Assembly: GCF_000732195.1 (NCBI RefSeq)
Contig: NZ_JNNU01000008.1
Span: forward strand, 62,001 to 126,000
Direction of reading: 5' to 3'
DNA length: 64,000 nt
Source: Neorhizobium vignae
GTDB lineage: Bacteria > Pseudomonadota > Alphaproteobacteria > Rhizobiales > Rhizobiaceae
In this document: piece by piece, positions 1 through 64,000 of the stretch
Numbering within the stretch: position 1 is the first letter of the stretch
How the letters are laid out: every line of letters begins with the position of its first letter
The notes under the pieces: generated by a model
What the model saw: only the letters and a program-made list of their open reading frames with translations
Databases searched by the model: none
Told to the model about the DNA's origin: nothing
Position numbers and translations under genes: made by a program

Positions 1-2
1 AG

Positions 3-167
3 CGCTTCCGAAGCGAATTTCTTGAGCTGCGATTTGATATTCGACGAGCGCTCCTTGACGAGGACGCGATCGATGACCTTAAAGCGGCATTGGAGGCAAG
101 CCAAAAGGACGTGGAGCGTTCTCGCTTGGAGCTAAGAATTCAGGATGCGCGCGAGATCGATAGTTGA
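3..167 (+). CDS. C-terminal end of an unidentified protein (runs off the left edge)
   Basis: An open frame enters from the left edge and ends at TGA 165-167, giving about 54 residues. The visible part is rich in charged residues and leucine (DDLKAALEASQKDVERSRLE), which suggests a coiled-coil or helical C-terminus. No start is visible, and the family cannot be named from this fragment. It could be chance, but its composition is more protein-like than the sequence that follows. Confidence 0.4.
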   Translation, partial: RFRSEFLELRFDIRRALLDEDAIDDLKAALEASQKDVERSRLELRIQDAREIDS

Positions 168-497
168 AAGGATTGGTGTGACGCGGCGTCTTGCTCGAGA
201 TCCGATGGCAACCGCCTCGAAGATCGGGAACGGGGCGCTTGATGTTGTCAATGCCGGGTGAATTTTCCCCTAATGGGGATTATTGCTCCGGTACTGACAG
301 ATGTCCTTCGATTTCATCTCGGAAAGCGGGTGGCATAACTACTAAATTTGCTGTGCAGTGCAAGCAGTCCAAAAACTCGATTAGCGCGACTCCGATCAGA
401 ACACTTTCTGAAGTTTTGAATAAATACAGAGCGTACCAAGGTGTTTTAATCACTACAAGCCATTTACCAAGGAGGAAATATTAGAAAAATAAAACTA
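168..497. other. AT-rich intergenic stretch without a recognisable gene
   Basis: About 330 bases between the left-edge fragment and the end of the DUF1403 gene. The segment around 470-545 is distinctly AT-rich compared with its surroundings and contains a good ribosome-binding sequence (AAGGAGGAAAT near 469-479) that is not followed by a sustained open frame. This looks like debris from a recombination event rather than a functional gene. Confidence 0.4.
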
Positions 498-1133
498 TTA
501 TTTTGATATGTCGCTTATGGACCTTGATAATATAGTTAAAAGTTTGGAGATGTTGGCATTCGGCCAATTCAACTTGTGCGCCAGAACGACTTCGGCCAGC
601 CCAAGCGCCAGCACCTCGGCATCCGGGCGAACGGCAGAGATCGCCGTAATAAGGTCCGCCACCGCGAAGGGTGCTGCTCGCCCGGACTGATTTGCAGAAT
701 CGACGGTTTCGGGAATTGAGGCAAGACCGTCGTCCCACCGAAGGCCAAAAAGATCGGCGATCTCTTTGACGAAGGAAGTGGTGACCGGTCCGGATCGGCG
801 CGTCAGCATCCGTGTCGCCAGAAACAGCTTTCCAGCGGGGCCGGGATCGTCGCCGGCAACGGTCAGCAGAACGGCGTCGCGGAGCGCGGTTTCCTCTTCG
901 TTGCGGCCGAGCATCTTGGCAGCGACGGCGGCCGATTTGAGGGCAAGTCGATCGCGCCAGCAGCCGACCCACGGCGGCTCGGCTCGGATCAGATCATCGA
1001 GGGATTTCAGGGCGTTACCAGCGCCGAAGGCGGCGTCGGACTCGTTGATGTCACGTCCCCGAGACAGCGCCCAAGCCGGCATGCGGGGCGACCAGGCGGG
1101 GGCCGTTGAAGCGGAGGGCACGAGAGAATCCAT
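498..1133 (-). pseudogene. DUF1403 family protein, apparently truncated at the C-terminus
   Basis: The product (211 aa) carries the hallmarks of DUF1403, a family of unknown function known mainly from rhizobial and agrobacterial plasmids. Visible features are an alanine-rich segment followed by DLIRAEPPWVGCWRDRLALK and then ALRDAVLLTVAGDDPGPAGKL, the conserved central block. Family members are usually about 300 residues, so roughly the last third seems to be missing, and the reading frame ends in the AT-rich stretch noted at 470-545. The gene diverges from the integrase at 1255 with a perfect palindrome between them, an arrangement typical of this pair on rhizobial plasmids. Function is unknown; the truncation call is by length and is less certain than the family call. 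Confidence 0.7.
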
Positions 1134-1209
1134 GCGTCGGATTGTAGACCAGGTGCGCGGTTTAAGCTAGAAATATCGCGATGAACCGCACGGCATGTCG
1201 CCGACGAAT

Positions 1210-1237
1210 AACGTCCGATAATGCATTATCGGACGTT
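1210..1237. promoter_or_regulatory. 28-bp perfect palindrome in the DUF1403/integrase intergenic region
   Basis: The half AACGTCCGATAATG is followed without spacer by its exact reverse complement. It lies 18 bases before the integrase ATG (1255) and about 75 bases from the divergent DUF1403 start. It may be an operator shared by the two genes or a recombination core for the adjacent tyrosine recombinase; sequence alone does not decide which. Confidence 0.75.
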
Positions 1238-1254
1238 CTGCTCACTATACAGAA

Positions 1255-2387
1255 ATGGCCCAAAACAGCGAGCAACACACCAAAAATCACGTCGAGGAGA
1301 CCTCCGCGTCGCCTCTCAGCACGGCGCCGGAGAGTGATGTTTCCACGACGGAGGTGTTAGGCGAAAGCCCCCTGCCCTCTCTCGCCGGCGGTGGCGAGAC
1401 ACCGGCTCATCTTGCCAGCCTTGCCGATCGCGCTCGGGGTTATGTTGAAGCCGCCAGTTCCGCCAACACCCGCAAAGCCTACGCCGCCGACTGGAAGCAT
1501 TTTTCGGCGTGGTGCAGGCGCTCCAATCTGGCTCCCCTCCCCCCGCATCCGCCAACTGTCGGGCTCTATATCACTGCCTGCGCTTCCGGCACGGCAGAAC
1601 GGGGGCAAAAGCGAACTCAGTCTCGACCATTGAACGCCGTCTCTCCTCGCTCTCCTGGAACTATGCCCAGCGCGGTCTCTCGCTCGATCGCAAAGACCGT
1701 CATATCGCCACTGTAATGGCCGGCATACGCAACAGCCATGCCCGGCCGCCGGTGCAGAAAGAGGCGGTGCTGGCCGAAGAGATCATCGCCATGATCGAAA
1801 CGCTCGATCGCGGCACGCTCCGGGGCCTGCGGGATCGGGCCATGCTGCTCGTGGGCTATGCCGGCGGCCTGCGGCGCTCCGAGATCGTCGGTCTTGATGT
1901 CAAAGCCGACCAGACGGAGGACGGCCGGGGCTGGATCGAGATCCTCGACAAAGGCATGCTTGTCACTCTGCGCGGCAAAACCGGATGGCGGGAGGTCGAG
2001 GTCGGCCGAGGTTCCTCCGACGCCACCTGCCCGGTCGCGGCCGTCGAGACCTGGATCAAGTTCGCCAGACTGGCTCATGGCCCCCTCTTCCGCCGCGTCA
2101 CAGGACAGGGCAAGGCGGTTGGATCCGAGCGATTGAATGACAAGGAGGTGGCCCGGCTTGTGAACCGATCGGCGATGGCTGCCGGCGTTCGCGGCGATCT
2201 CAGTGAGATCGAGCGGGCTTTCAAGTTCTGCGGCCATTCCCTTCGCGCGGGCTTGGCCTCTTCCGCTGAGGTCGACGAGCGTTACGTCCAGAAACAGCTT
2301 GGTCATGCTTCAGCGGAGATGACCCGCAGATATCAGCGGCGGCGTGATCGCTTTCGTGTGAATCTGACCAAGGCATCAGGGCTTTAG
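1255..2387 (+). pseudogene. Tyrosine recombinase/integrase, disrupted by a single frameshift
   Basis: Site-specific recombinase of the phage-integrase family. The first part (1255 to about 1602) encodes an N-terminal SAM-like core-binding domain (SSANTRKAYAADWKHFSAW). The rest (about 1603-2387, another frame) encodes the catalytic domain: GLRRSEI with the first catalytic Arg, HSLRAG with His and Arg, QLGHAS with the third conserved His, and the nucleophile Tyr in MTRRYQ. The frames join at a run of five G at 1601-1605; adding one G restores ERG-AKANSVSTIERR without loss, so a one-base contraction is the simplest explanation. If real, the recombinase is inactive; if a homopolymer sequencing error, it is intact at about 378 aa. 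Its neighbours, DUF1403 and the palindrome, fit a plasmid-type integrase. Confidence 0.85.
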
Positions 2388-2420
2388 TCGGCCCCTCCCC
2401 TACTCTCAGCTGGGATGTCG

Positions 2421-2858
2421 TTAGCTCTGCTGCGCGAAAAGGTTGCGCAGTCGTTCCTCAGGTTTCGCAACCTGCACCATCTCCAACCCTGAAGGGTCCA
2501 CTTTCTTCAAAAGAGAAACGTCCAGACGTTTGCCTCCGATCTGGAACACGCGTCCGTTGAACTCAATGCCAAGAACATCGAGCTTCTCACCCGCATTCAA
2601 CTTCTCGGTCGTGATTTGTTCCTGCAGTGTGAACTTTGCGACAAGGTAATCGCTGATGGGCATGCTCAGTTCGCGTTTCTTCAAAGCCTCAAGCTCGGTT
2701 TGAAGGCCTTCCAACTTCTCCGATTTCTGTTGAGGCTTAAGTGACGTGTCGGCCTTCCCGCCGTCCTCGTTTCTGAAACCAGCTTCTGGCGCAGTACGGT
2801 CCCTTACGCCATAGCGGTGAGCTGTCGCGGTACTAGACATCGACTGTATTGTGGTCAC
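2421..2858 (-). CDS. Hypothetical protein, 145 aa
   Basis: A small acidic/basic-mixed protein with no family that I recognise. The chosen start is GTG 2858 because AGGAG sits seven bases upstream; the downstream ATG at 2840 has no such signal, and the longer open frame to 3017 runs into an integrase remnant. Residues about 45-75 look like a short coiled coil (QQKSEKLEGLQTELEALKKR). The C-terminal half has alternating hydrophobic residues with a GIEFNGRVFQIGGKRLDVS segment suggesting a beta-rich small domain. It lies between the intact integrase 3' end and a decayed second copy of that end, so it may be cargo of an inserted segment. Confidence 0.55.
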   Translation of the reverse strand: MTTIQSMSSTATAHRYGVRDRTAPEAGFRNEDGGKADTSLKPQQKSEKLEGLQTELEALKKRELSMPISDYLVAKFTLQEQITTEKLNAGEKLDVLGIEFNGRVFQIGGKRLDVSLLKKVDPSGLEMVQVAKPEERLRNLFAQQS

Positions 2859-2935
2859 GGCAAATCTCCTGTCGGGCGATACCGGCAGCCTGTCACAATC
2901 AGCTTGCGCCGAGTTCGCCAGCGACTCCCACGACC

Positions 2936-3027
2936 CAGCTTGGTGATGCTTCCACGGATATGGACCCTCGGAGATCAGCGTCGATTCGATCACTTCGCCT
3001 GAATCTGACGAAGGCATGGGGGTTTAG
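2936..3027 (+). repeat. Decayed second copy of the integrase 3' end
   Basis: This stretch matches the last 90 or so bases of the integrase (about 2295-2387): both read CAGCTTGGT-ATGCTTC, then GAGATCAG/AGATATCAG, then TGAATCTGAC-AAGGCA and end at TTTAG. By eye roughly three quarters of positions agree. Translated, QLGDAST...LRLNLTKAWGF mirrors QLGHASA...FRVNLTKASGL, but the tyrosine region is lost. It is a remnant of a second, related recombinase gene, not a recent duplication. Confidence 0.7.
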
Positions 3028-3215
3028 CGGCGCGCTCCCCTCCCCAAGGCGAAGATGTACGGAATAGATTTCCTCTTGGGTCTTTGAGCGCCATACTCAG
3101 ATCGTCGCACTGTCTCTCCAACGCGGTCAAATACGTCTCATCGCTCATACTCTCTGTCATCAAACCGATACACTTCACTTGCTAATGATTTGCAATTGCA
3201 GATCGGATAGCCTCG

Positions 3216-4526
3216 ATGACCGAAGACCATACCGACACCAATTATCTCCTCCCCCTCGCCGTCCTCTCGATTGCCCAGCTAATCGGCTGGGGCGCGGTTG
3301 GGTTCCCGGCTGTCACCGCGCCGCAGTTGGCGGGGGATCTAGGGATCGGGATGCCTGAAGTCTTCGCCGGGACCACGGTTTTCTATGTGATGATGGGGGC
3401 GTGTTCGCCGTTGCTGTCGCGGGTGTTTGCCAGGCTTGGGGCGCGGCTGGTGATGATTGCAGGGACGGCCGGTTCGGCGGCCGGGCTTCTTCTCCTGTCG
3501 CTGGCGCATTCGCCGGTCAGCTATTTCCTGGGATGGCTGATCGTTGGCGCGGCGGGCAGCGCCAGCCTGACCATGCCGGCGCATATCCTGCTCAACGAGA
3601 TAGCCGGACGCAAGGCAGCGAGGGCGATCGGTACGCTGATGCTGGTGACCGGCCTGTCGAGCACGATCTTCTGGCCACTCACCTCGTTCCTGCAGACCGA
3701 GATCGGCTGGCGGGGCGCCTGCGAGGTCTATGCGCTTGTCATGGCTCTCGTCTGCCTGCCGCTCTATGTCTTCGGCCTGCCGCGCAGACGCATCGAGGCG
3801 GCCCCTTCAGGCGTGGCGGCGGCGCCCGTTGCGGCGCGCAGCTATGACCGGACTTTCGTGCTGATCGTGGCGGCCATCGTCTTCAATGCCTTCATCACCT
3901 ATGGCTTCAGTTCGGTGCTGATCGAGCTCTTGAAAGGCGAAGGTCTGAGTGCCACGCAGGCGCTGACCTTCGGCTCGGCGCTCGGCATCATCCAGATCGC
4001 GGCGCGCGGCGTGAATTTCGTCGCCGATAACAAATGGGATGGTGTGGCGATCGGCGTCGGCTCGTCGGCGATGCTGTGCCTGTCGCTGTTGATCCTGCTT
4101 GCGGTGCAGGGTTCGCCGGTCGCGGTCGGCGTCTTCCTGGTGCTCTATGGCACCAGCAGCGGCGCGCTGGCCGTGGCGCGCTCGACGATCCCGTTGGTGT
4201 TTTACGACAAGGGCGAATTTGCGAGGGCGCTATCGCGGATCGCCCTGCCCCTCAACTGGATTTCGGCCGCCTCGCCGCCAGTCTTAATCTGGCTGATGAG
4301 CAATTACGGCAATGGCGCGGTGCTGTCGCTCTGCCTGTTCTGCTCGCTTTCGGCGATCGTCATGCTCTGCCTGCTGCGCGGGCGGCGGCCAGGCAAGGAT
4401 CGCGGCAGAAAGCGGCACGGGCAAGCCGAGCTAGGGGCGCCGGCGTTAACAAGCACGGCTGAGAAAGTCCTCCGTCAATGCGATTTCCAACTGGACCGAA
4501 AACCGGTCACCGAGCAACTCAAGTGA
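3216..4526 (+). CDS. Major facilitator superfamily transporter
   Basis: Inner-membrane secondary transporter of 436 residues with about 12 hydrophobic segments, split by a polar loop near residues 190-210 (LPRRRIEAAPSG). The pattern of a conserved acidic/basic loop between the second and third helices (SRVFARLGARLVMIAG) fits the MFS signature. Substrate cannot be assigned from sequence. The first Met at 3216 is used; a good ribosome-binding site is not obvious. The last 40 or so residues (RGRRPGKDRGRK onward) are hydrophilic and their coding DNA overlaps by 81 bases the 3' end of the convergent hydrolase gene, so the frame may run past its original stop. No linked pathway gene reveals its cargo. 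Confidence 0.8.
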   Translation: MTEDHTDTNYLLPLAVLSIAQLIGWGAVGFPAVTAPQLAGDLGIGMPEVFAGTTVFYVMMGACSPLLSRVFARLGARLVMIAGTAGSAAGLLLLSLAHSPVSYFLGWLIVGAAGSASLTMPAHILLNEIAGRKAARAIGTLMLVTGLSSTIFWPLTSFLQTEIGWRGACEVYALVMALVCLPLYVFGLPRRRIEAAPSGVAAAPVAARSYDRTFVLIVAAIVFNAFITYGFSSVLIELLKGEGLSATQALTFGSALGIIQIAARGVNFVADNKWDGVAIGVGSSAMLCLSLLILLAVQGSPVAVGVFLVLYGTSSGALAVARSTIPLVFYDKGEFARALSRIALPLNWISAASPPVLIWLMSNYGNGAVLSLCLFCSLSAIVMLCLLRGRRPGKDRGRKRHGQAELGAPALTSTAEKVLRQCDFQLDRKPVTEQLK

Positions 4527-5027
4527 AGCATCGTGTGTTTGATCCGCACCGCTACAGACGGCATCTTTGAGGAGGATGACGCGATAACCAAGGTCGATGG
4601 CTCCGATGGCTGCTGCCAGAACACACACATCAGTTTCGCCGCCAGAGATCGCGACGGTCTCGATCCCCTCCCCCGAAAGTACGCGATGAAGTTCGCCAGT
4701 GGTCCACGGCGAATAGGTCATCTTGTCGAAGATCCTTGCGGGGGGAACCAAGGCCTTTAGGGACGGAACGAGATCGACCATCTCCGGTCCGAGCCGTTCG
4801 AGCGTCATCGAGTCCCACTTTTCATAGTAGCTCCGCCACATGCCGTGCATGTCATTTGCCCGCTTGGCCGGCACAAAGCGTGTAAAAACGGTCCTCTGCG
4901 GATGGTGCTTTGCGATTTCCTCGATTTGGGGTGAGACTTCTTGCATCCACGGAACGCGCCATGGCGTGTCCTCTGCGAACATCCGCTGCATATCGATGCA
5001 CAGGTGGATCCAGTTATTATCCTTCAT
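4446..5027 (-). CDS. Isochorismatase-family cysteine hydrolase
   Basis: A 193-residue single-domain enzyme of the isochorismatase/nicotinamidase superfamily. The catalytic triad is visible: Asp12 (CIDMQ), Lys102 (FDKMTYSPW) and Cys135 within GGETDVCVLAA, whose preceding segment forms the family's cis-peptide. Such enzymes cleave small amides or vinyl ethers through a thioester on the cysteine. Nicotinamidase is one possibility, made attractive by the NAD synthetase gene just upstream on the same strand, but the metal-binding His pattern of PncA is not clearly present, so I leave the substrate open. The gene is 128 bases downstream of nadE and overlaps the tail of the convergent MFS gene. Confidence 0.85.
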   Translation of the reverse strand: MKDNNWIHLCIDMQRMFAEDTPWRVPWMQEVSPQIEEIAKHHPQRTVFTRFVPAKRANDMHGMWRSYYEKWDSMTLERLGPEMVDLVPSLKALVPPARIFDKMTYSPWTTGELHRVLSGEGIETVAISGGETDVCVLAAAIGAIDLGYRVILLKDAVCSGADQTHDASLELLGDRFSVQLEIALTEDFLSRAC

Positions 5028-5155
5028 CGCGTCCTCCGTCCGCCACGAACCTGCATACTAGGCATGAGTTCCCTTCGGCTGAACACGGACCCATTTTGCG
5101 CGAGTCTTTGAGACACCCGCTTGCAGTGGCAATCCGCAAAACACGTTAAGTCGAC

Positions 5156-5977
5156 TCAGCCAGCCGCCGCTACCGGCAGGGCACGCTTGTGCCCACTCGC
5201 ACGATAGGTCTTAAGGATCCTTAGTCGCGAGTCCTCGGCGATCGCCTTGCCTTCCAGGAAATTGTCGATCTCCTCGTAGGTGACACCGTAAACTTCTTCA
5301 TCCGGACGAAGGGGCGCGTCGGATTCGAGGTCCGCAGTCGGGACCTTGAACACAAGTTCCGAGGGCGCTCCCAAATGCTCGGCTATGGCTCTCACTCGAC
5401 GTTTCGTCAAACCCGCGAGGGGCAATATGTCGGCTGCCCCATCCCCAAATTTGGTGAAAAACCCCATCAGGGCTTCAGCAGCCTGATCTGTTCCAATGAC
5501 GAGACCACCCGTTGCGCCAGCCAGCGCATATTGCGCGATCATTCGCTGACGCGCCTTGATGTTACCGAGATGAAAATGTTTCCGGGCTGGCTCGACCAGA
5601 TCCCCGCCTTCGACCATAACTGCATCGAGCATGGCGTCGGCGGCGGGCTTGATGTCGACTGTGACGACACGATCCGGTCCGATTACGGCGAGCGACTTCT
5701 GCGCGTCCGATTCGTCAGCCTGGAAGCCATAGGGCAATCTGACAGCGATGAATTTGGCATCGTATCCATCAGCGCGGAGTTTTGAGACCGCCTTTTGCGC
5801 TAGTAGGCCAGCAGCGAGAGAATCGACCCCACCGCTTATGCCCAGGACGAAACTCCGGCTCGATGAGTGGCGCAGATAGTCGCTCAGGAACTGGGCGCGC
5901 TGTTCCACCTCGCGGGCCGCGTCGAAGTCGACGGTCACTCCGAGATCTGCTGATATCGATTGCTGTTCTTCGTCCAT
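5156..5977 (-). CDS. nadE: NAD(+) synthase, ammonia-dependent type
   Basis: Cytosolic enzyme that amidates nicotinate adenine dinucleotide to NAD using ATP. The 273-residue protein is the short NadE form without a glutaminase domain. It shows the PP-loop SGGVDS at residues 48-53, GFFTKFGDGAADILPLAGLTK (the NadE signature for substrate binding) and the acidic EVYGVTYEEID segment near the C-terminus. The start is ATG 5977, because AGGGG lies seven bases upstream; the ATG at 5983 is too close to that site, and the long frame to 6133 overlaps the next gene. It is 43 bases downstream of a small hypothetical gene on the same strand, so the two may be co-transcribed. Because the chromosome normally carries an essential nadE, this is probably an extra copy. 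Confidence 0.9.
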   Translation of the reverse strand: MDEEQQSISADLGVTVDFDAAREVEQRAQFLSDYLRHSSSRSFVLGISGGVDSLAAGLLAQKAVSKLRADGYDAKFIAVRLPYGFQADESDAQKSLAVIGPDRVVTVDIKPAADAMLDAVMVEGGDLVEPARKHFHLGNIKARQRMIAQYALAGATGGLVIGTDQAAEALMGFFTKFGDGAADILPLAGLTKRRVRAIAEHLGAPSELVFKVPTADLESDAPLRPDEEVYGVTYEEIDNFLEGKAIAEDSRLRILKTYRASGHKRALPVAAAG

Positions 5978-6020
5978 TGGCATTCCCCTGAAAGCGTTGG
6001 CTATCGATATTTGAGCACTT

Positions 6021-6266
6021 CTATCCCAGCAGAGGTTGGTCTTGTTTCCAATCGCGGTAGGGAGCCAGCTTTTGCCCGGGAAACCGGCGCTCGATTTCGT
6101 CTTCAACCAGAGCAATTCGGGAAAGCGTTTCATCCCGGTCGTCGACTTCGTCCTCGCTATGTTTTTCCAGCGAGCTCATGGCGGCAAACACTTCATGACT
6201 CGTCATCGCCTCAAGTCGAGATGCGAAATCCGAAACATCTTCCTGCAAAATGTCTTTAGCTGTCAT
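6021..6266 (-). CDS. Small hypothetical protein, 81 aa
   Basis: A small, strongly acidic helical protein beginning MTAKDILQEDVSDFASRLEA. I do not recognise a named family. ATG 6266 is preceded by GGAGGAGG at a normal distance, the clearest ribosome-binding site in this neighbourhood, so the gene is likely real. It precedes nadE in the same direction and diverges from the DUF4142 gene, with about 113 bases between the two starts that must hold both promoters. Confidence 0.65.
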   Translation of the reverse strand: MTAKDILQEDVSDFASRLEAMTSHEVFAAMSSLEKHSEDEVDDRDETLSRIALVEDEIERRFPGQKLAPYRDWKQDQPLLG

Positions 6267-6379
6267 TGCAAGCCTCCTCCGTTCAGGGAGGAAACCATAA
6301 GAGATTGAAAGTGTTCCCTGTCTTGGAACCATGCAGCGTCGCGCTGGTTATCGCGCCACGGTCAACAGGAGTCTTTCTC

Positions 6380-6913
6380 ATGAAAAAAGCCATTATCCTT
6401 GCATCCATCCTTCTCGCCACCGCCGGGTCCGCAGCACTGGCGCAGTCCACCGCGGAAAAAACCGGGGTCAACTCAGTCATGGGCGTTGCCCCCAAGACCG
6501 AAGATTTTGTCCTGGAGGCTGCAAGCAGCGACATGTTCGAGATCGAGTCCAGCAAGCTTGCCCTTGAGCGTTCAGACGAGAAGACCAAGGCGTTTGCACA
6601 GCAGATGCTAACCGACCACCAGAAGACATCTGATGAGTTGAAGGCCATGATGACGTCCGGCAAGGTCAAGGCAACAATCCCGACCGCCATGTCGTCCGCT
6701 CATCAGGGCATGCTCGACGACCTGAAGAAGCTTCAGGGTGACGATTTCACCAAGCAATATCATTCTGACCAGGAGGACGTGCATGAGGATGCTGTCGATC
6801 TCTTCAAGCGCTATGGCGACGAAGGCGAGAATGCCGAGTTGAAGGCCTGGGCGGCAAAAACCCGGCCAGCGCTCGAACACCATCTGCAGATGGCAACGGA
6901 CATGAACAAGTAA
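6380..6913 (+). CDS. DUF4142 domain protein, exported
   Basis: A periplasmic protein of 177 aa. Residues 1-22 form a classical signal peptide (MKKAIILASILLATAGSAALA) with cleavage expected after Ala-Leu-Ala. The rest matches DUF4142, a ferritin-like four-helix family: DFVLEAASSDMFEIESSKLALERS, then AFAQQMLTDHQKTSDELKAMM, and a late acidic helix before HHLQMATD. The family is common in rhizobia and is often linked to envelope stress, although the biochemical role is not known. ATG 6380 is used because CAGGAG lies about eight bases before it and the signal peptide begins exactly there. A hairpin plus a run of seven T follows the gene. Confidence 0.85.
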   Translation: MKKAIILASILLATAGSAALAQSTAEKTGVNSVMGVAPKTEDFVLEAASSDMFEIESSKLALERSDEKTKAFAQQMLTDHQKTSDELKAMMTSGKVKATIPTAMSSAHQGMLDDLKKLQGDDFTKQYHSDQEDVHEDAVDLFKRYGDEGENAELKAWAAKTRPALEHHLQMATDMNK

Positions 6914-6922
6914 TGACCGCTT

Positions 6923-6958
6923 GCCCCCGCCGAGTTATCCTCGCCGGGGCATTTTTTT
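6923..6958 (+). terminator. Rho-independent terminator after the DUF4142 gene
   Basis: GC-rich inverted repeat (GCCCCCGCCGAG ... CTCGCCGGGGC, with a small internal mismatch) followed by seven T at 6952-6958. It lies ten bases after the stop codon. Confidence 0.75.
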
Positions 6959-6968
6959 GAGGACGGCA

Positions 6969-7522
6969 ATGCTCATCGGCTACCACGCCTCTCACGAACA
7001 ATTCTCGGCCAGTCAACTCCTGGACTACGTCCAGGCCGCCGAACGCGCCGGCTTCCAGGCGGTCATGACTTCCGATCATTTGGCACCGTGGAGTGAGAGA
7101 CAAGGAAACTCAGGCAACAACTGGGCTTGGCTGGGGGCGGCGATGGCGAAGACGACCTTGCCGTTCGGCTCTCTCGCGATCCCAGGCGGTTGGCGTTACC
7201 ATCCCGTCGTTTTGGCGCACTTGATAGCCACCTTGAGCGAGATGTTCCCGGAGCGGCTGGATTGCTCTCGGAAGCGGCGAAGCGCTCAATGAAAATGCGG
7301 TTGGACATGGCTGGCCGGCCAAAACAGAGCGCAACGACAGATTAGAAGCCGGTTCACAAATCATTCGAGCGCTGCTTGCTGGTGAGATGGTGACCTCACC
7401 ATCCACGGCTCAAGACTGACCAGGCGAAGCTCTGGTCGCTTCCTGAGGGGCGCTGCACTCACTGAGCCGACCGCGATCGGAGAGTCCGAAGCTCTTCCAT
7501 TCGGGACCAACTGGGTACGTTG
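6969..7522 (+). pseudogene. Remnant of an LLM-class flavin-dependent oxidoreductase
   Basis: The first 90 codons read cleanly (MLIGYHASHEQFSASQLLDY, VMTSDHLAPWSERQ, GSLAIPGGWRYHPVVLAHLIATLSEMFPE) and match the N-terminus of luciferase-like monooxygenases. At about 7258 the frame shifts; the family continues in a second frame with WIALGSGEALNENAVGHGWP and IIRALLAGEMVT. A third frame then gives LKTDQAKLWSLPE (about 7410-7450), and a fourth gives AALTEPTAIGESEALPFG up to 7523. At least three indels, therefore, and only about half of the usual 320 residues remains. The remnant ends exactly where the truncated lasso B2 gene begins, which marks the deletion joint. Confidence 0.85.
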
Positions 7523-7807
7523 AAAGCTGCCTCTTCGAGAAAAGTAGAGCCGGCTGCCGATGTCGAGGACATGGCTTGGCTGTATCAACATATCCGAAAT
7601 CTCCGTCCCCATAGGCCAGCGTGCCTTGAGGATTCCCTTTGCTGCACCCTTTTCATGGTGGGTTATGTGCATCGAGCATCGTTTTGCATCGGGGTGAAAC
7701 AGCCGCCCTTCATGGCTCACGCTTGGGTTCAGGTCGGGGACTTGATCATTAATGATACCAAAAGTGTAGTCGAGGCTTACAGCGAAATTCTGAGACTAGA
7801 CCTATGA
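7520..7807 (+). CDS. Lasso peptide biosynthesis B2 protein (transglutaminase-like leader peptidase), N-terminally truncated
   Basis: In lasso peptide pathways the B protein binds the precursor leader and cuts it off before the C enzyme closes the ring. Here only the B2 protease part is left: Cys35 in PACLEDSL, His67 in MAHAWVQ and Asp79 in IINDT form the expected Cys-His-Asp triad. The frame opens at TTG 7520 without a convincing ribosome-binding site. Proteobacterial B proteins are usually near 200 residues with an N-terminal leader-binding (RRE) domain; this one has 95 and lacks it, because the DNA upstream is an LLM oxidoreductase remnant. The stop overlaps the start of the C gene (ATGA). 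The catalytic domain looks complete, but the protein may be poorly expressed or inactive. Confidence 0.8.
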   Translation: MKAASSRKVEPAADVEDMAWLYQHIRNLRPHRPACLEDSLCCTLFMVGYVHRASFCIGVKQPPFMAHAWVQVGDLIINDTKSVVEAYSEILRLDL

Positions 7808-9456
7808 AAATCGATGCCACAGAACTGTACGAACGTGCCACGTCTGTCCGTGGGCTGCAGATTTCGCCGACGATGAATATAACGGTTGTAAATGATACTG
7901 AGGATGCCGTGACAGGAGAGCCTTCCGATGTCAATGCGGACATGATGAAGGGCATGAATCTTCTCGAGTCAGCCTATTTTCTACATGACAATTTCGCTGG
8001 CGACACAGCATTCGTGATTGAGACCGCCAACTCCTTCGCTATCGTCAGGCCGCCATTTTCAGAACTTCCGATCTATTACTTTGAGCAGCAGAACAGGATC
8101 AAGGTATGGGCGGGTCTGGATATTCCAACGTGGCTCCAACAGCGGCCACCTGCTTTCGATTTAGATTATCTTGCGGTCGCATTGCACAACTGGTCCTGGG
8201 TAACGCCTCAAACGGGACTGAAGGGTGTCAAAGAGCTCCTCAGTGGCGCCATATTGGTGTTTGATGGCACAGATCTTTGGCAGCGAGACCTTCTGGCCCA
8301 CGCAGTAGCAGCACTGCCGCCTGCCCCTGCAACTGATTACGCACATCAGGTCAATTTGATTCGCCAATTGATCTTGAACAGCGTTTCACACAAGCTCGGA
8401 CCGCATATAGAGCATGCCGCCGTCCTTTGTTCTGGGGGCGTAGATTCCTCTGTTGGGGCTGTCGCAGCGGGAGCGTTGTACCCGAATAGAACCTTTCCGC
8501 TCATCCACTGCGACTCAGAGGAACACTTGTACGGTGACGAGAGGTTTTACTTCGAGGCGGTGGCGAAGAAAACTGGCTGGCCGACGGCCACAGTAGACAT
8601 GAATGAGGGAGCTTCGCGCGAGAGTCTGTCGCCAGATTTACTAGTACCGACCGCTCGGCCTATGAAATCCGCCGCGGCTCTCTCCACAATGGCCGCGTTA
8701 AAGAAGCTGGCCATGGCCAGAGGAGCGCGAGTCATGCTGTCCGGCGATGGAGGGGATCAGCTATTCATCCTAAACGACCCTACCCTTTACTGCCAGGAGT
8801 TGGTCGGGGAGGCGCCGACGTTGAAGCCCAAGCTGATCGCTACAAGTGAACTAGCCAACGTGACCCGGAAAGCATCTTGGGAGGTGGCGGGTGAGGCTTT
8901 ACGTGCGCAGAAGGCGGGACAACTCCGAGAAAGATACTTTGGCAAGCTCCGGTTCCCGAAGAACCCGTTAGCGGTTGAGCCGGCCCCAGAAAACACAGAG
9001 GTTGTGCCGAACGGCTCAACGCTTTCGGGTTTAGGCGTAAGCCGGGCATTCCAGTACTTCGGGATGCGGAATGCGGAGTTGAATCAGGTGCCAATCAGGG
9101 GCTTAGCTGTCGAAGAACGGAAGACGTTTTTGTTTTGGCCCCTAGTTCGCGCGGCCATGATCGCGGCACGCGGACATCATTTGAAAGACGGACGAAACAG
9201 GGCGCTCGAGCGTGACGCGTTCCGGCACGAGTTGCCGCCAGAGGTCTACCACTGCTTTAGTAAAGGAGGCAGTCGCGATTTTGCCCAACGATATGATTTC
9301 CCTCGCCTTGTTCATTCCCTCCAACACAGTCCGCTTATCAGGTATGGCCTGATCTCAGAAAAGATAGATAACATCGAAAATGCACCCGACGATGACACCG
9401 CGTTCGCTCTGGTCGTCGCGAGAGGGTTCGCCGATTGGATGGAGCTTTATGCTTAA
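7804..9456 (+). CDS. Lasso peptide cyclase (asparagine synthetase-like C protein)
   Basis: A 550-residue relative of asparagine synthetase B that, in lasso pathways, adenylates the Asp or Glu side chain of the core peptide and forms the macrolactam ring. Residues about 1-180 correspond to the degenerate glutaminase-like domain; there is no N-terminal Cys2, as expected for a cyclase. The synthetase domain shows the PP-loop SGGVDSS at 210-216 and SGDGGD at 313-318. Length is typical of McjC-type proteins. It overlaps the B gene by four bases and the transporter gene by eight, so translation is probably coupled. The frame is intact although the pathway upstream is broken. A plain asparagine synthetase is unlikely given the B and D neighbours. 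Confidence 0.85.
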   Translation: MKIDATELYERATSVRGLQISPTMNITVVNDTEDAVTGEPSDVNADMMKGMNLLESAYFLHDNFAGDTAFVIETANSFAIVRPPFSELPIYYFEQQNRIKVWAGLDIPTWLQQRPPAFDLDYLAVALHNWSWVTPQTGLKGVKELLSGAILVFDGTDLWQRDLLAHAVAALPPAPATDYAHQVNLIRQLILNSVSHKLGPHIEHAAVLCSGGVDSSVGAVAAGALYPNRTFPLIHCDSEEHLYGDERFYFEAVAKKTGWPTATVDMNEGASRESLSPDLLVPTARPMKSAAALSTMAALKKLAMARGARVMLSGDGGDQLFILNDPTLYCQELVGEAPTLKPKLIATSELANVTRKASWEVAGEALRAQKAGQLRERYFGKLRFPKNPLAVEPAPENTEVVPNGSTLSGLGVSRAFQYFGMRNAELNQVPIRGLAVEERKTFLFWPLVRAAMIAARGHHLKDGRNRALERDAFRHELPPEVYHCFSKGGSRDFAQRYDFPRLVHSLQHSPLIRYGLISEKIDNIENAPDDDTAFALVVARGFADWMELYA

Positions 9457-11161
9457 CGTTACTACTAGAATCGGGAACATTTTCCCTCCCCTTCAGCGCG
9501 AGGTGTTGAGTGTGGCCCTGCGTCGCCGCAGGAAGACATTGTTCGCTCTCTTGGGAGCAACACTGTGCGCATCGGCGTGCACGATAGGGGCGCCGCTCGT
9601 CTTTGCGTATGCGGCAAAGGTGATAGGCAACGGCTCCTATTCACTTGGACTACTGTTGGGACTATTCGCTGCTTATGCTGCGCTCCTAGCGGGCGTCCGA
9701 CTACTGAGCGACGTTCGGATGGTCCTCATGCATTCGATCGAGCAGGATGTCCGTCTCGTTGCGAACAAGATGTCGCTAGCCGCTCTGTTGCGCTCGTCAG
9801 GCTCCATATTTGTTGCCAATAATCCGGCGCGTGTGGGAGAGTTGATCAACAATCTCCACCAGTCTAATGCGATCTATGTGCAATCGTTTTTGATGGTGGT
9901 TCTGGCCGGCGCTATAGACATGGCGTTCGCGTTCGCAGCGATTGCCGGTACTGTAAGTTGGGTGGTTGCAGTTTTCGTCATTATCTACGGCATAGCAACT
10001 GTCTGGTTGACTCTCCGTGCGAACAACGTGACGACCCAGATCCAGCGGCAAGCACGACGCAAATCCGCCGAGGGTTCGAACCTCCTTGGAAACGTCGTAA
10101 ACAACATCGTTTCAATAAAGATCTTCCGCGGCGAAGGTTGGGTTCAAGGGCTTTATGAAACTTTAGCTGAGGGCGCGCGTACATTTTGGCTGCAATATTT
10201 CTTTACCCGCTTACGATACGGGTCGTTTCAGGCTGCTCTTATATTTATCCAGTACTTCAGCGTGCTTGGAATGCTGGCCATCACGCTCAGATCGCCTGAC
10301 CTACTCTCGCAGGTCGTCCTCGTAGGCATGATACTCGTGCAACTCAATCGACCGTTTGAGATGATAGCGAGTGCAATCGAAGAGTATGCGATGGCCCAGG
10401 TACTGGCCGAAATGCTTCAAAACGAGCTTGACCAACATCAGCTTCCGCTAGCGCGCCTGCCATCGAGTCCGATGCCTCACATGGATACCTTGGACATTGA
10501 AGTTCAAGAACTGTCGTTCGGCTATCTTCCTGAACAGCCGCCACTTTTTGACGATGTCACGACGACATTCGCTCCGGGTGGGCTGAATTTTATTGTCGGA
10601 CCATCGGGTGTCGGCAAATCTAGCCTCCTGCAAATCCTCCTTGGTATCAACGAGAATTACAAAGGCGCGGTTATAGTTGGCGGTGTCGACTTGCGCAGCA
10701 TCAACAAGGACACCTATCTCTCTTCTATCGGTTATGTCGCGCAAGAGCCGATGCTCATGAATTTGAGCATTAGGGATAACGTCCTGTTTGGGCGCCAGTA
10801 CAGCGACGAAGAAATCATTTCAGTTCTACACACCGTCAGTTTGGCGGAGAAGCTTCATGGGCTAACACAGGGGCTTGATTTTCGGATCGGAGAACGGGGC
10901 CAACTCCTAAGTGGCGGGGAACGGCAGCGACTGGCGATCGCCCGTGCGTTAATAGGGAGGCCAAAGGTGCTTATTCTAGATGAAGCAAGCTCCGCACTGG
11001 ATGAAACAACGGAGCGAAGCATTTACGCTAGTTTACGTAGAACTGCGCAGGAAACGACTATCATTGCCGTCACGCACCGGCTCGGAGTAATTGGAGCGAC
11101 GGATAAAGTACTTGATCTAGCCGCAGGACAGGAGCGGAGGCTGAGGCAAGCGGCGAAGTAG
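9449..11161 (+). CDS. ABC exporter, McjD-like (lasso peptide export/immunity)
   Basis: A full half-transporter of 570 residues: a membrane domain with about six helices (residues 30-310) fused to an ATPase. Walker A is GPSGVGKSS at 384-392, the signature LSGGERQ at 488-494, Walker B VLILDEASS at 507-515 and the switch His543 in VTHRLG. McjD-type exporters pump the mature lasso peptide out of the producer and so protect it. ATG 9449 is preferred because GGAG precedes it by five bases; it overlaps the cyclase stop. As the only transporter in the locus it would be the immunity gene if a peptide were still made. Codon use and base composition of 7.5-11.2 kb appear less GC-rich than the catabolic operons further right, which suggests separate acquisition. 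Confidence 0.85.
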   Translation: MLNVTTRIGNIFPPLQREVLSVALRRRRKTLFALLGATLCASACTIGAPLVFAYAAKVIGNGSYSLGLLLGLFAAYAALLAGVRLLSDVRMVLMHSIEQDVRLVANKMSLAALLRSSGSIFVANNPARVGELINNLHQSNAIYVQSFLMVVLAGAIDMAFAFAAIAGTVSWVVAVFVIIYGIATVWLTLRANNVTTQIQRQARRKSAEGSNLLGNVVNNIVSIKIFRGEGWVQGLYETLAEGARTFWLQYFFTRLRYGSFQAALIFIQYFSVLGMLAITLRSPDLLSQVVLVGMILVQLNRPFEMIASAIEEYAMAQVLAEMLQNELDQHQLPLARLPSSPMPHMDTLDIEVQELSFGYLPEQPPLFDDVTTTFAPGGLNFIVGPSGVGKSSLLQILLGINENYKGAVIVGGVDLRSINKDTYLSSIGYVAQEPMLMNLSIRDNVLFGRQYSDEEIISVLHTVSLAEKLHGLTQGLDFRIGERGQLLSGGERQRLAIARALIGRPKVLILDEASSALDETTERSIYASLRRTAQETTIIAVTHRLGVIGATDKVLDLAAGQERRLRQAAK

Positions 11162-11465
11162 CACTTGCCAACCGGCCTCCACGCTGGCATCGGTCGCCTT
11201 GAACGGATCTGAACCATTGGCAGTCACAGTCAATCAATTAAGCCATTGAATTGATGTCGCTGTGGCGTGACGTCGATTTGTGGAACTGAATTAGCCCCCC
11301 GAAAGGCCCGGACATGCTCCCCCACTTAGCTAAGTGGGTAGGAGTAATGTTGGTAATATGACTAGCAGCAAGATGGAAGTCCTCGGGAGTATCGTTCCAC
11401 GCGTCCGTGTGAATTCGGTTGCGGGAGGGGTAGTGAAACTGCGAGTTTCGCCATCACGCGAAAAA
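11162..11465. other. Intergenic stretch with a perfect 18-bp palindrome; no gene seen
   Basis: About 300 bases between the lasso exporter and the EAL remnant. It holds the perfect palindrome CCCACTTAGCTAAGTGGG at 11321-11338. No small open frame with the properties of a lasso precursor (leader with penultimate Thr, core starting with Gly and an acidic residue at position 7-9) was found here by eye. The stretch may contain an insertion-sequence edge, but I cannot name one. Confidence 0.4.
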
Positions 11466-11491
11466 GGGCCGGAGACAAAGTCTCACGGCCC
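11466..11491 (-). terminator. Strong hairpin terminator, best in the minus direction
   Basis: On the minus strand GGGCCG-T-GAGAC-TTT-GTCTC-CGGCCC is followed directly by TTTTTC, a textbook rho-independent terminator for the EAL-domain gene remnant. On the plus strand the same hairpin is followed by AAGTTTTTC and could also stop transcripts that leave the lasso locus. Confidence 0.8.
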
Positions 11492-11500
11492 AAGTTTTTC

Positions 11501-12172
11501 TCATCGACGCGTAGGGAGGAGATCGCGTCTAGAACCCCAAGGTAGCGGATCATGGTTAACGAAGCGTAAACGCTGGCTGCGGTGTGTGTGTGTCGCGCGC
11601 GACTCGTGCTCTAAGGCGGAGATTTTCCGTTCCATGATTTCAGGGCGCCCGAACAGAAATCCCTGCAACTGATCTGGAGCTTTAACAGCCAGGCGGGCAC
11701 GCTGTGCTTCCGTTTCAATCCACTCGACAACGACCGTCAATCCGAGGCTCTTGCCTAGCGCCAAGGCGCAGTCGATGATGACCTCGGCGACCGCGTCCTC
11801 ATCGAGCGCGGCGACATAGCTGCGATCGATCTTCAGTTTGTGAAACGGATAGCGCCTGAGGTTGGTCATGGAAGAATACCCGCTGCCATAATCGTCCATC
11901 ACCAATTTGATGCCGTGCGCTGTCAGTGCTTCCAAGCAACGGCCGACATCTGCGCGATCTTCGAGAAGCGATGTCTCGGTGACCTCCAACTCCAACCTGT
12001 CAGCCGAAAGCCCACTCCTCTCGAGCGCGGTCGTCACGTGTGTAGTCAAATGCGAGGAAAGTAGCTGTCTTGCCGAGACGTTGACCGCGACGAACAGGCT
12101 ATTATCCCACGGCCTGCTGCGCATCAAACGTCTGACGACCGGGCAGCAGAACCGAAAAATCGTCTCCCTCAT
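11501..12172 (-). pseudogene. EAL domain (c-di-GMP phosphodiesterase) fragment
   Basis: The protein segment FVAVNVSARQL, LELEVTETSLLED, VMDDYGSGYSSMTNLRRYPFHKLKIDRSYV and DQLQGFLFGRP is the C-terminal two thirds of an EAL domain. The EAL motif itself and the first helix are absent, because the DNA joins an unrelated gene at about 12172; the open frame that continues to 12322 is antisense/other-frame sequence. The segment usually reading EGVET is EWIET here, and residues near the lost GC before DQLQG also differ. With the substrate-binding EAL residues missing, hydrolysis of c-di-GMP is not possible. Confidence 0.85.
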
Positions 12173-12212
12173 ACCAGAAGGTGACGCCTCGGATGCTCTT
12201 TTGCGATATGAG

Positions 12213-12644
12213 TCAATATTGGCCGCAACCCGGACCGCCAGCCAAATGGCCGTACCAGCCGTCGCCGCGCTCAATTGCCTCGATGAACTCCTCGAAAGAG
12301 CGGCCGAGAACACGCACTTCATTCAGCCAGTTTCCGGCAAAGACGAAGGGAATGGAAATATAGTCGCCCTTGACGAAGCCATAGGCGGTCGGGCCGCCAT
12401 TCGAACCGATCAGCAGCTGGTCGTCGCGGAATTCGAAGATCTCGTAGCCGTCAGCCCCGGAGAGTTCCGCCGCACTCCACAGGATCAGATAACCTAGGCC
12501 GACCTCTCCGTTGAAGCCGTTGGAGACGGCAAGGAAGGCCTTGATCTCCGCCGGCAGGATAATCTTCAGTTTCGCCTCGCAGGCCGCGATTTCAGCCGGA
12601 CTTGCGCCCGGCAACTGGCAGCCACCTTCAAATTTCTCCAGCAT
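12213..12644 (-). CDS. SMI1/KNR4 family protein (candidate immunity protein)
   Basis: A 143-residue SUKH-type protein: an N-terminal helix with GASPAEIAACEAKLKIILPAEIKAFLAVSNGFNG, the family hallmark, followed by the beta-rich ILWSAAELSGADGYEIFEFRDDQLLIGSNGG and a FAGNWLNEVRVLGRSFEEFIEAIERG tail. Many bacterial SMI1/KNR4 proteins neutralise polymorphic toxins delivered by contact. The start ATG 12644 shares a base with the stop of the upstream gene (TGATG), so the two genes form a translationally coupled pair. A longer in-frame reading to 13616 exists but its middle part is a shadow of that upstream gene and its end is a LysE fragment. No toxin gene is visible nearby. Confidence 0.8.
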   Translation of the reverse strand: MLEKFEGGCQLPGASPAEIAACEAKLKIILPAEIKAFLAVSNGFNGEVGLGYLILWSAAELSGADGYEIFEFRDDQLLIGSNGGPTAYGFVKGDYISIPFVFAGNWLNEVRVLGRSFEEFIEAIERGDGWYGHLAGGPGCGQY

Positions 12645-13252
12645 CAGCAGGCCCATTCGAGCTTCATCTCCTTGAGGTCGATCTGGGCGACACCGTCGCC
12701 GAAATTGAAGCCGCCGAAGATCTCCGAGATCTCGATGTAGAAGGGCGAGAAATCGGGATAGCCCTGCATCGGAAACATCGTGCCGCCGAGATGGGCGTGC
12801 CAGTCTTGAAAGCGCTCCAGCCCCAATGCCTGGCCTTCTTCCGAATAGGCGGCGATATAGCCGCTGAACTCGTTCTCGTGCCTGAATTCGCGCGCTGGCT
12901 TTCCGACATTCGGGTCGCCCTCGCGCAAGGTGATCTCGATCGGCCAACCGTAGTCGAGCGCTTCTGTTCCCGGCAGGTTCTTCCAGCCGCTGGGAGGCCG
13001 CGCTGCCGCCAGAAGCTCGTTGACGGCAAGTCCGCCGGGCGAAAAGACGCTTTTCGCCTGCTGCTCGGCCACCGTTTTCGGCAGGTTGAATTCGCCGAAA
13101 TAATCGAGCGGCGATTTCGAGAGCCAGCCGGGAACAGGAGCGCCCTCGATGGCCGGCGGTGCGCCGAAAGAGATAGGACGGGTCGGAGACAGGGCAATGA
13201 CGAAGCGGGAGGTCGGCGGCTGAGTGTTGCTGGGAAGGCGCCAGCCGTTCAC
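12644..13252 (-). CDS. Hypothetical protein coupled to the SMI1/KNR4 gene, possibly N-terminally truncated
   Basis: A frame of up to 202 residues that I cannot place in a named family. Readable blocks are PVPGWLSKSPLDYFGEF, LDYGWPIEITLREGDP and the C-terminal HLGGTMFPMQGYPDFSPFY followed by EISEIFGGFNFGDGVAQIDL, which suggests a soluble beta-rich protein of the type often found in toxin-immunity gene pairs. Its stop overlaps the SMI1/KNR4 start, so both are likely made from one transcript. Upstream the sequence changes abruptly into a LysE fragment near 13250, and no ribosome-binding site is evident before ATG 13252, so the natural N-terminus may have been lost. Confidence 0.55.
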   Translation of the reverse strand: MNGWRLPSNTQPPTSRFVIALSPTRPISFGAPPAIEGAPVPGWLSKSPLDYFGEFNLPKTVAEQQAKSVFSPGGLAVNELLAAARPPSGWKNLPGTEALDYGWPIEITLREGDPNVGKPAREFRHENEFSGYIAAYSEEGQALGLERFQDWHAHLGGTMFPMQGYPDFSPFYIEISEIFGGFNFGDGVAQIDLKEMKLEWAC

Positions 13253-13254
13253 CC

Positions 13255-13616
13255 GAGCGCGTGCGGAGATCGTCTTGCAGCGCCCGGGAGAGCCTGAGGT
13301 TCATAGTATTTGATCCGATCTCTCGAGCCGGATTGGAGCCGGAGGGGCGCCGCAAAAGCCGGATCGCCGAATAAAGGAGGATAAAAGCTAGGACCATGGA
13401 GCCCCAGGAAGCCGGGCCCTCCCCCGTGTAAACCGTCGTCGCTCCCATGGCAGCGAGACAACAAGCGATGGCGGCGCCCGAAGCAATTCCGGCGGCCACA
13501 CTGAGCAATCGGCGCCAGGATGGATTAACCGCCACCCGCAGGACAACAAGAAGGTTCGGACCTGGTGCAATGAGGACTAGCGAGTATGAGAGCGCAAGCG
13601 AGGTCAGAAGCGGCAT
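13255..13616 (-). pseudogene. LysE/RhtB-family exporter fragment (N-terminal part)
   Basis: From ATG 13616 the frame encodes MPLLTSLALSYSLVLIAPGP, the start of the first helix of LysE/RhtB amino acid exporters, then a second and third membrane segment (LLSVAAGIASGAAIACCLAAMG, SMVLAFILLYSAIRLLRR). The similarity stops around residue 120, where the DNA becomes the hypothetical gene described at 12644. Full-length members have about 200-210 residues and six helices, so the distal half is missing. Confidence 0.75.
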
Positions 13617-13987
13617 GACATCAATCTCGGGGCCTCCGTTTGAAGCGCCGAAGATCGGTGATTTTTAACCGTTTCGCGTCACCCGGCTGGGCGATAACTT
13701 GTCGCTGCGGTCTCACAAGCCTGTAAGTAGGACCCTCCTCTTGGGCGCCTTTTCAAACGCATTATTTCGGGCCGCGGACTGTCCGCCTCTTACACGTTGG
13801 CGACGTGCTCCGCTCTCCAGGAGACAAGAAGAAGCTGTGAAGGAGCTTGACGACGCTCAGGGGGACGAAATGCCGAGCACCGCAGTCTGAAGCGATTACT
13901 TGGCTTCACTTGTAATGATGTTCCGCTTCGGCCAGCCGCCAGCGGCAGTTAATCTTGACCCAATTCGAAAACACGACAAGAATTCTT
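13617..13987. other. Intergenic stretch, nothing recognised
   Basis: About 370 bases between the LysE fragment and the palindrome in front of the LuxR-type gene. A 63-codon frame at 13699-13890 has no ribosome-binding site and an atypical composition; I do not regard it as a gene. Confidence 0.4.
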
Positions 13988-14011
13988 GACGTCACCCGAT
14001 TGGGTGACGTC
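13988..14011. promoter_or_regulatory. Palindromic candidate operator upstream of the LuxR-type regulator
   Basis: GACGTCACCC-GATT-GGGTGACGTC, two perfect 10-base arms around four bases, lies about 95 bases before the regulator start. A related, imperfect site (TCACCCGATCGGATGA) occurs at 15292-15307 downstream of the same gene. Position and symmetry suggest autoregulation. Confidence 0.6.
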
Positions 14012-14106
14012 GGCAGTTTGAGTTGGCCTTAGACAAGCAGCCCGTGATTAAGTGCATCAGTAGCAGCGGTTGGCTGGCTTGTTCCGCCATGATGAGAGGC
14101 GCTGAC

Positions 14107-15237
14107 ATGGAACATGCCCAGATCATCGATGCCATCTACCAGGCGTCCATCCGATATGAACTATGGCCACGGACCCTGTGCACGATCGTCGACTATGTCG
14201 GGGCCGTCGCAGGAAATATCGTTTATCAGGCGCCGCCGGGAGGACGCGGGAGCTTTCTCATTCCGGGCAGGATGCGGGAAGACCTGAATAGCCTCTATCT
14301 GCAGGAATATGCCCAGAACCCGTACGCGCGGGCCTACGAAAAAATAAAGCCTGGCAATGTCGTGCTTGGCAACACCATGATCGACCTGGCCGCAATCCAG
14401 AAGTCTTCGTTCTATACCGACATCTGCGAGCCCCAAAACATTCACAACCAACTCTTCATGCCGCACGCCAGCTTGCACGAGCGGGGCGGCATCGGAGGTA
14501 TCGCACTCTTTCTGTCCCGAGCGCAGGACGAGCATGCGGAGCTGGCACTCAACCGACTGACCGAACTGGCGCCGCATATCGAGCGCGCAATCGACCTATC
14601 TTTGCACATCACCCGCATTGACTATGGCCCCGACCTAGCGCAGCGGCTGATCAACGCGATGCCGGATGCCGCTGTCTTGATCGGAAGCCGGGGCGAGGTC
14701 ATCCTTCTCAATGCTGCGGCTGAAACCCTACTAAAACAGGCCGATGGCATCTCGATCAGCCGATCGGAGCGCTCGGTTCTCAGGGCTCAGGTTGCAGAAA
14801 CCGCTTCTCGAATGGCGACCAGCATCCGACAGGCACTTATGGTCGCGGATGGCGGGGCCACGCCGTTCAATGGAGCTTTCCCCATTATCCGGCCATCAGG
14901 CCTTCCTCCTTACCTCGCGACAATCACACCGCTGGCGCCAACATCATCCGCCATATGGGACGCGACCGATAGCCAGGCGCGGGTTCTGTTGCAGATTGTC
15001 GATCCGGAAACAAAGACCCGGCTGCAGGCTCGACGGTTGCAGACGATGTTCGACTTGACGGATGCGGAGACGCGGGTTGCCGCGTTGATCGGCAGCGGGA
15101 TGAACCTTCATGAGATCGCCCGAGCGCTCGGCGTGTCGCCAAATACCATCAAAACGCACGCTGCCCGTTGCTTCGGAAAGGTCGGAGTTCGTTCGCAACC
15201 TAGTCTAACGCGCCTCATCGCCTCTATCCCGGCTTAG
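14107..15237 (+). CDS. LuxR-type helix-turn-helix transcriptional regulator
   Basis: A DNA-binding regulator of about 376 residues. The C-terminal 60 residues form a LuxR/FixJ-type HTH: LTDAETRVAALIGSGMNLHEIARALGVSPNTIKTH, with the conserved Glu, Gly and recognition-helix residues. A central block (LAQRLINAMPDAAVLIGSRGEVILLNAAAETLL) resembles a PAS-like sensor fold. The N-terminal 200 residues do not look like an acyl-homoserine-lactone domain and there is no receiver domain, so the signal is unknown. I chose ATG 14107 because GAGAGG lies seven bases upstream; ATG codons at 14089/14092 and a longer frame from 14023 are alternatives. A perfect palindrome precedes the gene and a related site follows it. 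Confidence 0.8.
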   Translation: MEHAQIIDAIYQASIRYELWPRTLCTIVDYVGAVAGNIVYQAPPGGRGSFLIPGRMREDLNSLYLQEYAQNPYARAYEKIKPGNVVLGNTMIDLAAIQKSSFYTDICEPQNIHNQLFMPHASLHERGGIGGIALFLSRAQDEHAELALNRLTELAPHIERAIDLSLHITRIDYGPDLAQRLINAMPDAAVLIGSRGEVILLNAAAETLLKQADGISISRSERSVLRAQVAETASRMATSIRQALMVADGGATPFNGAFPIIRPSGLPPYLATITPLAPTSSAIWDATDSQARVLLQIVDPETKTRLQARRLQTMFDLTDAETRVAALIGSGMNLHEIARALGVSPNTIKTHAARCFGKVGVRSQPSLTRLIASIPA

Positions 15238-15291
15238 CTCCTGGCGTATGGTCCGATGTTCCTGCTACCGCCTTAAACATCAACCCAACCC

Positions 15292-15307
15292 TCACCCGAT
15301 CGGATGA
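15292..15307. promoter_or_regulatory. Second, imperfect copy of the LuxR-region palindrome
   Basis: TCACCCGATCGGATGA shares TCACCCGAT and the spacing of GG-TGA with the perfect site at 13988-14011. It lies between the regulator's stop and the terminator-like hairpin that precedes the 15419 gene. Confidence 0.45.
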
Positions 15308-15353
15308 TGACAGCTCCATCTCAGGACGGGAAAATAAGGTCCCAACCTCGTTC

Positions 15354-15390
15354 GGTTCGAGCGTTCATCGCGCTCGAACCACCTTTTTTT
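15354..15390 (+). terminator. Hairpin with seven-T tail between the LuxR gene and the 15419 gene
   Basis: GGTTCGAGCG and CGCTCGAACC form a perfect 10-bp stem with a seven-base loop, followed by ACC and seven T (15384-15390). It should stop transcription from the LuxR-type gene or from any short transcript that begins at about 15240-15300. As it lies only 28 bases before the next start, it could also act as an attenuator. Confidence 0.8.
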
Positions 15391-15418
15391 GAAGGTTGTT
15401 GAGACATCGAGCGGATAT

Positions 15419-15907
15419 ATGCTGGAGACGATGATGTCACCCGAAAGCCTGGCGCCGGAAATATTTACTCGGGCATGGGCCGTAGGTCTGCAGACTGTCC
15501 GCGAAAAGGCAATTTGCTCTTTTGACCATATGACGGTTATCCCCAATTTGTCGCCTTCTTTTTACGCGATTTCCTGTCAGGAACTCAGGAGTGACATGGA
15601 GCTAGTCCTCCAGATCGGCCTTTCGAGACTCCTTGCCGATGGCGAGGTCAAAACCGGCCCTGACGGCTATTCCATGGCATCTGCCAACGCCGGGAGCGTT
15701 GTCGACTTCTCTATTGCCTCATTGGAGCGGCGGTCGGAGATTGTGGCAACCTGCTTCGAAGCAGTGCCAATGGATGCGAACCCTGGCCGGATGATCGAGA
15801 CGCAGGGAGACTGCCCCAAAGATTATTCGCCTATGATGCCGAGCGCTATGGAGGCAGGATACGGATCGATCGTGAGACCCGAAGAAGGGGCAACTGGCGT
15901 GGAGTAG
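15419..15907 (+). CDS. Hypothetical protein, 162 aa
   Basis: No family recognised. The N-terminal half is helical and amphipathic (MLETMMSPESLAPEIFTRAW and following), loosely phasin-like in character, but this resemblance is too weak for a call. Two internal stretches with Met and Ser/Ala residues follow, then a disordered C-terminus. ATG 15419 is used because the alternative TTG at 15389 falls inside the terminator tail. The ribosome-binding site (GAGCGG) is weak. Possible control by the LuxR-type regulator is suggested only by the palindrome upstream. Confidence 0.5.
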   Translation: MLETMMSPESLAPEIFTRAWAVGLQTVREKAICSFDHMTVIPNLSPSFYAISCQELRSDMELVLQIGLSRLLADGEVKTGPDGYSMASANAGSVVDFSIASLERRSEIVATCFEAVPMDANPGRMIETQGDCPKDYSPMMPSAMEAGYGSIVRPEEGATGVE

Positions 15908-15972
15908 AGCTAAACTATCGCCTGCGCTAGTTCGCTCCTACAGGTCGCCCGAAATTGGGTTGGCCGTCGATT

Positions 15973-16171
15973 CAGGGATCAGAACAAGATTAGTGCGGAA
16001 TCGTACGTTTAAATGATAAACGATGATCGAGATCGACATTCCTCCCCAAAACTGGGCGCTCCTGATGCATTTTTCCCTGAAACCTACCGTTCGAAGCAGG
16101 CTGCAAACTACGGAAAACATGCACAATTTCGGCTAGCGTACGATTTCGCACTAATCTTGTTCTGACCCCTG
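15973..16171. mobile_element. MITE-like element with 35-bp terminal inverted repeats
   Basis: The left end (15973-16007) and right end (16137-16171) are near-perfect inverted copies sharing CAGAACAAGATTAGTGCG and AATCGTACG, with one substitution and one indel-like difference near the outer end. The 199-bp element carries no gene, which fits a non-autonomous insertion mobilised by a transposase encoded elsewhere. A clean target-site duplication is not evident from the flanks, so age or exact borders are uncertain. Confidence 0.8.
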
Positions 16172-16258
16172 CATTGAATTTTCCAATGCTCCGCCTCGCA
16201 AACTAGCCTACGGCAATTCACAGGTCGTAGGTGTCGTCGACGAAAGAAGCACAAGTCA

Positions 16259-16552
16259 ATGAAATCTGCTCTCCGTGCTACGCCTATTCTTGTCTCCCTC
16301 AGCACCGTTTTGGCCTTGGTGGGTTGCTCCGCAGGCTCTGAGGTTCCCCAAGGTCGGTGCGATCCAGTAGCCACACGGGCGCTGGTCGGGCAACCAAAGC
16401 CGAGCGACGAGGAAGCTAAGCAACGCACCGGAGCGACCATTGTCCGCCAAATTGCACCCGGTCAGGCCGTCACCCATGATCTCCGAGATACCAGGGTGAC
16501 TCTCGAGACCAATCCGACCTCCGGCCGCGTGGTGGCGGCGACCTGCGGTTAA
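16259..16552 (+). CDS. I78-family peptidase inhibitor, lipoprotein
   Basis: A 97-residue envelope protein. Residues 1-22 are a lipoprotein signal peptide ending LALVG before the lipid-accepting Cys23. The mature part matches the I78 inhibitor family: CDPVATRALVGQPKPSDEEAK, GATIVRQIAPGQAVTHDLRDTR and a C-terminal disulfide partner in AATCG. Members inhibit serine peptidases such as subtilisins in a potato-inhibitor-like fold. The gene stands alone 87 bases after the MITE-like element, which may affect its promoter. No peptidase gene is adjacent. Confidence 0.85.
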   Translation: MKSALRATPILVSLSTVLALVGCSAGSEVPQGRCDPVATRALVGQPKPSDEEAKQRTGATIVRQIAPGQAVTHDLRDTRVTLETNPTSGRVVAATCG

Positions 16553-16989
16553 GAATGTGGAAGATCTTGGGGCGCTCCTATGGAGAATGGCCGGGCGCCT
16601 GGTCAAGAGGCTGGCCGTTTGGTTTCATTGCTGGGGCAATCAGAGAAGGCCCTCTGAGAGTGGTTCGCGGGTGCGCTTCAACGTCGACGGCGCGGCAGAC
16701 TTGTAGCCTTGTCGCTGTCGAACTGCGTCTGCTCGGCCTGCTCCTCGGCACCATTCGGCTGCTTGCCGCGCCTTCGTGTGTCCGTAGCCGGAGTGGTAAA
16801 CGACGTGGGCAGCGAGAGCGAGGCTGTGAGCCTGTTCCTCGATGTCCTTAGAGAAAACGCAGGCGGGGCTACAAGCCAAAACGAGTTGTGGACATTCACC
16901 GCATCTGAGCAATGCCGTCACCGTCGCCGGTGACATCGTGCCAGAAGCTGGCACGGATTTCGCATTGTTTCACGTTTGAGGAAATTATC
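16553..16989. other. Intergenic stretch without a recognised gene
   Basis: About 440 bases between the I78 lipoprotein gene and the HU gene. Several open frames cross it on both strands but none has a ribosome-binding site or a sequence that I can link to a family. The last 80 bases should contain the HU promoter; GAGGA appears just before the HU start. Confidence 0.4.
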
Positions 16990-17268
16990 ATGACGACCAC
17001 CAATGAAATCGCTGACAAGATCGCCGCCGACAACGGCCTGACCAAAGTTCAGGGCAAGGCGATCGTCGAAGCCGTTTTCCAGGCTATTGCCGACGCAGCA
17101 GGCTCCGGCGCGGAAACGTCGATCCCTGGCTTCGGAAAGTTCAAAGTGAAGGCATCGCCTGAGCGCGAAGGGCGCAATCCAGCAACTGGCGAAGCCATGA
17201 AAATCGCGGCTTCCAACAAGCTGACTTTCGCGCCGGCCAAGGCGCTCAAGGATGCAATGAACAAGTGA
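16990..17268 (+). CDS. HU family DNA-binding protein
   Basis: Histone-like nucleoid protein of 92 aa that binds and bends DNA as a dimer. Diagnostic are the N-terminal helix pair (MTTTNEIADKIAADNGLTKVQGKAIVEAVF), the hinge IPGFGKFKVKASPERE and the RNPATGE segment at the tip of the DNA-binding arm. The GAGGA sequence about eight bases before ATG 16990 supports this start rather than the upstream Met at 16912. HU copies on plasmids or islands are common in rhizobia; this one faces a convergent DUF736 gene with a hairpin between them. Confidence 0.9.
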   Translation: MTTTNEIADKIAADNGLTKVQGKAIVEAVFQAIADAAGSGAETSIPGFGKFKVKASPEREGRNPATGEAMKIAASNKLTFAPAKALKDAMNK

Positions 17269-17283
17269 TCCCTGCCATGGAGA

Positions 17284-17305
17284 GCCCCGCCCTGGCGGGC
17301 GGGGC
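17284..17305. terminator. GC-rich hairpin between convergent HU and DUF736 genes
   Basis: GCCCCGCCC-TGGC-GGGCGGGGC is a perfect nine-bp stem with a four-base loop. It lacks a T tract on either side, so it may work as a weak or bidirectional terminator. Confidence 0.55.
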
Positions 17306-17313
17306 ATTCCGGA

Positions 17314-17622
17314 TCAGTCCCGGTTTGACCGGGACCAGATGAGGGAGAGGCCTTCCTCGCCCTCGACCTCGATCAGCGTTGCATAGATCGGGGTCGGGAA
17401 GCTCGGGTCGTCGAGCTTGACCGAGAGATAGTCGCGGCCTTCGTTCGAAGTTTTCTTCCAGGCTGCGCCAAACTCCGTCGCCCCTGCAAGGATGCGGTAG
17501 TCCGGGCCTTTGTCGGACGTGCGCTCGACGGTGCGGATAGTCGCCTTGACGTTGAGGTTGAGAGTCTTGATGGTGCCGGTGAAGCCATTGCCTGAAGCGG
17601 TGAAAGAGCCGATGGTTGCCAT
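17314..17622 (-). CDS. DUF736 domain protein
   Basis: A 102-residue protein that matches DUF736, a small beta-rich family found mostly on plasmids and conjugative elements of alphaproteobacteria: [21 protein letters not shown] at the start, [16 protein letters not shown] in the middle and [24 protein letters not shown] before the end. Its role is unknown; the family is thought to belong to plasmid backbones. ATG 17622 has AAGGA at a proper distance, and the upstream extension to 17784 lacks such a site. Its presence supports a plasmid or ICE origin for this part of the window. Confidence 0.9.
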
Positions 17623-18213
17623 TGTCGTATTCCTTTTCGGTTGTTCGGGCCGCGTCCATCGCGGCCTCGATGGCAGTCGATAGGACCGGAGACGAGCGGC
17701 CCGCACCTGTAAGGCCGAAACGACGTGGAGGACGGCCAAGGGGAAGCTTTCTTGGCCTCGCGAGGAATGGGCGCTTGAGCGCACAGGGGAAGAAAACGAT
17801 CCGGCCGTTGCGGATGCCGATCGAGCCGAGCACAGCGAGGCGGTCTTTGGTCAGACGTGCCCCATCGAGTCCGCAGTGGACGTGCCAGCTTGGCGGATCA
17901 AGGAATATGACGATGGCGTCGTCTGCGCGCGATCGCAGTCAATTGCGTGCCTGAGCCGCCGGCCCACCCGGCTCGAAAGCGGAGGTCGAGAGCCAAGGCT
18001 TGGTGATAGGAATCTACACAGAGGACTAAAACCCATACTGGCGGGGGAGGCCGAACGCTCTCTCAATGAAGGACGAGATTTGGGCGTGCTTCTCGAACTT
18101 CAGGATATCTACCGCCCTACCCACGGATAATCCAGATCGCATCGAGCGCCAGCGTGTGGCGCCCGGTCTCTCGTCGTTGGGCCTGCTTCAACCGTACCGA
18201 TCTGCGTTGGCGG
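17623..18213. other. Stretch with decayed coding sequence on the minus strand, not identified
   Basis: About 590 bases upstream of the DUF736 gene. On the minus strand a frame near 17670-17900 reads [20 protein letters not shown] and onward, and another near 18030-18120 reads AVDILKFEKHAQISSFIERA; both look protein-like but are short and in different frames. They may be remnants of two genes. I could not assign either to a family. Confidence 0.35.
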
Positions 18214-19158
18214 CTACAGCGGCTTCTCAGTGACCGTAGCCAGCGGTGCAGCCTCACCCTCTAAAATCAGTCGCGCTCTCGCCCATGCGCCCTCGTCCGC
18301 GTTGAGCGCGGTCTGAAGCCATGCGAGCGTGAGCCGCCGTGTTGCTTCCAGCACGTCTGGCGCTTCAGTCTCTGTTTCCTTTGCGTCCAGTGCGGCGATC
18401 CCGCCAAGGCCATGCCCGACGCCGTGCATCATCAGCATTGCTCTAGCGCCCGGCGCGTCATGAAACGCATCCGCATGCCATTCGGGGCCGCGCGTCGTAA
18501 AATGCGGGTTGTCCATATCACCGCAAACGACGAGGTTGCGTGTCGTCAGCGTCGAGAAATCGACGTCGAAGAACGGAAACCGGTCAGCACTCTCAGGCGT
18601 CATGTCCTTGCCGCCGCGTCCCGGCGTTGTCAGGAGAACGCCCGCCGAGATGCGTGGATCGGAGAAGTTTTCACCATCCACCTGTGCACCGAGCAGGAGC
18701 CCGACGGTGTGACCGCCGAAGGAATGGCCCACCGCGCCGATGCGTGCATGATCCATCCGCCCAGCAACGGCCGGCGCCTGTCTCTCGATCTCCGGCAGTT
18801 GGTCCAGGATCGCCTTCATCTCTTCGACACGCTCACGCCAGAAGAACGGCGTGCCGGTTGAATCCGACGGCAAGCCGCCAACCCGCGAACTCGCATGCGT
18901 CGGCTGGATGACGACGAACCCTCTCTCCGCCCAGAACTGGACAAGGGGAGCGTAGCCGTCCTTTGAGGGGATATAGTTGGAAGGACCGTAGCCATGCGAT
19001 AGCAACACGATCGGCAGCTTGTCGCCGTTTGCCGGCGCGGTCAGACGCAGTTCCAACGGCTGGCGCCCCGGCATCGAGAGACGGATCGGCGTGTAGGCTA
19101 CTGTCAAAGTGGTTTCAGGCGTCGGTATATGCTTGGCGAGATTGATCAGATTGTTCAT
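18214..19158 (-). CDS. Alpha/beta hydrolase (dienelactone hydrolase/PAF-acetylhydrolase-like)
   Basis: A soluble serine hydrolase of 314 residues. The oxyanion-hole segment LSHGYG is at 54-59 and the nucleophile elbow GHSFGG places Ser146. Later DMDNPHF and GVGHGLGG supply candidate acid and His residues. The substrate is unknown. It ends and begins close to a short-chain dehydrogenase gene on the same strand (39 bases apart), and the AraC-type regulator beyond diverges from both, so the three probably form one unit: a detoxification or catabolic pair with its regulator. ATG 19158 has GGAGG upstream on the coding strand. Confidence 0.85.
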   Translation of the reverse strand: MNNLINLAKHIPTPETTLTVAYTPIRLSMPGRQPLELRLTAPANGDKLPIVLLSHGYGPSNYIPSKDGYAPLVQFWAERGFVVIQPTHASSRVGGLPSDSTGTPFFWRERVEEMKAILDQLPEIERQAPAVAGRMDHARIGAVGHSFGGHTVGLLLGAQVDGENFSDPRISAGVLLTTPGRGGKDMTPESADRFPFFDVDFSTLTTRNLVVCGDMDNPHFTTRGPEWHADAFHDAPGARAMLMMHGVGHGLGGIAALDAKETETEAPDVLEATRRLTLAWLQTALNADEGAWARARLILEGEAAPLATVTEKPL

Positions 19159-19197
19159 GGGTCTGGACCTCCAAAGGTGGGTTTCGGATGGTGATGT

Positions 19198-19956
19198 TCA
19201 GGCGAGCAAATGACCCGCTTCGCGGTACGAGGTTTCCGCGTCGGCGCCGGCTGGGATCTTCATCGGCGCGTCGATCTCTGTCACAGACCGCCACACCGCC
19301 TCTGCAACCGCATCCGATGTCGTGACCTCTGTGCCAGACCGCAGCTTCGTCATGTAGTCGTCGACGAAGGCGGTATATGGCTCGGGAATTTCCATGCCCA
19401 TGCGCGAAACAGCATTCTTCCCGAAGCCGGTCGTCGGCGCCGAGCCAGGCAAAACAAGTTTAGCGCGGACGCCGAAAAGCGCCGCCTCGATCGCGAAGCT
19501 CTCCGTGAAGGCATTGAGCGCTGCCTTGCTGGCGCTGTAGACCGAAAGTGCTGGCAGCGGTCTTATCGTGACGGCGGAACTGACGTTGACGATGACGCCC
19601 GAGCGACGGACCCGCATCTGCGGGAGAACGGCTTTCGTCATCGCCATCGCACCGAACACATTCGTTTCGAACAGCTCACAGATCTTCGACATCTCCGAGC
19701 CTTCGAGCACATTGAGCATGCCGACGCCGGCATTGTTGACCAGAGCATCAATCGTGCCGGCGGCTTCGACCGCCTTAGTAATGCTGTCCGCGCTGGTTAT
19801 ATCCAGCGGCAGGATTTCCAGCCTGTCTTTCGATGGAAACAGGTCGTTTTGCGGCGTGCGCATGGTCGCGACGACGTCCCATCCGGCGTTCAAGAATTTC
19901 TGCGCGATCGCAAGGCCGAAACCGGACGAGCAACCGGTGATGAGGATCTTTGGCAT
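19198..19956 (-). CDS. Short-chain dehydrogenase/reductase (SDR)
   Basis: A classical SDR oxidoreductase of 252 aa. The nucleotide-binding TGCSSGFG is at residues 7-14, the NNAG motif at 74-77 and the catalytic YSASK at 140-144 with an upstream Ser in NVSSAV. The sequence after the catalytic Lys (NAFTESFAIEAALFGVRAKLVLPGSAPT) is usual for SDRs that act on small alcohols or ketones. AGGAG before ATG 19956 supports the start. The gene diverges from an AraC-type regulator with 94 bases between starts, a pairing that often means direct control. Confidence 0.9.
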   Translation of the reverse strand: MPKILITGCSSGFGLAIAQKFLNAGWDVVATMRTPQNDLFPSKDRLEILPLDITSADSITKAVEAAGTIDALVNNAGVGMLNVLEGSEMSKICELFETNVFGAMAMTKAVLPQMRVRRSGVIVNVSSAVTIRPLPALSVYSASKAALNAFTESFAIEAALFGVRAKLVLPGSAPTTGFGKNAVSRMGMEIPEPYTAFVDDYMTKLRSGTEVTTSDAVAEAVWRSVTEIDAPMKIPAGADAETSYREAGHLLA

Positions 19957-20050
19957 GTTCCGTCTCCTGACATTTAACTAGGCTGAAGATGGATCTGATC
20001 GCCCGGACCTGCTATATGCGTATGTCCGAGAATGTTTAGCGGAAGTCCGA

Positions 20051-20956
20051 ATGATGACCGATCCGGTTGCCGAAGTTGTTTCCTTGTTGAAGCCGAGCCC
20101 GTCGATCTCAAAGCTGGTGACGGGCGGCGGTCGGTGGCTGGTTGAGCGTACGGAGCTCGGAAGCCCCTTCTACTGCGCCGTCGTCGAAGGCCGTTGCCTG
20201 ATGACGATCGCCGGTCGTGAGCCAATGGTGCTCACCGAGGGTGACTTCGTCCTGGTCCCGAAGATCTTCTCGTTCACGATGAGCAGCTTGGAGCCGCCTC
20301 CGCGCGGTGCACTTGCCCAGCGTTTGGAAACGAGCCCTGGTGTCTTCCGCCTGGGCGATCCGGAAGCGCCGGCGCAGATCAAGGCACTGGTGGGGCACTG
20401 TGCGTTCGGCTCCGATGACAAGGCTCTGCTTGTTTCGCTGCTGCCTGAGGTCATCCATGTTCGCGGTGAGGAGCGACTGATGGCTCTCGTCCGCATGATC
20501 AATGACGAGACGAGGGCTGACCGTGCCGCGCGCGAAATGGTTCTCCACCGGTTGCTCGAGGTGTTGTTCATCGACGCGTTACGATCGGCAGCAAGCGCCA
20601 AGCCGCCGCCGGGTCTCCTGCGTGGGATGGCTGATCCGCTGCTGGCGCCGATCCTGCGACGCATCCACGCAGATCCGGGGCGCAGCATGACGGTGGAGAC
20701 GCTTGCCCAGGAGGCTGCAATGTCTCGTTCGACCTTCTTCGATCGTTTCCGCAAGGAAGTAGGGGTTGCGCCGATGGAGTATGCGACCGGATGGCGCATG
20801 GCGCTCGCGAAAGAGTATCTCCGCGAAGATATTGCCATAACCGACATCGCCCAGCGCGTCGGCTATGGATCGACAAGCGCCTTCAGCGTTGCCTTCAATC
20901 GGCATGTGGGAATGCCGCCTGGTGCGTATTCTCGCGCAGTCGCTGCTGCGGCTTAA
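20051..20956 (+). CDS. AraC-family transcriptional regulator
   Basis: A regulator of 301 residues with an N-terminal cupin-like ligand domain (residues 20-180; GRCLMTIAGREPMVLTEGDFVLVPK) and a C-terminal AraC-type DNA-binding domain with two HTH units, MTVETLAQEAAMSRSTFFDRFRK and ITDIAQRVGYGSTSAFSVAF. It is of the AraC subgroup that often controls a divergent oxidoreductase, which fits the SDR and hydrolase genes on the other strand. Met 20054 is an alternative start. The gene is intact and ends just before the remnant field. Confidence 0.9.
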   Translation: MMTDPVAEVVSLLKPSPSISKLVTGGGRWLVERTELGSPFYCAVVEGRCLMTIAGREPMVLTEGDFVLVPKIFSFTMSSLEPPPRGALAQRLETSPGVFRLGDPEAPAQIKALVGHCAFGSDDKALLVSLLPEVIHVRGEERLMALVRMINDETRADRAAREMVLHRLLEVLFIDALRSAASAKPPPGLLRGMADPLLAPILRRIHADPGRSMTVETLAQEAAMSRSTFFDRFRKEVGVAPMEYATGWRMALAKEYLREDIAITDIAQRVGYGSTSAFSVAFNRHVGMPPGAYSRAVAAAA

Positions 20957-20968
20957 CGCGCCCGACCC

Positions 20969-21165
20969 TTACCCACCGATATAGGCGGCCAGTTCTTCAG
21001 GTGTTCCCTTGGGAAAAGCCTGCTTCAGGAAATCGAGGAAGGCAGAAACCCGTGCGCTCAAGAGTCGCCGCGATGGGTACAGCGCCCACAGCGCGATTTC
21101 TGAATTCTCGACGTCGCCCCAGTGCTGCAATGTCCCATCACCAGTCGAATATCTGGCTGACGCGT
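20969..21165 (-). pseudogene. C-terminal fragment of a LysR-type regulator
   Basis: On the minus strand the frame YSTGDGTLQHWGDVENSEIA followed by LWALYPSRRLLSARVSAFLDFLKQAFP ends at TAA 20969-20971. ALYPSRR-LSARV-AF-DFL is the typical last beta strand and helix of LysR effector domains. Everything upstream of about 21165 belongs to an unrelated ATPase remnant. The regulator is therefore reduced to about 60 residues and cannot function. Confidence 0.75.
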
Positions 21166-22196
21166 CCGGAAGTCCCTTAGCGCCTTCGCGTAATCCTCCT
21201 CGGCCGCGTCAGCCTGTTTTTCCGTATCGTCACGGATGAAACCCTCGAAACCGCCCAACCGAGCACCGGCTTCGGCGTTCAGCGGTAGATGGCACAGCAC
21301 GCAATAATCGCCTTCCGCTGCCGGGAACCGCCGTCCAACATGCCCCGAGTAATGCCGCGCCGCTTCCCAGAGCTCCCGCCATACTTCCGCGCCGACGCCA
21401 GGGAACGTGGCGTCCTTGAAGGCGTTTTCCGCGGCAACCTTCGCAGCAACCCGCTTGGTTCTGGCGTCATCGGCAAGGGATTTGAGCTTGTTGAGGGCGT
21501 CGTCGGAGTAAGCATCCCCAATCTTCTTGAGATAGCGCAGAAGTTTCGCGACCCCATCGGCGAACTGGTGCTGCTCGGCAGCCGCCTCAACCGGATTCTT
21601 GGCGAGGTCTTCTGCGAGCTGCTGGAGGCGTGCCCGTTCCGCATCCGTCATGATGGCGAGAGTCGCCAGCAGCTTCAGCTTCGTATTGTGCTTTAGACCG
21701 AACATGATTCGCCCGACCGCAGTGGTCGCCTGCCACGTGGGCTTGTTAAACACAGGATCGCGGAGCGCCTTTAGCTGGGTTTCTTCCGTTTGCAGCCGCG
21801 CTTTGACCTGCGTGCAGACCGCGGCGAGATCGTCGGGAATATCGAGACCGAACGGCCGGAAGGCAACCTCGTTCTTGTCCTGGATATGGACCGCGCCGCA
21901 TTCGCGGTCGAACACGCTGACTGCGGAAAGCACCGGATCGGGATTCGCATTGTCCGGCCATGGCAGCACAGGCTGCTGCACGCCGTCCTGCGAAATTGTA
22001 AAACTGGCCGTAGCCTTGCCGCCGATCGTCAAGGAAAACGCGTCCGGCATGATTTCACCGGCTTTTGCGTGCCCTGCAGGCACGTTTCAACACTCGCCCA
22101 TATCCCGATTTGCCGGCTCCGTTCGGCCCGTAAACAACTGTGAGGCCCTGTTGTTCGAAAGAAATGGTCTGCTTCGGTGCCAGCTGGTTCACGCCA
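21166..22196 (-). pseudogene. SMC/Rad50-like AAA ATPase fragment with a frameshift
   Basis: The N-terminal piece (22196 to about 22080) reads VNQLAPKQTISFEQQGLTVV then YGPNGAGKSGYGRVLKRACR, a Walker A loop at the start of an SMC-like ATPase. After a frameshift near 22078 the family continues for about 300 residues (MPDAFSLTIGG to LRDFRTRQ), including helical arm sequence and YCVLCHLPL, a CxxC that resembles a zinc hook. The C-terminal half with Walker B is missing where the LysR fragment starts. Such large ATPases are found in defence-type gene clusters, but the specific function of this one is not known. Confidence 0.75.
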
Positions 22197-22202
22197 ACAC
22201 TC

Positions 22203-22481
22203 ACGGCCTATCAGGGCGATGCGTTTGTCTATGTCGGCTCGGTTGGGACTGGCTTCAAGGAGAAAGACGCGATCGAACTGCGCCGGATGCTGGACACGCT
22301 GAAAACCAAGCGTGCTCCGGTCGTCGCCGTTGACAAGAAGGGCGTCGTCTTTGTCCAGCCGACACTGATCGCCAAGATCGAATTCCGCGCCTGGACCGAT
22401 GATGGAAAGCTACGGCATGCGTCCTACAAGGGCCTCAGAGAAGTGCAGGACAACGCGGCAATCTATAAACTCGGCGAATAA
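22203..22481 (+). pseudogene. C-terminal fragment of an ATP-dependent DNA ligase (LigD type)
   Basis: The frame AYQGDAFVYVGSVGTGFKEK, PVVAVDKKGVVFVQPTLIAK and IEFRAWTDDGKLRHASYKGLRE is the OB-fold domain at the end of the ligase module of LigD-type DNA ligases, which join ends in bacterial non-homologous end joining. Adenylation domain, polymerase and nuclease modules are absent; the DNA upstream is the ATPase remnant. The fragment keeps an open frame to its stop, so truncation is likely recent. Confidence 0.8.
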
Positions 22482-22620
22482 TAGGGAACTGCTTCGTCGT
22501 ACAATGCGAGACATCGGCGGGTGCAGCGTTCGAATTGGCGGCCGTGTGATCACCGATTGAATCAGATGCGATGGCACGCGGAGCGAAACTTTCAGCTGTC
22601 GCATGATCTAACACTCGAGG

Positions 22621-23325
22621 TCACCGCAGTTTTTGGCTGGCGGCATCGCTCACAAACCTAGTCAGCTCACTTATCCGATCGGCTGCCAGTCGACTTATAT
22701 GCCAGTAAAGCGGAACTGTCAGCGTTTTCCCGGGAACAAGCTCTATAAGCCTACCCTCGCTCAGATGTTCGTCAACTAGCAGAGCAGGGTTCATGCCCCA
22801 TCCCATGCTCATCAGGCTTGCATCGACAAAGCTTTGGGTCGACGGGAGCCAGTGAGCGGGAAGGTTGATCTTCTTCTGGAAAACGTACTCGACCCATTCG
22901 GATTGGAGGCGATCCTTCTGGTTGAAGGTCAGGCACGGAGCAACGGCTAGCGTCTTCGGCGTTACACCATGGTGAAAAAACCGGTCACTGAACTCGGGGC
23001 TGCACGTCGCATGGTATCGGAGAGAGCCGAGGGGAAATCGGCGGCACCCTGGAATCGGCTTTTCCGAGCTTGAGACCGCCGCGACGACTTTTCCTTGTTG
23101 GAGCCATTCGGCTGTGTAGTCTTCATCGTCCACCGACAAATGCACAAGATAATTGGTGGATTTTGTAAAATCCGAAATTCCATCGAGAAACCAGGTACCG
23201 AGACTGTCCGCGTTAGCCGCGATACGAAGAATAACCTTTTCGTTCGCATCGCTGGCCGCAGAGAGTGATGGCAACTGTTCCAACAAATCGTGTTCCAGGA
23301 TCCTGACCTGCTCCATATGATGCAC
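22621..23325 (-). pseudogene. LysR-type regulator (ArgP/LysG-like) lacking its DNA-binding domain
   Basis: The frame contains the effector-binding domain of ArgP-type regulators: VRILEHDLLEQLPSLS, IAANADSLGTWFLDGISDF, QGKVVAAVSSSEKPIPGCRRFPLGSL and MSMGWGMNPALLVDEHLSEGRLIELVPG. ArgP/LysG proteins control lysine or arginine export. The first 80 or so residues with the HTH are absent: just upstream the DNA encodes a piece of a histidine kinase. Without the HTH the protein cannot bind DNA. A LysE-family exporter fragment, a usual ArgP target, lies at 13.3-13.6 kb, but linkage is speculative. Confidence 0.75.
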
Positions 23326-23400
23326 TTGGGCGATCTGCGACGCGATGTAGAGTCCTAACCCAAGACCCTGCACGCCAGCCTTCCTGTCGCCGCGCTTGAA
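23317..23400 (-). pseudogene. Histidine-kinase ATPase-domain scrap
   Basis: PFKRGDRKAGVQGLGLGLYI continuing ASQIAQVHH is the G2 box region of a HATPase_c domain. Only about 28 residues remain, fused in frame to the LysR fragment. It shows that this joint is between two unrelated genes. Confidence 0.65.
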
Positions 23401-23740
23401 AGGACACTGGTATCGACTGGATTTGCAGTGAAGGATGTCGGAACGTTCGCTGCGGCGGCTTTCGCTGACCCAGAACGTTTCAACGGCCACGAGATCGACC
23501 TTTCCGCAGAAACGTTCAAGTTGCCTGAAGTTGCGGCCAAGATCACCAAGGCAACGGGAAAGCAGGTTTCAGCCGTCACCCTGTCTAAGGAGGAGGCGCT
23601 CGCGAAACCCTATGGCGAGCTGGGCTACCGGCACGAGACTTGGAATAACGTCGAGGGTTACAAGGTCGACCTGGATGCCGTTCGCAGTTGGGGCATTTCT
23701 CTTACCTCTCTCGACCAATTCATCGAGCAGAACCCCTGCG
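23385..23740 (+). pseudogene. C-terminal fragment of an NmrA-like NAD(P)-binding protein
   Basis: VKDVGTFAAAAFADPERFNG, HEIDLSAETFKLPEVAAKIT and LGYRHETWNNVEGYKVDLDA, then WGISLTSLDQFIEQ, match the distal part of NmrA-type atypical SDR proteins, in which the substrate region and last helices follow the Rossmann domain. The nucleotide-binding part is absent, and the 3' end runs into another truncated gene in a different frame. Confidence 0.75.
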
Positions 23741-23799
23741 CGAGGCAGCGGCCGAAATTGGTTGTCAGGCCGCTGTTGCATCCGACGCGCCCTCGTCCA

Positions 23800-24109
23800 G
23801 CAATGGGTTCTCACAGTGCCGTTCGCGGCTGCGTTCGAGCTTGCACAGCAATTCCTTGATGGCAAGATCGTCATCGATACGAACAACTTCTACCCGGATC
23901 GGGATGGCAGTCTCAATGCGCTCGACCGACGCGAGACGACAACGTCGCAAATGATCGCGAACCATTTCCAAGGGGTGATGATCTTCAAGGCGCTCAACGC
24001 CATTCTGGAGAAAGACCTCCTCGATCCTTTTGCACTTCGAAACAGAGCCAAGGGTGTTTTGCCGATTGCGGGTGACGATGCCGCCGCCAAGGTGATTGTG
24101 ACCATCTAA
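23800..24109 (+). pseudogene. Fragment of a dinucleotide-binding (F420/NADP reductase-like) protein
   Basis: The frame reads VPFAAAFELAQQFLDGKIVI, DTNNFYPDRDGSLNALDRRE and FQGVMIFKALNAILEKDLLD and stops at 24107-24109. DTNN-YPxRDG and the NH-x-KA-NA pattern are typical of NADPH-dependent F420 reductase-like proteins. The N-terminal Rossmann motif and the C-terminal portion after the VLPIAGDD segment are missing. Confidence 0.7.
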
Positions 24110-24164
24110 CCGACGCAACATGAAGCAGCTCACCACGATCAAGCGATAACGTGCCTGCCGTTGA

Positions 24165-24665
24165 GCGCCGGGACTCGATGACTCATCGTTCCCAGAACGA
24201 AGTCGAAGACTGGTTCAGGCTGTGCCTTGGTCGTCATCCGCGATGCCGGCATGGCCTCAGCTGTCGCTTCGGCGAGATCAGCAAGTTGTCGAGGCGATAT
24301 GCCTATGGTGCTCGAGAAATGGCCATGCGGCGCCGGGGTGAGGTTTCGCAACAGCGCGCCGGCGCGTCCAGCGTGACGCACGCTGGCGTCCGTTTGCCTT
24401 CTCGGATCTTTACCCCGGCTGCGGATAGCAAGATCAATCCCTTCAGGAAGGCCCGCAACTGGCTTCCTCTCTTTGCAGCCTGCCAAAGTCCCTCCCACGC
24501 CTCGTGAGCTTCCCAGTAGTACCCGTGATTGAAGAGGTCCTGGCCCAGGCGAATTCCTCAGAATCGAGAGACGCACTAATCAAAACCGACTGGACACCGT
24601 AGTCCTCCAGGATCACGGACTGGATGTGGACCCTCACCGGGCAAGTAGGCATAGCGGGGGAATGA
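24165..24665 (-). pseudogene. DUF309 family protein, multiply frameshifted
   Basis: Three frames together spell a DUF309 protein on the minus strand: PRYAYLPGEGPHPVRDPGG (about 24660-24600), then [21 protein letters not shown] and [22 protein letters not shown] (about 24560-24400), then [20 protein letters not shown] (about 24370-24300). The YWEAHE-WE-LW helix pair is the family hallmark. Function of the family is unknown. The gene is dead. Confidence 0.7.
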
Positions 24666-24810
24666 TCTATTTGGAAGTAACCGACGACGTCCCATAGCCC
24701 TAAGTCCTTTGCAAATCCTTGAAACAGCATGCTCTTAGCTGGTCGGATGGACAACCCGCCCCCGGATCTATGGGGCTCTTATTCTTCCCGCCTGTCTTAG
24801 GTATCGAAGC

Positions 24811-26313
24811 TCATTCCACAAAAACTTCATCTCTTCCTTTGCGAATTTTTGGGAGAAGCGCCGTGACGAGCAGGACAAGCGATACGATCAAAAGGCCGGC
24901 GCTTATCGGTTCCGTGACGAATGTCGTAAGCGATCCGCGCGAAAGGATCAGCGACCTCCGGAGGTTCTCCTCCATCAGCTTGCCTAACACGAAGCCGAGC
25001 AGCATGGGCGCCGGCTCGAAGCCGAACTTGATCAGCAGGAAGCCGATGAACCCGAACAGGCCGATCAGCAGGACATCGATGGGCTGCGAGTTGATCGAAT
25101 AGATGCCGATGCAGCAGAAGACCAGGATGGCCGGGAAAAGCAGCCGGTAGGGAACCTTCAGCAGCCGGACCCACAAGCCGACCAGCGGCAGGTTGATGAT
25201 CAGCAGCATCAGGTTGCCGATCCACATCGAGGCGATCATGCCCCAGAACAGCGATGGATTGCCAGTCATGACCTTTGGTCCGGGAACAATGCCGTGGATG
25301 GTCATCGCGCCGACCATCAGCGCCATCACCGCGTTGGCGGGGATGCCGAGGGTGAGAAGAGGAATGAACGAGGTCTGCGCGCCGGCATTGTTGGCCGCTT
25401 CCGGACCGGCAACACCTTCGATTGCGCCTTTCCCGAACCGGCTGGGGTCCTTGGCAAGCTTCTTTTCGACCGCGTAGGAGGCGAACGGCGCAAGGATCGC
25501 GCCATTGCCCGGCAAGATTCCGAAGGCCGATCCAAGAAGTGTGCCGCGCACCACGGGTGCCACGGACTGGCGCAGTTCCTTCCGGTTGGGCAGGAGGCGG
25601 CCGATTGCGCCGCGCACCACGTCGCGGTCCTCCGACTGGCCGAGATTGCGCAGGATTTCCGAGACGCCGAAGACGCCCATGGCCAGCACGGCGAAATCGA
25701 TGCCATCCCAGAGGAAGGGCTGCCCGAAGGTCATGCGCTGGTCGCCGGTTTCGAGATCGGTGCCGACGGTGGAGAGCAGCAGTCCGAGCATGATCATCGC
25801 TACGGCCTTGAGGAGCGAACCTCCGGCCAGAACCACGGCGAAAACGAGGCCCATTATCATGAGCGCGAAATATTCGGTCGGGCCGAACAGCAGGGCTACG
25901 CGCGTCAGCGGTGCGCCTATCGCCGCAATCACGATCGTCGCGACCGTGCCGGCAAAGAATGAACCGAGCGCCGCAATGCCCAGCGCCGCACCGGCCCGGC
26001 CGCGGCGCGCCATGGCGTGGCCGTCGACCGCGGTGACGACGGAGGTCGCCTCGCCGGGAATGTTGACGAGGATGGCGGTCGTCGATCCGCCATACTGGGC
26101 GCCGTAATAGATGCCGGCGAGCATGATCAGCGCGCCGGTCGGATCGAGGCTGAAGGTGATCGGCAGGAGCATGGCGATGGTCGCCACCGGGCCGACGCCG
26201 GGCAGGACGCCGATCAGCGTGCCGACGAGGCAGCCGAGGAAGGCAAGCGCGAGGTTCTGGAGGCCGAGTGCGACCGAAAATCCCAGCGAGAGATTGGAAA
26301 TGAGCGTGTCCAT
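24811..26313 (-). CDS. tctA: Tripartite tricarboxylate transporter large permease TctA
   Basis: The large membrane subunit of a TTT transporter, 500 residues with about 12 helices. Signature segments are LGCLVGTLIGVLPGVGPVAT at residues 30-50, YYGAQYGGSTTAILVNIPGE at 72-91 and the repeated GLVFAVVLAGG/GILPGNGAILAPFASY motif in the second half. With TctB and TctC it imports an organic or aromatic acid with a cation gradient. ATG 26313 shares one base with the TctB stop (TGATG), so translation is coupled; the longer frame to 26856 overlaps TctB and is rejected. It is the last gene of a seven-gene catabolic operon. Confidence 0.9.
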   Translation of the reverse strand: MDTLISNLSLGFSVALGLQNLALAFLGCLVGTLIGVLPGVGPVATIAMLLPITFSLDPTGALIMLAGIYYGAQYGGSTTAILVNIPGEATSVVTAVDGHAMARRGRAGAALGIAALGSFFAGTVATIVIAAIGAPLTRVALLFGPTEYFALMIMGLVFAVVLAGGSLLKAVAMIMLGLLLSTVGTDLETGDQRMTFGQPFLWDGIDFAVLAMGVFGVSEILRNLGQSEDRDVVRGAIGRLLPNRKELRQSVAPVVRGTLLGSAFGILPGNGAILAPFASYAVEKKLAKDPSRFGKGAIEGVAGPEAANNAGAQTSFIPLLTLGIPANAVMALMVGAMTIHGIVPGPKVMTGNPSLFWGMIASMWIGNLMLLIINLPLVGLWVRLLKVPYRLLFPAILVFCCIGIYSINSQPIDVLLIGLFGFIGFLLIKFGFEPAPMLLGFVLGKLMEENLRRSLILSRGSLTTFVTEPISAGLLIVSLVLLVTALLPKIRKGRDEVFVE

Positions 26314-26954
26314 CAGCCCTGGTTCCCCTGATCGGATACGGACTTCTGTCTGTCGGTGACGAAGACAAGGACTGCCGCTGCAAGCATCACGGCCGAGGCA
26401 ATGCGCAGGACCGCCTTCTGCGACCAGCCTTCGGGGAAGGAATCGATCAGGGATGCCGGAAAGACCGGGATCGGCAGGTTGAGAAGATCCCCGAACATTA
26501 GCATGCAGAACGGCGTCAGTCCGAGCGCGAGCGCTACGAGTTCGCGAAACCGGGCTTCTGGGGTCGCAAGACCGGCGATGACGATGGCGACCGGTGCCGA
26601 AATGATCAGCCCGAGGCCGGGTATGGTGACCGGGCCGATGGCGAACGGCCGGATCGTCACGGCAAAAAAGGCGATGGCGAGAAGGACGAGAACGAGGCCG
26701 TGAAGCTTCGTCCTCTCGATGATGAGGCCGGGACGCAGGAAGGCGGAGACGGCAAGAACGAGACCCATCAGCCCGAGTCCGACGGCAAGCGCCCGTGGCA
26801 TGAGGGCTGATCCCATCTCGGAAAGCGAACCGGCATTCAGGTCCCCGAGCAGCCACAGCGCCAGGCCGGCAACTGCCATCAGCGCCAGCCCGCCTGCGAG
26901 GTTCTGTGGTGCACGAACCGTACTCCTACCCGTCGCATTCTTCATCTCGTTCAT
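26313..26954 (-). CDS. tctB: Tripartite tricarboxylate transporter small permease TctB
   Basis: A 213-residue four- to five-helix membrane protein with the TctB topology: a first helix at about 18-38 (LAGGLALMAVAGLALWLLGD), a long conserved loop containing SALMPRALAVGLGLMGLVL and an end with AVLRIASAVMLAAAVLVFV. It stabilises TctA. ATG 26954 is preceded by GGAGGAGG, the best site available; upstream Met codons run into the TctC intergenic region. It follows tctC after 34 bases and overlaps tctA by one. Confidence 0.85.
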   Translation of the reverse strand: MNEMKNATGRSTVRAPQNLAGGLALMAVAGLALWLLGDLNAGSLSEMGSALMPRALAVGLGLMGLVLAVSAFLRPGLIIERTKLHGLVLVLLAIAFFAVTIRPFAIGPVTIPGLGLIISAPVAIVIAGLATPEARFRELVALALGLTPFCMLMFGDLLNLPIPVFPASLIDSFPEGWSQKAVLRIASAVMLAAAVLVFVTDRQKSVSDQGNQG

Positions 26955-26988
26955 CGTCCGCCTCCTCCTGCGTCCTGTTGGTCCCGCC

Positions 26989-27969
26989 TCAGTTCGGCTC
27001 GATGCCGAGTTCCTTGAGGACCTTGCCGGTATAGGCATATTGCGCGGCAAGGAAGTTCTTGGCGCCGGCCGGTGTGGTGTTCTCGCCCTTCTCCATCTCG
27101 AAGCCGAGGGTCGGGGCGCGCTCCAGCACGTCAGGCTCGGCGATCGCCTTGGCGACGGCCTTGCTCATCGTTTCGATGATTGCGGCCGGCGTGCCTGCAG
27201 GTGCCATGATCATGAACCAGCCCTGCAGCTCGACGCTCTTCAGCGTTTCGGAAATCGCTGGCACATCGGGAAGCGATGCGATGCGCTGGTTGCCGGCCAC
27301 GGCGATTGGGCGCAGCGACCCGTCTTTGATGAACGGTTCGACGACGGACGCCGACTGGATCGTCACCGGCGTGCGGCCGCTGATGCTGTCCTGCACGGCG
27401 TTGGAGATCGTATTATAGGGCACCAGCACCATTTTCGTGCCGGCCTCCTTGTTGATCGTCTGGGCGATCAGGCCGGAAATGTTGCGCGGTCCGTCGACTG
27501 CGAGGCTCAGCGAGCCGGGCGCCTGCTTCTCGAGCGCGATCAGTTCGGCAAGGTTGTTTGCCTTGACCTTGGGATTGACCAGCAGCACGTGATGGCTCTT
27601 TGCCACCATGGCGACCGGCACGAAATCCTTGATCGGATCGTAGGAGAGCGCCTTGATCGTGTAGGGGTTGGTCACCAGCGCGGCCGAGGTGGCGAACACG
27701 AACGTGTAGCCGTCATTGGTGGCGTGGGCCACGGACTGCATGCCGACCACGTTGGCGGCGCCCGCCTTGTTCTCGACGATGAACTGCTGGCCGAGCGCGC
27801 GCGACAGCTTGTCTGTGATGATGCGGCACAGCACATCCGGACTGTTGCCGGCCGCCTGGGGCACGACCACGGTCACCGGCCGCTGCGGCCAGTCGGCGGC
27901 CTGAGCGGAACCGAAAGCGAGCAGCGAGCCCATGCCTGCCATAAAAATGCGTCTTGAAAATTTCGACAT
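26989..27969 (-). CDS. tctC: TTT substrate-binding protein TctC (Bug family)
   Basis: A 326-residue exported receptor. Residues 1-24 form a signal peptide with a twin-arginine-like SRRIFMAG and cleavage after SAQA. The mature protein has the Bug/TctC features: WPQRPVTVVVPQAAGNSPDV, ALGQQFIVENKAGAANVVGM and the late NTTPAGAKNFLAAQYAYTGK. It captures a carboxylated ligand in the periplasm and delivers it to TctAB. The neighbouring hydroxylase and ring-cleavage genes suggest an aromatic acid, an inference only. It is the first transporter gene after the enzyme genes, 84 bases downstream of the FAH-type hydrolase. Confidence 0.9.
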   Translation of the reverse strand: MSKFSRRIFMAGMGSLLAFGSAQAADWPQRPVTVVVPQAAGNSPDVLCRIITDKLSRALGQQFIVENKAGAANVVGMQSVAHATNDGYTFVFATSAALVTNPYTIKALSYDPIKDFVPVAMVAKSHHVLLVNPKVKANNLAELIALEKQAPGSLSLAVDGPRNISGLIAQTINKEAGTKMVLVPYNTISNAVQDSISGRTPVTIQSASVVEPFIKDGSLRPIAVAGNQRIASLPDVPAISETLKSVELQGWFMIMAPAGTPAAIIETMSKAVAKAIAEPDVLERAPTLGFEMEKGENTTPAGAKNFLAAQYAYTGKVLKELGIEPN

Positions 27970-28053
27970 GTCTACCTCCCGTTGAAGTCAAATAGTCCGT
28001 TGGTCCGCAAGGGGCCTGCAACCTCTCCCGGCCGGCCCCCGCGACAAGTTCTG

Positions 28054-28902
28054 TCAGTGCGCTTCGTCCGTGATCGGGTTGCGCAGGATGCCGAGGCGAT
28101 CGATCTCGATTTCGACCACGTCGCCCGGCTTCATCCAGAGCGGCGGAGTGCGCTTTGCGCCGACGCCGCCCGGCGTGCCGCTGACGATGACGTCACCGGC
28201 TTCCAGGCGTGTGAAGTTCGAGCAATATTCGATCTGGCGGGCGATATCGAAGATCATCTGGGCAAAGGTGGCATCCTGCACCACTTCGCCATTGAGTCGG
28301 GTCTGCAGGCGCAGGTCGGCCAGGGACCCAAGTTCGTCCGGCGTCATCATCCACGGACCGAACGCGCCGGTATCCGGGAAATTCTTGCCCGGGGTGAACT
28401 GGTGCGTGTGGTACTGGAAGTCACGAACACTGCCGTCGTTGTAGCAGGCGTAACCCGCAACGTGGCTCATGGCCTCGGCGCGCGAAATATAACGGCCCGG
28501 CTTGCCGATGATGACAGCGAGCTCGCCCTCGAAATCGAGATGGGTGGAGACCTTCGGGCGGATGATCGGCGCAAGATGGCCGGTCTGGCTGTTGGCGTAA
28601 CGCGAGAAGATGGTCGGGTTTTCGACTTCTCTTCGGCCGGTTTCCTTACGGTGCATCTCGTAATTCAGGCCGACGCAGAGGATCTTGTCGGGATTGGGCA
28701 CGACTGGCAGCCATTCCAGTTCGGAGTTCGGCGTGGCGGCGGCGGAAGCGGCAGCTTCGGCAACGCCTGCGAAATTCGCGGTGATCGCTGCCTTGAGGTC
28801 GGCATACCGGCCGGCGAGTGCCGCGCCTGCGTCACGGAAGGTTTCGCCCTCGATGACGCCCCAGGTGGTGCGGCCGGCGATCTTGACGGTGGAAAGTCTC
28901 AT
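28054..28902 (-). CDS. Fumarylacetoacetate hydrolase family protein
   Basis: Metal-dependent hydrolase, isomerase or decarboxylase of the FAH superfamily, 282 aa. The N-terminal 70 residues form the usual small domain, then PNPDKILCVGLNYEMHRKE begins the catalytic domain. Metal ligands are suggested by HLDFEGELAVIIG (Glu-x-Glu) and GYACYNDGSVRDFQ (Asp). SGTPGGVGAKRTPPLWMKPGD is the typical C-terminal loop. Enzymes of this family commonly finish meta-cleavage pathways by hydrolysing or decarboxylating the ring-opened product, which fits a position after a hydroxylase and an extradiol dioxygenase. The exact reaction is not predictable. Confidence 0.85.
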   Translation of the reverse strand: MRLSTVKIAGRTTWGVIEGETFRDAGAALAGRYADLKAAITANFAGVAEAAASAAATPNSELEWLPVVPNPDKILCVGLNYEMHRKETGRREVENPTIFSRYANSQTGHLAPIIRPKVSTHLDFEGELAVIIGKPGRYISRAEAMSHVAGYACYNDGSVRDFQYHTHQFTPGKNFPDTGAFGPWMMTPDELGSLADLRLQTRLNGEVVQDATFAQMIFDIARQIEYCSNFTRLEAGDVIVSGTPGGVGAKRTPPLWMKPGDVVEIEIDRLGILRNPITDEAH

Positions 28903-28953
28903 TGTCTTACTCCTGCAAGGGTATCTTTATCGAAAGCGCATCATCTGAAGCCG

Positions 28954-30531
28954 TCAGGCGAGGCGGGCGCTGAGCTCGGTTATCTGCTGGCGAAGCGCTT
29001 CGACATTCTGTGCTGCGCCGAAAACGTAGTGGTCCGGACGGACGATCGCGGCGATCGCGCCATGGCGATCGAACCAGGCGGAAAGCACGCCGTCCTTTTC
29101 GCGCAGTGCGGTCGGGTCGGCTTTGTCGTCGCCCTGAGGGGCAACGGCTCTGACGACGATCCCGTCGATCGCTTCGGCCAGAGCTTCGCCCTCACCTGTC
29201 CTGATCCGGCGGCCATCGAGGACCAGCCGCCATTCCGGTCCGGTGAACGTATCCAGCAGGCGCGAGGACGCGCCTTCGACGATCGCCGGCTGCGGGAAGA
29301 GCAGACCTCGTGCCGGGGTGCCCTCAGGCGCGATCAGCCCCTCCTCGATCGGCGGCACGATTTCCTGGCGGGTAATGGTCGGCGGCTTGCCGCCGCCATC
29401 GGCTATGATCTTGGCATCGCGCGCGGCGGCGGCGGCCGGATCGCGTTCGCAGATGGTCTGGCCGATGGCCTTGATCTTGCCGGTCAACGCGCGCACATGC
29501 CGCTTGCGCTCCACAGTATAAGTGTCGAGCAGCTCTGCGGAGGACTTGCCCTTGAGGATGCGGTCGAGCCTCCAGACGAGATTGGAAACGTCGCGCAGGC
29601 CCTGGCACATGCCCTGTCCGATGAAGGGCGGCTGCTGATGGGCGGCGTCGCCGGCGATCAGCACGCGGCCGCGGCGCCAGTCGTCTGCCACCAGGGCATG
29701 GAATCGATAGGCGGCGGCGCGCCACAGATCGCCTTCTTGCCGTGTCAGCCAGGGCGACAGAAGCTGCCAGACATTCTCCGGCTTTTCCATTTCGCGCGGG
29801 TCTTCGCCCGGCAGGAGCATGATTTCCCAGCGGCGGTGGTTCTTCGGCCCCATGATATAGCTGGTCGGCCGCGCCGGGTTGCAGAACTGCGCGGAGGTCT
29901 GCGGCAGCTTGGCCAGCGCGTCTTCGTGAACCTGCACGTCGACCACCAGCCACGGCTCGTCGAAAACCAGGTCCTCGAACTTCATGCCCGACTGTTCGCG
30001 CACCTGGCTCCAGGCGCCGTCGCAGCCGACCACGTATTTAGCGGCGACCTTGCGGGTCTTTCCGGAGGCATCCTTCAGCGTCACGACGACCTCGTCCGCC
30101 TGCGGATCGAGGCTGGTCATTTCCGTGCCAAGCTCGACCGTCACGCAATCGAAGCTTTCGGCATGCTTCCGCATCACCGCCTCGACGGGCGGCTGGGTGA
30201 ATACCATGCTTGGCGTGTAGCCCAGCGGATAGGGTTCCGGCACCATGTCGATGCGGCGGATGAGCTGTCCCTGCGCCCCGAAGTGCTGGGACGCGGTGAA
30301 CGGTGCGATATAGGGCAGGACCTCGTCAGCAATGCCCATGTTGTCGAAGTGCCGCAGGATCTCGTGATCGATCGCGATGGCGCGCGGCTTGTCGTAAATG
30401 CCCGGCTGCTTGTCGACGACCAGCGTGGAATGGCCGCGTGCGCCGAGCATGCCGGCGGCAACAGCGCCGGCCGGGCCAAAGCCCACCACCAGCACGTCAT
30501 AACGGTTCGAAATATCGGTCTCGTTCGTCAC
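28954..30531 (-). CDS. FAD-dependent aromatic hydroxylase (MhpA-like)
   Basis: A class A flavoprotein monooxygenase of 525 aa. The FAD-binding GFGPAGAVAAGMLGARG starts near residue 16, the DG-type motif is YVVGCDGAWSQVRE, and the second FAD motif is VLIAGDAAHQQPPFIGQGMC. The last 110 residues form the thioredoxin-like extension of the phenol/MhpA subgroup. Such enzymes ortho-hydroxylate a phenolic ring with NAD(P)H and oxygen and prepare it for extradiol cleavage. GTG 30531 is selected because AGAGG lies nine bases upstream and the first beta strand begins within ten residues; the longer frame to 30696 runs through the end of the upstream gene. It precedes the FAH-type hydrolase gene by 51 bases. 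Confidence 0.85.
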   Translation of the reverse strand: MTNETDISNRYDVLVVGFGPAGAVAAGMLGARGHSTLVVDKQPGIYDKPRAIAIDHEILRHFDNMGIADEVLPYIAPFTASQHFGAQGQLIRRIDMVPEPYPLGYTPSMVFTQPPVEAVMRKHAESFDCVTVELGTEMTSLDPQADEVVVTLKDASGKTRKVAAKYVVGCDGAWSQVREQSGMKFEDLVFDEPWLVVDVQVHEDALAKLPQTSAQFCNPARPTSYIMGPKNHRRWEIMLLPGEDPREMEKPENVWQLLSPWLTRQEGDLWRAAAYRFHALVADDWRRGRVLIAGDAAHQQPPFIGQGMCQGLRDVSNLVWRLDRILKGKSSAELLDTYTVERKRHVRALTGKIKAIGQTICERDPAAAAARDAKIIADGGGKPPTITRQEIVPPIEEGLIAPEGTPARGLLFPQPAIVEGASSRLLDTFTGPEWRLVLDGRRIRTGEGEALAEAIDGIVVRAVAPQGDDKADPTALREKDGVLSAWFDRHGAIAAIVRPDHYVFGAAQNVEALRQQITELSARLA

Positions 30532-30562
30532 GGGAAAGCCTCTGCAAACTGGAACGGCGGTG

Positions 30563-31456
30563 TCAGCCGCCGGAAAATCCGATGGAAATCTGTGCCTTCT
30601 TGCAGGCGTCGCTTTTCGGAGGCGCGATGCCCCAATGGTCGGTGCGGCCGGGCGGCCATACCCATTCTGCCGGCCCGCGGACGCGGTAGCCGTCATCGAC
30701 CTGCAGCACTTCGGCGGTGTATTCGATCACCACGCCCTGCGGGTCGATAAAATAGGCGAAGACATTGTCTCCCGGTCCGTGGCGCCCCACGCCCCAGCCG
30801 ATCGGATGTCCCTTGTCGACAACCAGGCCGGAACCGCGCATGACGGATTCCAGGTCCGGCATCAGGAACGCGATATGGTTCAGGCCGTTTGCGGGTGCCT
30901 CGGCCAGCACCACCGCATGGTGGTCGTTATTGCAGCACAGGAAAGCCATGAGCTTCGAGCGGTCCGTCAGGCGGAAACCGAGGACATCCTGATAGAAGTT
31001 CGAAAGTGCCTCGATCTGGGCGCTGTTGATGTTGACATGGGCAAGCCGGTTCGGCCGGTTGGCGACGATCGTGCCCTGCTTTTGCTGGTCGCCATGGACG
31101 AATTCCAGCACAGAGCCCTGCGGCTCGCGGATGACGAAACGCTCGCCGCCGGAAGGTGCGTCGGCCGGTCCCGGTTCGCGCATCACGGTGCAGCCTGCGG
31201 CCGCCGTTTTGGCAAACAGCGATGCCAGGTCTTCGGCAGAGCGGACGCGGAAGGTGATCTTGCGCAGTTCTGCACGGTCGCTCTGCTTCAGTTCCAGAAC
31301 ATGGAAATCGTCGCCGGTCGCCGCCAGGAAAACCTTGTCACCGACTTCGTCCACCAAATCCAGCCCCCAGACGCGGGTATAGAAGTCGACGGAGCCGGCA
31401 ATATCGGGCGTGCCGATTTCGACGCTGCGCAGGGCGGAGACGGGAAAGTCTGTCAT
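30563..31456 (-). CDS. VOC-family extradiol ring-cleavage dioxygenase
   Basis: A two-domain vicinal-oxygen-chelate protein of 297 aa. The C-terminal domain shows the iron ligands expected of type I extradiol dioxygenases: His in NRLAHVNINS, His in GLNHIAFLM and Glu in GVVIEYTAEV. The N-terminal domain (ALRSVEIGTPDIAGSVDFYT) is the non-catalytic repeat. The likely role is meta-cleavage of the dihydroxylated ring made by the flavin hydroxylase. ATG 31456 is preceded by GAGG within the end of the amidohydrolase gene; only four bases separate the stop of that gene from this start, so they are coupled. A glyoxalase-type function cannot be excluded. Confidence 0.85.
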   Translation of the reverse strand: MTDFPVSALRSVEIGTPDIAGSVDFYTRVWGLDLVDEVGDKVFLAATGDDFHVLELKQSDRAELRKITFRVRSAEDLASLFAKTAAAGCTVMREPGPADAPSGGERFVIREPQGSVLEFVHGDQQKQGTIVANRPNRLAHVNINSAQIEALSNFYQDVLGFRLTDRSKLMAFLCCNNDHHAVVLAEAPANGLNHIAFLMPDLESVMRGSGLVVDKGHPIGWGVGRHGPGDNVFAYFIDPQGVVIEYTAEVLQVDDGYRVRGPAEWVWPPGRTDHWGIAPPKSDACKKAQISIGFSGG

Positions 31457-31460
31457 CTGG

Positions 31461-32516
31461 TCAAACCTCATCCAGCGCGAGGAAGGCTCGCGCATTCGCA
31501 AATGTCAGGCGCTCGCGAAGGCCCGTATCGGTGAAGGCTTCCTCGACACGGCCGACGGGTTCCTTCTCGCGGAAATTGAACGGATAGTCGGTGCCGAGCA
31601 GCACGCGATCCTCGCCGAAGATCGAGACGATGCGCTGCAGCGTATCCTTGTCGAAAACGAGCGTATCCACGTAGAGGAGCCGTGCCTGCGCCGAAGGCAC
31701 TTCCGGCATGATCTCCCTGATCGCCGGGAACGCCGAATAACCCTTTTCCAGGCGCGGCAGCAGCGAGGCGAACGTGCCGCCGCCATGGCTGAAGGCGATC
31801 CGCAGTTTCGGGAATTTCAGCAGCAGTCCGCCGGTGATGACGGATGCGGCGGCAAGGCCGACATCGGTCGGATAACCGAGAACCTGCTGCAGCGGCGCCG
31901 GCCCGACGAGACGGTCCATGCCGGCCGGCCGCACCGCGTGAACGAAGACGGCCGCGCCGAGTTTCTCGGCCTCCGCGAAAAACGGATGGAAGCGCGGGTC
32001 GCCGATTGCGACACCGTTGATGTTGCTGCCGATCTCGACGCCCCGGAAACCCAGTTCGCCGACGATGCGATGCAGTTCGGCAATCGCAAGGTCGATGTCC
32101 TGCATCGGCAGGCCGCCGAGCCCTACGAAGCGCCCCTTGCCTTCCACGACAAGCGCGGCAATCACGTCGTTGACATGGCGCACCAGATCGTTGGCCGGTT
32201 TCGCGTCGATCCAGTAGCCGAAAAGTTCCGGCATGGGGGACAGCGCCTGGATCGCGATGCCGCTGCGGTCCATTTCTTCCAGTCGCCGTTCGGCAACCCA
32301 GCAGGCGTCGCTGACGGTGCGATAGGGCTTTTCGTCGATCACGACCGTCGCGTGGCAATCGCTCACGGGGGTCATGGAGGGCCAGCCGCGGATCGAGGCA
32401 CCGCCGGGAACAAGCGGATACTGAGCCGGAACGACATGGCAGTGGACATCGATGCCGCCGCAACCGCAGCCGCTCTTGAAACGCCCTGCTGTCTTCACGC
32501 TTTCGTTCACGCCCAT
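31461..32516 (-). CDS. Amidohydrolase of the ACMSD family (decarboxylase-like)
   Basis: A 351-residue TIM-barrel metalloenzyme. Ligands visible are His25-x-His27 in IDVHCHVVP, His in AVFVHAVRP, His in IAFSHGGG and Asp in LLGTDYPF, the ACMSD/gamma-resorcylate decarboxylase pattern. These enzymes decarboxylate aromatic acids or ring-opened semialdehydes without oxidation. An unusual CGCG stretch precedes the HxH. As first gene of the operon it may act early (removing the carboxylate from the imported acid) or late. It diverges from the GntR regulator with 119 bases between starts that must carry both promoters. Confidence 0.85.
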   Translation of the reverse strand: MGVNESVKTAGRFKSGCGCGGIDVHCHVVPAQYPLVPGGASIRGWPSMTPVSDCHATVVIDEKPYRTVSDACWVAERRLEEMDRSGIAIQALSPMPELFGYWIDAKPANDLVRHVNDVIAALVVEGKGRFVGLGGLPMQDIDLAIAELHRIVGELGFRGVEIGSNINGVAIGDPRFHPFFAEAEKLGAAVFVHAVRPAGMDRLVGPAPLQQVLGYPTDVGLAAASVITGGLLLKFPKLRIAFSHGGGTFASLLPRLEKGYSAFPAIREIMPEVPSAQARLLYVDTLVFDKDTLQRIVSIFGEDRVLLGTDYPFNFREKEPVGRVEEAFTDTGLRERLTFANARAFLALDEV

Positions 32517-32568
32517 CCTCCTCTGTTGGCTTTTCGAATAATCTACAAACTTCTATGCGTAAAGCCAG

Positions 32569-32580
32569 AATTTATAAATT
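32569..32580. promoter_or_regulatory. AT-rich palindrome in the GntR/amidohydrolase divergent region
   Basis: AATTTATAAATT is a perfect 12-base palindrome midway between the divergent starts. It is a candidate site for the GntR regulator encoded at 32636 or a promoter element; in AT-rich DNA such a motif can arise by chance. Confidence 0.35.
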
Positions 32581-32635
32581 TTGCGATTTGAACATGGTCG
32601 TGTATATAAAACTTGATTTGAACCGTGGGAGCCAA

Positions 32636-33340
32636 ATGAACGTCGATGCGCCGAACAAGGGGCTGGAAAGCCCTGCTACGCTTGCCACAAGCATCTACGA
32701 GCGGCTGAAGGCGGATATCCTGTCGGCTCAGCTCGAGCCCGGCCGCAAGCTCCAGCTGCGTTTTCTGATGGAGCATTACGAAGCGGGGCAGACGCCGTTG
32801 CGCGAGGCGCTCAACCGGCTCACCACGGAAGACCTGGTGATCGGCAAGGAGCAGCGCGGCTTCTTCGTCAAGCCGATCAGTCTGGAAGAACTGGGAGAGC
32901 TGACGAAAACCCGATCCTGGGTGGAGGGGCTTGCCCTGCGCGAGTCGATCGCGAATGCCAACCCTACATGGGAGGAAGCCCTTCTTGTCGCGCATCACCG
33001 GCTGGACCGGGCGCCCCGCTCGCTCAATCCGGACCGTTTCGAGAGCAATCCGGAATGGGAGCGGCTGCACCGCGCCTTTCATGCGCTTCTGATCGGCGGC
33101 TGTGGATCTCGTCCGTTGATCGGCTTCTGCGAACAGCTGGCGGATCGCCTCAACCGCTATCGCGCGCTGTCCAGCCGCAAGGCATTCCGGGTCCGCAAGG
33201 TCAGCCAGGAACATGCCGACATCGCCAAGGCAGTTCTCGAGCACGATACGGAAGTGGCCGTGCGGCTGCTGCAGCGGCACTACGAGCAGACGGCCGAATT
33301 CATCAGGGCCGACCTGCAGGCCGATGGAACCAGCTTCTAA
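32636..33340 (+). CDS. GntR-family (FCD) transcriptional regulator of the aromatic operon
   Basis: A 234-residue regulator. Residues about 14-80 form a winged helix: ATSIYERLKADILSAQLEPG, RKLQLRFLMEHYEAGQTPLR and EALNRLTTEDLVIGKEQRGF. The rest is an all-helical FCD ligand domain with metal-type residues in EWERLHRAFHALLIGGC and HADIAKAVLEHD. ATG 32636 is chosen because GGGAG lies five to nine bases upstream; the in-frame Met at 32555 is too far within the divergent promoter. It most likely represses the amidohydrolase-to-TctA operon until an acid ligand binds. Confidence 0.85.
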   Translation: MNVDAPNKGLESPATLATSIYERLKADILSAQLEPGRKLQLRFLMEHYEAGQTPLREALNRLTTEDLVIGKEQRGFFVKPISLEELGELTKTRSWVEGLALRESIANANPTWEEALLVAHHRLDRAPRSLNPDRFESNPEWERLHRAFHALLIGGCGSRPLIGFCEQLADRLNRYRALSSRKAFRVRKVSQEHADIAKAVLEHDTEVAVRLLQRHYEQTAEFIRADLQADGTSF

Positions 33341-33427
33341 GGCTGCGCGAGAAGTGCAGCGCGTAAAGCGCGGAGATGCTAATGTGGCACATTCATTGGC
33401 CAGTCCCAGAGAAGTCGGTTCGATAGG

Positions 33428-34339
33428 ATGGAATTAGATCCGCGACTGCTGCGCTATATCCTCGCCGTCGACCGCGCGGGTTCCTTCCAGAAGGCGGCCG
33501 ACGCCCTGAATATTTCCCAGCCGGCACTTTCCGTCAGCATCGGCCGGCTGGAAGACGTGACCCGGATGCATCTCGTCGATCGCGGGCGGCATGGCGCGAT
33601 CCTGACGGATGCCGGCAAGATCGTGGCGCGGCATGCAGAGAGCATCGAGTCGGTCTTGAAGCTGGCCGTACAGGAACTCGAGATCCGCCGTCAGGGCGCC
33701 GAGGGGCCTCTGCATATCGGCGGAACGCCGCTTGCTACGGGAAGCTTCGTGCCCCTCGTCGTGGCGCAACTGCTCAACGAGAACACCAATCCGGCCATCG
33801 AGGTGACCGAAGGCACGGACGAGCAGTTGCTGGAACGCCTGATGACCCATCAGCTGGATCTGATGATATCGAATGTCGGGCACCGGCCCTCGCCCAAGGG
33901 GATCGAGGAGATCCCCCTTTTCACGGCCCGCTCCGTCATTTTCGTCAGGGCGGATCATCCACTGGGCGAGCGGGAACAGGTCTCGTTGAAGGAGCTGGAA
34001 CACCTGACCTGGATCATTCCGCCGCGCGGCGGCGCCTTTCGTCGGCAGATCGAGGCACTGTTCATGACCAACGGCATCGCTTTTCCGGTGAATGTCGTCG
34101 AGGCCAGCCCCTTCAGCGTTTTGAAGGCCATTATCGAGCGTTCCGACGGGGTCAGCATCCTGTCCGACGAATTCCTGCGGGATGAAATCCGCAGAGGCCT
34201 GCTCAAGGCCATTCCCCTCAAGGAGCACGTCGCTTCGCGTCAATTCGCATTGCAGAAACTGGCCGACCGGAAGCTGAACAGTCTTGGACAGCGCTTCGTT
34301 GAAATCGCTGTGGAACTGGCGGCGAAAGAGCTTTCCTGA
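33428..34339 (+). CDS. LysR-type regulator, next to the sugar ABC operon
   Basis: A LysR-type activator or repressor of 303 residues. The HTH (LLRYILAVDRAGSFQKAADA, LNISQPALSVSIGRLEDVTR) is at residues 7-47; the effector domain runs from about 95 with LHIGGTPLATGSFVPLVV. It lies between the GntR gene and a carbohydrate ABC operon, all on the plus strand, so its target could be either side. A perfect palindrome with LysR-like layout at 34362-34376 stands just before the binding-protein gene and favours the ABC operon. Confidence 0.85.
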   Translation: MELDPRLLRYILAVDRAGSFQKAADALNISQPALSVSIGRLEDVTRMHLVDRGRHGAILTDAGKIVARHAESIESVLKLAVQELEIRRQGAEGPLHIGGTPLATGSFVPLVVAQLLNENTNPAIEVTEGTDEQLLERLMTHQLDLMISNVGHRPSPKGIEEIPLFTARSVIFVRADHPLGEREQVSLKELEHLTWIIPPRGGAFRRQIEALFMTNGIAFPVNVVEASPFSVLKAIIERSDGVSILSDEFLRDEIRRGLLKAIPLKEHVASRQFALQKLADRKLNSLGQRFVEIAVELAAKELS

Positions 34340-34361
34340 CGGGAGCGCCAGAGCTCTTTCC

Positions 34362-34376
34362 ATAATCACAGATTAT
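34362..34376. promoter_or_regulatory. LysR-box-like palindrome before the sugar ABC operon
   Basis: ATAATC-ACA-GATTAT, two perfect six-base arms with a three-base centre and the T-N11-A layout of LysR sites. It lies about 85 bases upstream of the binding-protein start. Confidence 0.5.
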
Positions 34377-34459
34377 CGCAATCCACGAATCCATTATTGG
34401 ACGAATGTAAGTTTGCGCTTAAAGGATCACGGCGGGAAAATCACGAGGAGGAGCACACG

Positions 34460-35695
34460 TTGATTTCCAGATTGCTTCTTGCAGCCACCACCGCCACTGC
34501 ACTCTGCTTCGCAGCATCTGCGAATGCGCAAGAGATCAAGGGCGAAGTCATTCATCAATGGACCTCCGCGGCGGAATCCGCCGGCGTCAAGGTTCTCGCC
34601 CAGAAGTTCACCGAACTCGGTGGGACATGGGTCGACAACGCCATTTCCGGCGGTCCGAACGCCCGCTCGACGGCCGTCAACCGCGTCGTCGGCGGCAATC
34701 CGCCGGCCGCCATGCTGTTCAACACCGGCGCGCAGTTCGTCGAACTTCAGGACAACGGCCTGCTCCGTGACCTGACCGAGACGGCCAAGGCCGACAACTG
34801 GCAGAACAAGATGCCGGCAGCGCTGCTGAATTCCGGCGTGGTCGATGGCGAATATTGGGCATTGCCGATTTCCGGCAACGGCGCCAACTGGTTCTGGTTT
34901 AACAAGTCGATCCTCGACAAGATCGGCGTTGCCAAGCCGAAGACCTGGGACGACGTCTTCGTGGCGCTCGACAAGGCCAAGGCCGCCGGTATCGCACCGT
35001 TTGCGCCGTCCGGCGAGCCGCGCTGGCAGCGCCTGATGTTCAATGCCGTCGTACTGGGTGTTGCAGGCCGCGACACCTATGACGCCGTCATCTACAAGCG
35101 TGATGCTTCCGCCGTTCGTGGCGAGAAGTTCAAGGCTGCCGTCAAGGTCTTCGAAAAGCTCCGGGATTTTGCCGATGCCGGCACGCCGGGCCGTTCCTGG
35201 CCGGATTCGACCAATCTCGTGATCTCGGGCAAGGCCCTGATGACGCAGGGCGGCACCTGGCTGAACGGCGCCTTCGCAGCCGCCGGCAAGACGGCCGGTA
35301 CGGACTACGAATGCGCCCTCATCAACCCTGACCAGGGCATGGTGATCTCGGGCGACGTGTTCCTCTTCCCGGAACCGAAGAATGCGGCCATGACCAAGGC
35401 GCAGGACCTGCTCCTCAAGGCTTTTGCCGACGTTCCGACCCAGACGGCGTTCGCGGTCGCCAATGGTACGATCCCGATCCTCAAGGGCGCGGATACGTCC
35501 AAGCTCAACCCCTGCATCGCGGAAGCATCCCGCTTCTTCAACGATCCCAAGCTGTCCACCGGAAGTGACCAGATGATGTTCACGCCGGCCATCGTCGGTG
35601 CCGTCGAGGATGCCATCACTCGCTTCGCGACCAAGGGCGGCCTGACTGCAGAGCAGTTCATCGAGGCCTATGCAAAGGGGCTCTCCGCGAGTTGA
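34460..35695 (+). CDS. Carbohydrate ABC transporter substrate-binding protein
   Basis: An exported sugar receptor of 411 residues (family 1). TTG 34460 is preferred because GAGGAGGAG precedes it and the signal peptide (MISRLLLAATTATALCFAASANAQ) starts there. The mature protein shows the expected pattern: GEVIHQWTSAAESAGVKVLAQ at the N-terminus, FNTGAQFVELQDNGLLRDLT, YWALPISGNGANWFWFNKSIL and KPKTWDDVFVALDKAKAAGI. It hands an oligosaccharide or glycoside to the two permeases that follow. The family 3 glycoside hydrolase at the end of the operon suggests a beta-linked sugar. Confidence 0.9.
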   Translation: MISRLLLAATTATALCFAASANAQEIKGEVIHQWTSAAESAGVKVLAQKFTELGGTWVDNAISGGPNARSTAVNRVVGGNPPAAMLFNTGAQFVELQDNGLLRDLTETAKADNWQNKMPAALLNSGVVDGEYWALPISGNGANWFWFNKSILDKIGVAKPKTWDDVFVALDKAKAAGIAPFAPSGEPRWQRLMFNAVVLGVAGRDTYDAVIYKRDASAVRGEKFKAAVKVFEKLRDFADAGTPGRSWPDSTNLVISGKALMTQGGTWLNGAFAAAGKTAGTDYECALINPDQGMVISGDVFLFPEPKNAAMTKAQDLLLKAFADVPTQTAFAVANGTIPILKGADTSKLNPCIAEASRFFNDPKLSTGSDQMMFTPAIVGAVEDAITRFATKGGLTAEQFIEAYAKGLSAS

Positions 35696-35704
35696 TCCCA
35701 ACGA

Positions 35705-35735
35705 TCGGGGGAGCGCGTTTCGCCGCCTCCCCCGA
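35705..35735 (+). terminator. Intercistronic hairpin after the sugar-binding protein gene
   Basis: TCGGGGGAG and CTCCCCCGA form a perfect nine-bp stem with a 13-base loop and no T tract. Such hairpins behind binding-protein genes usually protect the upstream mRNA or partly stop transcription, allowing more receptor than permease. Confidence 0.6.
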
Positions 35736-35761
35736 ATGACCAGATATTCGGAGTTTCATTC

Positions 35762-36649
35762 GTGTTCGTGAGGTCGCCTTCAAGCAGTCGCCTTCAGGCG
35801 GCCCTGACGCTTGTCCCCGTCGCATTCGTCGTCCTGTCCGTTTATGTCGGCGGCGTGTTGTGGGCGGTGGGCATATCCTTTACCCGCTCATCCATGCTGC
35901 CGAACTACAGGTTCGCCGGTTTCACCCAGTATATAAACCTGTTTTCAAATGCCCGCTGGCAGGTCTCGCTCGGCAACATGGCGCTGTTTGCGGTGATCTT
36001 CATTCCGGTCACGCTGCTGATCGGCTATTCGATGGCCGCCATGATCAACCGCGGCGTGCGCGGTGAAAATGCATTGCGGACGATCTATCTCTATCCGTTC
36101 GCCATGTCGTTCATCGTCACCGGCCTCGTCTGGCGCTGGCTGCTCGATCCGAATTTCGGCATTGCCGACGTGGCGCGCAAGCTCAGTTTCGAGAACGCCT
36201 CCTTCGACTGGATCGTCAACGCGGACATGGCGATCTTCACGATCATCATCGCGGCGATCTGGCATTCGTCCGGTCTCGTGATGGTCGTTCTGCTTGCCGG
36301 TCTCAGGGGCGTTGACGAGGACCTGTGGAAGGCTATCCGTATCGAAGGCATTCCTGCCTGGAAGGCCCACCTCTACATCATCATGCCGAGCATCGGCGCC
36401 AGCATCGCAACTGCGATGGTTCTCATGTCACTCACGGTCGTGCGCATGTTCGACGTGGTCGTCGCCATGACCGGCGGTGGTCCGGGGATCGCGACGGATG
36501 TTCCGGCCAAGTTCATCATCGACCATATGTTCGAGCGCCAGCAGGTCGGTCTCGCATCCGCTGCGGCCACGACGCTGCTGCTTCTCGTGCTGGTGATCGC
36601 CGTACCGCTCCTCTACCTGAAGAACCGTCGCAAGGGAGCTGCACAATGA
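35762..36649 (+). CDS. Carbohydrate ABC transporter permease (MalF type)
   Basis: Inner-membrane subunit of 295 residues with six predicted helices. The EAA-type coupling loop is DEDLWKAIRIEGIPAWKAHLYI near residues 178-200. The start is GTG 35762, with GGAG about ten bases before. Its stop overlaps the next start (ATGA). It forms a heterodimer with the following permease. Confidence 0.9.
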   Translation: MFVRSPSSSRLQAALTLVPVAFVVLSVYVGGVLWAVGISFTRSSMLPNYRFAGFTQYINLFSNARWQVSLGNMALFAVIFIPVTLLIGYSMAAMINRGVRGENALRTIYLYPFAMSFIVTGLVWRWLLDPNFGIADVARKLSFENASFDWIVNADMAIFTIIIAAIWHSSGLVMVVLLAGLRGVDEDLWKAIRIEGIPAWKAHLYIIMPSIGASIATAMVLMSLTVVRMFDVVVAMTGGGPGIATDVPAKFIIDHMFERQQVGLASAAATTLLLLVLVIAVPLLYLKNRRKGAAQ

Positions 36650-37539
36650 CCACCGCAAACGCTCCGGCTCCCGTCCGCCGCAATGCCCTTGCCGCCCCGC
36701 TTTCGCGCGTTCTGGTCTACGTGCTGCTGATCGCCGCCGCGATCGTCGCGCTGGTTCCGCTCTACGTGATGATCGTCACGGCGTTCAAGTCGATGGAAGA
36801 GATCCGTACGGGCACGCTCTTGTCGCTGCCCCACGCATTCAGCTTCGAGCACTGGTGGAAGGCCTGGAACTCGGCCTGCACGGGGCTGCGCTGCGAAGGC
36901 CTGAAGGTCGGTTTCGTCAATTCCTTCCTGATCACCATTCCAAGCGTAGTACTGGCGATCGCCGCCGGTGCCATCACGGGTTATGCGCTGAGCTTCTGGC
37001 GCGTGCGTTTCGCCAACGTGCTGTTCACGGTCATGCTGATCGGCGGGTTCTTCCCCTATCAGGTGCTGATCTATCCGCTGGTGCGGATCACCTCGACGAT
37101 CGGGATCTTCAATTCGCTGGTCGGCGTCATCGCGATCCATGTCGTGTTCGCCCTGCCGGTCGTAACGCTGCTGTTCCGCAACTATTTCGCGTCGATCCCG
37201 ATCGATCTGTTCAAGGCCGCCCGCGTCGATGGCGCAGGTTACTGGCGCTTCTTCTTCTCGATCCTGCTGCCGATGTCGGTTCCGATGATTGCGGTCGCCG
37301 GCATCCTGCAGGTCACCTTCATCTGGAACGACTACATCGTCGGTCTCGTCTTCGGCGGCATCAACTATGCGCCGATGACCGTCCAGCTGAACAACATCGT
37401 ACACTCCACCTATGGAGAGCGGGAATACAACGTGGAAATGGCGGCGACGCTGCTCACCTCGGTCATCCCCCTCCTCGTCTACTTCACGTCGGGCCGCTGG
37501 TTTGTCCGCGGCGTAGCATCCGGCGCCGTGAAAGGGTAA
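36646..37539 (+). CDS. Carbohydrate ABC transporter permease (MalG type)
   Basis: Second permease subunit, 297 residues, six helices, with the coupling loop PIDLFKAARVDGAGYWRFFF near residue 185-205. ATG 36646 overlaps the preceding stop, and the longer frame from 36325 is only an artefact of overlap. A short insert with two Cys (ACTGLRCEGLKVG) lies in the first periplasmic loop and may form a disulfide. The ATPase gene starts two bases after its stop. Confidence 0.9.
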   Translation: MTTANAPAPVRRNALAAPLSRVLVYVLLIAAAIVALVPLYVMIVTAFKSMEEIRTGTLLSLPHAFSFEHWWKAWNSACTGLRCEGLKVGFVNSFLITIPSVVLAIAAGAITGYALSFWRVRFANVLFTVMLIGGFFPYQVLIYPLVRITSTIGIFNSLVGVIAIHVVFALPVVTLLFRNYFASIPIDLFKAARVDGAGYWRFFFSILLPMSVPMIAVAGILQVTFIWNDYIVGLVFGGINYAPMTVQLNNIVHSTYGEREYNVEMAATLLTSVIPLLVYFTSGRWFVRGVASGAVKG

Positions 37540-37541
37540 TC

Positions 37542-38609
37542 ATGACAGGCGTACAGCTTCGAGACCTCGGAATCCGCTACGGAAACGTCGAGGTTCTGAA
37601 AGGCATTGACCTCGACATTCCGGCATCGGAATTCATCGTATTGCTCGGACCTTCCGGCTGCGGCAAGTCCACGCTTCTGAACGCGATCGCTGGTCTTCAG
37701 GATGTTGCCGAAGGGCAGATCCTGATCGGCGGGCACGACATGACCAGTGTCGAGCCGAAGAACCGCGGGATCGCGATGGTCTTTCAGTCCTATGCGCTCT
37801 ATCCGCGCATGAGCGTTCGCGGCAACCTGAGCTTCGGCCTCAAGGTAGCCAAGGTTGCCAAGGCGGAGATCGAAAGGCGTGTCGCGAATGTCGCGAAGAT
37901 GCTGCAGATCGAACCGCTGCTCGACCGCAAGCCGTCCGAGCTTTCCGGCGGCCAGCGCCAGCGCGTCGCAATCGGCCGTGCCGTCGTGCGCGATGCTGGC
38001 GTCTTCCTCTTCGACGAACCGCTTTCCAACCTCGATGCCCAGCTGCGCTCCGACCTGCGCGTCGAGATCAAGCGCCTGCACCAGCGCCTGAAGTCGACGA
38101 TGATCTACGTCACCCACGACCAGATCGAGGCGATGACGCTCGCGGACCGCATCGTGGTCATGAAGGACCGGATCATCCAGCAGCAGGGCACGCCGGACGA
38201 GATCTACAACAAGCCGGCCAACACGTTCGTAGCCCGTTTCGTCGGCTCGCCCGCCATGAATTTCCTGGAGGGCGTGGTGAAAGGTGACAAAGCGATCGTC
38301 GATGGTGAGGCGGTCCGCATCGCGTCGGCACTGTCTGCACCGCTGGTCGACGGCCGCAAGGTGATCGTCGGCATCCGCCCTGAAGACCTCACTGTTCAGA
38401 CCGACCAAGCGGCTTCCGGCTTCGCGGCGGAAGTGGACGTCGTCGAGCCGATGGGACCGGAAAAGCTCGTCTGGTGCAAGCGCGGCACGATCGGCCTTTC
38501 GGCCAAGACGCCGTCCTCCTCCAAGGTGAAGTCGGGCGACAGCATCCGGCTCGGGCTGTCGGAAGATCGGCTCCACATATTCGATGCAGAAACCGGGAGA
38601 CGTCTCTGA
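37542..38609 (+). CDS. Carbohydrate ABC transporter ATP-binding protein (UgpC/MsmK type)
   Basis: Cytosolic ATPase of 355 aa. Walker A is GPSGCGKST at 37-45, the Q-loop VFQSYALYPRMSV, the signature LSGGQRQRVAIGRA and Walker B VFLFDEPLSNLDA; the switch His is in VTHDQIEA. The C-terminal 120 residues form the OB-type regulatory domain of the MalK subgroup (IRPEDLTVQTDQAASGFAAE). Its stop shares one base with the start of the glycoside hydrolase gene. Confidence 0.9.
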   Translation: MTGVQLRDLGIRYGNVEVLKGIDLDIPASEFIVLLGPSGCGKSTLLNAIAGLQDVAEGQILIGGHDMTSVEPKNRGIAMVFQSYALYPRMSVRGNLSFGLKVAKVAKAEIERRVANVAKMLQIEPLLDRKPSELSGGQRQRVAIGRAVVRDAGVFLFDEPLSNLDAQLRSDLRVEIKRLHQRLKSTMIYVTHDQIEAMTLADRIVVMKDRIIQQQGTPDEIYNKPANTFVARFVGSPAMNFLEGVVKGDKAIVDGEAVRIASALSAPLVDGRKVIVGIRPEDLTVQTDQAASGFAAEVDVVEPMGPEKLVWCKRGTIGLSAKTPSSSKVKSGDSIRLGLSEDRLHIFDAETGRRL

Positions 38610-40294
38610 TGACCGAAAACATTCTGAAAAAGCTTGCGGGTCATCCTTTCCATCTGGATGACGAGGCTCTCGGCTGGGTAAAATCCACCTTCGAAGGCCT
38701 CTCTCTGGATCAAAAGCTCGGCCAGATCGTCCTGCCGCTCTGCCGCGACCTTTCCGTCGAAAGCCTTTTGGTTCCGCTTCAGCGCCATGTCGGCGGCGTC
38801 CATCGTATGCCTTCGCGCTCCGAGCGGGAACTGCGTGCCAGCGCGGAATTCCTGCAGGCGCAGACCGCTATTCCACTGCTGATGACCTGCGATATCGAGT
38901 TTTCGGAAAAGAGCAGCGTCGCCGCCGGAACGTCCTATCCGAACCAGATGACGATCGCCGCGACCGGTGACCCGGAACATGCGCGCCGCATGGGCGCGGT
39001 TGCCGGAAGCGAAGGCGGTTACCTCGGCTTCAACATCTCCTGGACGCCGGTTGCGGATCTCGCCGTCAATTTCCGCTCGAACGTCGTCAATACCCGCTCG
39101 TTCGGTTCCGACGTCGCGACGGTCATGGCGATGACCACCGCCTATCAGGACGGTGCGCGTTCCGCCGGCTTTGCCAGCTCGATCAAGCACTGGCCGGGCG
39201 ACGGGCTCGACGACCGCGACCAGCATTTCGCGACGACCCACAACACGATGCCGATGGCGGAATGGCGCGAGACGTTCGGCAGGATCTATGCCGACTCCAT
39301 TGCCAAGGGCGTGCAGATCATCATGGCCGGCCATATCACCCTGCCCGCCTATACCGCTGAACTGGGATCATCGGCGCGCAGCCCGGCACATATGCCGGCA
39401 ACACTGAACTTCGACCTCAGCACGACGCTGCTGCGGGACGAACTCGGCTTCAACGGTCTGGTCGTGTCCGACGCGACGGGCATGGTCGGCTTCAATGCAC
39501 GCGGCGACCGCCGCGAACTCGTGCCGCTCTGCATCGCTGCCGGTTGCGATATCCTCCTCTTCCCTGAGGATCTCGACGAGGATCTCGGCTATCTGAAGGA
39601 AGGTCTCGAAAACGGTGCTTTGACCCGAGAGCGGCTCGACGAGGCCGTCCTACGGGTGCTGGCGCTCAAGGCCTCGATGAAGCTCCACAAGACCGGCGGC
39701 CATCCGCCGGCCGAGGCCGATCGTTTCCGGTTCCTGGGCGGTGCGGACCGCGCCGCGTGGTCCAGTGCGGCGGCCGAAGCCGGCATTACGCTGGTCAAGG
39801 ACACGCAGTCCCTGCTGCCGCTCGATCCGGCCCGGCACAAGCGCATTCTGCTGGCGCAACTCGACAACCGGATGAGTCCCTCCGGCCCCCTGCTACAGCT
39901 TCGGGTGGCCGATCTGCTGCGCGAGCGCGGCTTCGAGGTGACGCTTCTTGAGAAGGGTAAGGCGGTCGATCCGTCGGCTCACGACGTCGGCATGTACCTG
40001 ATGGCCGAGGAAGGCGTCTCGGCCAAGGAAAACCTCGGGCCGCGCTGGGAGGACCTGCATGGTCTCTTCCCGCACTCGATGGAACGGCTCTGGGCCTATC
40101 TGCCGACGGTCTATGTCTCGCTCGGCACGCCCTTCCTGCTCTACCACATGCCGGAATGCAAAACCTTCGTGAACGGTTATGCCGCCGTGCCGCCGGTGCA
40201 GCAGGCGCTGGTCAAGGCGCTGATCGGGGAAATCCCGTTTGCGGGCAAAAGCCCGGTCGACGTCAGTTGCGGGCTGGCAGAAGCACTGATCTAG
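38609..40294 (+). CDS. Glycoside hydrolase family 3 protein
   Basis: A 561-residue cytosolic enzyme (no signal peptide). Residues about 30-380 form the GH3 barrel: SSIKHWPGDGLDDRDQHFAT is the conserved KH-PG segment followed by a D-x-H similar to the acid/base dyad of NagZ-type hexosaminidases, and LVVSDATGMVGF holds the catalytic nucleophile Asp. The remaining 180 residues are the alpha/beta sandwich. It should cleave beta-glycosides or N-acetylhexosaminides brought in by the ABC transporter. Its start overlaps the ATPase stop, so it belongs to the same operon. The activity (glucosidase or hexosaminidase) cannot be decided by eye. Confidence 0.85.
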   Translation: MTENILKKLAGHPFHLDDEALGWVKSTFEGLSLDQKLGQIVLPLCRDLSVESLLVPLQRHVGGVHRMPSRSERELRASAEFLQAQTAIPLLMTCDIEFSEKSSVAAGTSYPNQMTIAATGDPEHARRMGAVAGSEGGYLGFNISWTPVADLAVNFRSNVVNTRSFGSDVATVMAMTTAYQDGARSAGFASSIKHWPGDGLDDRDQHFATTHNTMPMAEWRETFGRIYADSIAKGVQIIMAGHITLPAYTAELGSSARSPAHMPATLNFDLSTTLLRDELGFNGLVVSDATGMVGFNARGDRRELVPLCIAAGCDILLFPEDLDEDLGYLKEGLENGALTRERLDEAVLRVLALKASMKLHKTGGHPPAEADRFRFLGGADRAAWSSAAAEAGITLVKDTQSLLPLDPARHKRILLAQLDNRMSPSGPLLQLRVADLLRERGFEVTLLEKGKAVDPSAHDVGMYLMAEEGVSAKENLGPRWEDLHGLFPHSMERLWAYLPTVYVSLGTPFLLYHMPECKTFVNGYAAVPPVQQALVKALIGEIPFAGKSPVDVSCGLAEALI

Positions 40295-40393
40295 GTTCAA
40301 GACAGCGTCGTGAGTGCAGGATTATCGAGCCAGCTTTGTCGTACCAATGCGGGCGAGCCCAAGCTACCTAAACTGATATTTTGCGCGAGGCGG

Positions 40394-41335
40394 CTATTTC
40401 GCCGCATTCTCGCGAATGAATTCCAGGATGCCCGGACCGAGGCTTTCATCCGCCGTGCCAAAATGCTCGATGATCGAAATGTGGTTGTGCCCGAGCGCTG
40501 TCACATAGTTCGGCAACCTGCCATCGCGGGCAAACAGCGCATCGACGAGCCGCTTGTTCTGCCGCTGGATGGACGGCATGTCGTTTTCCGCGACGCCGAG
40601 AAAGAGCGGCAGCTTCCGGTCGCCGACGTGACGAATGATCGACATGGCCGGATATTTCGAGGCGTCTTCGCCATAATAGACCTTGTCCGGAGGGGCGAGG
40701 TCTTCGGAATCTGCCGTCGGGATGGAGATCAGGATCAGTCCGCGCACGCCGTCGGCTGGCTTGCCGGCAGATGTGATGAAGCCATAGGTCGCCGCATGGG
40801 TGGCTCCGGCGGAATTGCCGGAGACGAAGATCGCGCCGACCTCGCCCGGATGCGCCTGCGGATGCTCCCTGAGCCAAGTCACGGCCTTGCCGATATCCTC
40901 GCCGCCGGACGGAAAGCTCGCCTGCGGTGCAAAGCCGTAGTTGATGACCGCGGTGACAATGCCGTGCTGGGCGAAATACGTGCCGAAATGCGCCACACCG
41001 CTTTTGTCGCCGCGCACGAAACCGCCGCCATGTGCAAAGACGAGCACCGGCACCTTGGCTCCGGCGGTGAGGTTGGAGGGAACGTAGAGGTCGAGCTTCT
41101 GCCGCTCGCCGGTGCCATAGGCAATATCCCGGGTAACGGTGACGCCGTCCTTCGAGGCGGCGTCATGCAGCGGTTTGTAGAGATCGGTCACGCCTTTGAC
41201 CACGTCCGGCCCCAGTCGGTCGCCGAAGGCGCGCACGCCTGCTGCGATCGCCGGCGGATTGGCCGACATTTGCGCATAGGCTGGCGGGGCGAACCCCACC
41301 AGACCGAAAATCATGCCCCAATGAAGCAATCGCAT
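40394..41335 (-). CDS. Exported alpha/beta hydrolase (carboxylesterase-like)
   Basis: A periplasmic serine hydrolase of 313 residues. Residues 1-22 form a signal peptide (MRLLHWGMIFGLVGFAPPAYA). The oxyanion loop is FAHGGGFVRGD and the nucleophile elbow GNSAGATHA; LGHNHISIIEH gives the catalytic His. The fold resembles BD-FAE/carboxylesterase enzymes. As the last gene of an operon with a ThDP enzyme and an aldehyde dehydrogenase, it may free the substrate from an ester before uptake. Confidence 0.85.
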   Translation of the reverse strand: MRLLHWGMIFGLVGFAPPAYAQMSANPPAIAAGVRAFGDRLGPDVVKGVTDLYKPLHDAASKDGVTVTRDIAYGTGERQKLDLYVPSNLTAGAKVPVLVFAHGGGFVRGDKSGVAHFGTYFAQHGIVTAVINYGFAPQASFPSGGEDIGKAVTWLREHPQAHPGEVGAIFVSGNSAGATHAATYGFITSAGKPADGVRGLILISIPTADSEDLAPPDKVYYGEDASKYPAMSIIRHVGDRKLPLFLGVAENDMPSIQRQNKRLVDALFARDGRLPNYVTALGHNHISIIEHFGTADESLGPGILEFIRENAAK

Positions 41336-41388
41336 GTTATCTCCTCCCTTGTTCTCTCCAGACCAGCAGCCGGAACGACGCCCGCCGA

Positions 41389-42819
41389 TCAGATCGGGTA
41401 ATGCCCCGGCAGGGTTTCGATGGTGATCCAGCGCAGTTCCGTGAACTCCGCGATGCCGGCTTGGCCGCCGAAGCGGCCGTAACCCGAACCCTTGACGCCG
41501 CCGAACGGCATCTGTGCCTCGTCATGCACGGTCGGACCGTTGACGTGGCAAATCCCGGACTTGATGCGGCGGGCGACACGCAGACCGCGCGCAGCATCAC
41601 CGGTGAACACCGAAGCGGAAAGGCCGTATTCACTGTCGTTGGCGAGCGCGACGGCGTGATCCTCGTCACGGGCGCGCAGAACGGCAACGACCGGACCAAA
41701 ACTCTCTTCGGCGTAAAGGCGCATGTCCTTGGTAACGCCGTCGACCACGGTCGCCGGCATGAGAACGCCCTCGGCGCTGCCGCCGGTCGCGAGCCTGGCG
41801 CCCTTGGAGACGGCATCATTCACCAACGCCTGGACCTTTTCGACGGTCTCCAGGCCAATCACCGCGCCGAGAGGGGATTTGCCTTCCGCCGGATTGCCCG
41901 CGACGAGCGTCGCGGCCTTGACCCGGAACTTCTCGACAAAAACGTCGGCAATCGCATCAACCAGGATGATCCGTTCCGTCGACATGCAGATCTGGCCCTG
42001 GTTGAAGAAAGCTCCGAATGCCGCCGCCGACACCGCTTCGTCGAGATTGGCGTCGTCCAGCACCAGGAAAGGCGCCTTGCCGCCAAGTTCCAGCAGAACC
42101 GGCTTCAGATGTTCGGCCGCCCGGCGCGCGATCACTTTGCCGACGCCGGTCGAACCGGTGAAGTTGATCCGCCGCACTTCGGGGTGATCAATCAGGGCGT
42201 TCACCAGCTCCGCCGCGTCCTCCGGCGCGTTGGTGACGACGTTGACGACGCCTTCCGGAAAGCCGGCGGACTGGAAACATTCGACGATCAGGCTATGGGT
42301 GGCCGGGCATTTCTCCGAAGCCTTGAGCACCACCGTGTTGCCACAGGCAAGCGCCGTGGCGATAGCGCGGACACCGAGAATGATCGGCGCATTCCAGGGC
42401 GCAATGCCGAGGCAGACGCCGACCGCCTCGCGCACCGACATCGCATGGCAGCCCGGCTTGTCGGACGGGATGACCTCCCCCTTGATCTGAGTGGTCAGCG
42501 ACGCCGCCTCGCCGATCATCCCGGCTGCCAGCATGACGTTGAAACCGGCCCAACTGGCGGTGGTTCCGGTTTCCGCCTGCATGACAGTGATGAACTCGTC
42601 CTTCTTCGAGGAAAGGGCCTGCGCCGCTTTCATCAGCAATTGGCGTCTCGCGCCCGGCCCGGTTTCCGACCAGGCGGGGAAAGCCGCCGCAGCCTTGTCG
42701 GCTGCTGCTATGGCTTCTGCAGCCTTGGAGGCCCGGGCCGTGCTGGCAATTTCACCGGTCACGGGGTTCAGCCGGACAAACTCGCCGGCAGCGGATAGAG
42801 TGGATACGTTCTGCTGCAT
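41389..42819 (-). CDS. Aldehyde dehydrogenase (aromatic aldehyde type)
   Basis: NAD(P)-dependent ALDH of 476 aa. Features are APWNAPIILGVRAIATALAC, the active-site Glu in LLELGGKAPF, the nucleophilic Cys in NQGQICMST and ESFGPVVAVLRA near the end. The general pattern is closest to the salicylaldehyde/vanillin/benzaldehyde dehydrogenase subgroup. It probably oxidises the aldehyde produced by the ThDP-dependent enzyme of the same operon to an acid. It begins 18 bases after the GlcG-like gene and ends 53 bases before the esterase. Confidence 0.9.
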   Translation of the reverse strand: MQQNVSTLSAAGEFVRLNPVTGEIASTARASKAAEAIAAADKAAAAFPAWSETGPGARRQLLMKAAQALSSKKDEFITVMQAETGTTASWAGFNVMLAAGMIGEAASLTTQIKGEVIPSDKPGCHAMSVREAVGVCLGIAPWNAPIILGVRAIATALACGNTVVLKASEKCPATHSLIVECFQSAGFPEGVVNVVTNAPEDAAELVNALIDHPEVRRINFTGSTGVGKVIARRAAEHLKPVLLELGGKAPFLVLDDANLDEAVSAAAFGAFFNQGQICMSTERIILVDAIADVFVEKFRVKAATLVAGNPAEGKSPLGAVIGLETVEKVQALVNDAVSKGARLATGGSAEGVLMPATVVDGVTKDMRLYAEESFGPVVAVLRARDEDHAVALANDSEYGLSASVFTGDAARGLRVARRIKSGICHVNGPTVHDEAQMPFGGVKGSGYGRFGGQAGIAEFTELRWITIETLPGHYPI

Positions 42820-42837
42820 GACAGCCTCCCTTTGGGG

Positions 42838-43272
42838 TTACGCGACGAGTTTCGGCGCGGCACGGAAACCGGCCTTTTCGATGCCTGCGATGGCGCAAAG
42901 CTCATCATTGTCGCCAATGTCTCCGGAAATGCCGACGGCGCCGATGACACTGCCTTCTCCATCGACGATCAGGACGCCGCCAGGAGACGGCACCATGCGC
43001 CCGGCGCTGACAGACGCAAGGACGGTGATGAAGGTCGGGTTCTTCGCCGCGCGTTCCGTCAGCTCACGGGTGCCGAAGCCCATGCCGAGCGAACCCCAGG
43101 CCTTGCCATAAGCGATATCGAACCGGACGATACCGGCGCCGTCCTCACGTTTGTAGGCGACCAGATGGCCGCCGGCATCGAGCACGGCAACGACAAGCGG
43201 CGCAAGCGACCGGGCGCGACCTTCGGCCAGCGCAGTGTCAATGATAATTGAGGCGTCGGAAAGCTTGAACAT
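42838..43272 (-). CDS. GlcG/HbpS-family protein
   Basis: A 144-residue member of the GlcG/HbpS (formerly DUF336) family: VAVLDAGGHLVAYKREDGAG at the centre, IAYGKAWGSLGMGFGTRELT, and the typical GGVLIVDGEGSVIGAVGISG with DNDELCAIAGIEKAGF at the C-terminus. Members occur in many catabolic operons; some bind haem or cobalamin-like ligands, but the role is unclear. ATG 43272 is used because the longer frame overlaps the permease gene. Confidence 0.85.
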   Translation of the reverse strand: MFKLSDASIIIDTALAEGRARSLAPLVVAVLDAGGHLVAYKREDGAGIVRFDIAYGKAWGSLGMGFGTRELTERAAKNPTFITVLASVSAGRMVPSPGGVLIVDGEGSVIGAVGISGDIGDNDELCAIAGIEKAGFRAAPKLVA

Positions 43273-43309
43273 ATCGGGATCCAATGTGGTTTTGAGGATT
43301 TTAAGGGCT

Positions 43310-44077
43310 TCAGCGGCTGGTGGCCTGCCAGCGCAGGAGACGTCTTTCGGCAATCGACAGGAGACGGCTGCCGACAAGGCCGATAGCACCGAGAATGACG
43401 ATGCCGGCAAAGAGATCCGGCGAGCGGAAACTCCGGCTGGCCGCCAGAATGCTCTGGCCAAGCCCTTCGCGGCTGGCGAGCATTTCACCGACCACGGCCA
43501 GAATGAGCGAGATGGTCAAGCCAAGCCGCAGGCTGGCGAGTATCATCGGCATGGCGCTCGGCAGCGCTAGTTTCCAGATCACTTCGAGGCGGCTGAGGCC
43601 GAGCACCTGGCTGACTTCGTAGAGGCGCGGTTCCATGGCGGCAAAACCGTGAATGGTGGCAAGCAACATCGGCCACAGCGCGCCGAAAGCAATCACGACC
43701 AGCACCATGTGATCCGAGAAGCCGAGAAAGGCGATGGCGACCGGGATCATCGCCGAAGCCGGCAGCGGCCGCAGCAGTTCGAGCATCGGGGCGATGAAGG
43801 CCCGCGCCCGCTTCGATATGCCGACCAGTGCGCCGAGCAGGATGCCGACGAAGGAGGCCAGCAGCCAGCCGAGCAGCATGCGCTGTATCGTCTGCAACGT
43901 CTGTTGCAGAAGCGCGCCGCCGGAAAGGCCTTTCACCAGCGCGGCATAGGTTCGCTCCGGGCCGGGAAAAAAGATCGGCGACACCAGTTTTGCATCGGTG
44001 ACCAGTTTCCAGACAAGAATGAAAAGCACCAGCCCGCCGATGCCAAGCAGCAGCTTGCGCAGGGAGAGATGCCTCAT
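43310..44077 (-). CDS. ABC transporter permease (SsuC/TauC type)
   Basis: A 255-residue membrane protein with about six helices and the coupling motif EVSQVLGLSRLEVIWKLALP near residues 158-177, typical of nitrate/sulfonate/taurine-type permeases. It overlaps the preceding permease gene by four bases (ATGA). The two permeases differ in sequence and probably form a heterodimer, unusual for this class, in which a single permease often forms a homodimer. Confidence 0.85.
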   Translation of the reverse strand: MRHLSLRKLLLGIGGLVLFILVWKLVTDAKLVSPIFFPGPERTYAALVKGLSGGALLQQTLQTIQRMLLGWLLASFVGILLGALVGISKRARAFIAPMLELLRPLPASAMIPVAIAFLGFSDHMVLVVIAFGALWPMLLATIHGFAAMEPRLYEVSQVLGLSRLEVIWKLALPSAMPMILASLRLGLTISLILAVVGEMLASREGLGQSILAASRSFRSPDLFAGIVILGAIGLVGSRLLSIAERRLLRWQATSR

Positions 44078-44850
44078 CGCCCCTCTCCCTTGACGAAGGC
44101 CGGAAAGAAGTTCCTTTGCGCGGCATTGAGAGCCGCGCTGACGAGCCAGCCTATGGCGCCTATCCAGATCAGGTAGGCAAACATTTCCGCCGGCCGCAGC
44201 GCCTGCTGCGCCATCATGATGCCGTAACCGAGACCGAGCGGATTGGCGGTAATCTCCACCGTGACCGCGACGACGAGCCCATAGCCGGCGGCCAGCTTCA
44301 GCGACATGAAAAGTTGCGGGAGGATAGCTGGCAGAACGATCTTCGTCAGCCGGGCTATGAAGCTGAGCTGCAGCATGTTCGACACTTCCATCAGCCGCGG
44401 CTCCACTTCCTTGACCGCGGCACGCGCCAGCACAACGGCCGGCCATAACAGGCCGAGCGCGATGATGACGATTTCCATTTCCACGCCGAAACCGAGCAGC
44501 ATCATCACCACCGGGATCAGTGCCACGACCGGGATCGGCCGCAAGAGCTCGATGGTGAGATCGAGCGCATCGTCGGCGATCCGCGAAAGACCGAGCACGA
44601 TGCCGAGAAATGACCCGCCTCCAACACCCAGAACGCACCCGACCGCAGCGGCTTTCAGCGTGTCTGCCGTTGCCCGCAGCAACGATCCATCAGCGATGAC
44701 CGAGACGAAGGCGCGGGCGATATCGAACGGGCTCGCGAGGCTATCGCTTTCCAGGTGGCTCACCGTTGCCGCGACCTGCGCCACGACGACGAGGGCAACC
44801 GGTAACAAAGCCGCGCGCCAGCCTGACTTCAACAGAGCTGCCGCGCTCAT
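44074..44850 (-). CDS. ABC transporter permease (SsuC/TauC type), second subunit
   Basis: A 258-residue permease. The coupling loop is EVSNMLQLSFIARLTKIVLP near residues 155-174, and the helices around GFGVEMEIVIIALGLLWPAV follow the family pattern. It overlaps the ATPase gene by four bases and the next permease by four, so all three are translationally coupled. Confidence 0.85.
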   Translation of the reverse strand: MSAAALLKSGWRAALLPVALVVVAQVAATVSHLESDSLASPFDIARAFVSVIADGSLLRATADTLKAAAVGCVLGVGGGSFLGIVLGLSRIADDALDLTIELLRPIPVVALIPVVMMLLGFGVEMEIVIIALGLLWPAVVLARAAVKEVEPRLMEVSNMLQLSFIARLTKIVLPAILPQLFMSLKLAAGYGLVVAVTVEITANPLGLGYGIMMAQQALRPAEMFAYLIWIGAIGWLVSAALNAAQRNFFPAFVKGEGR

Positions 44851-45671
44851 TGGTGATCGTCCTTGATCAGATCGTAGAGCTCGCGGCGCAGGCGCAGGAA
44901 TTCAGGATCCTCGCGGGTCAGCAACTGATCGCGGGGACGCGAAAGCGACACGTCGACGATCCGCCCGACGCGTCCCGGATTGGGCTGCAGGCAGACGATC
45001 CGGTCGCCGAGATAGATGGCTTCCTCCAGATCATGGGTGACGAACACCATGGTTGCGCCGGTTGACGCCACCAGGCCGAGAACCTCGTCCTGCAATACCT
45101 GCCGTGTCATGGCGTCGAGCGCGCCGAAAGGCTCGTCCATCAACAGCACTTTCGGCTCCTGCGCCAGGCAACGGGCGATCTGCAGGCGCTGCTGCATACC
45201 GCCGGACATTTCCGCCGGATATTTGTCGGCGTGGCGGCCGAGGCCGATCTTTTCCAGAAGGTCGCGAATGATTGCCGGCCGTTCTGCAGACGGGAAGCCG
45301 CGCGCCTCGAGCGCCAACGACACATTGCCGGCGGCAGTGCGCCAGGGAAGCAGCGCCTTGCCATAGTCCTGGAAGACGATCGCAACAGAACGGTTCGGCC
45401 CGGCAATCATCGAGCCATCGAGTTCGACGCTGCCGGATGTCGGTTTGGCGAGCCCCGCCAGCATGCGCAACAATGTCGTCTTGCCGCAGCCGGATGGACC
45501 GATGATGCAGACGGTCTCGCCGGCCGCAACGTCGAGGCTGATGCCGCCGATGATCTGCAGATTGCCGTAGGACAGTGTCACGTCGCGAATTCTGATCCGC
45601 GTCTCGTCGGATGCGGGCGCTGAATTTCTTGTACCCGTCTGCATGCGTGTGGAAAGCTGGGTTAGGGCCAC
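44847..45671 (-). CDS. ABC transporter ATP-binding protein (SsuB/TauB type)
   Basis: Cytosolic ATPase of 274 aa: Walker A GPSGCGKTT, Q-loop VFQDYGKALLPWRTAAGNV, signature MSGGMQQRLQIARCLA, Walker B VLLMDEPFGALDA and switch His in VTHDLEEA. The start is GTG 45671, with GGGAG eight bases upstream inside the end of the ThDP enzyme gene, and one base separates the two genes. ATG 45644 is an alternative start. Confidence 0.9.
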   Translation of the reverse strand: MALTQLSTRMQTGTRNSAPASDETRIRIRDVTLSYGNLQIIGGISLDVAAGETVCIIGPSGCGKTTLLRMLAGLAKPTSGSVELDGSMIAGPNRSVAIVFQDYGKALLPWRTAAGNVSLALEARGFPSAERPAIIRDLLEKIGLGRHADKYPAEMSGGMQQRLQIARCLAQEPKVLLMDEPFGALDAMTRQVLQDEVLGLVASTGATMVFVTHDLEEAIYLGDRIVCLQPNPGRVGRIVDVSLSRPRDQLLTREDPEFLRLRRELYDLIKDDHQ

Positions 45672-45672
45672 G

Positions 45673-47418
45673 TCAGGCTCCCTTCACAAGAGTGGCATGC
45701 GGGCCGCCACCCGCGCCCTTCTGAAATCCGTACGCATTCATCTTGGCGAAATACGGCATGCTTGGATGCGCCTCGAAGCGGACATGGCAATCGATCACCG
45801 CCGGCAGGCCGGAGGCAACAGCACGTTCCAGCGCCGGCCCGATCTCTTCGACCGTCGTGACACGCTCTCCGTGGCATCCGAACCCGCGCGCCACGTCGGC
45901 ATAATCCACGCCATCGAGATCCGTGCCGAACGAGAAGTCGTAGGTCTTCCGCTGGCCCATCTTGATGACACCCCAGGAGGCGTTGTTGTGGATGATGTTG
46001 ATGATCGGCAGACCATACCGCCGGGCCGTGTCGAGTTCCGACAGCGTGAAACCGAAGGCGCCGTCGCCGCAGATGTTGAACACCGGCTTGTCCGGATGAA
46101 GAAGCTTCAGCGCCACGGCATAAGGCGTGCCGAAACCGAGCTGGCACATGCCAGGTTCGTGGAAACGGGTGCGCTCGATGATCGCCGGCGTCAGGTCGTT
46201 GCTCCAAAAAGAGGTGTGGCCACCATCATACGCGACCAGCGCATCGGCCGGCAGGAGTTTGCCCAGCGCCATGCCCAGGCGGGCGGGATGCATGATCGCG
46301 CCGGTATCCTCGTTCATGCGCTCAAGCTTGCCGCGATAGGCCGCATAGACATCGCGCAGCCGCCCGAGCCATTTGCCCCAGTCGGGCATGCTGCGCCCCT
46401 TCAACGCGGCCACAAGATCGGCAAGCGCGCTGGCCGCATCGGCCCAGATACCGAGTGCATGCGGTGCGTTGGCCCCAAGGCTCATCGGATCGATGTTGAT
46501 GTTGATCAGGTCTGCACCGCCCTTGCCCAGCGCGCCGCCATCATCCCAGAGCCAGGATGAAAAGCGGCAGCCGAGGGCGAGTATGACGTCTGCCTCTGCC
46601 AGTGCCACCGGAATGGCATCACCGCCTATAATGCCGCCATGGCCGATGAAGAAGGGCGAATCCGACGGCACGGTGCCGATGCCCATCTGGGTGGCAAGCG
46701 CCGGCGCCTCGAGCAGCGCAAGGAGTTCGCGAAAGAGATCGCCGCCATTCGCCGAAACGACGCCACCGCCTGCAACCAGCACAGGGCGCTTGGCCTGTGC
46801 CAGCATATCGGCGGCGCGGGCGATCTGGGCGGCGGATGCCCTCGGCCCCTCCACCGCACGATAGGCAGATGGCGGAAGCGACAGCGCCTCCTCATCGAAA
46901 TCGAATTTCGCGGTGAATATTTCCTGCGGCACGTCGAGATGAACCGGACCCCGCCGCCCGGTCATCGCCTGGCGAAAGGCATCGCGGACCAGATCGGGCA
47001 GACGACGCCCGTCATGCACGACGGCGCTCCATTTGGTGATCGGCTTCAACAGCGCATGGGTGTCGAGATCCATGAACATGCCGCGATTGGGATAGGCCGC
47101 GGCTTGGTGATTGTTGGAGGTGACGAGAAGCAGCGGCAGATTGTTGTTGAAGGCGGTGCCAAGACCGCCGACCAGATTGGAAGATCCAGGCCCCATTTCA
47201 CCCAGCGCCACGCAGATCCGTCCGCTTGCCGCCGCGACACCGGCGCCCATCAGCGGGCCGCTGGCCTCATGGCGTACGCCCAGATAACGGATCGAGGGCT
47301 CGCGGGAAATCGCATGCAGCAGCGGGTTCAGCTTGCCGCCGGCAATGCCGAAGACGAAGGGAACTGCTTCCGGAACGAGCAAACGGGTCATCGCTTCGGC
47401 GCCGGTCATCTGGACCAT
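45673..47418 (-). CDS. Thiamine diphosphate-dependent decarboxylase-like enzyme
   Basis: A ThDP enzyme of about 581 residues with three domains. The N-terminal Pyr domain carries the cofactor-activating Glu in YLGVRHEASGPLMG. The middle domain shows FFIGHGGIIGGDAIPVALAE. The C-terminal PP domain has the metal motif GDGAFGFTLSELDTA through IINIIHNNASWG. These fit the acetolactate synthase/benzoylformate decarboxylase group. With an aldehyde dehydrogenase in the operon, the simplest role is decarboxylation of a 2-oxo acid to an aldehyde; acyloin synthesis or C-C lyase activity is also possible. ATG 47418 has AGGTG five bases upstream; GTG 47433 and ATG 47421 are alternatives. It lies between the binding-protein and ATPase genes. 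Confidence 0.8.
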   Translation of the reverse strand: MVQMTGAEAMTRLLVPEAVPFVFGIAGGKLNPLLHAISREPSIRYLGVRHEASGPLMGAGVAAASGRICVALGEMGPGSSNLVGGLGTAFNNNLPLLLVTSNNHQAAAYPNRGMFMDLDTHALLKPITKWSAVVHDGRRLPDLVRDAFRQAMTGRRGPVHLDVPQEIFTAKFDFDEEALSLPPSAYRAVEGPRASAAQIARAADMLAQAKRPVLVAGGGVVSANGGDLFRELLALLEAPALATQMGIGTVPSDSPFFIGHGGIIGGDAIPVALAEADVILALGCRFSSWLWDDGGALGKGGADLININIDPMSLGANAPHALGIWADAASALADLVAALKGRSMPDWGKWLGRLRDVYAAYRGKLERMNEDTGAIMHPARLGMALGKLLPADALVAYDGGHTSFWSNDLTPAIIERTRFHEPGMCQLGFGTPYAVALKLLHPDKPVFNICGDGAFGFTLSELDTARRYGLPIINIIHNNASWGVIKMGQRKTYDFSFGTDLDGVDYADVARGFGCHGERVTTVEEIGPALERAVASGLPAVIDCHVRFEAHPSMPYFAKMNAYGFQKGAGGGPHATLVKGA

Positions 47419-47486
47419 CATATCACCTGTCACTTGGGAAAAGTGGCCAGGGCGCCGCCGCCCCGGCCTTTAAGCACGCCGGGCGA

Positions 47487-48413
47487 TCAGGGTGCGATCA
47501 GGCCAGCGGTGTCGATCTTGCCGGTCAGCATGCCGCCTTCTCGCATGGCCTTGTCGAAATAGTCGAGGGCGGCCTTGGTCGGCACGGTCTTGCATTCCGG
47601 CAGCTCGATCTTGTTCAGAACCTCGATCGGCAACTTCGTGTATTTCGACACGATCTCGCGGGTCTTGCCCTGATTGGCAGCCACGAATTCCGCCGCCTGG
47701 CCAAATGCCGCCCGGAAGGACTTGATCGTTGCAGCATTTCCCTTGGCCCAGTCGCGGGTGGCGACGAAGGTCGTGTAGGGCAGGCCTTCGGGGATGTCGG
47801 TCATGTAGTTGAACGCCACCTTGCCGTTCGACTGGCTGACGGCACGGCCGAGCGAGGGTTCCCCGGCGATGATCGCATCGATCGTGCCGCCCTTCAGCAC
47901 GTCGGCCGTGTTCGGGATCGGCACTTCGATGAAGGTGATACCCTTTTCTGCAACATTCTTCTGCTTCAGCCACTGGCGAAACAGGATGTCGAGGGTACCG
48001 CCGATGCTCGGCGTGCCGACCTTCTTGCCGATCAGGTCTTCCGGCTTGTTGATATCGACGCCGGACCGTACCGCAAGGCCGGCATTTTTGGCGGTGCGCG
48101 GCGCGGTGACGCCGCAATTGGCGACGACCACAAGATCGATGCCGCTATCGACCGCCTGTAACAGGACCGTTGGCGAAACGGCAACGATCTGGTGAGAACC
48201 GGCAACCAGCGCCGCGACCAGCGTCTGATTGGAGCCGGTCGGCAGGAAGTCCACGGTCAGTCCGTTTTTCTCGAAAAGCCCCTCGTCCTTGGCGACGAAC
48301 GCTGCTTCGACCTCCGCGATCGGAGGGGTGCCGATGGCGATCTTGGTTTGGGCCCATGACGGGGCCGCGCTGGCCGCAAAAACGCCAGCAAACAGAATTG
48401 CGCGCTTGAACAT
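47487..48413 (-). CDS. ABC transporter substrate-binding protein (NMT1/SsuA type)
   Basis: An exported receptor of 308 residues. Residues 1-21 are a signal peptide (MFKRAILFAGVFAASAAPSWA). The mature part has the NMT1/THI5-like pattern: VEAAFVAKDEGLFEKNGLTV, VAALVAGSHQIVAVSP, LIGKKVGTPSIGGTLDILFR and GTIDAIIAGEPSLGRA. Known ligands of this class include sulfonates, taurine, aromatic acids and pyrimidines. ATG 48413 is used; the extra residues upstream overlap the promoter. It is the first gene of the operon and diverges from the LysR gene at 48540. Confidence 0.85.
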   Translation of the reverse strand: MFKRAILFAGVFAASAAPSWAQTKIAIGTPPIAEVEAAFVAKDEGLFEKNGLTVDFLPTGSNQTLVAALVAGSHQIVAVSPTVLLQAVDSGIDLVVVANCGVTAPRTAKNAGLAVRSGVDINKPEDLIGKKVGTPSIGGTLDILFRQWLKQKNVAEKGITFIEVPIPNTADVLKGGTIDAIIAGEPSLGRAVSQSNGKVAFNYMTDIPEGLPYTTFVATRDWAKGNAATIKSFRAAFGQAAEFVAANQGKTREIVSKYTKLPIEVLNKIELPECKTVPTKAALDYFDKAMREGGMLTGKIDTAGLIAP

Positions 48414-48502
48414 GATTTTCTCCTCCACTGAAGGGCTCCTCAACCCACGGTGACTATCCCAAGCCGGCCGCCTTTCATCAATAGACAGAACGGTAGTTCA
48501 GC

Positions 48503-48520
48503 TATAACCTCTAGGTTATA
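48503..48520. promoter_or_regulatory. LysR-box-like palindrome between divergent ABC operon and LysR gene
   Basis: TATAACC-TCTA-GGTTATA: seven-base perfect arms around four bases, with the T-N11-A spacing. It lies 20 bases before the LysR start and about 90 bases from the binding-protein start, exactly where a LysR protein that controls a divergent operon and itself would bind. Confidence 0.7.
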
Positions 48521-48539
48521 TCGAATTTGGGAGGATGCG

Positions 48540-49457
48540 ATGAATCTCAGAAAGTGGGAGTATTTTCTGAGGGCTGCCGAATTGGGCAATCTGTCGCGCG
48601 TGGCTGAAAAGCTCGATATCTCACAACCCGCGCTCAGCCGCCAAATCACAGCTCTCGAACAAGAGGTTGGGGCGCCTCTCTTCAATCGCACCGGTCGCGG
48701 CCTGACGCTGACGCCGGCCGGTGAGGTTTTTCGCGCCCGGGCGGAGGCCATCCTGGAAGAGATTTCCCGTGTTCCGCAGGAAGTGGTGCATGCCGCCAAC
48801 ACACCGTCCGGCCGGCTCGCCTTCGGCGCACCGCCATTCATGGGACGCGTCCTGACCGGAGAACTGGTCGCCAACTACGTCGAGGCCTATCCGCATGTGC
48901 GGCTTCGCGTCCGCGGGGCACATTCCTTCCAGCTCCGCGAGGCGATCTTCTTTCGCGATATCGACATCGGCATCCTGGCGGCACCGCTGACCGAGCCGGA
49001 TCTGCATACGGAGCCGTTGCTGCAGGAGCAGCTTTACCTGGTCGGCCCGGCTGACAGCAGACTTTCCCCTGACCATCCGATCAGCCTTGGCGAGGTGGCC
49101 GATCGTCCCCTGATCCTGACACCCCGCCCCGACGGTCTGCGGACCCTCATCGACACCGAATTTGCCCGGATCGGCCGCCGGGCCCGGGTCGCGGTCGAGA
49201 CGGAATATGCGCCGATGGATGACCTGATCCGCCGCAATGTCGGCTTCACGATCATGCCGTTTTGCGGAATGATCAACTCGCCCCTCACCCAATTCGCCTG
49301 GGCGCCGATCGACAAGCTGCACGTCACCTGGCTGATCGCCTCGCTGCAAAATACCGAGCGTACCCTTGCAGCAAAACGCCTGACGGAAATGCTGCTGGCC
49401 TCGACCGAGGACAATATCCGCATGGGCCGATGGGAGGCGACCTATCTCGGCAGATGA
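48540..49457 (+). CDS. LysR-type regulator of the divergent ABC/ThDP operon
   Basis: A 305-residue regulator. The HTH (WEYFLRAAELGNLSRVAEKL, DISQPALSRQITALEQEVGA) occupies residues 5-45 and the effector domain starts near 92 with RLAFGAPPFMGRVLTGELV. ATG 48540 is preceded by GGGAGG. The divergent layout and the palindrome at 48503 support direct control of the 48413-to-40394 operon, probably as an activator that senses the imported compound. Confidence 0.9.
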   Translation: MNLRKWEYFLRAAELGNLSRVAEKLDISQPALSRQITALEQEVGAPLFNRTGRGLTLTPAGEVFRARAEAILEEISRVPQEVVHAANTPSGRLAFGAPPFMGRVLTGELVANYVEAYPHVRLRVRGAHSFQLREAIFFRDIDIGILAAPLTEPDLHTEPLLQEQLYLVGPADSRLSPDHPISLGEVADRPLILTPRPDGLRTLIDTEFARIGRRARVAVETEYAPMDDLIRRNVGFTIMPFCGMINSPLTQFAWAPIDKLHVTWLIASLQNTERTLAAKRLTEMLLASTEDNIRMGRWEATYLGR

Positions 49458-49601
49458 AATTCGTCTGATCGATTCTGAAGGAAACGTTAAGCTCTTGAAG
49501 GGATATGAACCGCTGTCGCCCTTGGCAAACCCGTGGAGTTTGACAGCCTGATCGCCTATCTCGACGTCGCGCTTGGCCGAACGTCTCCCTCGATTTGATC
49601 C

Positions 49602-49616
49602 TTGATCAAAGATCAA
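49602..49616. promoter_or_regulatory. 15-bp palindromic operator, copy 1 (upstream of kynU)
   Basis: TTGATC-AAA-GATCAA, perfect six-base arms with a three-base centre, 37 bases upstream of the kynU start. An additional TTTGATC half site lies just before it (49594-49600). Copies 2 and 3 are at 58040 and 62276. A GntR-type repressor site is the best guess. Confidence 0.8.
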
Positions 49617-49653
49617 TTTGTTGATAGGCAAAATGCACCAAAAGGTGTTTGCC

Positions 49654-50847
49654 ATGACGGATTTTTCGAAGACACGCTCGCTGTTCTACCTGCCGGAAGG
49701 CGTGATTTACCTCGACGGCAACTCGCTGGGGCCTCTGCCGCTTTCAGCCAAAGCCCGCGTCGCCGGCCTGATGACCGACGAATGGGGCGAACTGCTCATC
49801 AAGGGCTGGAACAAGGCCGGCTGGATGATGATGCCGCGCCGGATCGGTGACCGTGTCGGCAAGCTCGTCGGCGCTGCCGGAGGCACGATCGTGATGGGCG
49901 ATACGCTGTCGATCAAGGTCTACCAGGCGCTGGCCTCGGCGATCGATCTCGCGCCGGAACGCAAGGTCATCCTCTCCGACAGCGGCAATTTTCCCTCCGA
50001 CCTTTATATCGCCCAAGGCCTGATCGGCTCGCTCGGCCGTGGCCATGAGCTGAAGATCGTCGAGCCGGAAGCCGTGGAGGCCGCAATCGACGAGACGGTC
50101 GCCGTGGTGATGCTGACCGAAGTGGATTACCGCACCGGCCGTCTGCACGACATGAAGGCGCTGACGAAAAAGGCGCATGCGGCAGGGGCCGTCACCGTTT
50201 GGGATCTTGCCCATTCCGCCGGCGCGCTGCCGATCGATCTGTCCGGTTCGGAAGCCGATTTCGCCGTCGGCTGCACCTACAAATACCTCAACGGCGGCCC
50301 CGGCGCGCCGGCTTTCATCTATGTGGCGCCGCGCCATGCGGACAAAATTCGGCCGGCCCTTTCCGGCTGGCTTGGCCATGAGGCGCCCTTCGCCTTCGAT
50401 CTCGACTACCGCCCCGGCGGCGGCATCGACCGGATGCGCGTCGGCACCCCGCCGATCCTTGGCCTTGCCGCGCTCGATGCGGCGCTGGATGCCTGGGACG
50501 GCGTCGAGATGGCGGACCTGCGCCGGCAGTCGATCAAGCTCTGCGACCTGTTTATCGCCGAGGTCGAAAGGCGCTGCCCGATGCTGGTGCTCGCTTCGCC
50601 GCGCGACGGCACGAAGCGCGGTAGCCAGATTTCCTTCCTTCACCCGCAAGGTTACGCGATCATGCAGGCGCTGATCGCCCGCGGCGTGATCGGCGATTTC
50701 CGCGCACCGGATGCGATCCGCTTCGGTTTCACGCCGCTCTATATCGGCGAGAATGACGTCATCAGGGCCGTCGATATCCTTGAGGACATCATGTCGAACA
50801 GTCTTTGGGACACGCCCGAATACAAGCAACGGGCACTCGTGACATGA
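49654..50847 (+). CDS. kynU: Kynureninase
   Basis: PLP enzyme of 397 residues that hydrolyses kynurenine to anthranilate and alanine. Key segments are [11 protein letters not shown] at residues 19-29, [18 protein letters not shown] at 106-123, [12 protein letters not shown] at 182-193 with the PLP-contacting Asp184, and Lys210 in [16 protein letters not shown] as the Schiff-base lysine. [17 protein letters not shown] is typical of the family. ATG 49654 is used because AAGGTG precedes it by about seven bases; the frame extends to 49618. The stop overlaps the kynA start (ATGA), so the genes are coupled. A 15-bp palindrome just upstream probably controls the operon. Confidence 0.95.
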
Positions 50848-51683
50848 GCTCGAAACCCTACGACCCATCGCAGGACGGCGCGGAAATGTCTTTCCGCGAT
50901 AAGATGTCCTATACCGACTACCTGCAGCTCAACGACGTGCTCGGGGCGCAGAAGCCGATCTCGGACGCGCATGACGAACTCCTGTTCATCATCCAGCACC
51001 AGACGTCGGAACTGTGGATGAAACTGGCGATCCACGAGGTCACCTCGGCGATATCGGCCATCCGCGACGACAATCCCCGGCCCGCGTTCAAGATGCTGTC
51101 GCGCGTGGCGCGCATCTTCGAACAGCTGAACAATGCCTGGGACGTGCTGCGCACCATGACGCCCAGCGAGTATACGACATTCCGCGATTCTCTCGGCAAG
51201 TCCTCCGGCTTCCAGTCCTACCAGTACCGGGCGGTGGAATTCCTGGCCGGCAATCGCAATCTGGCGATGCTCGGCCCGCACGCGCACCGGCCGGATATCC
51301 TGGAAAAGCTCGAAGCCATTCTCGCCAAGCCGAGCCTTTACGACGAGGCGCTGCTGCTTTTGAAACGCCGTGGCTTCGACATCGGCGAAGACGGGAACCG
51401 GACCGGCTGGCGCGAGAACCGCAGTGAGAACCCGAACGTCCTGGAGGCTTGGCAGCAGGTCTATAGCGCACCCGGAAAATACTGGGAACTCTACGAACTG
51501 GCGGAAAAACTCGTCGACTTCGAGGATTATTTCCGCCGCTGGCGTTTCAACCACGTGACCACGGTCGAACGGGTGATCGGCTTCAAGCGCGGCACCGGCG
51601 GCACGTCGGGCACGCAATATCTCAAGAAGATGCTGGAGATCGAACTGTTTCCCGAACTCTGGCGCGTTCGCACCGTCCTTTGA
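50844..51683 (+). CDS. kynA: Tryptophan 2,3-dioxygenase
   Basis: Haem dioxygenase of 279 residues that opens the indole ring of tryptophan to N-formylkynurenine. Conserved blocks are [36 protein letters not shown] with a substrate-site His, [15 protein letters not shown], and [20 protein letters not shown] with the haem-ligand His and the flexible GTGGTSG loop that closes over substrate. Length is typical of bacterial TDO. It lies between kynU and the formamidase gene; only 13 bases separate it from the latter. Confidence 0.95.
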
Positions 51684-51696
51684 TGCAGGAACCAAG

Positions 51697-52527
51697 ATGA
51701 TCTACCACCGGATTTCCGACTGGGACAATTCCTATTCCAACGGCATCAATATCGCCGGCGGTGATGCCTGGCCGGAAGCATGGGTCGCACCGGCGCAGAC
51801 CTACCGCGACAGGATGCTGGCAGCCGGCCGCGCCGAGCTCGGTATTTCCTATGGCGAGCGGCCCCGCAACGTCTATGACCTCTTCCTGCCGGAACAGGCG
51901 CCGCGCGGCATCGTGGTCTTCATTCATGGCGGCTACTGGCAGAGCCTCGACAATTCCTACTGGTCGCATCTGGCCGAAGGTTCGATTGCCCACGGTTTCG
52001 CCGTCGCCATGCCAACCTATACGCTGTGCCCGGATGTCCACATCACCGATATAGTCGTCGAAATCGGCAGCGCGATCACCCAGATCGCCGCGCGGTTCGA
52101 CGGACCGATCCACCTGACGGGCCATTCCGCCGGCGGTCATCTGGTCTCCCGCATGGTGTCGAACACATCGCCGCTGCCGCCGCAAGTTCGCGCCCGGATC
52201 GGCAATACCGTATCGATCTCCGGCGTCCACGACCTGCGTCCGCTGATGCGCGTCAACCTCAACGAGCGCCTGAAGATTACCCCAGAGGAAGCGCAGCGGG
52301 AGAGCCCGGTGCTGCTGGAGCCGGGTCCCAACACGCGGATCTTCTGCTGGGTGGGTGGCAACGAGCGCGCCGAATTCCTGCGCCACAACGAGCTTCTGGC
52401 CAATATCTGGACCGGGCTAGGTGCTGAAACCGGCGCCTATGCGGAGCCGGACAAGCACCATTTCAGCGTTCCGAACGGGCTGATGGACCCACACCATCCC
52501 CTCACCCGCACATTGTTGGGTGTATGA
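51697..52527 (+). CDS. Alpha/beta-hydrolase arylformamidase (KynB function)
   Basis: A 276-residue serine hydrolase with HGGYW at residues 77-81 and the elbow GHSAGG with Ser144, followed by a late HHFSV that may supply the catalytic His. HGGYW and GHSAGG are the marks of the alpha/beta-type kynurenine formamidase known from animals and some bacteria, whereas many bacteria use the unrelated metal-dependent KynB. From its place in the kyn operon it should hydrolyse N-formylkynurenine, which completes the route tryptophan to anthranilate. I leave the symbol empty because kynB normally names the other fold. Confidence 0.85.
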   Translation: MIYHRISDWDNSYSNGINIAGGDAWPEAWVAPAQTYRDRMLAAGRAELGISYGERPRNVYDLFLPEQAPRGIVVFIHGGYWQSLDNSYWSHLAEGSIAHGFAVAMPTYTLCPDVHITDIVVEIGSAITQIAARFDGPIHLTGHSAGGHLVSRMVSNTSPLPPQVRARIGNTVSISGVHDLRPLMRVNLNERLKITPEEAQRESPVLLEPGPNTRIFCWVGGNERAEFLRHNELLANIWTGLGAETGAYAEPDKHHFSVPNGLMDPHHPLTRTLLGV

Positions 52528-52547
52528 CGTTTTTCAAATCTGGTTTT

Positions 52548-52555
52548 TTGATCAA
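52548..52555. promoter_or_regulatory. TTGATCAA element before the GntR regulator
   Basis: An eight-base palindrome that equals one arm plus two bases of the 15-bp operator. It lies about 70 bases upstream of the GntR start and may be a weak autoregulatory site; on its own an eight-base match is not strong evidence. Confidence 0.4.
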
Positions 52556-52625
52556 TTATATGATTTCGATGGGAGCGAAATCGGTCAACTAACCGGTAAA
52601 AGGCCTGGGAGAGGGCGCAGACAAC

Positions 52626-53315
52626 GTGGCAGATATCGATAGCAGCACGCTTCTTTCCGACGTGGCACCCGTCATGCGCGAAACCGTGCAGGCCCGCGTC
52701 CATCAGCATCTGCGCCATCTGCTGATGGTCGGCCGCTTCCAGCCCGGCCAGGCGCTGAAGATCCATGACATCGCCGAGGTGTTCGGAACCAGCGCCCAGC
52801 CGGTGCGCGAATCGATCCGCCAGCTTGTGGCCGAGCGGGCGCTCGAAGCCCTGCCCAACCGCAGCGCCCGCGTGCCGCTGATGAGCCATGAACAGCTGGA
52901 AGACCTGCGGCGCACCCGCTTGGCACTGGAAGGCCTCGCCGCTGAAATCTCCGCCGAACGGGCGACGCCTGCCGATATCGAGGCGCTGGCGAAAATCGTC
53001 GACGAGGAAGTGCAGGCAGACGAACAGCTGCATGTGGAATCGAGCGTTTCGCGCAATCTGGAATTCCACTTCACGCTCTATCGCATCTCCGGTTCGACCA
53101 TCCTGCCGCCGATCATCGAAGGGCTCTGGCTGCAGATCGGCCCGAACATCCGCCGCGCCGCCGAAAATTTCGATGCCCGCGACGGCCGGGGAGCGGAACT
53201 GCATCTGCGCACCATGGCCGCCCTGCACAAGGGCGACGTCAAGGGCGTGCGCGCCGCGATCGAGGATGACATCAACCGTTTCTTCGACCTGCTGGCTCCG
53301 CAGGATCGCAAATGA
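52626..53315 (+). CDS. GntR-family (FCD) regulator, candidate master of the kyn/hyu regulon
   Basis: A 229-residue regulator. A winged-helix domain at about residues 20-80 (VHQHLRHLLMVGRFQPGQAL, IHDIAEVFGTSAQPVRESIR) is followed by an FCD ligand domain (LEDLRRTRLALEGLAAEISA, SVSRNLEFHFTLYRI, LRTMAALHKGDVKGVRAAIE). The start is GTG 52626, with GGAGAGG some way upstream; ATG 52674 would cut into the HTH. It stands between the kyn operon and the tautomerase gene. FCD proteins bind carboxylic-acid or amino-acid-like effectors and usually repress from palindromes such as the one found three times in this region. Confidence 0.85.
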   Translation: MADIDSSTLLSDVAPVMRETVQARVHQHLRHLLMVGRFQPGQALKIHDIAEVFGTSAQPVRESIRQLVAERALEALPNRSARVPLMSHEQLEDLRRTRLALEGLAAEISAERATPADIEALAKIVDEEVQADEQLHVESSVSRNLEFHFTLYRISGSTILPPIIEGLWLQIGPNIRRAAENFDARDGRGAELHLRTMAALHKGDVKGVRAAIEDDINRFFDLLAPQDRK

Positions 53316-53375
53316 TGTGCCGATGACGCGGGTCCAGCTCTGGACCCCGCGCATTCATCCCAAACGGAGCTGGAA

Positions 53376-53582
53376 ATGGCCGTAGTCCAAATCACCCTGG
53401 TCAAGGGGCGCACCGGGGAACAGAAGGCTGCCATCGCAGCCGCGATCAACAAGGCGATGGTGGAGATAGCCCATTCGCCTGCCGATCACATCAATATCGT
53501 TTTCCATGAGGTGGATCGCGAGGATTGGGCGATCGCCGGAAAGCTCCTGCCCGAATATATCGCGGACATGGACCGCAAATAG
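53376..53582 (+). CDS. 4-oxalocrotonate tautomerase-like protein without the N-terminal proline
   Basis: A 68-residue protein of the 4-OT fold: beta strand VVQITLVKGRTGEQKAAIAA, helix AAINKAMVEIAHSPADHINI and second strand IVFHEVDREDWAIAGKL. In this superfamily the amino-terminal proline, exposed after Met removal, is the catalytic base. Here the codon after ATG is GCC (Ala), so the mature N-terminus would be alanine. Without Pro1 tautomerase activity is doubtful; the protein may catalyse something else or have lost function. It is 60 bases downstream of the GntR gene and directly abuts the convergent esterase. Confidence 0.85.
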   Translation: MAVVQITLVKGRTGEQKAAIAAAINKAMVEIAHSPADHINIVFHEVDREDWAIAGKLLPEYIADMDRK

Positions 53583-54416
53583 CTAGCCCAGCATCCACTC
53601 CCGCACCTTCCGGGTCCAGATATCGTCCGGATTGGCGGTGTTGAGGTGGATGCTGAAATGGTCGTCATCTGCAAAGGCGTGAGATTCGACCGGCTGGCCC
53701 GCGGCACGCAATGCCTCGACGAAGGCCAGACCATCGCGCTGCACCTGTTCCTTCTCCTTGCCGCCCCAGGTGATGTAGAAGGGCGGAAACGTCTTCGTGG
53801 CGGTTTCGATCGGGCTGTCGGGCGTCTCGGGGCTGACATGGAGGCTCTCATCTGCCTCCAGATCCGCCAGCCGCCGCGAATAGCTGCCACTCACCGCAAA
53901 CACACCCTTGATGCCATCTTCGGGAATACCAGCGGCACGGCGGGTATCGTGACGCAGTGCCATATGGGCGACGGTCTGCGCACCGGCCGAATGGCCGCCG
54001 ATGAAGATGCGATCCGGATCACCACCATGCTCCGCGATATGGGCGCGGACATAGGCGAGCGAGGCGAAGGCGTCGCCGATAATGTCGCGATAGGAGGTGT
54101 GCGGCGCCAACCGATAGGACACGGAAACGAGGATCGCCGGAAACGCGGTGATCGCCGGCGCCATGAAACCGCACCATTCCTTGTAGCCATGGGTGAAATT
54201 GCCGCCGTGGAAGAACAGCAGCACCGGCACCGGCTTTTCCGTTGGCTCGGGCGGCAGGTAGATGTCGATCTTCTGCCAGTAGTCTGGGCCATAGGCCACA
54301 TCGAGCACGCAACGGGTCGTCTCGGCGACCTTGCGCGACTGCTCAAGGCAGGTCTCGGCGTAACGATCGGCGTTCGGATTGATCGGCGTCTGCGGGGGAA
54401 GATCGTCAAAGCTCAT
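53583..54416 (-). CDS. Alpha/beta hydrolase (esterase-like)
   Basis: A soluble 277-residue hydrolase with FFHGGNFTHGY (oxyanion hole), the nucleophile elbow GGHSAGAQ, and late DDDHFSIH containing the catalytic His. It belongs to the same broad group as kynurenine formamidase and BD-FAE. It is the last gene of a minus-strand operon (57989 down to 53583) and follows the transporter gene by 15 bases. A second formamidase or an esterase for the same pathway is plausible. Confidence 0.85.
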   Translation of the reverse strand: MSFDDLPPQTPINPNADRYAETCLEQSRKVAETTRCVLDVAYGPDYWQKIDIYLPPEPTEKPVPVLLFFHGGNFTHGYKEWCGFMAPAITAFPAILVSVSYRLAPHTSYRDIIGDAFASLAYVRAHIAEHGGDPDRIFIGGHSAGAQTVAHMALRHDTRRAAGIPEDGIKGVFAVSGSYSRRLADLEADESLHVSPETPDSPIETATKTFPPFYITWGGKEKEQVQRDGLAFVEALRAAGQPVESHAFADDDHFSIHLNTANPDDIWTRKVREWMLG

Positions 54417-54431
54417 GATGGGCCTCCAATG

Positions 54432-55346
54432 TCAGGAAATGATATCCGGCGGTTTCGGCGAACGGCTCAGGGAAAGAAGCGCACCGGCGATGACCACCAG
54501 CGTGCCGATCACCGCCGTCAGGGTCGGCACCTCGCTCAGAAAGGCGAGGCCGATCAGCACGGCGAACACGGCGCGGGTGAAATCGACCGGCGCCAGCGCC
54601 GAGGCCTCGCCCATCTTCAGCGCCATGATCATCGATGTATTGCCGATGACGCTGAGGAGCCCGGTGCCGACGAGGACGCCGAGCGTCGCGAGATCCGGCG
54701 ACACCCAGTTCCAGATCGCGACGGGCGCCAGCATCAGCGTGCCGAAGGCGGTCTGGTAGAGAAGCAGCAGCGATGCCGGATCGCGCTGGGCCAGGAAGCG
54801 GGTCGAGATCGCGCCGGCCGCGGCCGTCGCCGCCGAGATGACGCCGAGTGCGGCGCCGGTCACCGAAAGATCGCCACCACCGGGCCGAGCCAGAATGAGG
54901 ATACCGCCGAAACCGATGGCGACCGCGAGCCAGCGTTTCGGCCCCACGGCCTCCTTCAGCAGGATGGCGGCAAATAGGGTGACGAAGAACGCTTTGGAAA
55001 AGCTGATCGCCGTCGCCTCCGCGAGCGGCAGGAGCACGACGGCGGAAAAGCCGGCATACATGCTGGAGACCAGCAGGAAGACCCGCAGAAGATGGGCGCC
55101 ACGCAGCGTGCTGCCCATGACCGCCTGGCCAAAACCGCGAAAGTGCCGCATCCCAATGAACAGGAACTGGGTCGCCACTGAGAAGAACATCACCAGCGTG
55201 ATCGGCACGGTGCTCGAACTGACCTTGATCAGCGCCACCATGATCGAGAAGATCAGGGCGTTGATCAGCATTAGCAGCGAGCCGCGGATATTGCCGCTGA
55301 GCCCGCCCCAGGCCGTCACCAATCGGGGCGGGATGAGATTTGGCAT
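54432..55346 (-). CDS. EamA/DMT-superfamily transporter
   Basis: Inner-membrane protein of 304 aa with about ten helices arranged as two EamA repeats (first about 25-155, second about 165-295; LLLLYQTAFGTLMLAPVAIW and VDFTRAVFAVLIGLAFLSEV are typical of the C-terminal half). DMT proteins mostly export amino acids or metabolites. Its start overlaps the stop of the peptidase gene (TGATG), so it probably moves the product or substrate of that enzyme. Confidence 0.85.
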   Translation of the reverse strand: MPNLIPPRLVTAWGGLSGNIRGSLLMLINALIFSIMVALIKVSSSTVPITLVMFFSVATQFLFIGMRHFRGFGQAVMGSTLRGAHLLRVFLLVSSMYAGFSAVVLLPLAEATAISFSKAFFVTLFAAILLKEAVGPKRWLAVAIGFGGILILARPGGGDLSVTGAALGVISAATAAAGAISTRFLAQRDPASLLLLYQTAFGTLMLAPVAIWNWVSPDLATLGVLVGTGLLSVIGNTSMIMALKMGEASALAPVDFTRAVFAVLIGLAFLSEVPTLTAVIGTLVVIAGALLSLSRSPKPPDIIS

Positions 55347-56506
55347 CAGCCGAGCCGTCCGGCAGTTGCCCTCAGGGCTTCGACAAAGGACCGGCCGAAG
55401 CGATAGGCGCGGGCGGGCGACCAGCCGGTTTCCGGCATGGTGAACCGCGTCACATCCTTGAACGGCTGTTCGAGCAGGATCGACAGCGCATGCGGGAAAC
55501 GATTGCCGATCCAGTTCCAGGCCATGCTGAGATCGGCTACTTCAGGGCAGCCGCCGGGATAGGGATGGCCGAGCTCGTAATCCGGCGAGGCCTGCGCCCA
55601 GGCGTTTTCGAACGTCTCGAATATGCCGCGACGCTCCGGCGTCCAGGTCGGCACATTTTCCGACGGCCAGATGAAATTGCAGCGAAGCTCCTTGTCGGCA
55701 TGGCAATCGATGCAGAAATCCAGCCCGATCTCCTCCATCTTGCCGCGCACATGAAAAACTTCCGGCGAGTTCTCCAGCGACGGGCTGACCCATTCGCGGT
55801 TGAGATTGGCGCCCTTGACGTTGGAACGGGTCAGGCCATTGGCGGAACCATCGGGATTGACGTTCGGCACCACATAGATGACGGCGGACGACAGCAGCGC
55901 CCGCGACACCGGATCGGTCCGGTCGAGCAGCCGGTCCAGCAGGCCTTCGACGAAATAGCCGCCCTGGGTTTCGGACGCATGCTGGCGGGCGATGATCCAG
56001 CATTTCTTCTTGTCGGCCGCCGGCTCGCCAATCGTCAGCATGTCGATCGGCCGGCCCTCGACGCTTGTGCCCAGGGTTTCGAGCCGCACGAGCGGCGACA
56101 TCTGCGCCCGGGCGATCGCCGCATGTTCGCGTTCCGCGCCATAGGGCGCCCAGGTGGCGTAATAGCAGATGTCGTGTTCCGGCGTGTGCTCGAAGCTGAA
56201 GGTCGTGCCTTCGAACGTGCCGGGAATACGGAACCAGGTCTGGCCGTCATAGCTCACCATCGGCCCGGTTCCCTGCCAGCCGTGCTCGTAATCCTCCCGG
56301 TTGGCGAGCCGCCAGGAGAGGATATCGCCGGCATTGACGAGGTTGAACCGGCAGGGCGTGCCCCGCGCGCCGGACACCCGGAAGTGAAACCAGCCGAGGA
56401 ACACGCCGTTCGGATCCTGGCGGAGGGCAAGTTTGATATCGGACGGGTCGGACACATCGATGATATCGACACTTCCCGACGCGATGCTGGTGCTGATCGA
56501 AACCAT
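55346..56506 (-). CDS. M14-family zinc carboxypeptidase (cytosolic type)
   Basis: A 386-residue protein whose N-terminal 120 residues form a beta-rich domain (FRVSGARGTPCRFNLVNAGD), followed by the M14 catalytic domain: zinc ligands in ARQHASETQGG (His-x-x-Glu) and CIDCHADKE (His), and substrate-site residues in NVNPDGSANGLTRSNVKGAN with NREW. Glu in SILLEQPF near the end is the general base. This is the architecture of cytosolic carboxypeptidase-like M14D enzymes. It could trim an amino acid from an amide-bonded substrate, which suits the hydantoinase and peptide-type importer encoded alongside. Confidence 0.85.
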   Translation of the reverse strand: MVSISTSIASGSVDIIDVSDPSDIKLALRQDPNGVFLGWFHFRVSGARGTPCRFNLVNAGDILSWRLANREDYEHGWQGTGPMVSYDGQTWFRIPGTFEGTTFSFEHTPEHDICYYATWAPYGAEREHAAIARAQMSPLVRLETLGTSVEGRPIDMLTIGEPAADKKKCWIIARQHASETQGGYFVEGLLDRLLDRTDPVSRALLSSAVIYVVPNVNPDGSANGLTRSNVKGANLNREWVSPSLENSPEVFHVRGKMEEIGLDFCIDCHADKELRCNFIWPSENVPTWTPERRGIFETFENAWAQASPDYELGHPYPGGCPEVADLSMAWNWIGNRFPHALSILLEQPFKDVTRFTMPETGWSPARAYRFGRSFVEALRATAGRLG

Positions 56507-56538
56507 ATCCTGCCCTCCCCTTTATCCGACAATCCGGC

Positions 56539-57621
56539 TCAGGCGGCCGGTTTTTCCTCGTTGAGATTGTAGTGCATGATCCGGCCGTGACGGCCCTTCT
56601 GATCACGCTCCAGATCGTAGACGTCGCCTTCCAGCGGTGTCTTCTGGTCGAGGATCGCCTTGATCTCGGCGTGGTCGGTTGCCGTCAGCTCCAAGCCGAA
56701 CAGGCGGGCATGGGCTTCCAGATGACCGCCATGACGGACGCCGACGATGATGCCGGAAACCTGCGGGAAGGCGAGTGCGGCGCGCATCGCCACATCAGCC
56801 ACCTGCACGCCGTGACGGTCCGCCACACGGCGCAGCGTCGACAGCAGGGCCTGGAACATGTCCCAGCCGCCCATGTCGTCGATGATCAGCTTGTATTTGG
56901 TCAGCGAACGGTTCTCCAGCGGATGCGCCGGTTCCGGCACGCCGAACCAGCGATCGCTGAGGAACCCGCCGGCCACCGTGCCGTAGCAGAGGATCTTGAT
57001 GTCTTTTTCCTTGCAGAACGGCAGCAGCGTCTTTTCCGGACGGTTGTCGAGCAGCGAATACTGGACCTGCATCGACGCAAAATTGACGCCGGCATCGGTC
57101 ATTTCCTGCATGCAGGCGGTGTTGAAATTTGTGGTGCCGAGAAGGTCGATCTTGCCTTCCTTCTGGAATTCGGAAAGCCAGCCCGCCACTTCGACATAAC
57201 GCCGCACATCCGTATCCCACCAGTGGAACTGCACGAGGTTGAGCTGGTCGAGGCCGAGGCGCAGCAGCGAGCGGTCGATGGTTTCCTGCAGCTCGGCGCG
57301 GGTCAGCGTCGCCAGTTTCTGCAGGTCGGGCACACATTTGGTATGAACCTTGAGCGGCGCCAGAAGCGACACATCGCCGGTCGCGATCGTCGCGCGGCGG
57401 AAATCGCCGATCATCTGCTCGACGCCGGTATAGATGTCGGCGCAATCGAACGTGGTGATGCCGGAGCGGATGTAATCGCCCATTTCGGTGATCGCCTTTT
57501 CACGGTCGATCTCCGCATGGCCGCCGGCCAGCTGCCAGCCGCCCTTCAACACCCGGCTGATCCGGTATCCCGGCCTGATTTCGGTGGTTTCCACAGGTGT
57601 CCAGGTTTCCGCAGGTGTCAT
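56539..57621 (-). CDS. Aldo/keto reductase
   Basis: An NADPH-type TIM-barrel oxidoreductase of 360 aa. The catalytic Asp-Tyr-Lys-His set is visible as FDCADIYTGVE, KVHTKCVPD and LVQFHWWD; the cofactor region GIIVGVRHGGHLEAHA is near the end. The start overlaps the stop of the TIGR04076 gene by four bases (ATGA), so they are co-translated. The substrate is unknown; it might reduce an aldehyde or ketone released by the pathway. Confidence 0.9.
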   Translation of the reverse strand: MTPAETWTPVETTEIRPGYRISRVLKGGWQLAGGHAEIDREKAITEMGDYIRSGITTFDCADIYTGVEQMIGDFRRATIATGDVSLLAPLKVHTKCVPDLQKLATLTRAELQETIDRSLLRLGLDQLNLVQFHWWDTDVRRYVEVAGWLSEFQKEGKIDLLGTTNFNTACMQEMTDAGVNFASMQVQYSLLDNRPEKTLLPFCKEKDIKILCYGTVAGGFLSDRWFGVPEPAHPLENRSLTKYKLIIDDMGGWDMFQALLSTLRRVADRHGVQVADVAMRAALAFPQVSGIIVGVRHGGHLEAHARLFGLELTATDHAEIKAILDQKTPLEGDVYDLERDQKGRHGRIMHYNLNEEKPAA

Positions 57622-57989
57622 GCTGTCTCCTCGCCCGGCAGGGCCACTTTCGTCGTATCACTATGATTGAAGGCACGGCGCGCCAGCCGCGTGATGCGCA
57701 GCCGCGTCGGGCAATTGGGATCGGGGCAGGCGACTTCCGCATCGGAGGTCATCCAGTCGTTCGGATGCGTCGGCCGCTGTTTGGCGGCCAGCAGCGGCAG
57801 CACCGCCGCCAGCGAATAGACCGAGAACCCCTGCCCCGGCGGCAGATACAACATCTCGCCGCGCAGCTCGAAATGGTCGCCCGGCTCGGCGCCGCAATAT
57901 ATCTTGCCCTCGCCGCAGCGCACGACCTCGACCTTGAGGTCGTAGAGCTCGAACAGATGGTCGGTCTGGGATATCCCCGTTTCAGACAT
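57618..57989 (-). CDS. TIGR04076 family protein
   Basis: A 123-residue protein of a family of unknown function. The typical pattern is present: YDLKVEVVRCGEGKIYCGAE, PGDHFELRGEMLYLPPGQGF, LAAVLPLLAAKQRPTHPNDW and DAEVACPDPNCPTRLRITRL. The Cys residues may bind a metal. ATG 57989 is used; the frame upstream runs over the operator at 58040. First gene of the minus-strand operon, 50 bases from the palindrome shared with the divergent hydantoinase operon. Confidence 0.85.
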   Translation of the reverse strand: MSETGISQTDHLFELYDLKVEVVRCGEGKIYCGAEPGDHFELRGEMLYLPPGQGFSVYSLAAVLPLLAAKQRPTHPNDWMTSDAEVACPDPNCPTRLRITRLARRAFNHSDTTKVALPGEETA

Positions 57990-58039
57990 GCATCGCTCCC
58001 ACGGTCTTTGACGCCGTTTAAAGTTCTTCAAAAAGGTTG

Positions 58040-58054
58040 TTGATCTTTGATCAA
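58040..58054. promoter_or_regulatory. 15-bp palindromic operator, copy 2 (between divergent operons)
   Basis: TTGATC-TTT-GATCAA, the exact reverse complement of copies 1 and 3, between the starts at 57989 (minus) and 58140 (plus). One bound dimer could control both operons. Confidence 0.8.
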
Positions 58055-58139
58055 ATGTCAAGCAGCTTTGCCGGCACCAGAAAAGCCAGAACCATCGGCT
58101 CCCGATTTTACGATGGAATGGCATAGGGGAAATAGCACG

Positions 58140-60143
58140 ATGATACCGGATAGCACGACGCTCGAGATCCTGCGCTACAAGACGGTGGCCGCCGCCGAGG
58201 AGATGGGGCTGACGCTCGTGCGCTCCGCGCGCACCATCTATATCAAGGAAGTGGCGGACTTTTCGACCGCGATTGCCGGGGTCAACGGCAAATTCTTCGC
58301 CTATCCGGAAGCGCTCGGCGTCTCGGCCTTCGTCGATCTCGACCTCAACCCGTCATTCAAGGATATCGGACCGCTGAAACCCGGCGACGTGATCCTGTCC
58401 AACCTGCCCTATGCCAATGGCGGGCTTTCCACCCACCTGCCAGACCTGCAATTCATCAAGCCCTATTTCCACGAGGGCGAGATCGTCGCCTATGGCTGGA
58501 CCTTCGCCCATACGTCGGACATCGGCGGCGGCGTGCCGAGCTCGATCTCGCCGCGCTTTTCCGACGTCTACCAGGAAGGCCTGCAGATCCCGCCGGTGAA
58601 GATCGTTCACGAGGGCCGTATGGACGAGGGCATCCTGCGGATCTACCTCTCCAACTGCCGCTCGCCGGAAACCAATCTCGGCGACGTCAAGGCGATGCTG
58701 GCAGCCCTCGACAAGGGCGGACAGCGCATCGCCGATGTCATCGCCGCGCATGGCGCCGAGGCGCTGGTCGCCTCTCAAACGATGCTGGCGGAATATGCAG
58801 CCGACAAGGCCAAGGCAGTGCTGAAGCGCATCCCCAACGGCACCTACGAGTTCTGGGATTATCTCGACCACGATTTCGTCAGCCAGGTGCCGGTGCGCAT
58901 CCGCTGCAAGGTCACCGTCAAGGACGGCGCGATCGACCTCGATTACGAGGGCACCGATCCGCAGCTGATGTCGGCCTTCAACGTGCCGACCGAAGGGCTG
59001 CGCCATCCCTACCTGACGCTGCGGCTGATGCACATGATCACCAGCCACGATCCGTCTGCGCCGCTGAACCACGGTCTGATGGATACGATCACGGCAAAAG
59101 CCCCGAAGGGCACGCTGATCAACCCGGAATATCCGGCCGCCTGCGGTGTGCGCCACGCCACCGTCATGCGCCTGATCGACGTCGCCTCCGGCGCGCTGCA
59201 CAAGGCCGATCCTTCTCTGGTGCCGGCCGCCGGCGGCGGCACGGTTCTGCCGGTGGTGCTGGCAGAGCCAGACCCCGTCACCGGGCTTCGCCGCTCCATG
59301 GTCATCCAGTCGATCGTCTGCGGCTCCGGCGCGCGCGACGGGTCCGATGGCGTGGACGGGCGCGAATCCGGCCTGTCCAACACCCGCAATTCGCCGATCG
59401 AACGCACCGAGGACGAAGCCGGCGTGATGATCGAGGAATATGCGCTGCGCTCCGATTCCGGCGGTCCCGGGCGCTGGCGCGGCGGCACCGGCATCGTCTA
59501 CACGATCCGCATCCTGAAAGACGACTGCGCCGTTCTGGCGCGCGGGCTCGAACGGTTCTTCTTCACCCCCTGGGGTGCATCGGGCGGGCGTTCCTCCGCG
59601 CCTTGCCGAGTCGTTCTCAATATCGGCCGCCCGGATGAAAAACAGCTCAACCGCGTCGACATGCTGGAAGTGAAGCGTGGCGATACGCTGACCCTGATGA
59701 CCCCCGGCGGCGGCGGCTTTGGCGATCCCTTCACCCGGCCGATCGAAGAGGTATCGTACGACGTGGAGCGCGGCTTCGTCAGCGAGGCATCCGCGGAGCG
59801 CGATTACGGCGTGGTGATCCGCAAGGGCAGCGTCGATCAGGACGCGACGGCCAAGTTGCGCGGCGCGCATCAGGCGTCGGAAGGTTTCGATTTCGGCCAA
59901 AACCGAAAGCTGTGGGAAACCGTGTTCGATGACGAACTCGTCACCCGCCTCAACCGCACGCTAACCCGCTTCCCCGCCTCGATCCGCGGCCGGAAACGGC
60001 GCAGCATCTATGAAGACGTGGTGCCTGAACTGAAGGCCGAAGGCCATTTCAATATTGCCGACATGGCCGGCAGGGCGGAAACCCTGCGGGCAAAACTTGC
60101 CGATCTGGTCGCGGCACTGGAAGCACAGGAGACACGGGCATGA
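58140..60143 (+). CDS. hyuB: Hydantoinase B/oxoprolinase-type subunit
   Basis: A 667-residue HyuB-type subunit. Typical segments are ILRYKTVAAAEEMGLTLVRS at the N-terminus, GDVILSNLPYANGGLSTHLP, CKVTVKDGAIDLDYEGTDPQ and LEVKRGDTLTLMTPGGGGFG at the C-terminus. With HyuA it forms an ATP-dependent enzyme that opens cyclic amides (hydantoins, 5-oxoproline) or, in relatives, carboxylates ketones. Start ATG 58140 has AGGGGA at a good distance; the frame from 58047 overlaps the operator and is rejected. It overlaps hyuA by four bases. The order B then A is less usual. Substrate unknown. Confidence 0.85.
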   Translation: MIPDSTTLEILRYKTVAAAEEMGLTLVRSARTIYIKEVADFSTAIAGVNGKFFAYPEALGVSAFVDLDLNPSFKDIGPLKPGDVILSNLPYANGGLSTHLPDLQFIKPYFHEGEIVAYGWTFAHTSDIGGGVPSSISPRFSDVYQEGLQIPPVKIVHEGRMDEGILRIYLSNCRSPETNLGDVKAMLAALDKGGQRIADVIAAHGAEALVASQTMLAEYAADKAKAVLKRIPNGTYEFWDYLDHDFVSQVPVRIRCKVTVKDGAIDLDYEGTDPQLMSAFNVPTEGLRHPYLTLRLMHMITSHDPSAPLNHGLMDTITAKAPKGTLINPEYPAACGVRHATVMRLIDVASGALHKADPSLVPAAGGGTVLPVVLAEPDPVTGLRRSMVIQSIVCGSGARDGSDGVDGRESGLSNTRNSPIERTEDEAGVMIEEYALRSDSGGPGRWRGGTGIVYTIRILKDDCAVLARGLERFFFTPWGASGGRSSAPCRVVLNIGRPDEKQLNRVDMLEVKRGDTLTLMTPGGGGFGDPFTRPIEEVSYDVERGFVSEASAERDYGVVIRKGSVDQDATAKLRGAHQASEGFDFGQNRKLWETVFDDELVTRLNRTLTRFPASIRGRKRRSIYEDVVPELKAEGHFNIADMAGRAETLRAKLADLVAALEAQETRA

Positions 60144-62218
60144 CGACGACACGCACAGGCTGGCGGATCGGCATCGATGTCGGCGGCACGTTCAACGATT
60201 TCGTCGCCGCTGAAAACGGCACGGGAAAACGCGTCTTCTTCAAGGAACCGAGCGTGCCGAGCGATCCGTCGCTGGCCGTCGAGCGCGGCATCGGTGGGTT
60301 GCTCGCCCGCGCCGGCATTGCGGCAAGCGATGTCGAACTGGTCATGCACGGCACGACGCTGGCGCTGAACTCGATCCTGCAGCGCAACGGACCGCGTCTC
60401 GGCATGGTCGTCTCCCGCGGCAATCGCGACGTGCTGGAAATCGCCCGCTCGCGCATGCCGTCTGCCTTCGATTTCACCGCCAAGCGGGAAACGCCGCTCA
60501 TCCCGCGCAATCTCGTGTTCGAGGTCAATGCCCGCTGCCTGTCCAATGGCGAGATCGTGCACAGGCCGGATGAGGCCGAACTGGATCGGCTGGCGGACGA
60601 AATCCGCGCCGCCGACCTGAAGGCCGTCGCGGTGATGCTGATCAACTCCTTCCGGCATCCGGAACTGGAGCAGCTGGTGGCGGAGGGCCTGCGCAAGCGG
60701 CTGGGCGAATTGCCGGTGACCGAAAGCGCCTCCATCTGGCCGGAAATGCGCGAATACGAGCGTGGCCTTCTCGCCGGCTTGAACGCCTATATCCAGCCAC
60801 TGATGAAATCCTATTTCGACCGGCTGGAAAGCCGCATGCGCGGGCTCGGCCTGACCGCACCGATCTTCATCACCACCAACAATGGCGGCACCGTGAGCCT
60901 GCAGACCGCCCGCGCCCGGCCGATCGACACCGTGCTCTCCGGCCCGGCCGCCGGCGTGGTCGCCTCGGTCAAGATGGCGCCGGCCGATCTGCGCGATCAT
61001 CTCGTGACGCTCGACATGGGGGGCACCTCCACCGACATGGCCGTCGTCATGGGCGGCGAGCCGGAATATACCCAGCTTGCCCAGGTCGGCATTTTCCCGA
61101 TCATCCTGCCGGTCGTGGCGGTGACCGCCATCGGCGCCGGCGGCGGATCGGCTGTCTGGATCGATGCGCAGGGCATTTTGAAGATCGGCCCGGAAAGCGT
61201 CGGCTCCGATCCCGGACCGATCTGCTACGGTCGCGGCGGCGAACGCGTGGCGATCACCGACTGCTATCTCACAAGCGGCATTCTCGATCCGACCACCTTC
61301 CTCGGCGGCCGCATGCAGCTGGCCAAGGAGCCGGCGGTCGAAGGCCTGCGCAAGCTTGCGAGGGCACTGAACCTCGATGTGGCAAACCCGGCCGAAGAGG
61401 CGGCAGCGGCAGCGCTCAAGGTCGCAACCGCCAAGATGGCCGTGGAACTGTCGAAAATGCTGGCGCGGCGCGGTCTCGACCATCGCCAGTTCGCGCTGGT
61501 CGCCTTCGGTGGTGCCGGTGCCACCCATGCCACCTTGCTGGCCGAAGAAGCCCGGCTGGAAAAGGTGGTGATCCCGCTTGCCCCCGGCACGTTCTGTGCT
61601 CTTGGCGCAAGCCTTGCCGACATCCGCCGCGATTTTGCCCGCTCGCTCGGTGTGCTGCTGACGCCGGCCGGCGACGGGTTCTCCCGTGTCGCCGACGCGA
61701 TCACCGACATGATGAAGGAATCGCTTGCCTGGATCGCCGGCGAAACGGATTCCGGTGCCGCGCTCTCCTTCCGGGTCAAGGCCGACATGCGGTTTGCCGA
61801 CCAGGCCTACGAGCTGGAAATCTTCGTGCCCGAGGCGATGCGCGAGCAGCTTGACGGTGCGGCCCTGCTGGAACTTTTCCATGCCGAACATGAGCGGCTC
61901 TACGGTTTTGCCGACCGCGCCGCATCAGTTCGGGTCAGCACCGTACGCCTGGCGATTGCAGCCCTGAACGAAACACAGGTCGAGCGAGTGCTCGAAACCG
62001 GAACGGCACAGTCATCCGGCACGCGAAAGGTCTATCATAAGGGTGAATGGGTGGACGCCGCGCTCTTCCGGCGCGCCGATCTGCGATCGGGATTTGCCGT
62101 CAGCGGCCCTGCTATCGTAGAACAGGATGACACGACGGTCTGGATCATTCCGGGCTGGCAGGCTACCGTCGAGCCACATGGAAACCTCGTGCTGGTTCCA
62201 GACGACAAAACGGCCTGA
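60140..62218 (+). CDS. hyuA: Hydantoinase A/oxoprolinase-type subunit (ATPase)
   Basis: A 692-residue ATP-binding subunit of the ASKHA fold. The N-terminal phosphate loop is WRIGIDVGGTFNDFVAAENG, the adenosine region LVTLDMGGTSTDMAVVMGGE follows near residue 290, and GAGGGSAVWIDAQGILKIGP with SVGSDPGPICYGRGGE is the conserved middle block; LVAFGGAGATHATLLAEEA is typical near residue 455. In the complex it phosphorylates the amide carbonyl to assist opening. In most homologues the first motif ends TFTD; here it is TFND. It overlaps hyuB by four bases, and the operator for the next gene follows within 60 bases of its stop. Confidence 0.9.
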   Translation: MTTTRTGWRIGIDVGGTFNDFVAAENGTGKRVFFKEPSVPSDPSLAVERGIGGLLARAGIAASDVELVMHGTTLALNSILQRNGPRLGMVVSRGNRDVLEIARSRMPSAFDFTAKRETPLIPRNLVFEVNARCLSNGEIVHRPDEAELDRLADEIRAADLKAVAVMLINSFRHPELEQLVAEGLRKRLGELPVTESASIWPEMREYERGLLAGLNAYIQPLMKSYFDRLESRMRGLGLTAPIFITTNNGGTVSLQTARARPIDTVLSGPAAGVVASVKMAPADLRDHLVTLDMGGTSTDMAVVMGGEPEYTQLAQVGIFPIILPVVAVTAIGAGGGSAVWIDAQGILKIGPESVGSDPGPICYGRGGERVAITDCYLTSGILDPTTFLGGRMQLAKEPAVEGLRKLARALNLDVANPAEEAAAAALKVATAKMAVELSKMLARRGLDHRQFALVAFGGAGATHATLLAEEARLEKVVIPLAPGTFCALGASLADIRRDFARSLGVLLTPAGDGFSRVADAITDMMKESLAWIAGETDSGAALSFRVKADMRFADQAYELEIFVPEAMREQLDGAALLELFHAEHERLYGFADRAASVRVSTVRLAIAALNETQVERVLETGTAQSSGTRKVYHKGEWVDAALFRRADLRSGFAVSGPAIVEQDDTTVWIIPGWQATVEPHGNLVLVPDDKTA

Positions 62219-62275
62219 TCGCACTGCAACAAGGGATTGACGGCCCGAAGGGTTTACGGCACTCTCAAGAAAAAG

Positions 62276-62290
62276 TTGATCAAAGATCAA
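62276..62290. promoter_or_regulatory. 15-bp palindromic operator, copy 3 (upstream of the ABC binding protein)
   Basis: TTGATC-AAA-GATCAA, identical to copy 1, 24 bases before the binding-protein start and after the hyuA stop. It implies a separate promoter for the transporter genes. Confidence 0.8.
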
Positions 62291-62314
62291 AATAAACGGG
62301 AACGGAGAAATTAT

Positions 62315-63823
62315 ATGAAGCGCATCGCCTCTCACATTCGCTCGGTCGCGCTTGCGGCCTTGGCTACCGCAGCGTTTGGCGCAGCCGCCCATTCGGCCGA
62401 TCTTCGCATCGCGCTCGCAGACGATCCGGACGCGCTGGATTCGATGACCAACCGCGCCCAGACCGGCATCACCGTGCTGACCGCCATGTGCGACCGCCTG
62501 ATGTGGACGGACAGCAAGCTGACGCTGACCCCCGGTCTCGCCAAGAGCTGGAACTGGTCGGCTGACGGCCTGACCCTGACGATGGATCTGGTGGAAGGCG
62601 CAAAATTCCAGGACGGCACGCCGTTCGACGCCGAAGCGGTGAAGATCAACATCGAGCGTTATCTCGGCAAGGGCTCGCAGCGCGCCGACGACATCTCGAC
62701 CATCGCCAGCGTCGAGGCACCGAGCGCCAACAAGGTCATCATCAAGACCAAGGTTCCAAGCGCCCAGCTGCTGTCCAAGCTTGCCGAGCGTCCGGGCATC
62801 ATCTTCTCGCCGGCGGCGATCAAGTCGCTCGGTGAAAACCTCGGCCGCGCACCGGTCTGCATCGGCCCGTACAAGTTCGTCGAACGTGTCGCGCAGGATC
62901 GCATCGTGCTCGCCAAGGACACGGCCTATTACGACGCCGCCAAATATTCCTTCGACAAGGTGATTTTCCGCATCATCCCGGATGACGCGGTGCGCCTGGC
63001 CAACCTTCAGTCCGGCGAGCTGGACCTGATGGAAAAGCTCGACCCGTCCAACGCCGCCTCGCTTGCCAGCGACAAGAAGCTGCAGATCCTGCCGATCACG
63101 GTTCTCAACAACCAGACGCTGGTTCTGAACTTCAACTTCAACGGCCCGATGCAGAACCCGAAGATCCGCGAAGCGCTCGAATATTCGATCGACCGCCAGG
63201 CGATCGTCGATGTTGCGTTTGCCGGCCAGTATCAGGCGGGCAACCAGTTCGCCGCACCGGATTCGCCCTTCTACAATTCGAAATTCCCGGTCCCGGCACG
63301 CGATCCCGCCAAGGCCAAGGCACTGATCGCCGAGGCTGGCATCAAGGGTCCGGTGCCCTTCACCATTCTCGTGCCGAACCGGCCGCTGTCGGTCCGCGTC
63401 GGTGAAATGATCCAAGCCATGGGCTCGGACGCCGGATTTGCGATCAAGCTCGACGTCGTCGATTTCGCCACGACGCTCAAGATGACCGACGAAGGCAAGT
63501 TCGAATCCTGGGGCCCAATCGGCCCGCAATTCGCCAACGACCTGGATACGGTCGCCTTCGCCGTGCTGCACTCCACCGGCGGCCGCAACCTGACCCGCTA
63601 CAAGAGCCCCGAAATGGACAAGCTCCTGGAAGCGAGCCGCACCGCGACCGACCCGGCAAAGCGCATAGAGATCTTCAAGGAAGCCGCAGCGCTCGCCGTC
63701 AAGGATCGCCCGGTTCTCTATCTCTACCACCAGAAGCCGCTTTTCGTGGCCAAGGCAGGCCTGAAGGGCTTTCACACCACCGGCGACGGCTTCCCGAAGC
63801 TTGACGGCCTGACCCTGAACTGA
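62315..63823 (+). CDS. ABC transporter substrate-binding protein, dipeptide/oligopeptide family (SBP family 5)
   Basis: An exported receptor of 502 residues. Residues 1-28 form a signal peptide (MKRIASHIRSVALAALATAA, cleaved near AHSA). The mature part has the family 5 layout: IALADDPDALDSMTNRAQTG, LMWTDSKLTLTPGLAKSWNW, LTMDLVEGAKFQDGTPFDAE, and PVCIGPYKFVERVAQDRIVL. It may bind a peptide-like or cyclic amide compound, as suggested by the hydantoinase and peptidase genes. ATG 62315 has GGAG upstream. It is followed by a hairpin and the first permease gene. Confidence 0.9.
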   Translation: MKRIASHIRSVALAALATAAFGAAAHSADLRIALADDPDALDSMTNRAQTGITVLTAMCDRLMWTDSKLTLTPGLAKSWNWSADGLTLTMDLVEGAKFQDGTPFDAEAVKINIERYLGKGSQRADDISTIASVEAPSANKVIIKTKVPSAQLLSKLAERPGIIFSPAAIKSLGENLGRAPVCIGPYKFVERVAQDRIVLAKDTAYYDAAKYSFDKVIFRIIPDDAVRLANLQSGELDLMEKLDPSNAASLASDKKLQILPITVLNNQTLVLNFNFNGPMQNPKIREALEYSIDRQAIVDVAFAGQYQAGNQFAAPDSPFYNSKFPVPARDPAKAKALIAEAGIKGPVPFTILVPNRPLSVRVGEMIQAMGSDAGFAIKLDVVDFATTLKMTDEGKFESWGPIGPQFANDLDTVAFAVLHSTGGRNLTRYKSPEMDKLLEASRTATDPAKRIEIFKEAAALAVKDRPVLYLYHQKPLFVAKAGLKGFHTTGDGFPKLDGLTLN

Positions 63824-63853
63824 GCAGACTTGAGAACAAGTCCTTCCGCGCCT

Positions 63854-63877
63854 GACGACCCGGCATTCCGGGTCGTC
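63854..63877 (+). terminator. Intercistronic hairpin behind the binding-protein gene
   Basis: GACGACCCGG-CATT-CCGGGTCGTC: perfect ten-bp stem, four-base loop, no T tract. Probably stabilises the receptor mRNA or partially terminates before the permease gene. Confidence 0.65.
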
Positions 63878-63933
63878 TCTCTGGCCGCCACCTTTCCGGC
63901 GGCCCGCCCTCTGGACGCAAAGAGGAGATGCTG

Positions 63934-64000
63934 ATGATCGGTTTCCTAATCCAGCGATTGCTGGTCGCCATACCAACGCTTCTGATCATCTCGGTCATCG
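63934..64000 (+). CDS. ABC transporter permease (DppB type), start only
   Basis: The last 67 bases encode MIGFLIQRLLVAIPTLLIIS and continue off the window, which is the typical first membrane helix of DppB/OppB permeases. AGAGGAG lies seven bases before ATG 63934; an in-frame ATG at 63928 is less well placed. With the receptor it should form a dipeptide-type importer whose other subunits lie beyond the window. Confidence 0.85.
   Translation, partial: MIGFLIQRLLVAIPTLLIISVI

Follow-up and report, generated by a model that had tools for sequence, protein, structure and literature searches.

A probable remnant of a horizontally acquired lasso-peptide cluster without its precursor and the leader-binding half of B

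The window analysed here is a stretch of 64,000 nucleotides (G000:C8:62001-126000) from a genome that is assembled as a draft (6.34 Mb, 84 contigs) and rated 100% complete. Positions 7475-11161 of the window are the 3' part of a lasso-peptide cluster with the gene order B2-C-D (Table 1). A B2 protease with a Cys-His-Asp triad, a 550-residue cyclase and a 570-residue exporter had been predicted to be intact and overlapping, and profile matches, the alignment and the open frames agree on this. The B2 fragment matches PF13471 (E 2.2e-16, 60.2 bits, cut-off 26) and NF033537 lasso_biosyn_B2 (E 5.1e-17, 62.5 bits, cut-off 33); its frame is open from 7466, and the first ATG, GTG or TTG codon is a TTG at 7520. 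Residues C125, H157 and D169 (numbered as in the B protein of the complete Bradyrhizobium locus L112) are invariant in all seven aligned B sequences, the window copy among them, and are taken from their position for the B2 triad. The cyclase scores far under the cut-offs of the NCBIfam lasso cyclase models (45 of 300 and 22.1 of 525 bits), and we call it a lasso cyclase because of the gene order and because its relatives adjoin precursors. The stretches SGGxDSS and GDGGDQLF are common to the window cyclase and the one relative aligned, and three stretches in the exporter, which we take to be Walker A, LSGGE and Walker B as we take the cyclase stretches to be the motifs so named, are readable directly in the sequence. 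The transmembrane region of the exporter reaches 19.7 of 28 bits against PF00664, under the Pfam cut-off. B2 and C overlap by ATGA and C and D by 8 bases, and the frames overlap in the complete relatives too.

Table 1. Features in and around the window locus, and predicted precursors of the complete relatives. Positions are those of the window or of the locus named in the first column.
Record	Feature	Position	Strand	Remarks
Window	LLM-class oxidoreductase, 5' part (TIGR03885 type)	6969..7474	+	E 6.3e-51; 3' half missing
Window	B2 protease domain, fragment	7475..7807	+	without residues 1-73 of 185-aa relatives
Window	lasso-type (asparagine-synthetase-like) macrolactam cyclase C, 550 aa	7804..9456	+	intact; Asn_synthase PF00733, E 6.6e-15
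Window	ABC exporter D, 570 aa	9449..11161	+	intact; ABC_tran, E 2.7e-27
Window	insertion-element end, remnant	11283..11384	+	copies at 89-93% in five genus mates
Window	EAL-domain fragment	11501-12322	-	first quarter missing; PF00563 positions 60-236 of 236
Window	SMI1/KNR4 (SUKH) domain	12216-12656	-	E 1.3e-9
Window	202-aa ORF	12644-13252		no Pfam match
Window	inverted repeat, 41 nt	15967-16007 and 16137-16177		90% complementary, 129 nt apart
L112	predicted precursor, complete Bradyrhizobium cluster	6612-6755		
L114	predicted precursor, complete Bradyrhizobium cluster	2582-2725		
L115	predicted precursor, complete Bradyrhizobium cluster	6662-6790		
L116	predicted precursor, Bradyrhizobium	6616-6759		
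L117	predicted precursor, Bradyrhizobium	6616-6759		
L113	predicted precursor, Ramlibacter	3235-3369		

Most relatives of the window locus are complete lasso-peptide clusters. A tblastn search over 72,556 plasmid records returned three records, namely two Bradyrhizobium barranii plasmids and a distant Asticcacaulis plasmid; the latter match covers 46% of the cyclase at 26.5%, has an isopeptidase next to it and belongs to a distant lasso cluster, which was used as an outgroup only and not counted as a relative. A scan of species genomes with a two-row profile, which holds two peptide patterns only and may miss members, gave seven loci. One of them (L118) is one of the two B. barranii plasmids, hence there are eight distinct relatives in all. 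Six of these are complete, five from Bradyrhizobium (L112, L114, L115, L116 and L117) and one from a Ramlibacter MAG (L113), and in each of them a precursor (43-48 aa) and a full, fused B (185-187 aa) lie directly upstream of the cyclase C (551-555 aa), with an exporter also present. The identity of the window to the six complete clusters is 47.8-50.9% in B2, 40.9-42.4% in C and 44.5-52.6% in D. The two B. barranii plasmids carry members of the same subfamily: NZ_CP096256 has kept the precursor, but the frames of its B, C and D are broken, and a recombinase gene extends into the N-terminal end of C in NZ_CP096252, where B2 was not found. As these two relatives are broken as well, loss is not rare in this lasso family. 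The original prediction of a broken cluster is supported by this comparison, as precursor and full-length B are present in six of the eight relatives and absent from the window, and the remaining two relatives are broken themselves.

The Bradyrhizobium C and D genes are under purifying selection, with dN/dS of 0.23-0.34 in 20 of 20 pairs among the five copies. The A and B genes give noisier ratios (0.25-0.94, defined in 19 of 20 pairs). The five Bradyrhizobium loci also share a convergent ORF that overlaps the end of D (GntR-like in L112), to which the end of D in the window has no match. A homologue search by single protein over genome contigs found none, and a literature search on lasso peptides with Bradyrhizobium or rhizobia, in which journal coverage was incomplete, returned no title on this subfamily.

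The 5' end of the B2 fragment adjoins the remnant of an LLM-class oxidoreductase gene, and the joint, placed at 7474/7475 to within a few bases, is real. In the genus mate G010 the upstream block has the same order (window 4453-7446 at 81%) and the LLM oxidoreductase is an open frame of 324 aa. Homology to this gene is traceable to ~7474, and B2 homology begins at 7478 against L112 and at 7481 against L113 (tblastn). The joint of the B gene with an LLM remnant was thus predicted correctly; the proposed locus start at 7420 was not, since the LLM remnant extends ~54 bases past it. The remnant covers profile positions 1-94 of 315 in the NCBIfam model TIGR03885, and the L098 alignment and tblastn pieces also identify it. 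Set against the intact G010 copy, it bears three frame-breaking deletions (5, 2 and 17 bp). A second LLM homologue (L103) aligns with residues 5-324 of the G010 protein at 60.7%, so the frame-breaking changes belong to the window copy. Elsewhere in the same genome, the only match to the 3' half of the LLM gene is a second paralogue region (65%).

Loss of the leader-binding part of B had been proposed, and the window copy does begin at a position that corresponds to residue 74 of the complete 185-aa L112 B (tblastn), with residues 1-73 absent at the locus. Part of the helix before the protease domain (residues 60-77 in the L112 B model) is absent as well. A modest structure model suggests that residues 1-73 carry the RRE sheet, since the L112 B model has strands at 4-9, 12-17 and 22-26, and the predicted strands of the McjB RRE are at 5-9, 12-16 and 21-25 (PMC11420955). 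The mean pLDDT of this model is 70.2, lower in the N-terminal third and <50 at residues 27-55, and the other four L112 B models have pLDDT 47-55. No RRE or PqqD model matched the N-terminal part of B, and its assignment as an RRE thus rests on the structure model. Among solved structures, nothing matched the B profile at E≤1, and a fold search with the L112 B model gave no match at E≤0.001, its top-ranked hits (Hsp90, probability ~0.1) being discarded. The protease is activated when the RRE recognises the leader (PMC11420955). Of the three PF13471 matches at E≤1 in the whole genome, one exceeds the cut-off, and there is no second B2 above it. PqqD has two sub-cut-off matches in the genome (E 0.064 and 0.85), which say little on a separate RRE because the model also misses the RRE part of L112 and L113.

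The precursors of the relatives follow a common pattern. The motif D-x-G-x-A-T-E-L-T-x-G is common to the seven aligned precursors (those of the six complete loci plus NZ_CP096256), and with the core start set at its final Gly, all seven have a Glu at core position 9. The Thr at -2 is a known lasso signature present in 94% of clusters (PMC11420955). Two of the seven precursors were scanned with NCBIfam and gave weak matches to lasso leader models, below the cut-off. A study of 425 rumen genomes cautions against calling a lasso cluster incomplete too soon, with 23 incomplete and 11 complete clusters called automatically and 33 genomes with complete lasso clusters after manual curation (PMC7533575), and controls were therefore run for the precursor search. 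The precursor profile scored three positive loci, all three included in the profile, at E 2.7e-23 to 9e-32, and a second profile, from which L113 had been left out, recovered the precursor of L113 in the Ramlibacter genome at E 9.4e-4. In the window, the profile and a motif scan gave chance-level scores only, and over the whole genome the precursor profile gave nothing at E≤10. The second precursor profile gave two matches in the whole genome (E 2.24 and 2.98), which were rejected, as one has a stop inside the match and the other looks like a piece of an ABC ATPase. The precursor, predicted to be missing, was thus not detected above chance level in the window or by the precursor profiles in the whole genome. 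The window C and D are farther from Bradyrhizobium (41-42% and 45%) than those of Ramlibacter (45-46% and 48-49%), so a divergent window precursor may be somewhat harder to see than the L113 control and could be missed.

The lasso locus looks horizontally acquired, given its rarity in the genus, family and class and its low third-position GC (B2 0.56, C 0.60, D 0.58), which is below that of four neighbouring genes (0.63, 0.69, 0.73 and 0.81). The cyclase occurs in 1 of 57 genus genomes, 1 of 394 sampled family genomes and 1 of 385 sampled class genomes (E≤1e-15), each time the genome of the window itself, with up to three candidates scored per genome in the family and class samples. Matches in 47 other genus genomes are 25-33% identical over about half of the query or less and are presumably asparagine-synthetase relatives. 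On its 3' side, the locus is followed by a patchwork of stretches that match different contigs of different genus mates, which fits an acquired cluster cut in a region of frequent rearrangement. This side includes the end of an insertion element, IS3-like by our reading of ORFs in L078, L080 and L082, and the EAL-domain fragment. Window 16000-40000 has DNA in common with plasmids of Rhizobium, Sinorhizobium, Agrobacterium, Pararhizobium and others, from which we take the strain to belong to the rhizobium group. No tRNA that could serve as an integration site was found in the window, Rfam gave no match over 6000-16000, and promoter and terminator scans over 6900-11500 showed no excess over shuffles.

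The surroundings hold several other features. In a second genus mate (L100, G046:C25:5500-18000, region ~5593-10241), the same upstream block (window 4431-7064) precedes an LLM gene, the homology of which ends after residue 36. YcaO (PF02624) and TfuA (PF07812) genes, a different RiPP-type locus, are found ~2.6 kb beyond this broken LLM gene. The LLM-gene site may be variable, perhaps a hot spot. Downstream of the lasso locus, a SUKH gene lies beside the 202-aa ORF, and window 12408-13167 is 95% identical to G053; SUKH proteins are often immunity proteins of polymorphic toxins. The inverted repeat lies farther downstream.

The segment is likely a non-productive remnant of a horizontally acquired lasso cluster, without the precursor and the RRE half of B. 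A complete A-B-C-D cluster would have been acquired, and a rearrangement at 7474/7475 would have joined its downstream three quarters to the LLM-oxidoreductase gene of the host, and neither the precursor gene nor the RRE half of the fused B, which would bind the leader, is left. Because precursor and RRE are absent, the B2 fragment and the cyclase would be left without anything to process and no lasso peptide would be made. C and D would still be open since the break is recent, not since the pathway works. This kind of decay is ordinary for gene clusters.

The distribution of lesions bears on the age of the break. The LLM remnant has three lesions in 506 bp and the B2 fragment, C and D together have none in ~3.7 kb; C and D alone are lesion-free over ~3.4 kb, which speaks against the interpretation as a remnant. 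Had all parts decayed for the same time at the same rate, all three lesions would fall in the LLM part with a chance of ~0.002 (hand arithmetic). This leaves three options, namely an earlier death of the LLM gene, lesions made by the joining event, or something that maintains C and D. The LLM lesions cluster towards the joint and may be part of the joining event itself. Selection on the window branch was assessed by a relative-rate count only, with synonymous sites judged saturated against relatives of 41-53% identity. With the five Bradyrhizobium loci as reference, window-only and Ramlibacter-only changes number 11:10 in B2, 80:55 in C and 62:39 in D (chi-square 0.05, 4.6 and 5.2; rooting uncertain), a weak hint that the window branch may be changing faster than the Ramlibacter branch. 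The count for C is probably invalid because the C tree sets the window outside the other two (support 79).

It is unlikely that selection maintains the exporter, with the cyclase as a passenger, as protection against lasso peptides of neighbouring soil bacteria. Such a role has precedent, as McjD exports MccJ25 and is its immunity factor (PMC13352647, PMC11420955), and the microcin immunity genes mcbG and an mcbF orthologue are described without biosynthesis genes in two E. coli strains (PMC10926693). The window exporter is itself intact, with Walker A, LSGGE and Walker B present. However, the cyclase is equally intact, and we know of no immunity role for it, so exporter immunity fits poorly. 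Across the 394 family genomes, with up to three candidates per genome, the other six matches at E≤1e-60 are just 29-31% identical. The window branch is also faster than Ramlibacter in D and C, not slower, under an uncertain rooting.

That the joint is an assembly error and the strain has an intact cluster is very improbable. Although the genome is a draft in 84 contigs, the joint is internal to contig C8 (~69.5 kb from the contig start), the gene order is shared with G010 up to the joint, the LLM part bears lesions of its own, and the other contigs have no second B2 or precursor. Least credible of all is the proposal, also made in the original prediction and not supported by the genome search, that the cluster works in trans with a precursor and an RRE encoded elsewhere, for although RRE and protease are separate proteins in some lasso clusters (PMC11420955) and a separate RRE could escape a PqqD model that misses this part in complete relatives, B is fused in all six of those, the genome, rated 100% complete, has a single B2 over the cut-off and no precursor, and the control recovers the L113 precursor at E 9.4e-4 where the best match of the genome itself is at E 2.24.

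As a remnant, the locus would illustrate one route of lasso-cluster loss, in which the precursor and the recognition domain go at one joint and the enzymes and exporter are left open. The comparison also outlines a small subfamily of lasso clusters, seen in Bradyrhizobium and Ramlibacter, whose precursors can be predicted and tested: the leader ends in D-x-G-x-A-T-E-L-T-x, and the core begins with Gly and has Glu at position 9. Should the exporter still give protection, the locus would offer a natural case in which to test how immunity of this kind arises.

The microcin J25 cluster mcjABCD is among the closest known systems, with the likeness to McjB, McjC and McjD drawn by features rather than by direct alignment. 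It is like the window in the B-C-D order, the B2 triad, the asparagine-synthetase-like cyclase and the ABC exporter, and like the complete relatives in the fused B, a similar three-strand N-terminal layout and the Thr at -2 of the leader. The window copy differs from it in having neither A nor the RRE half of B. The relatives differ in the predicted ring acceptor, which is Glu at core position 9 against Glu8 in MccJ25.
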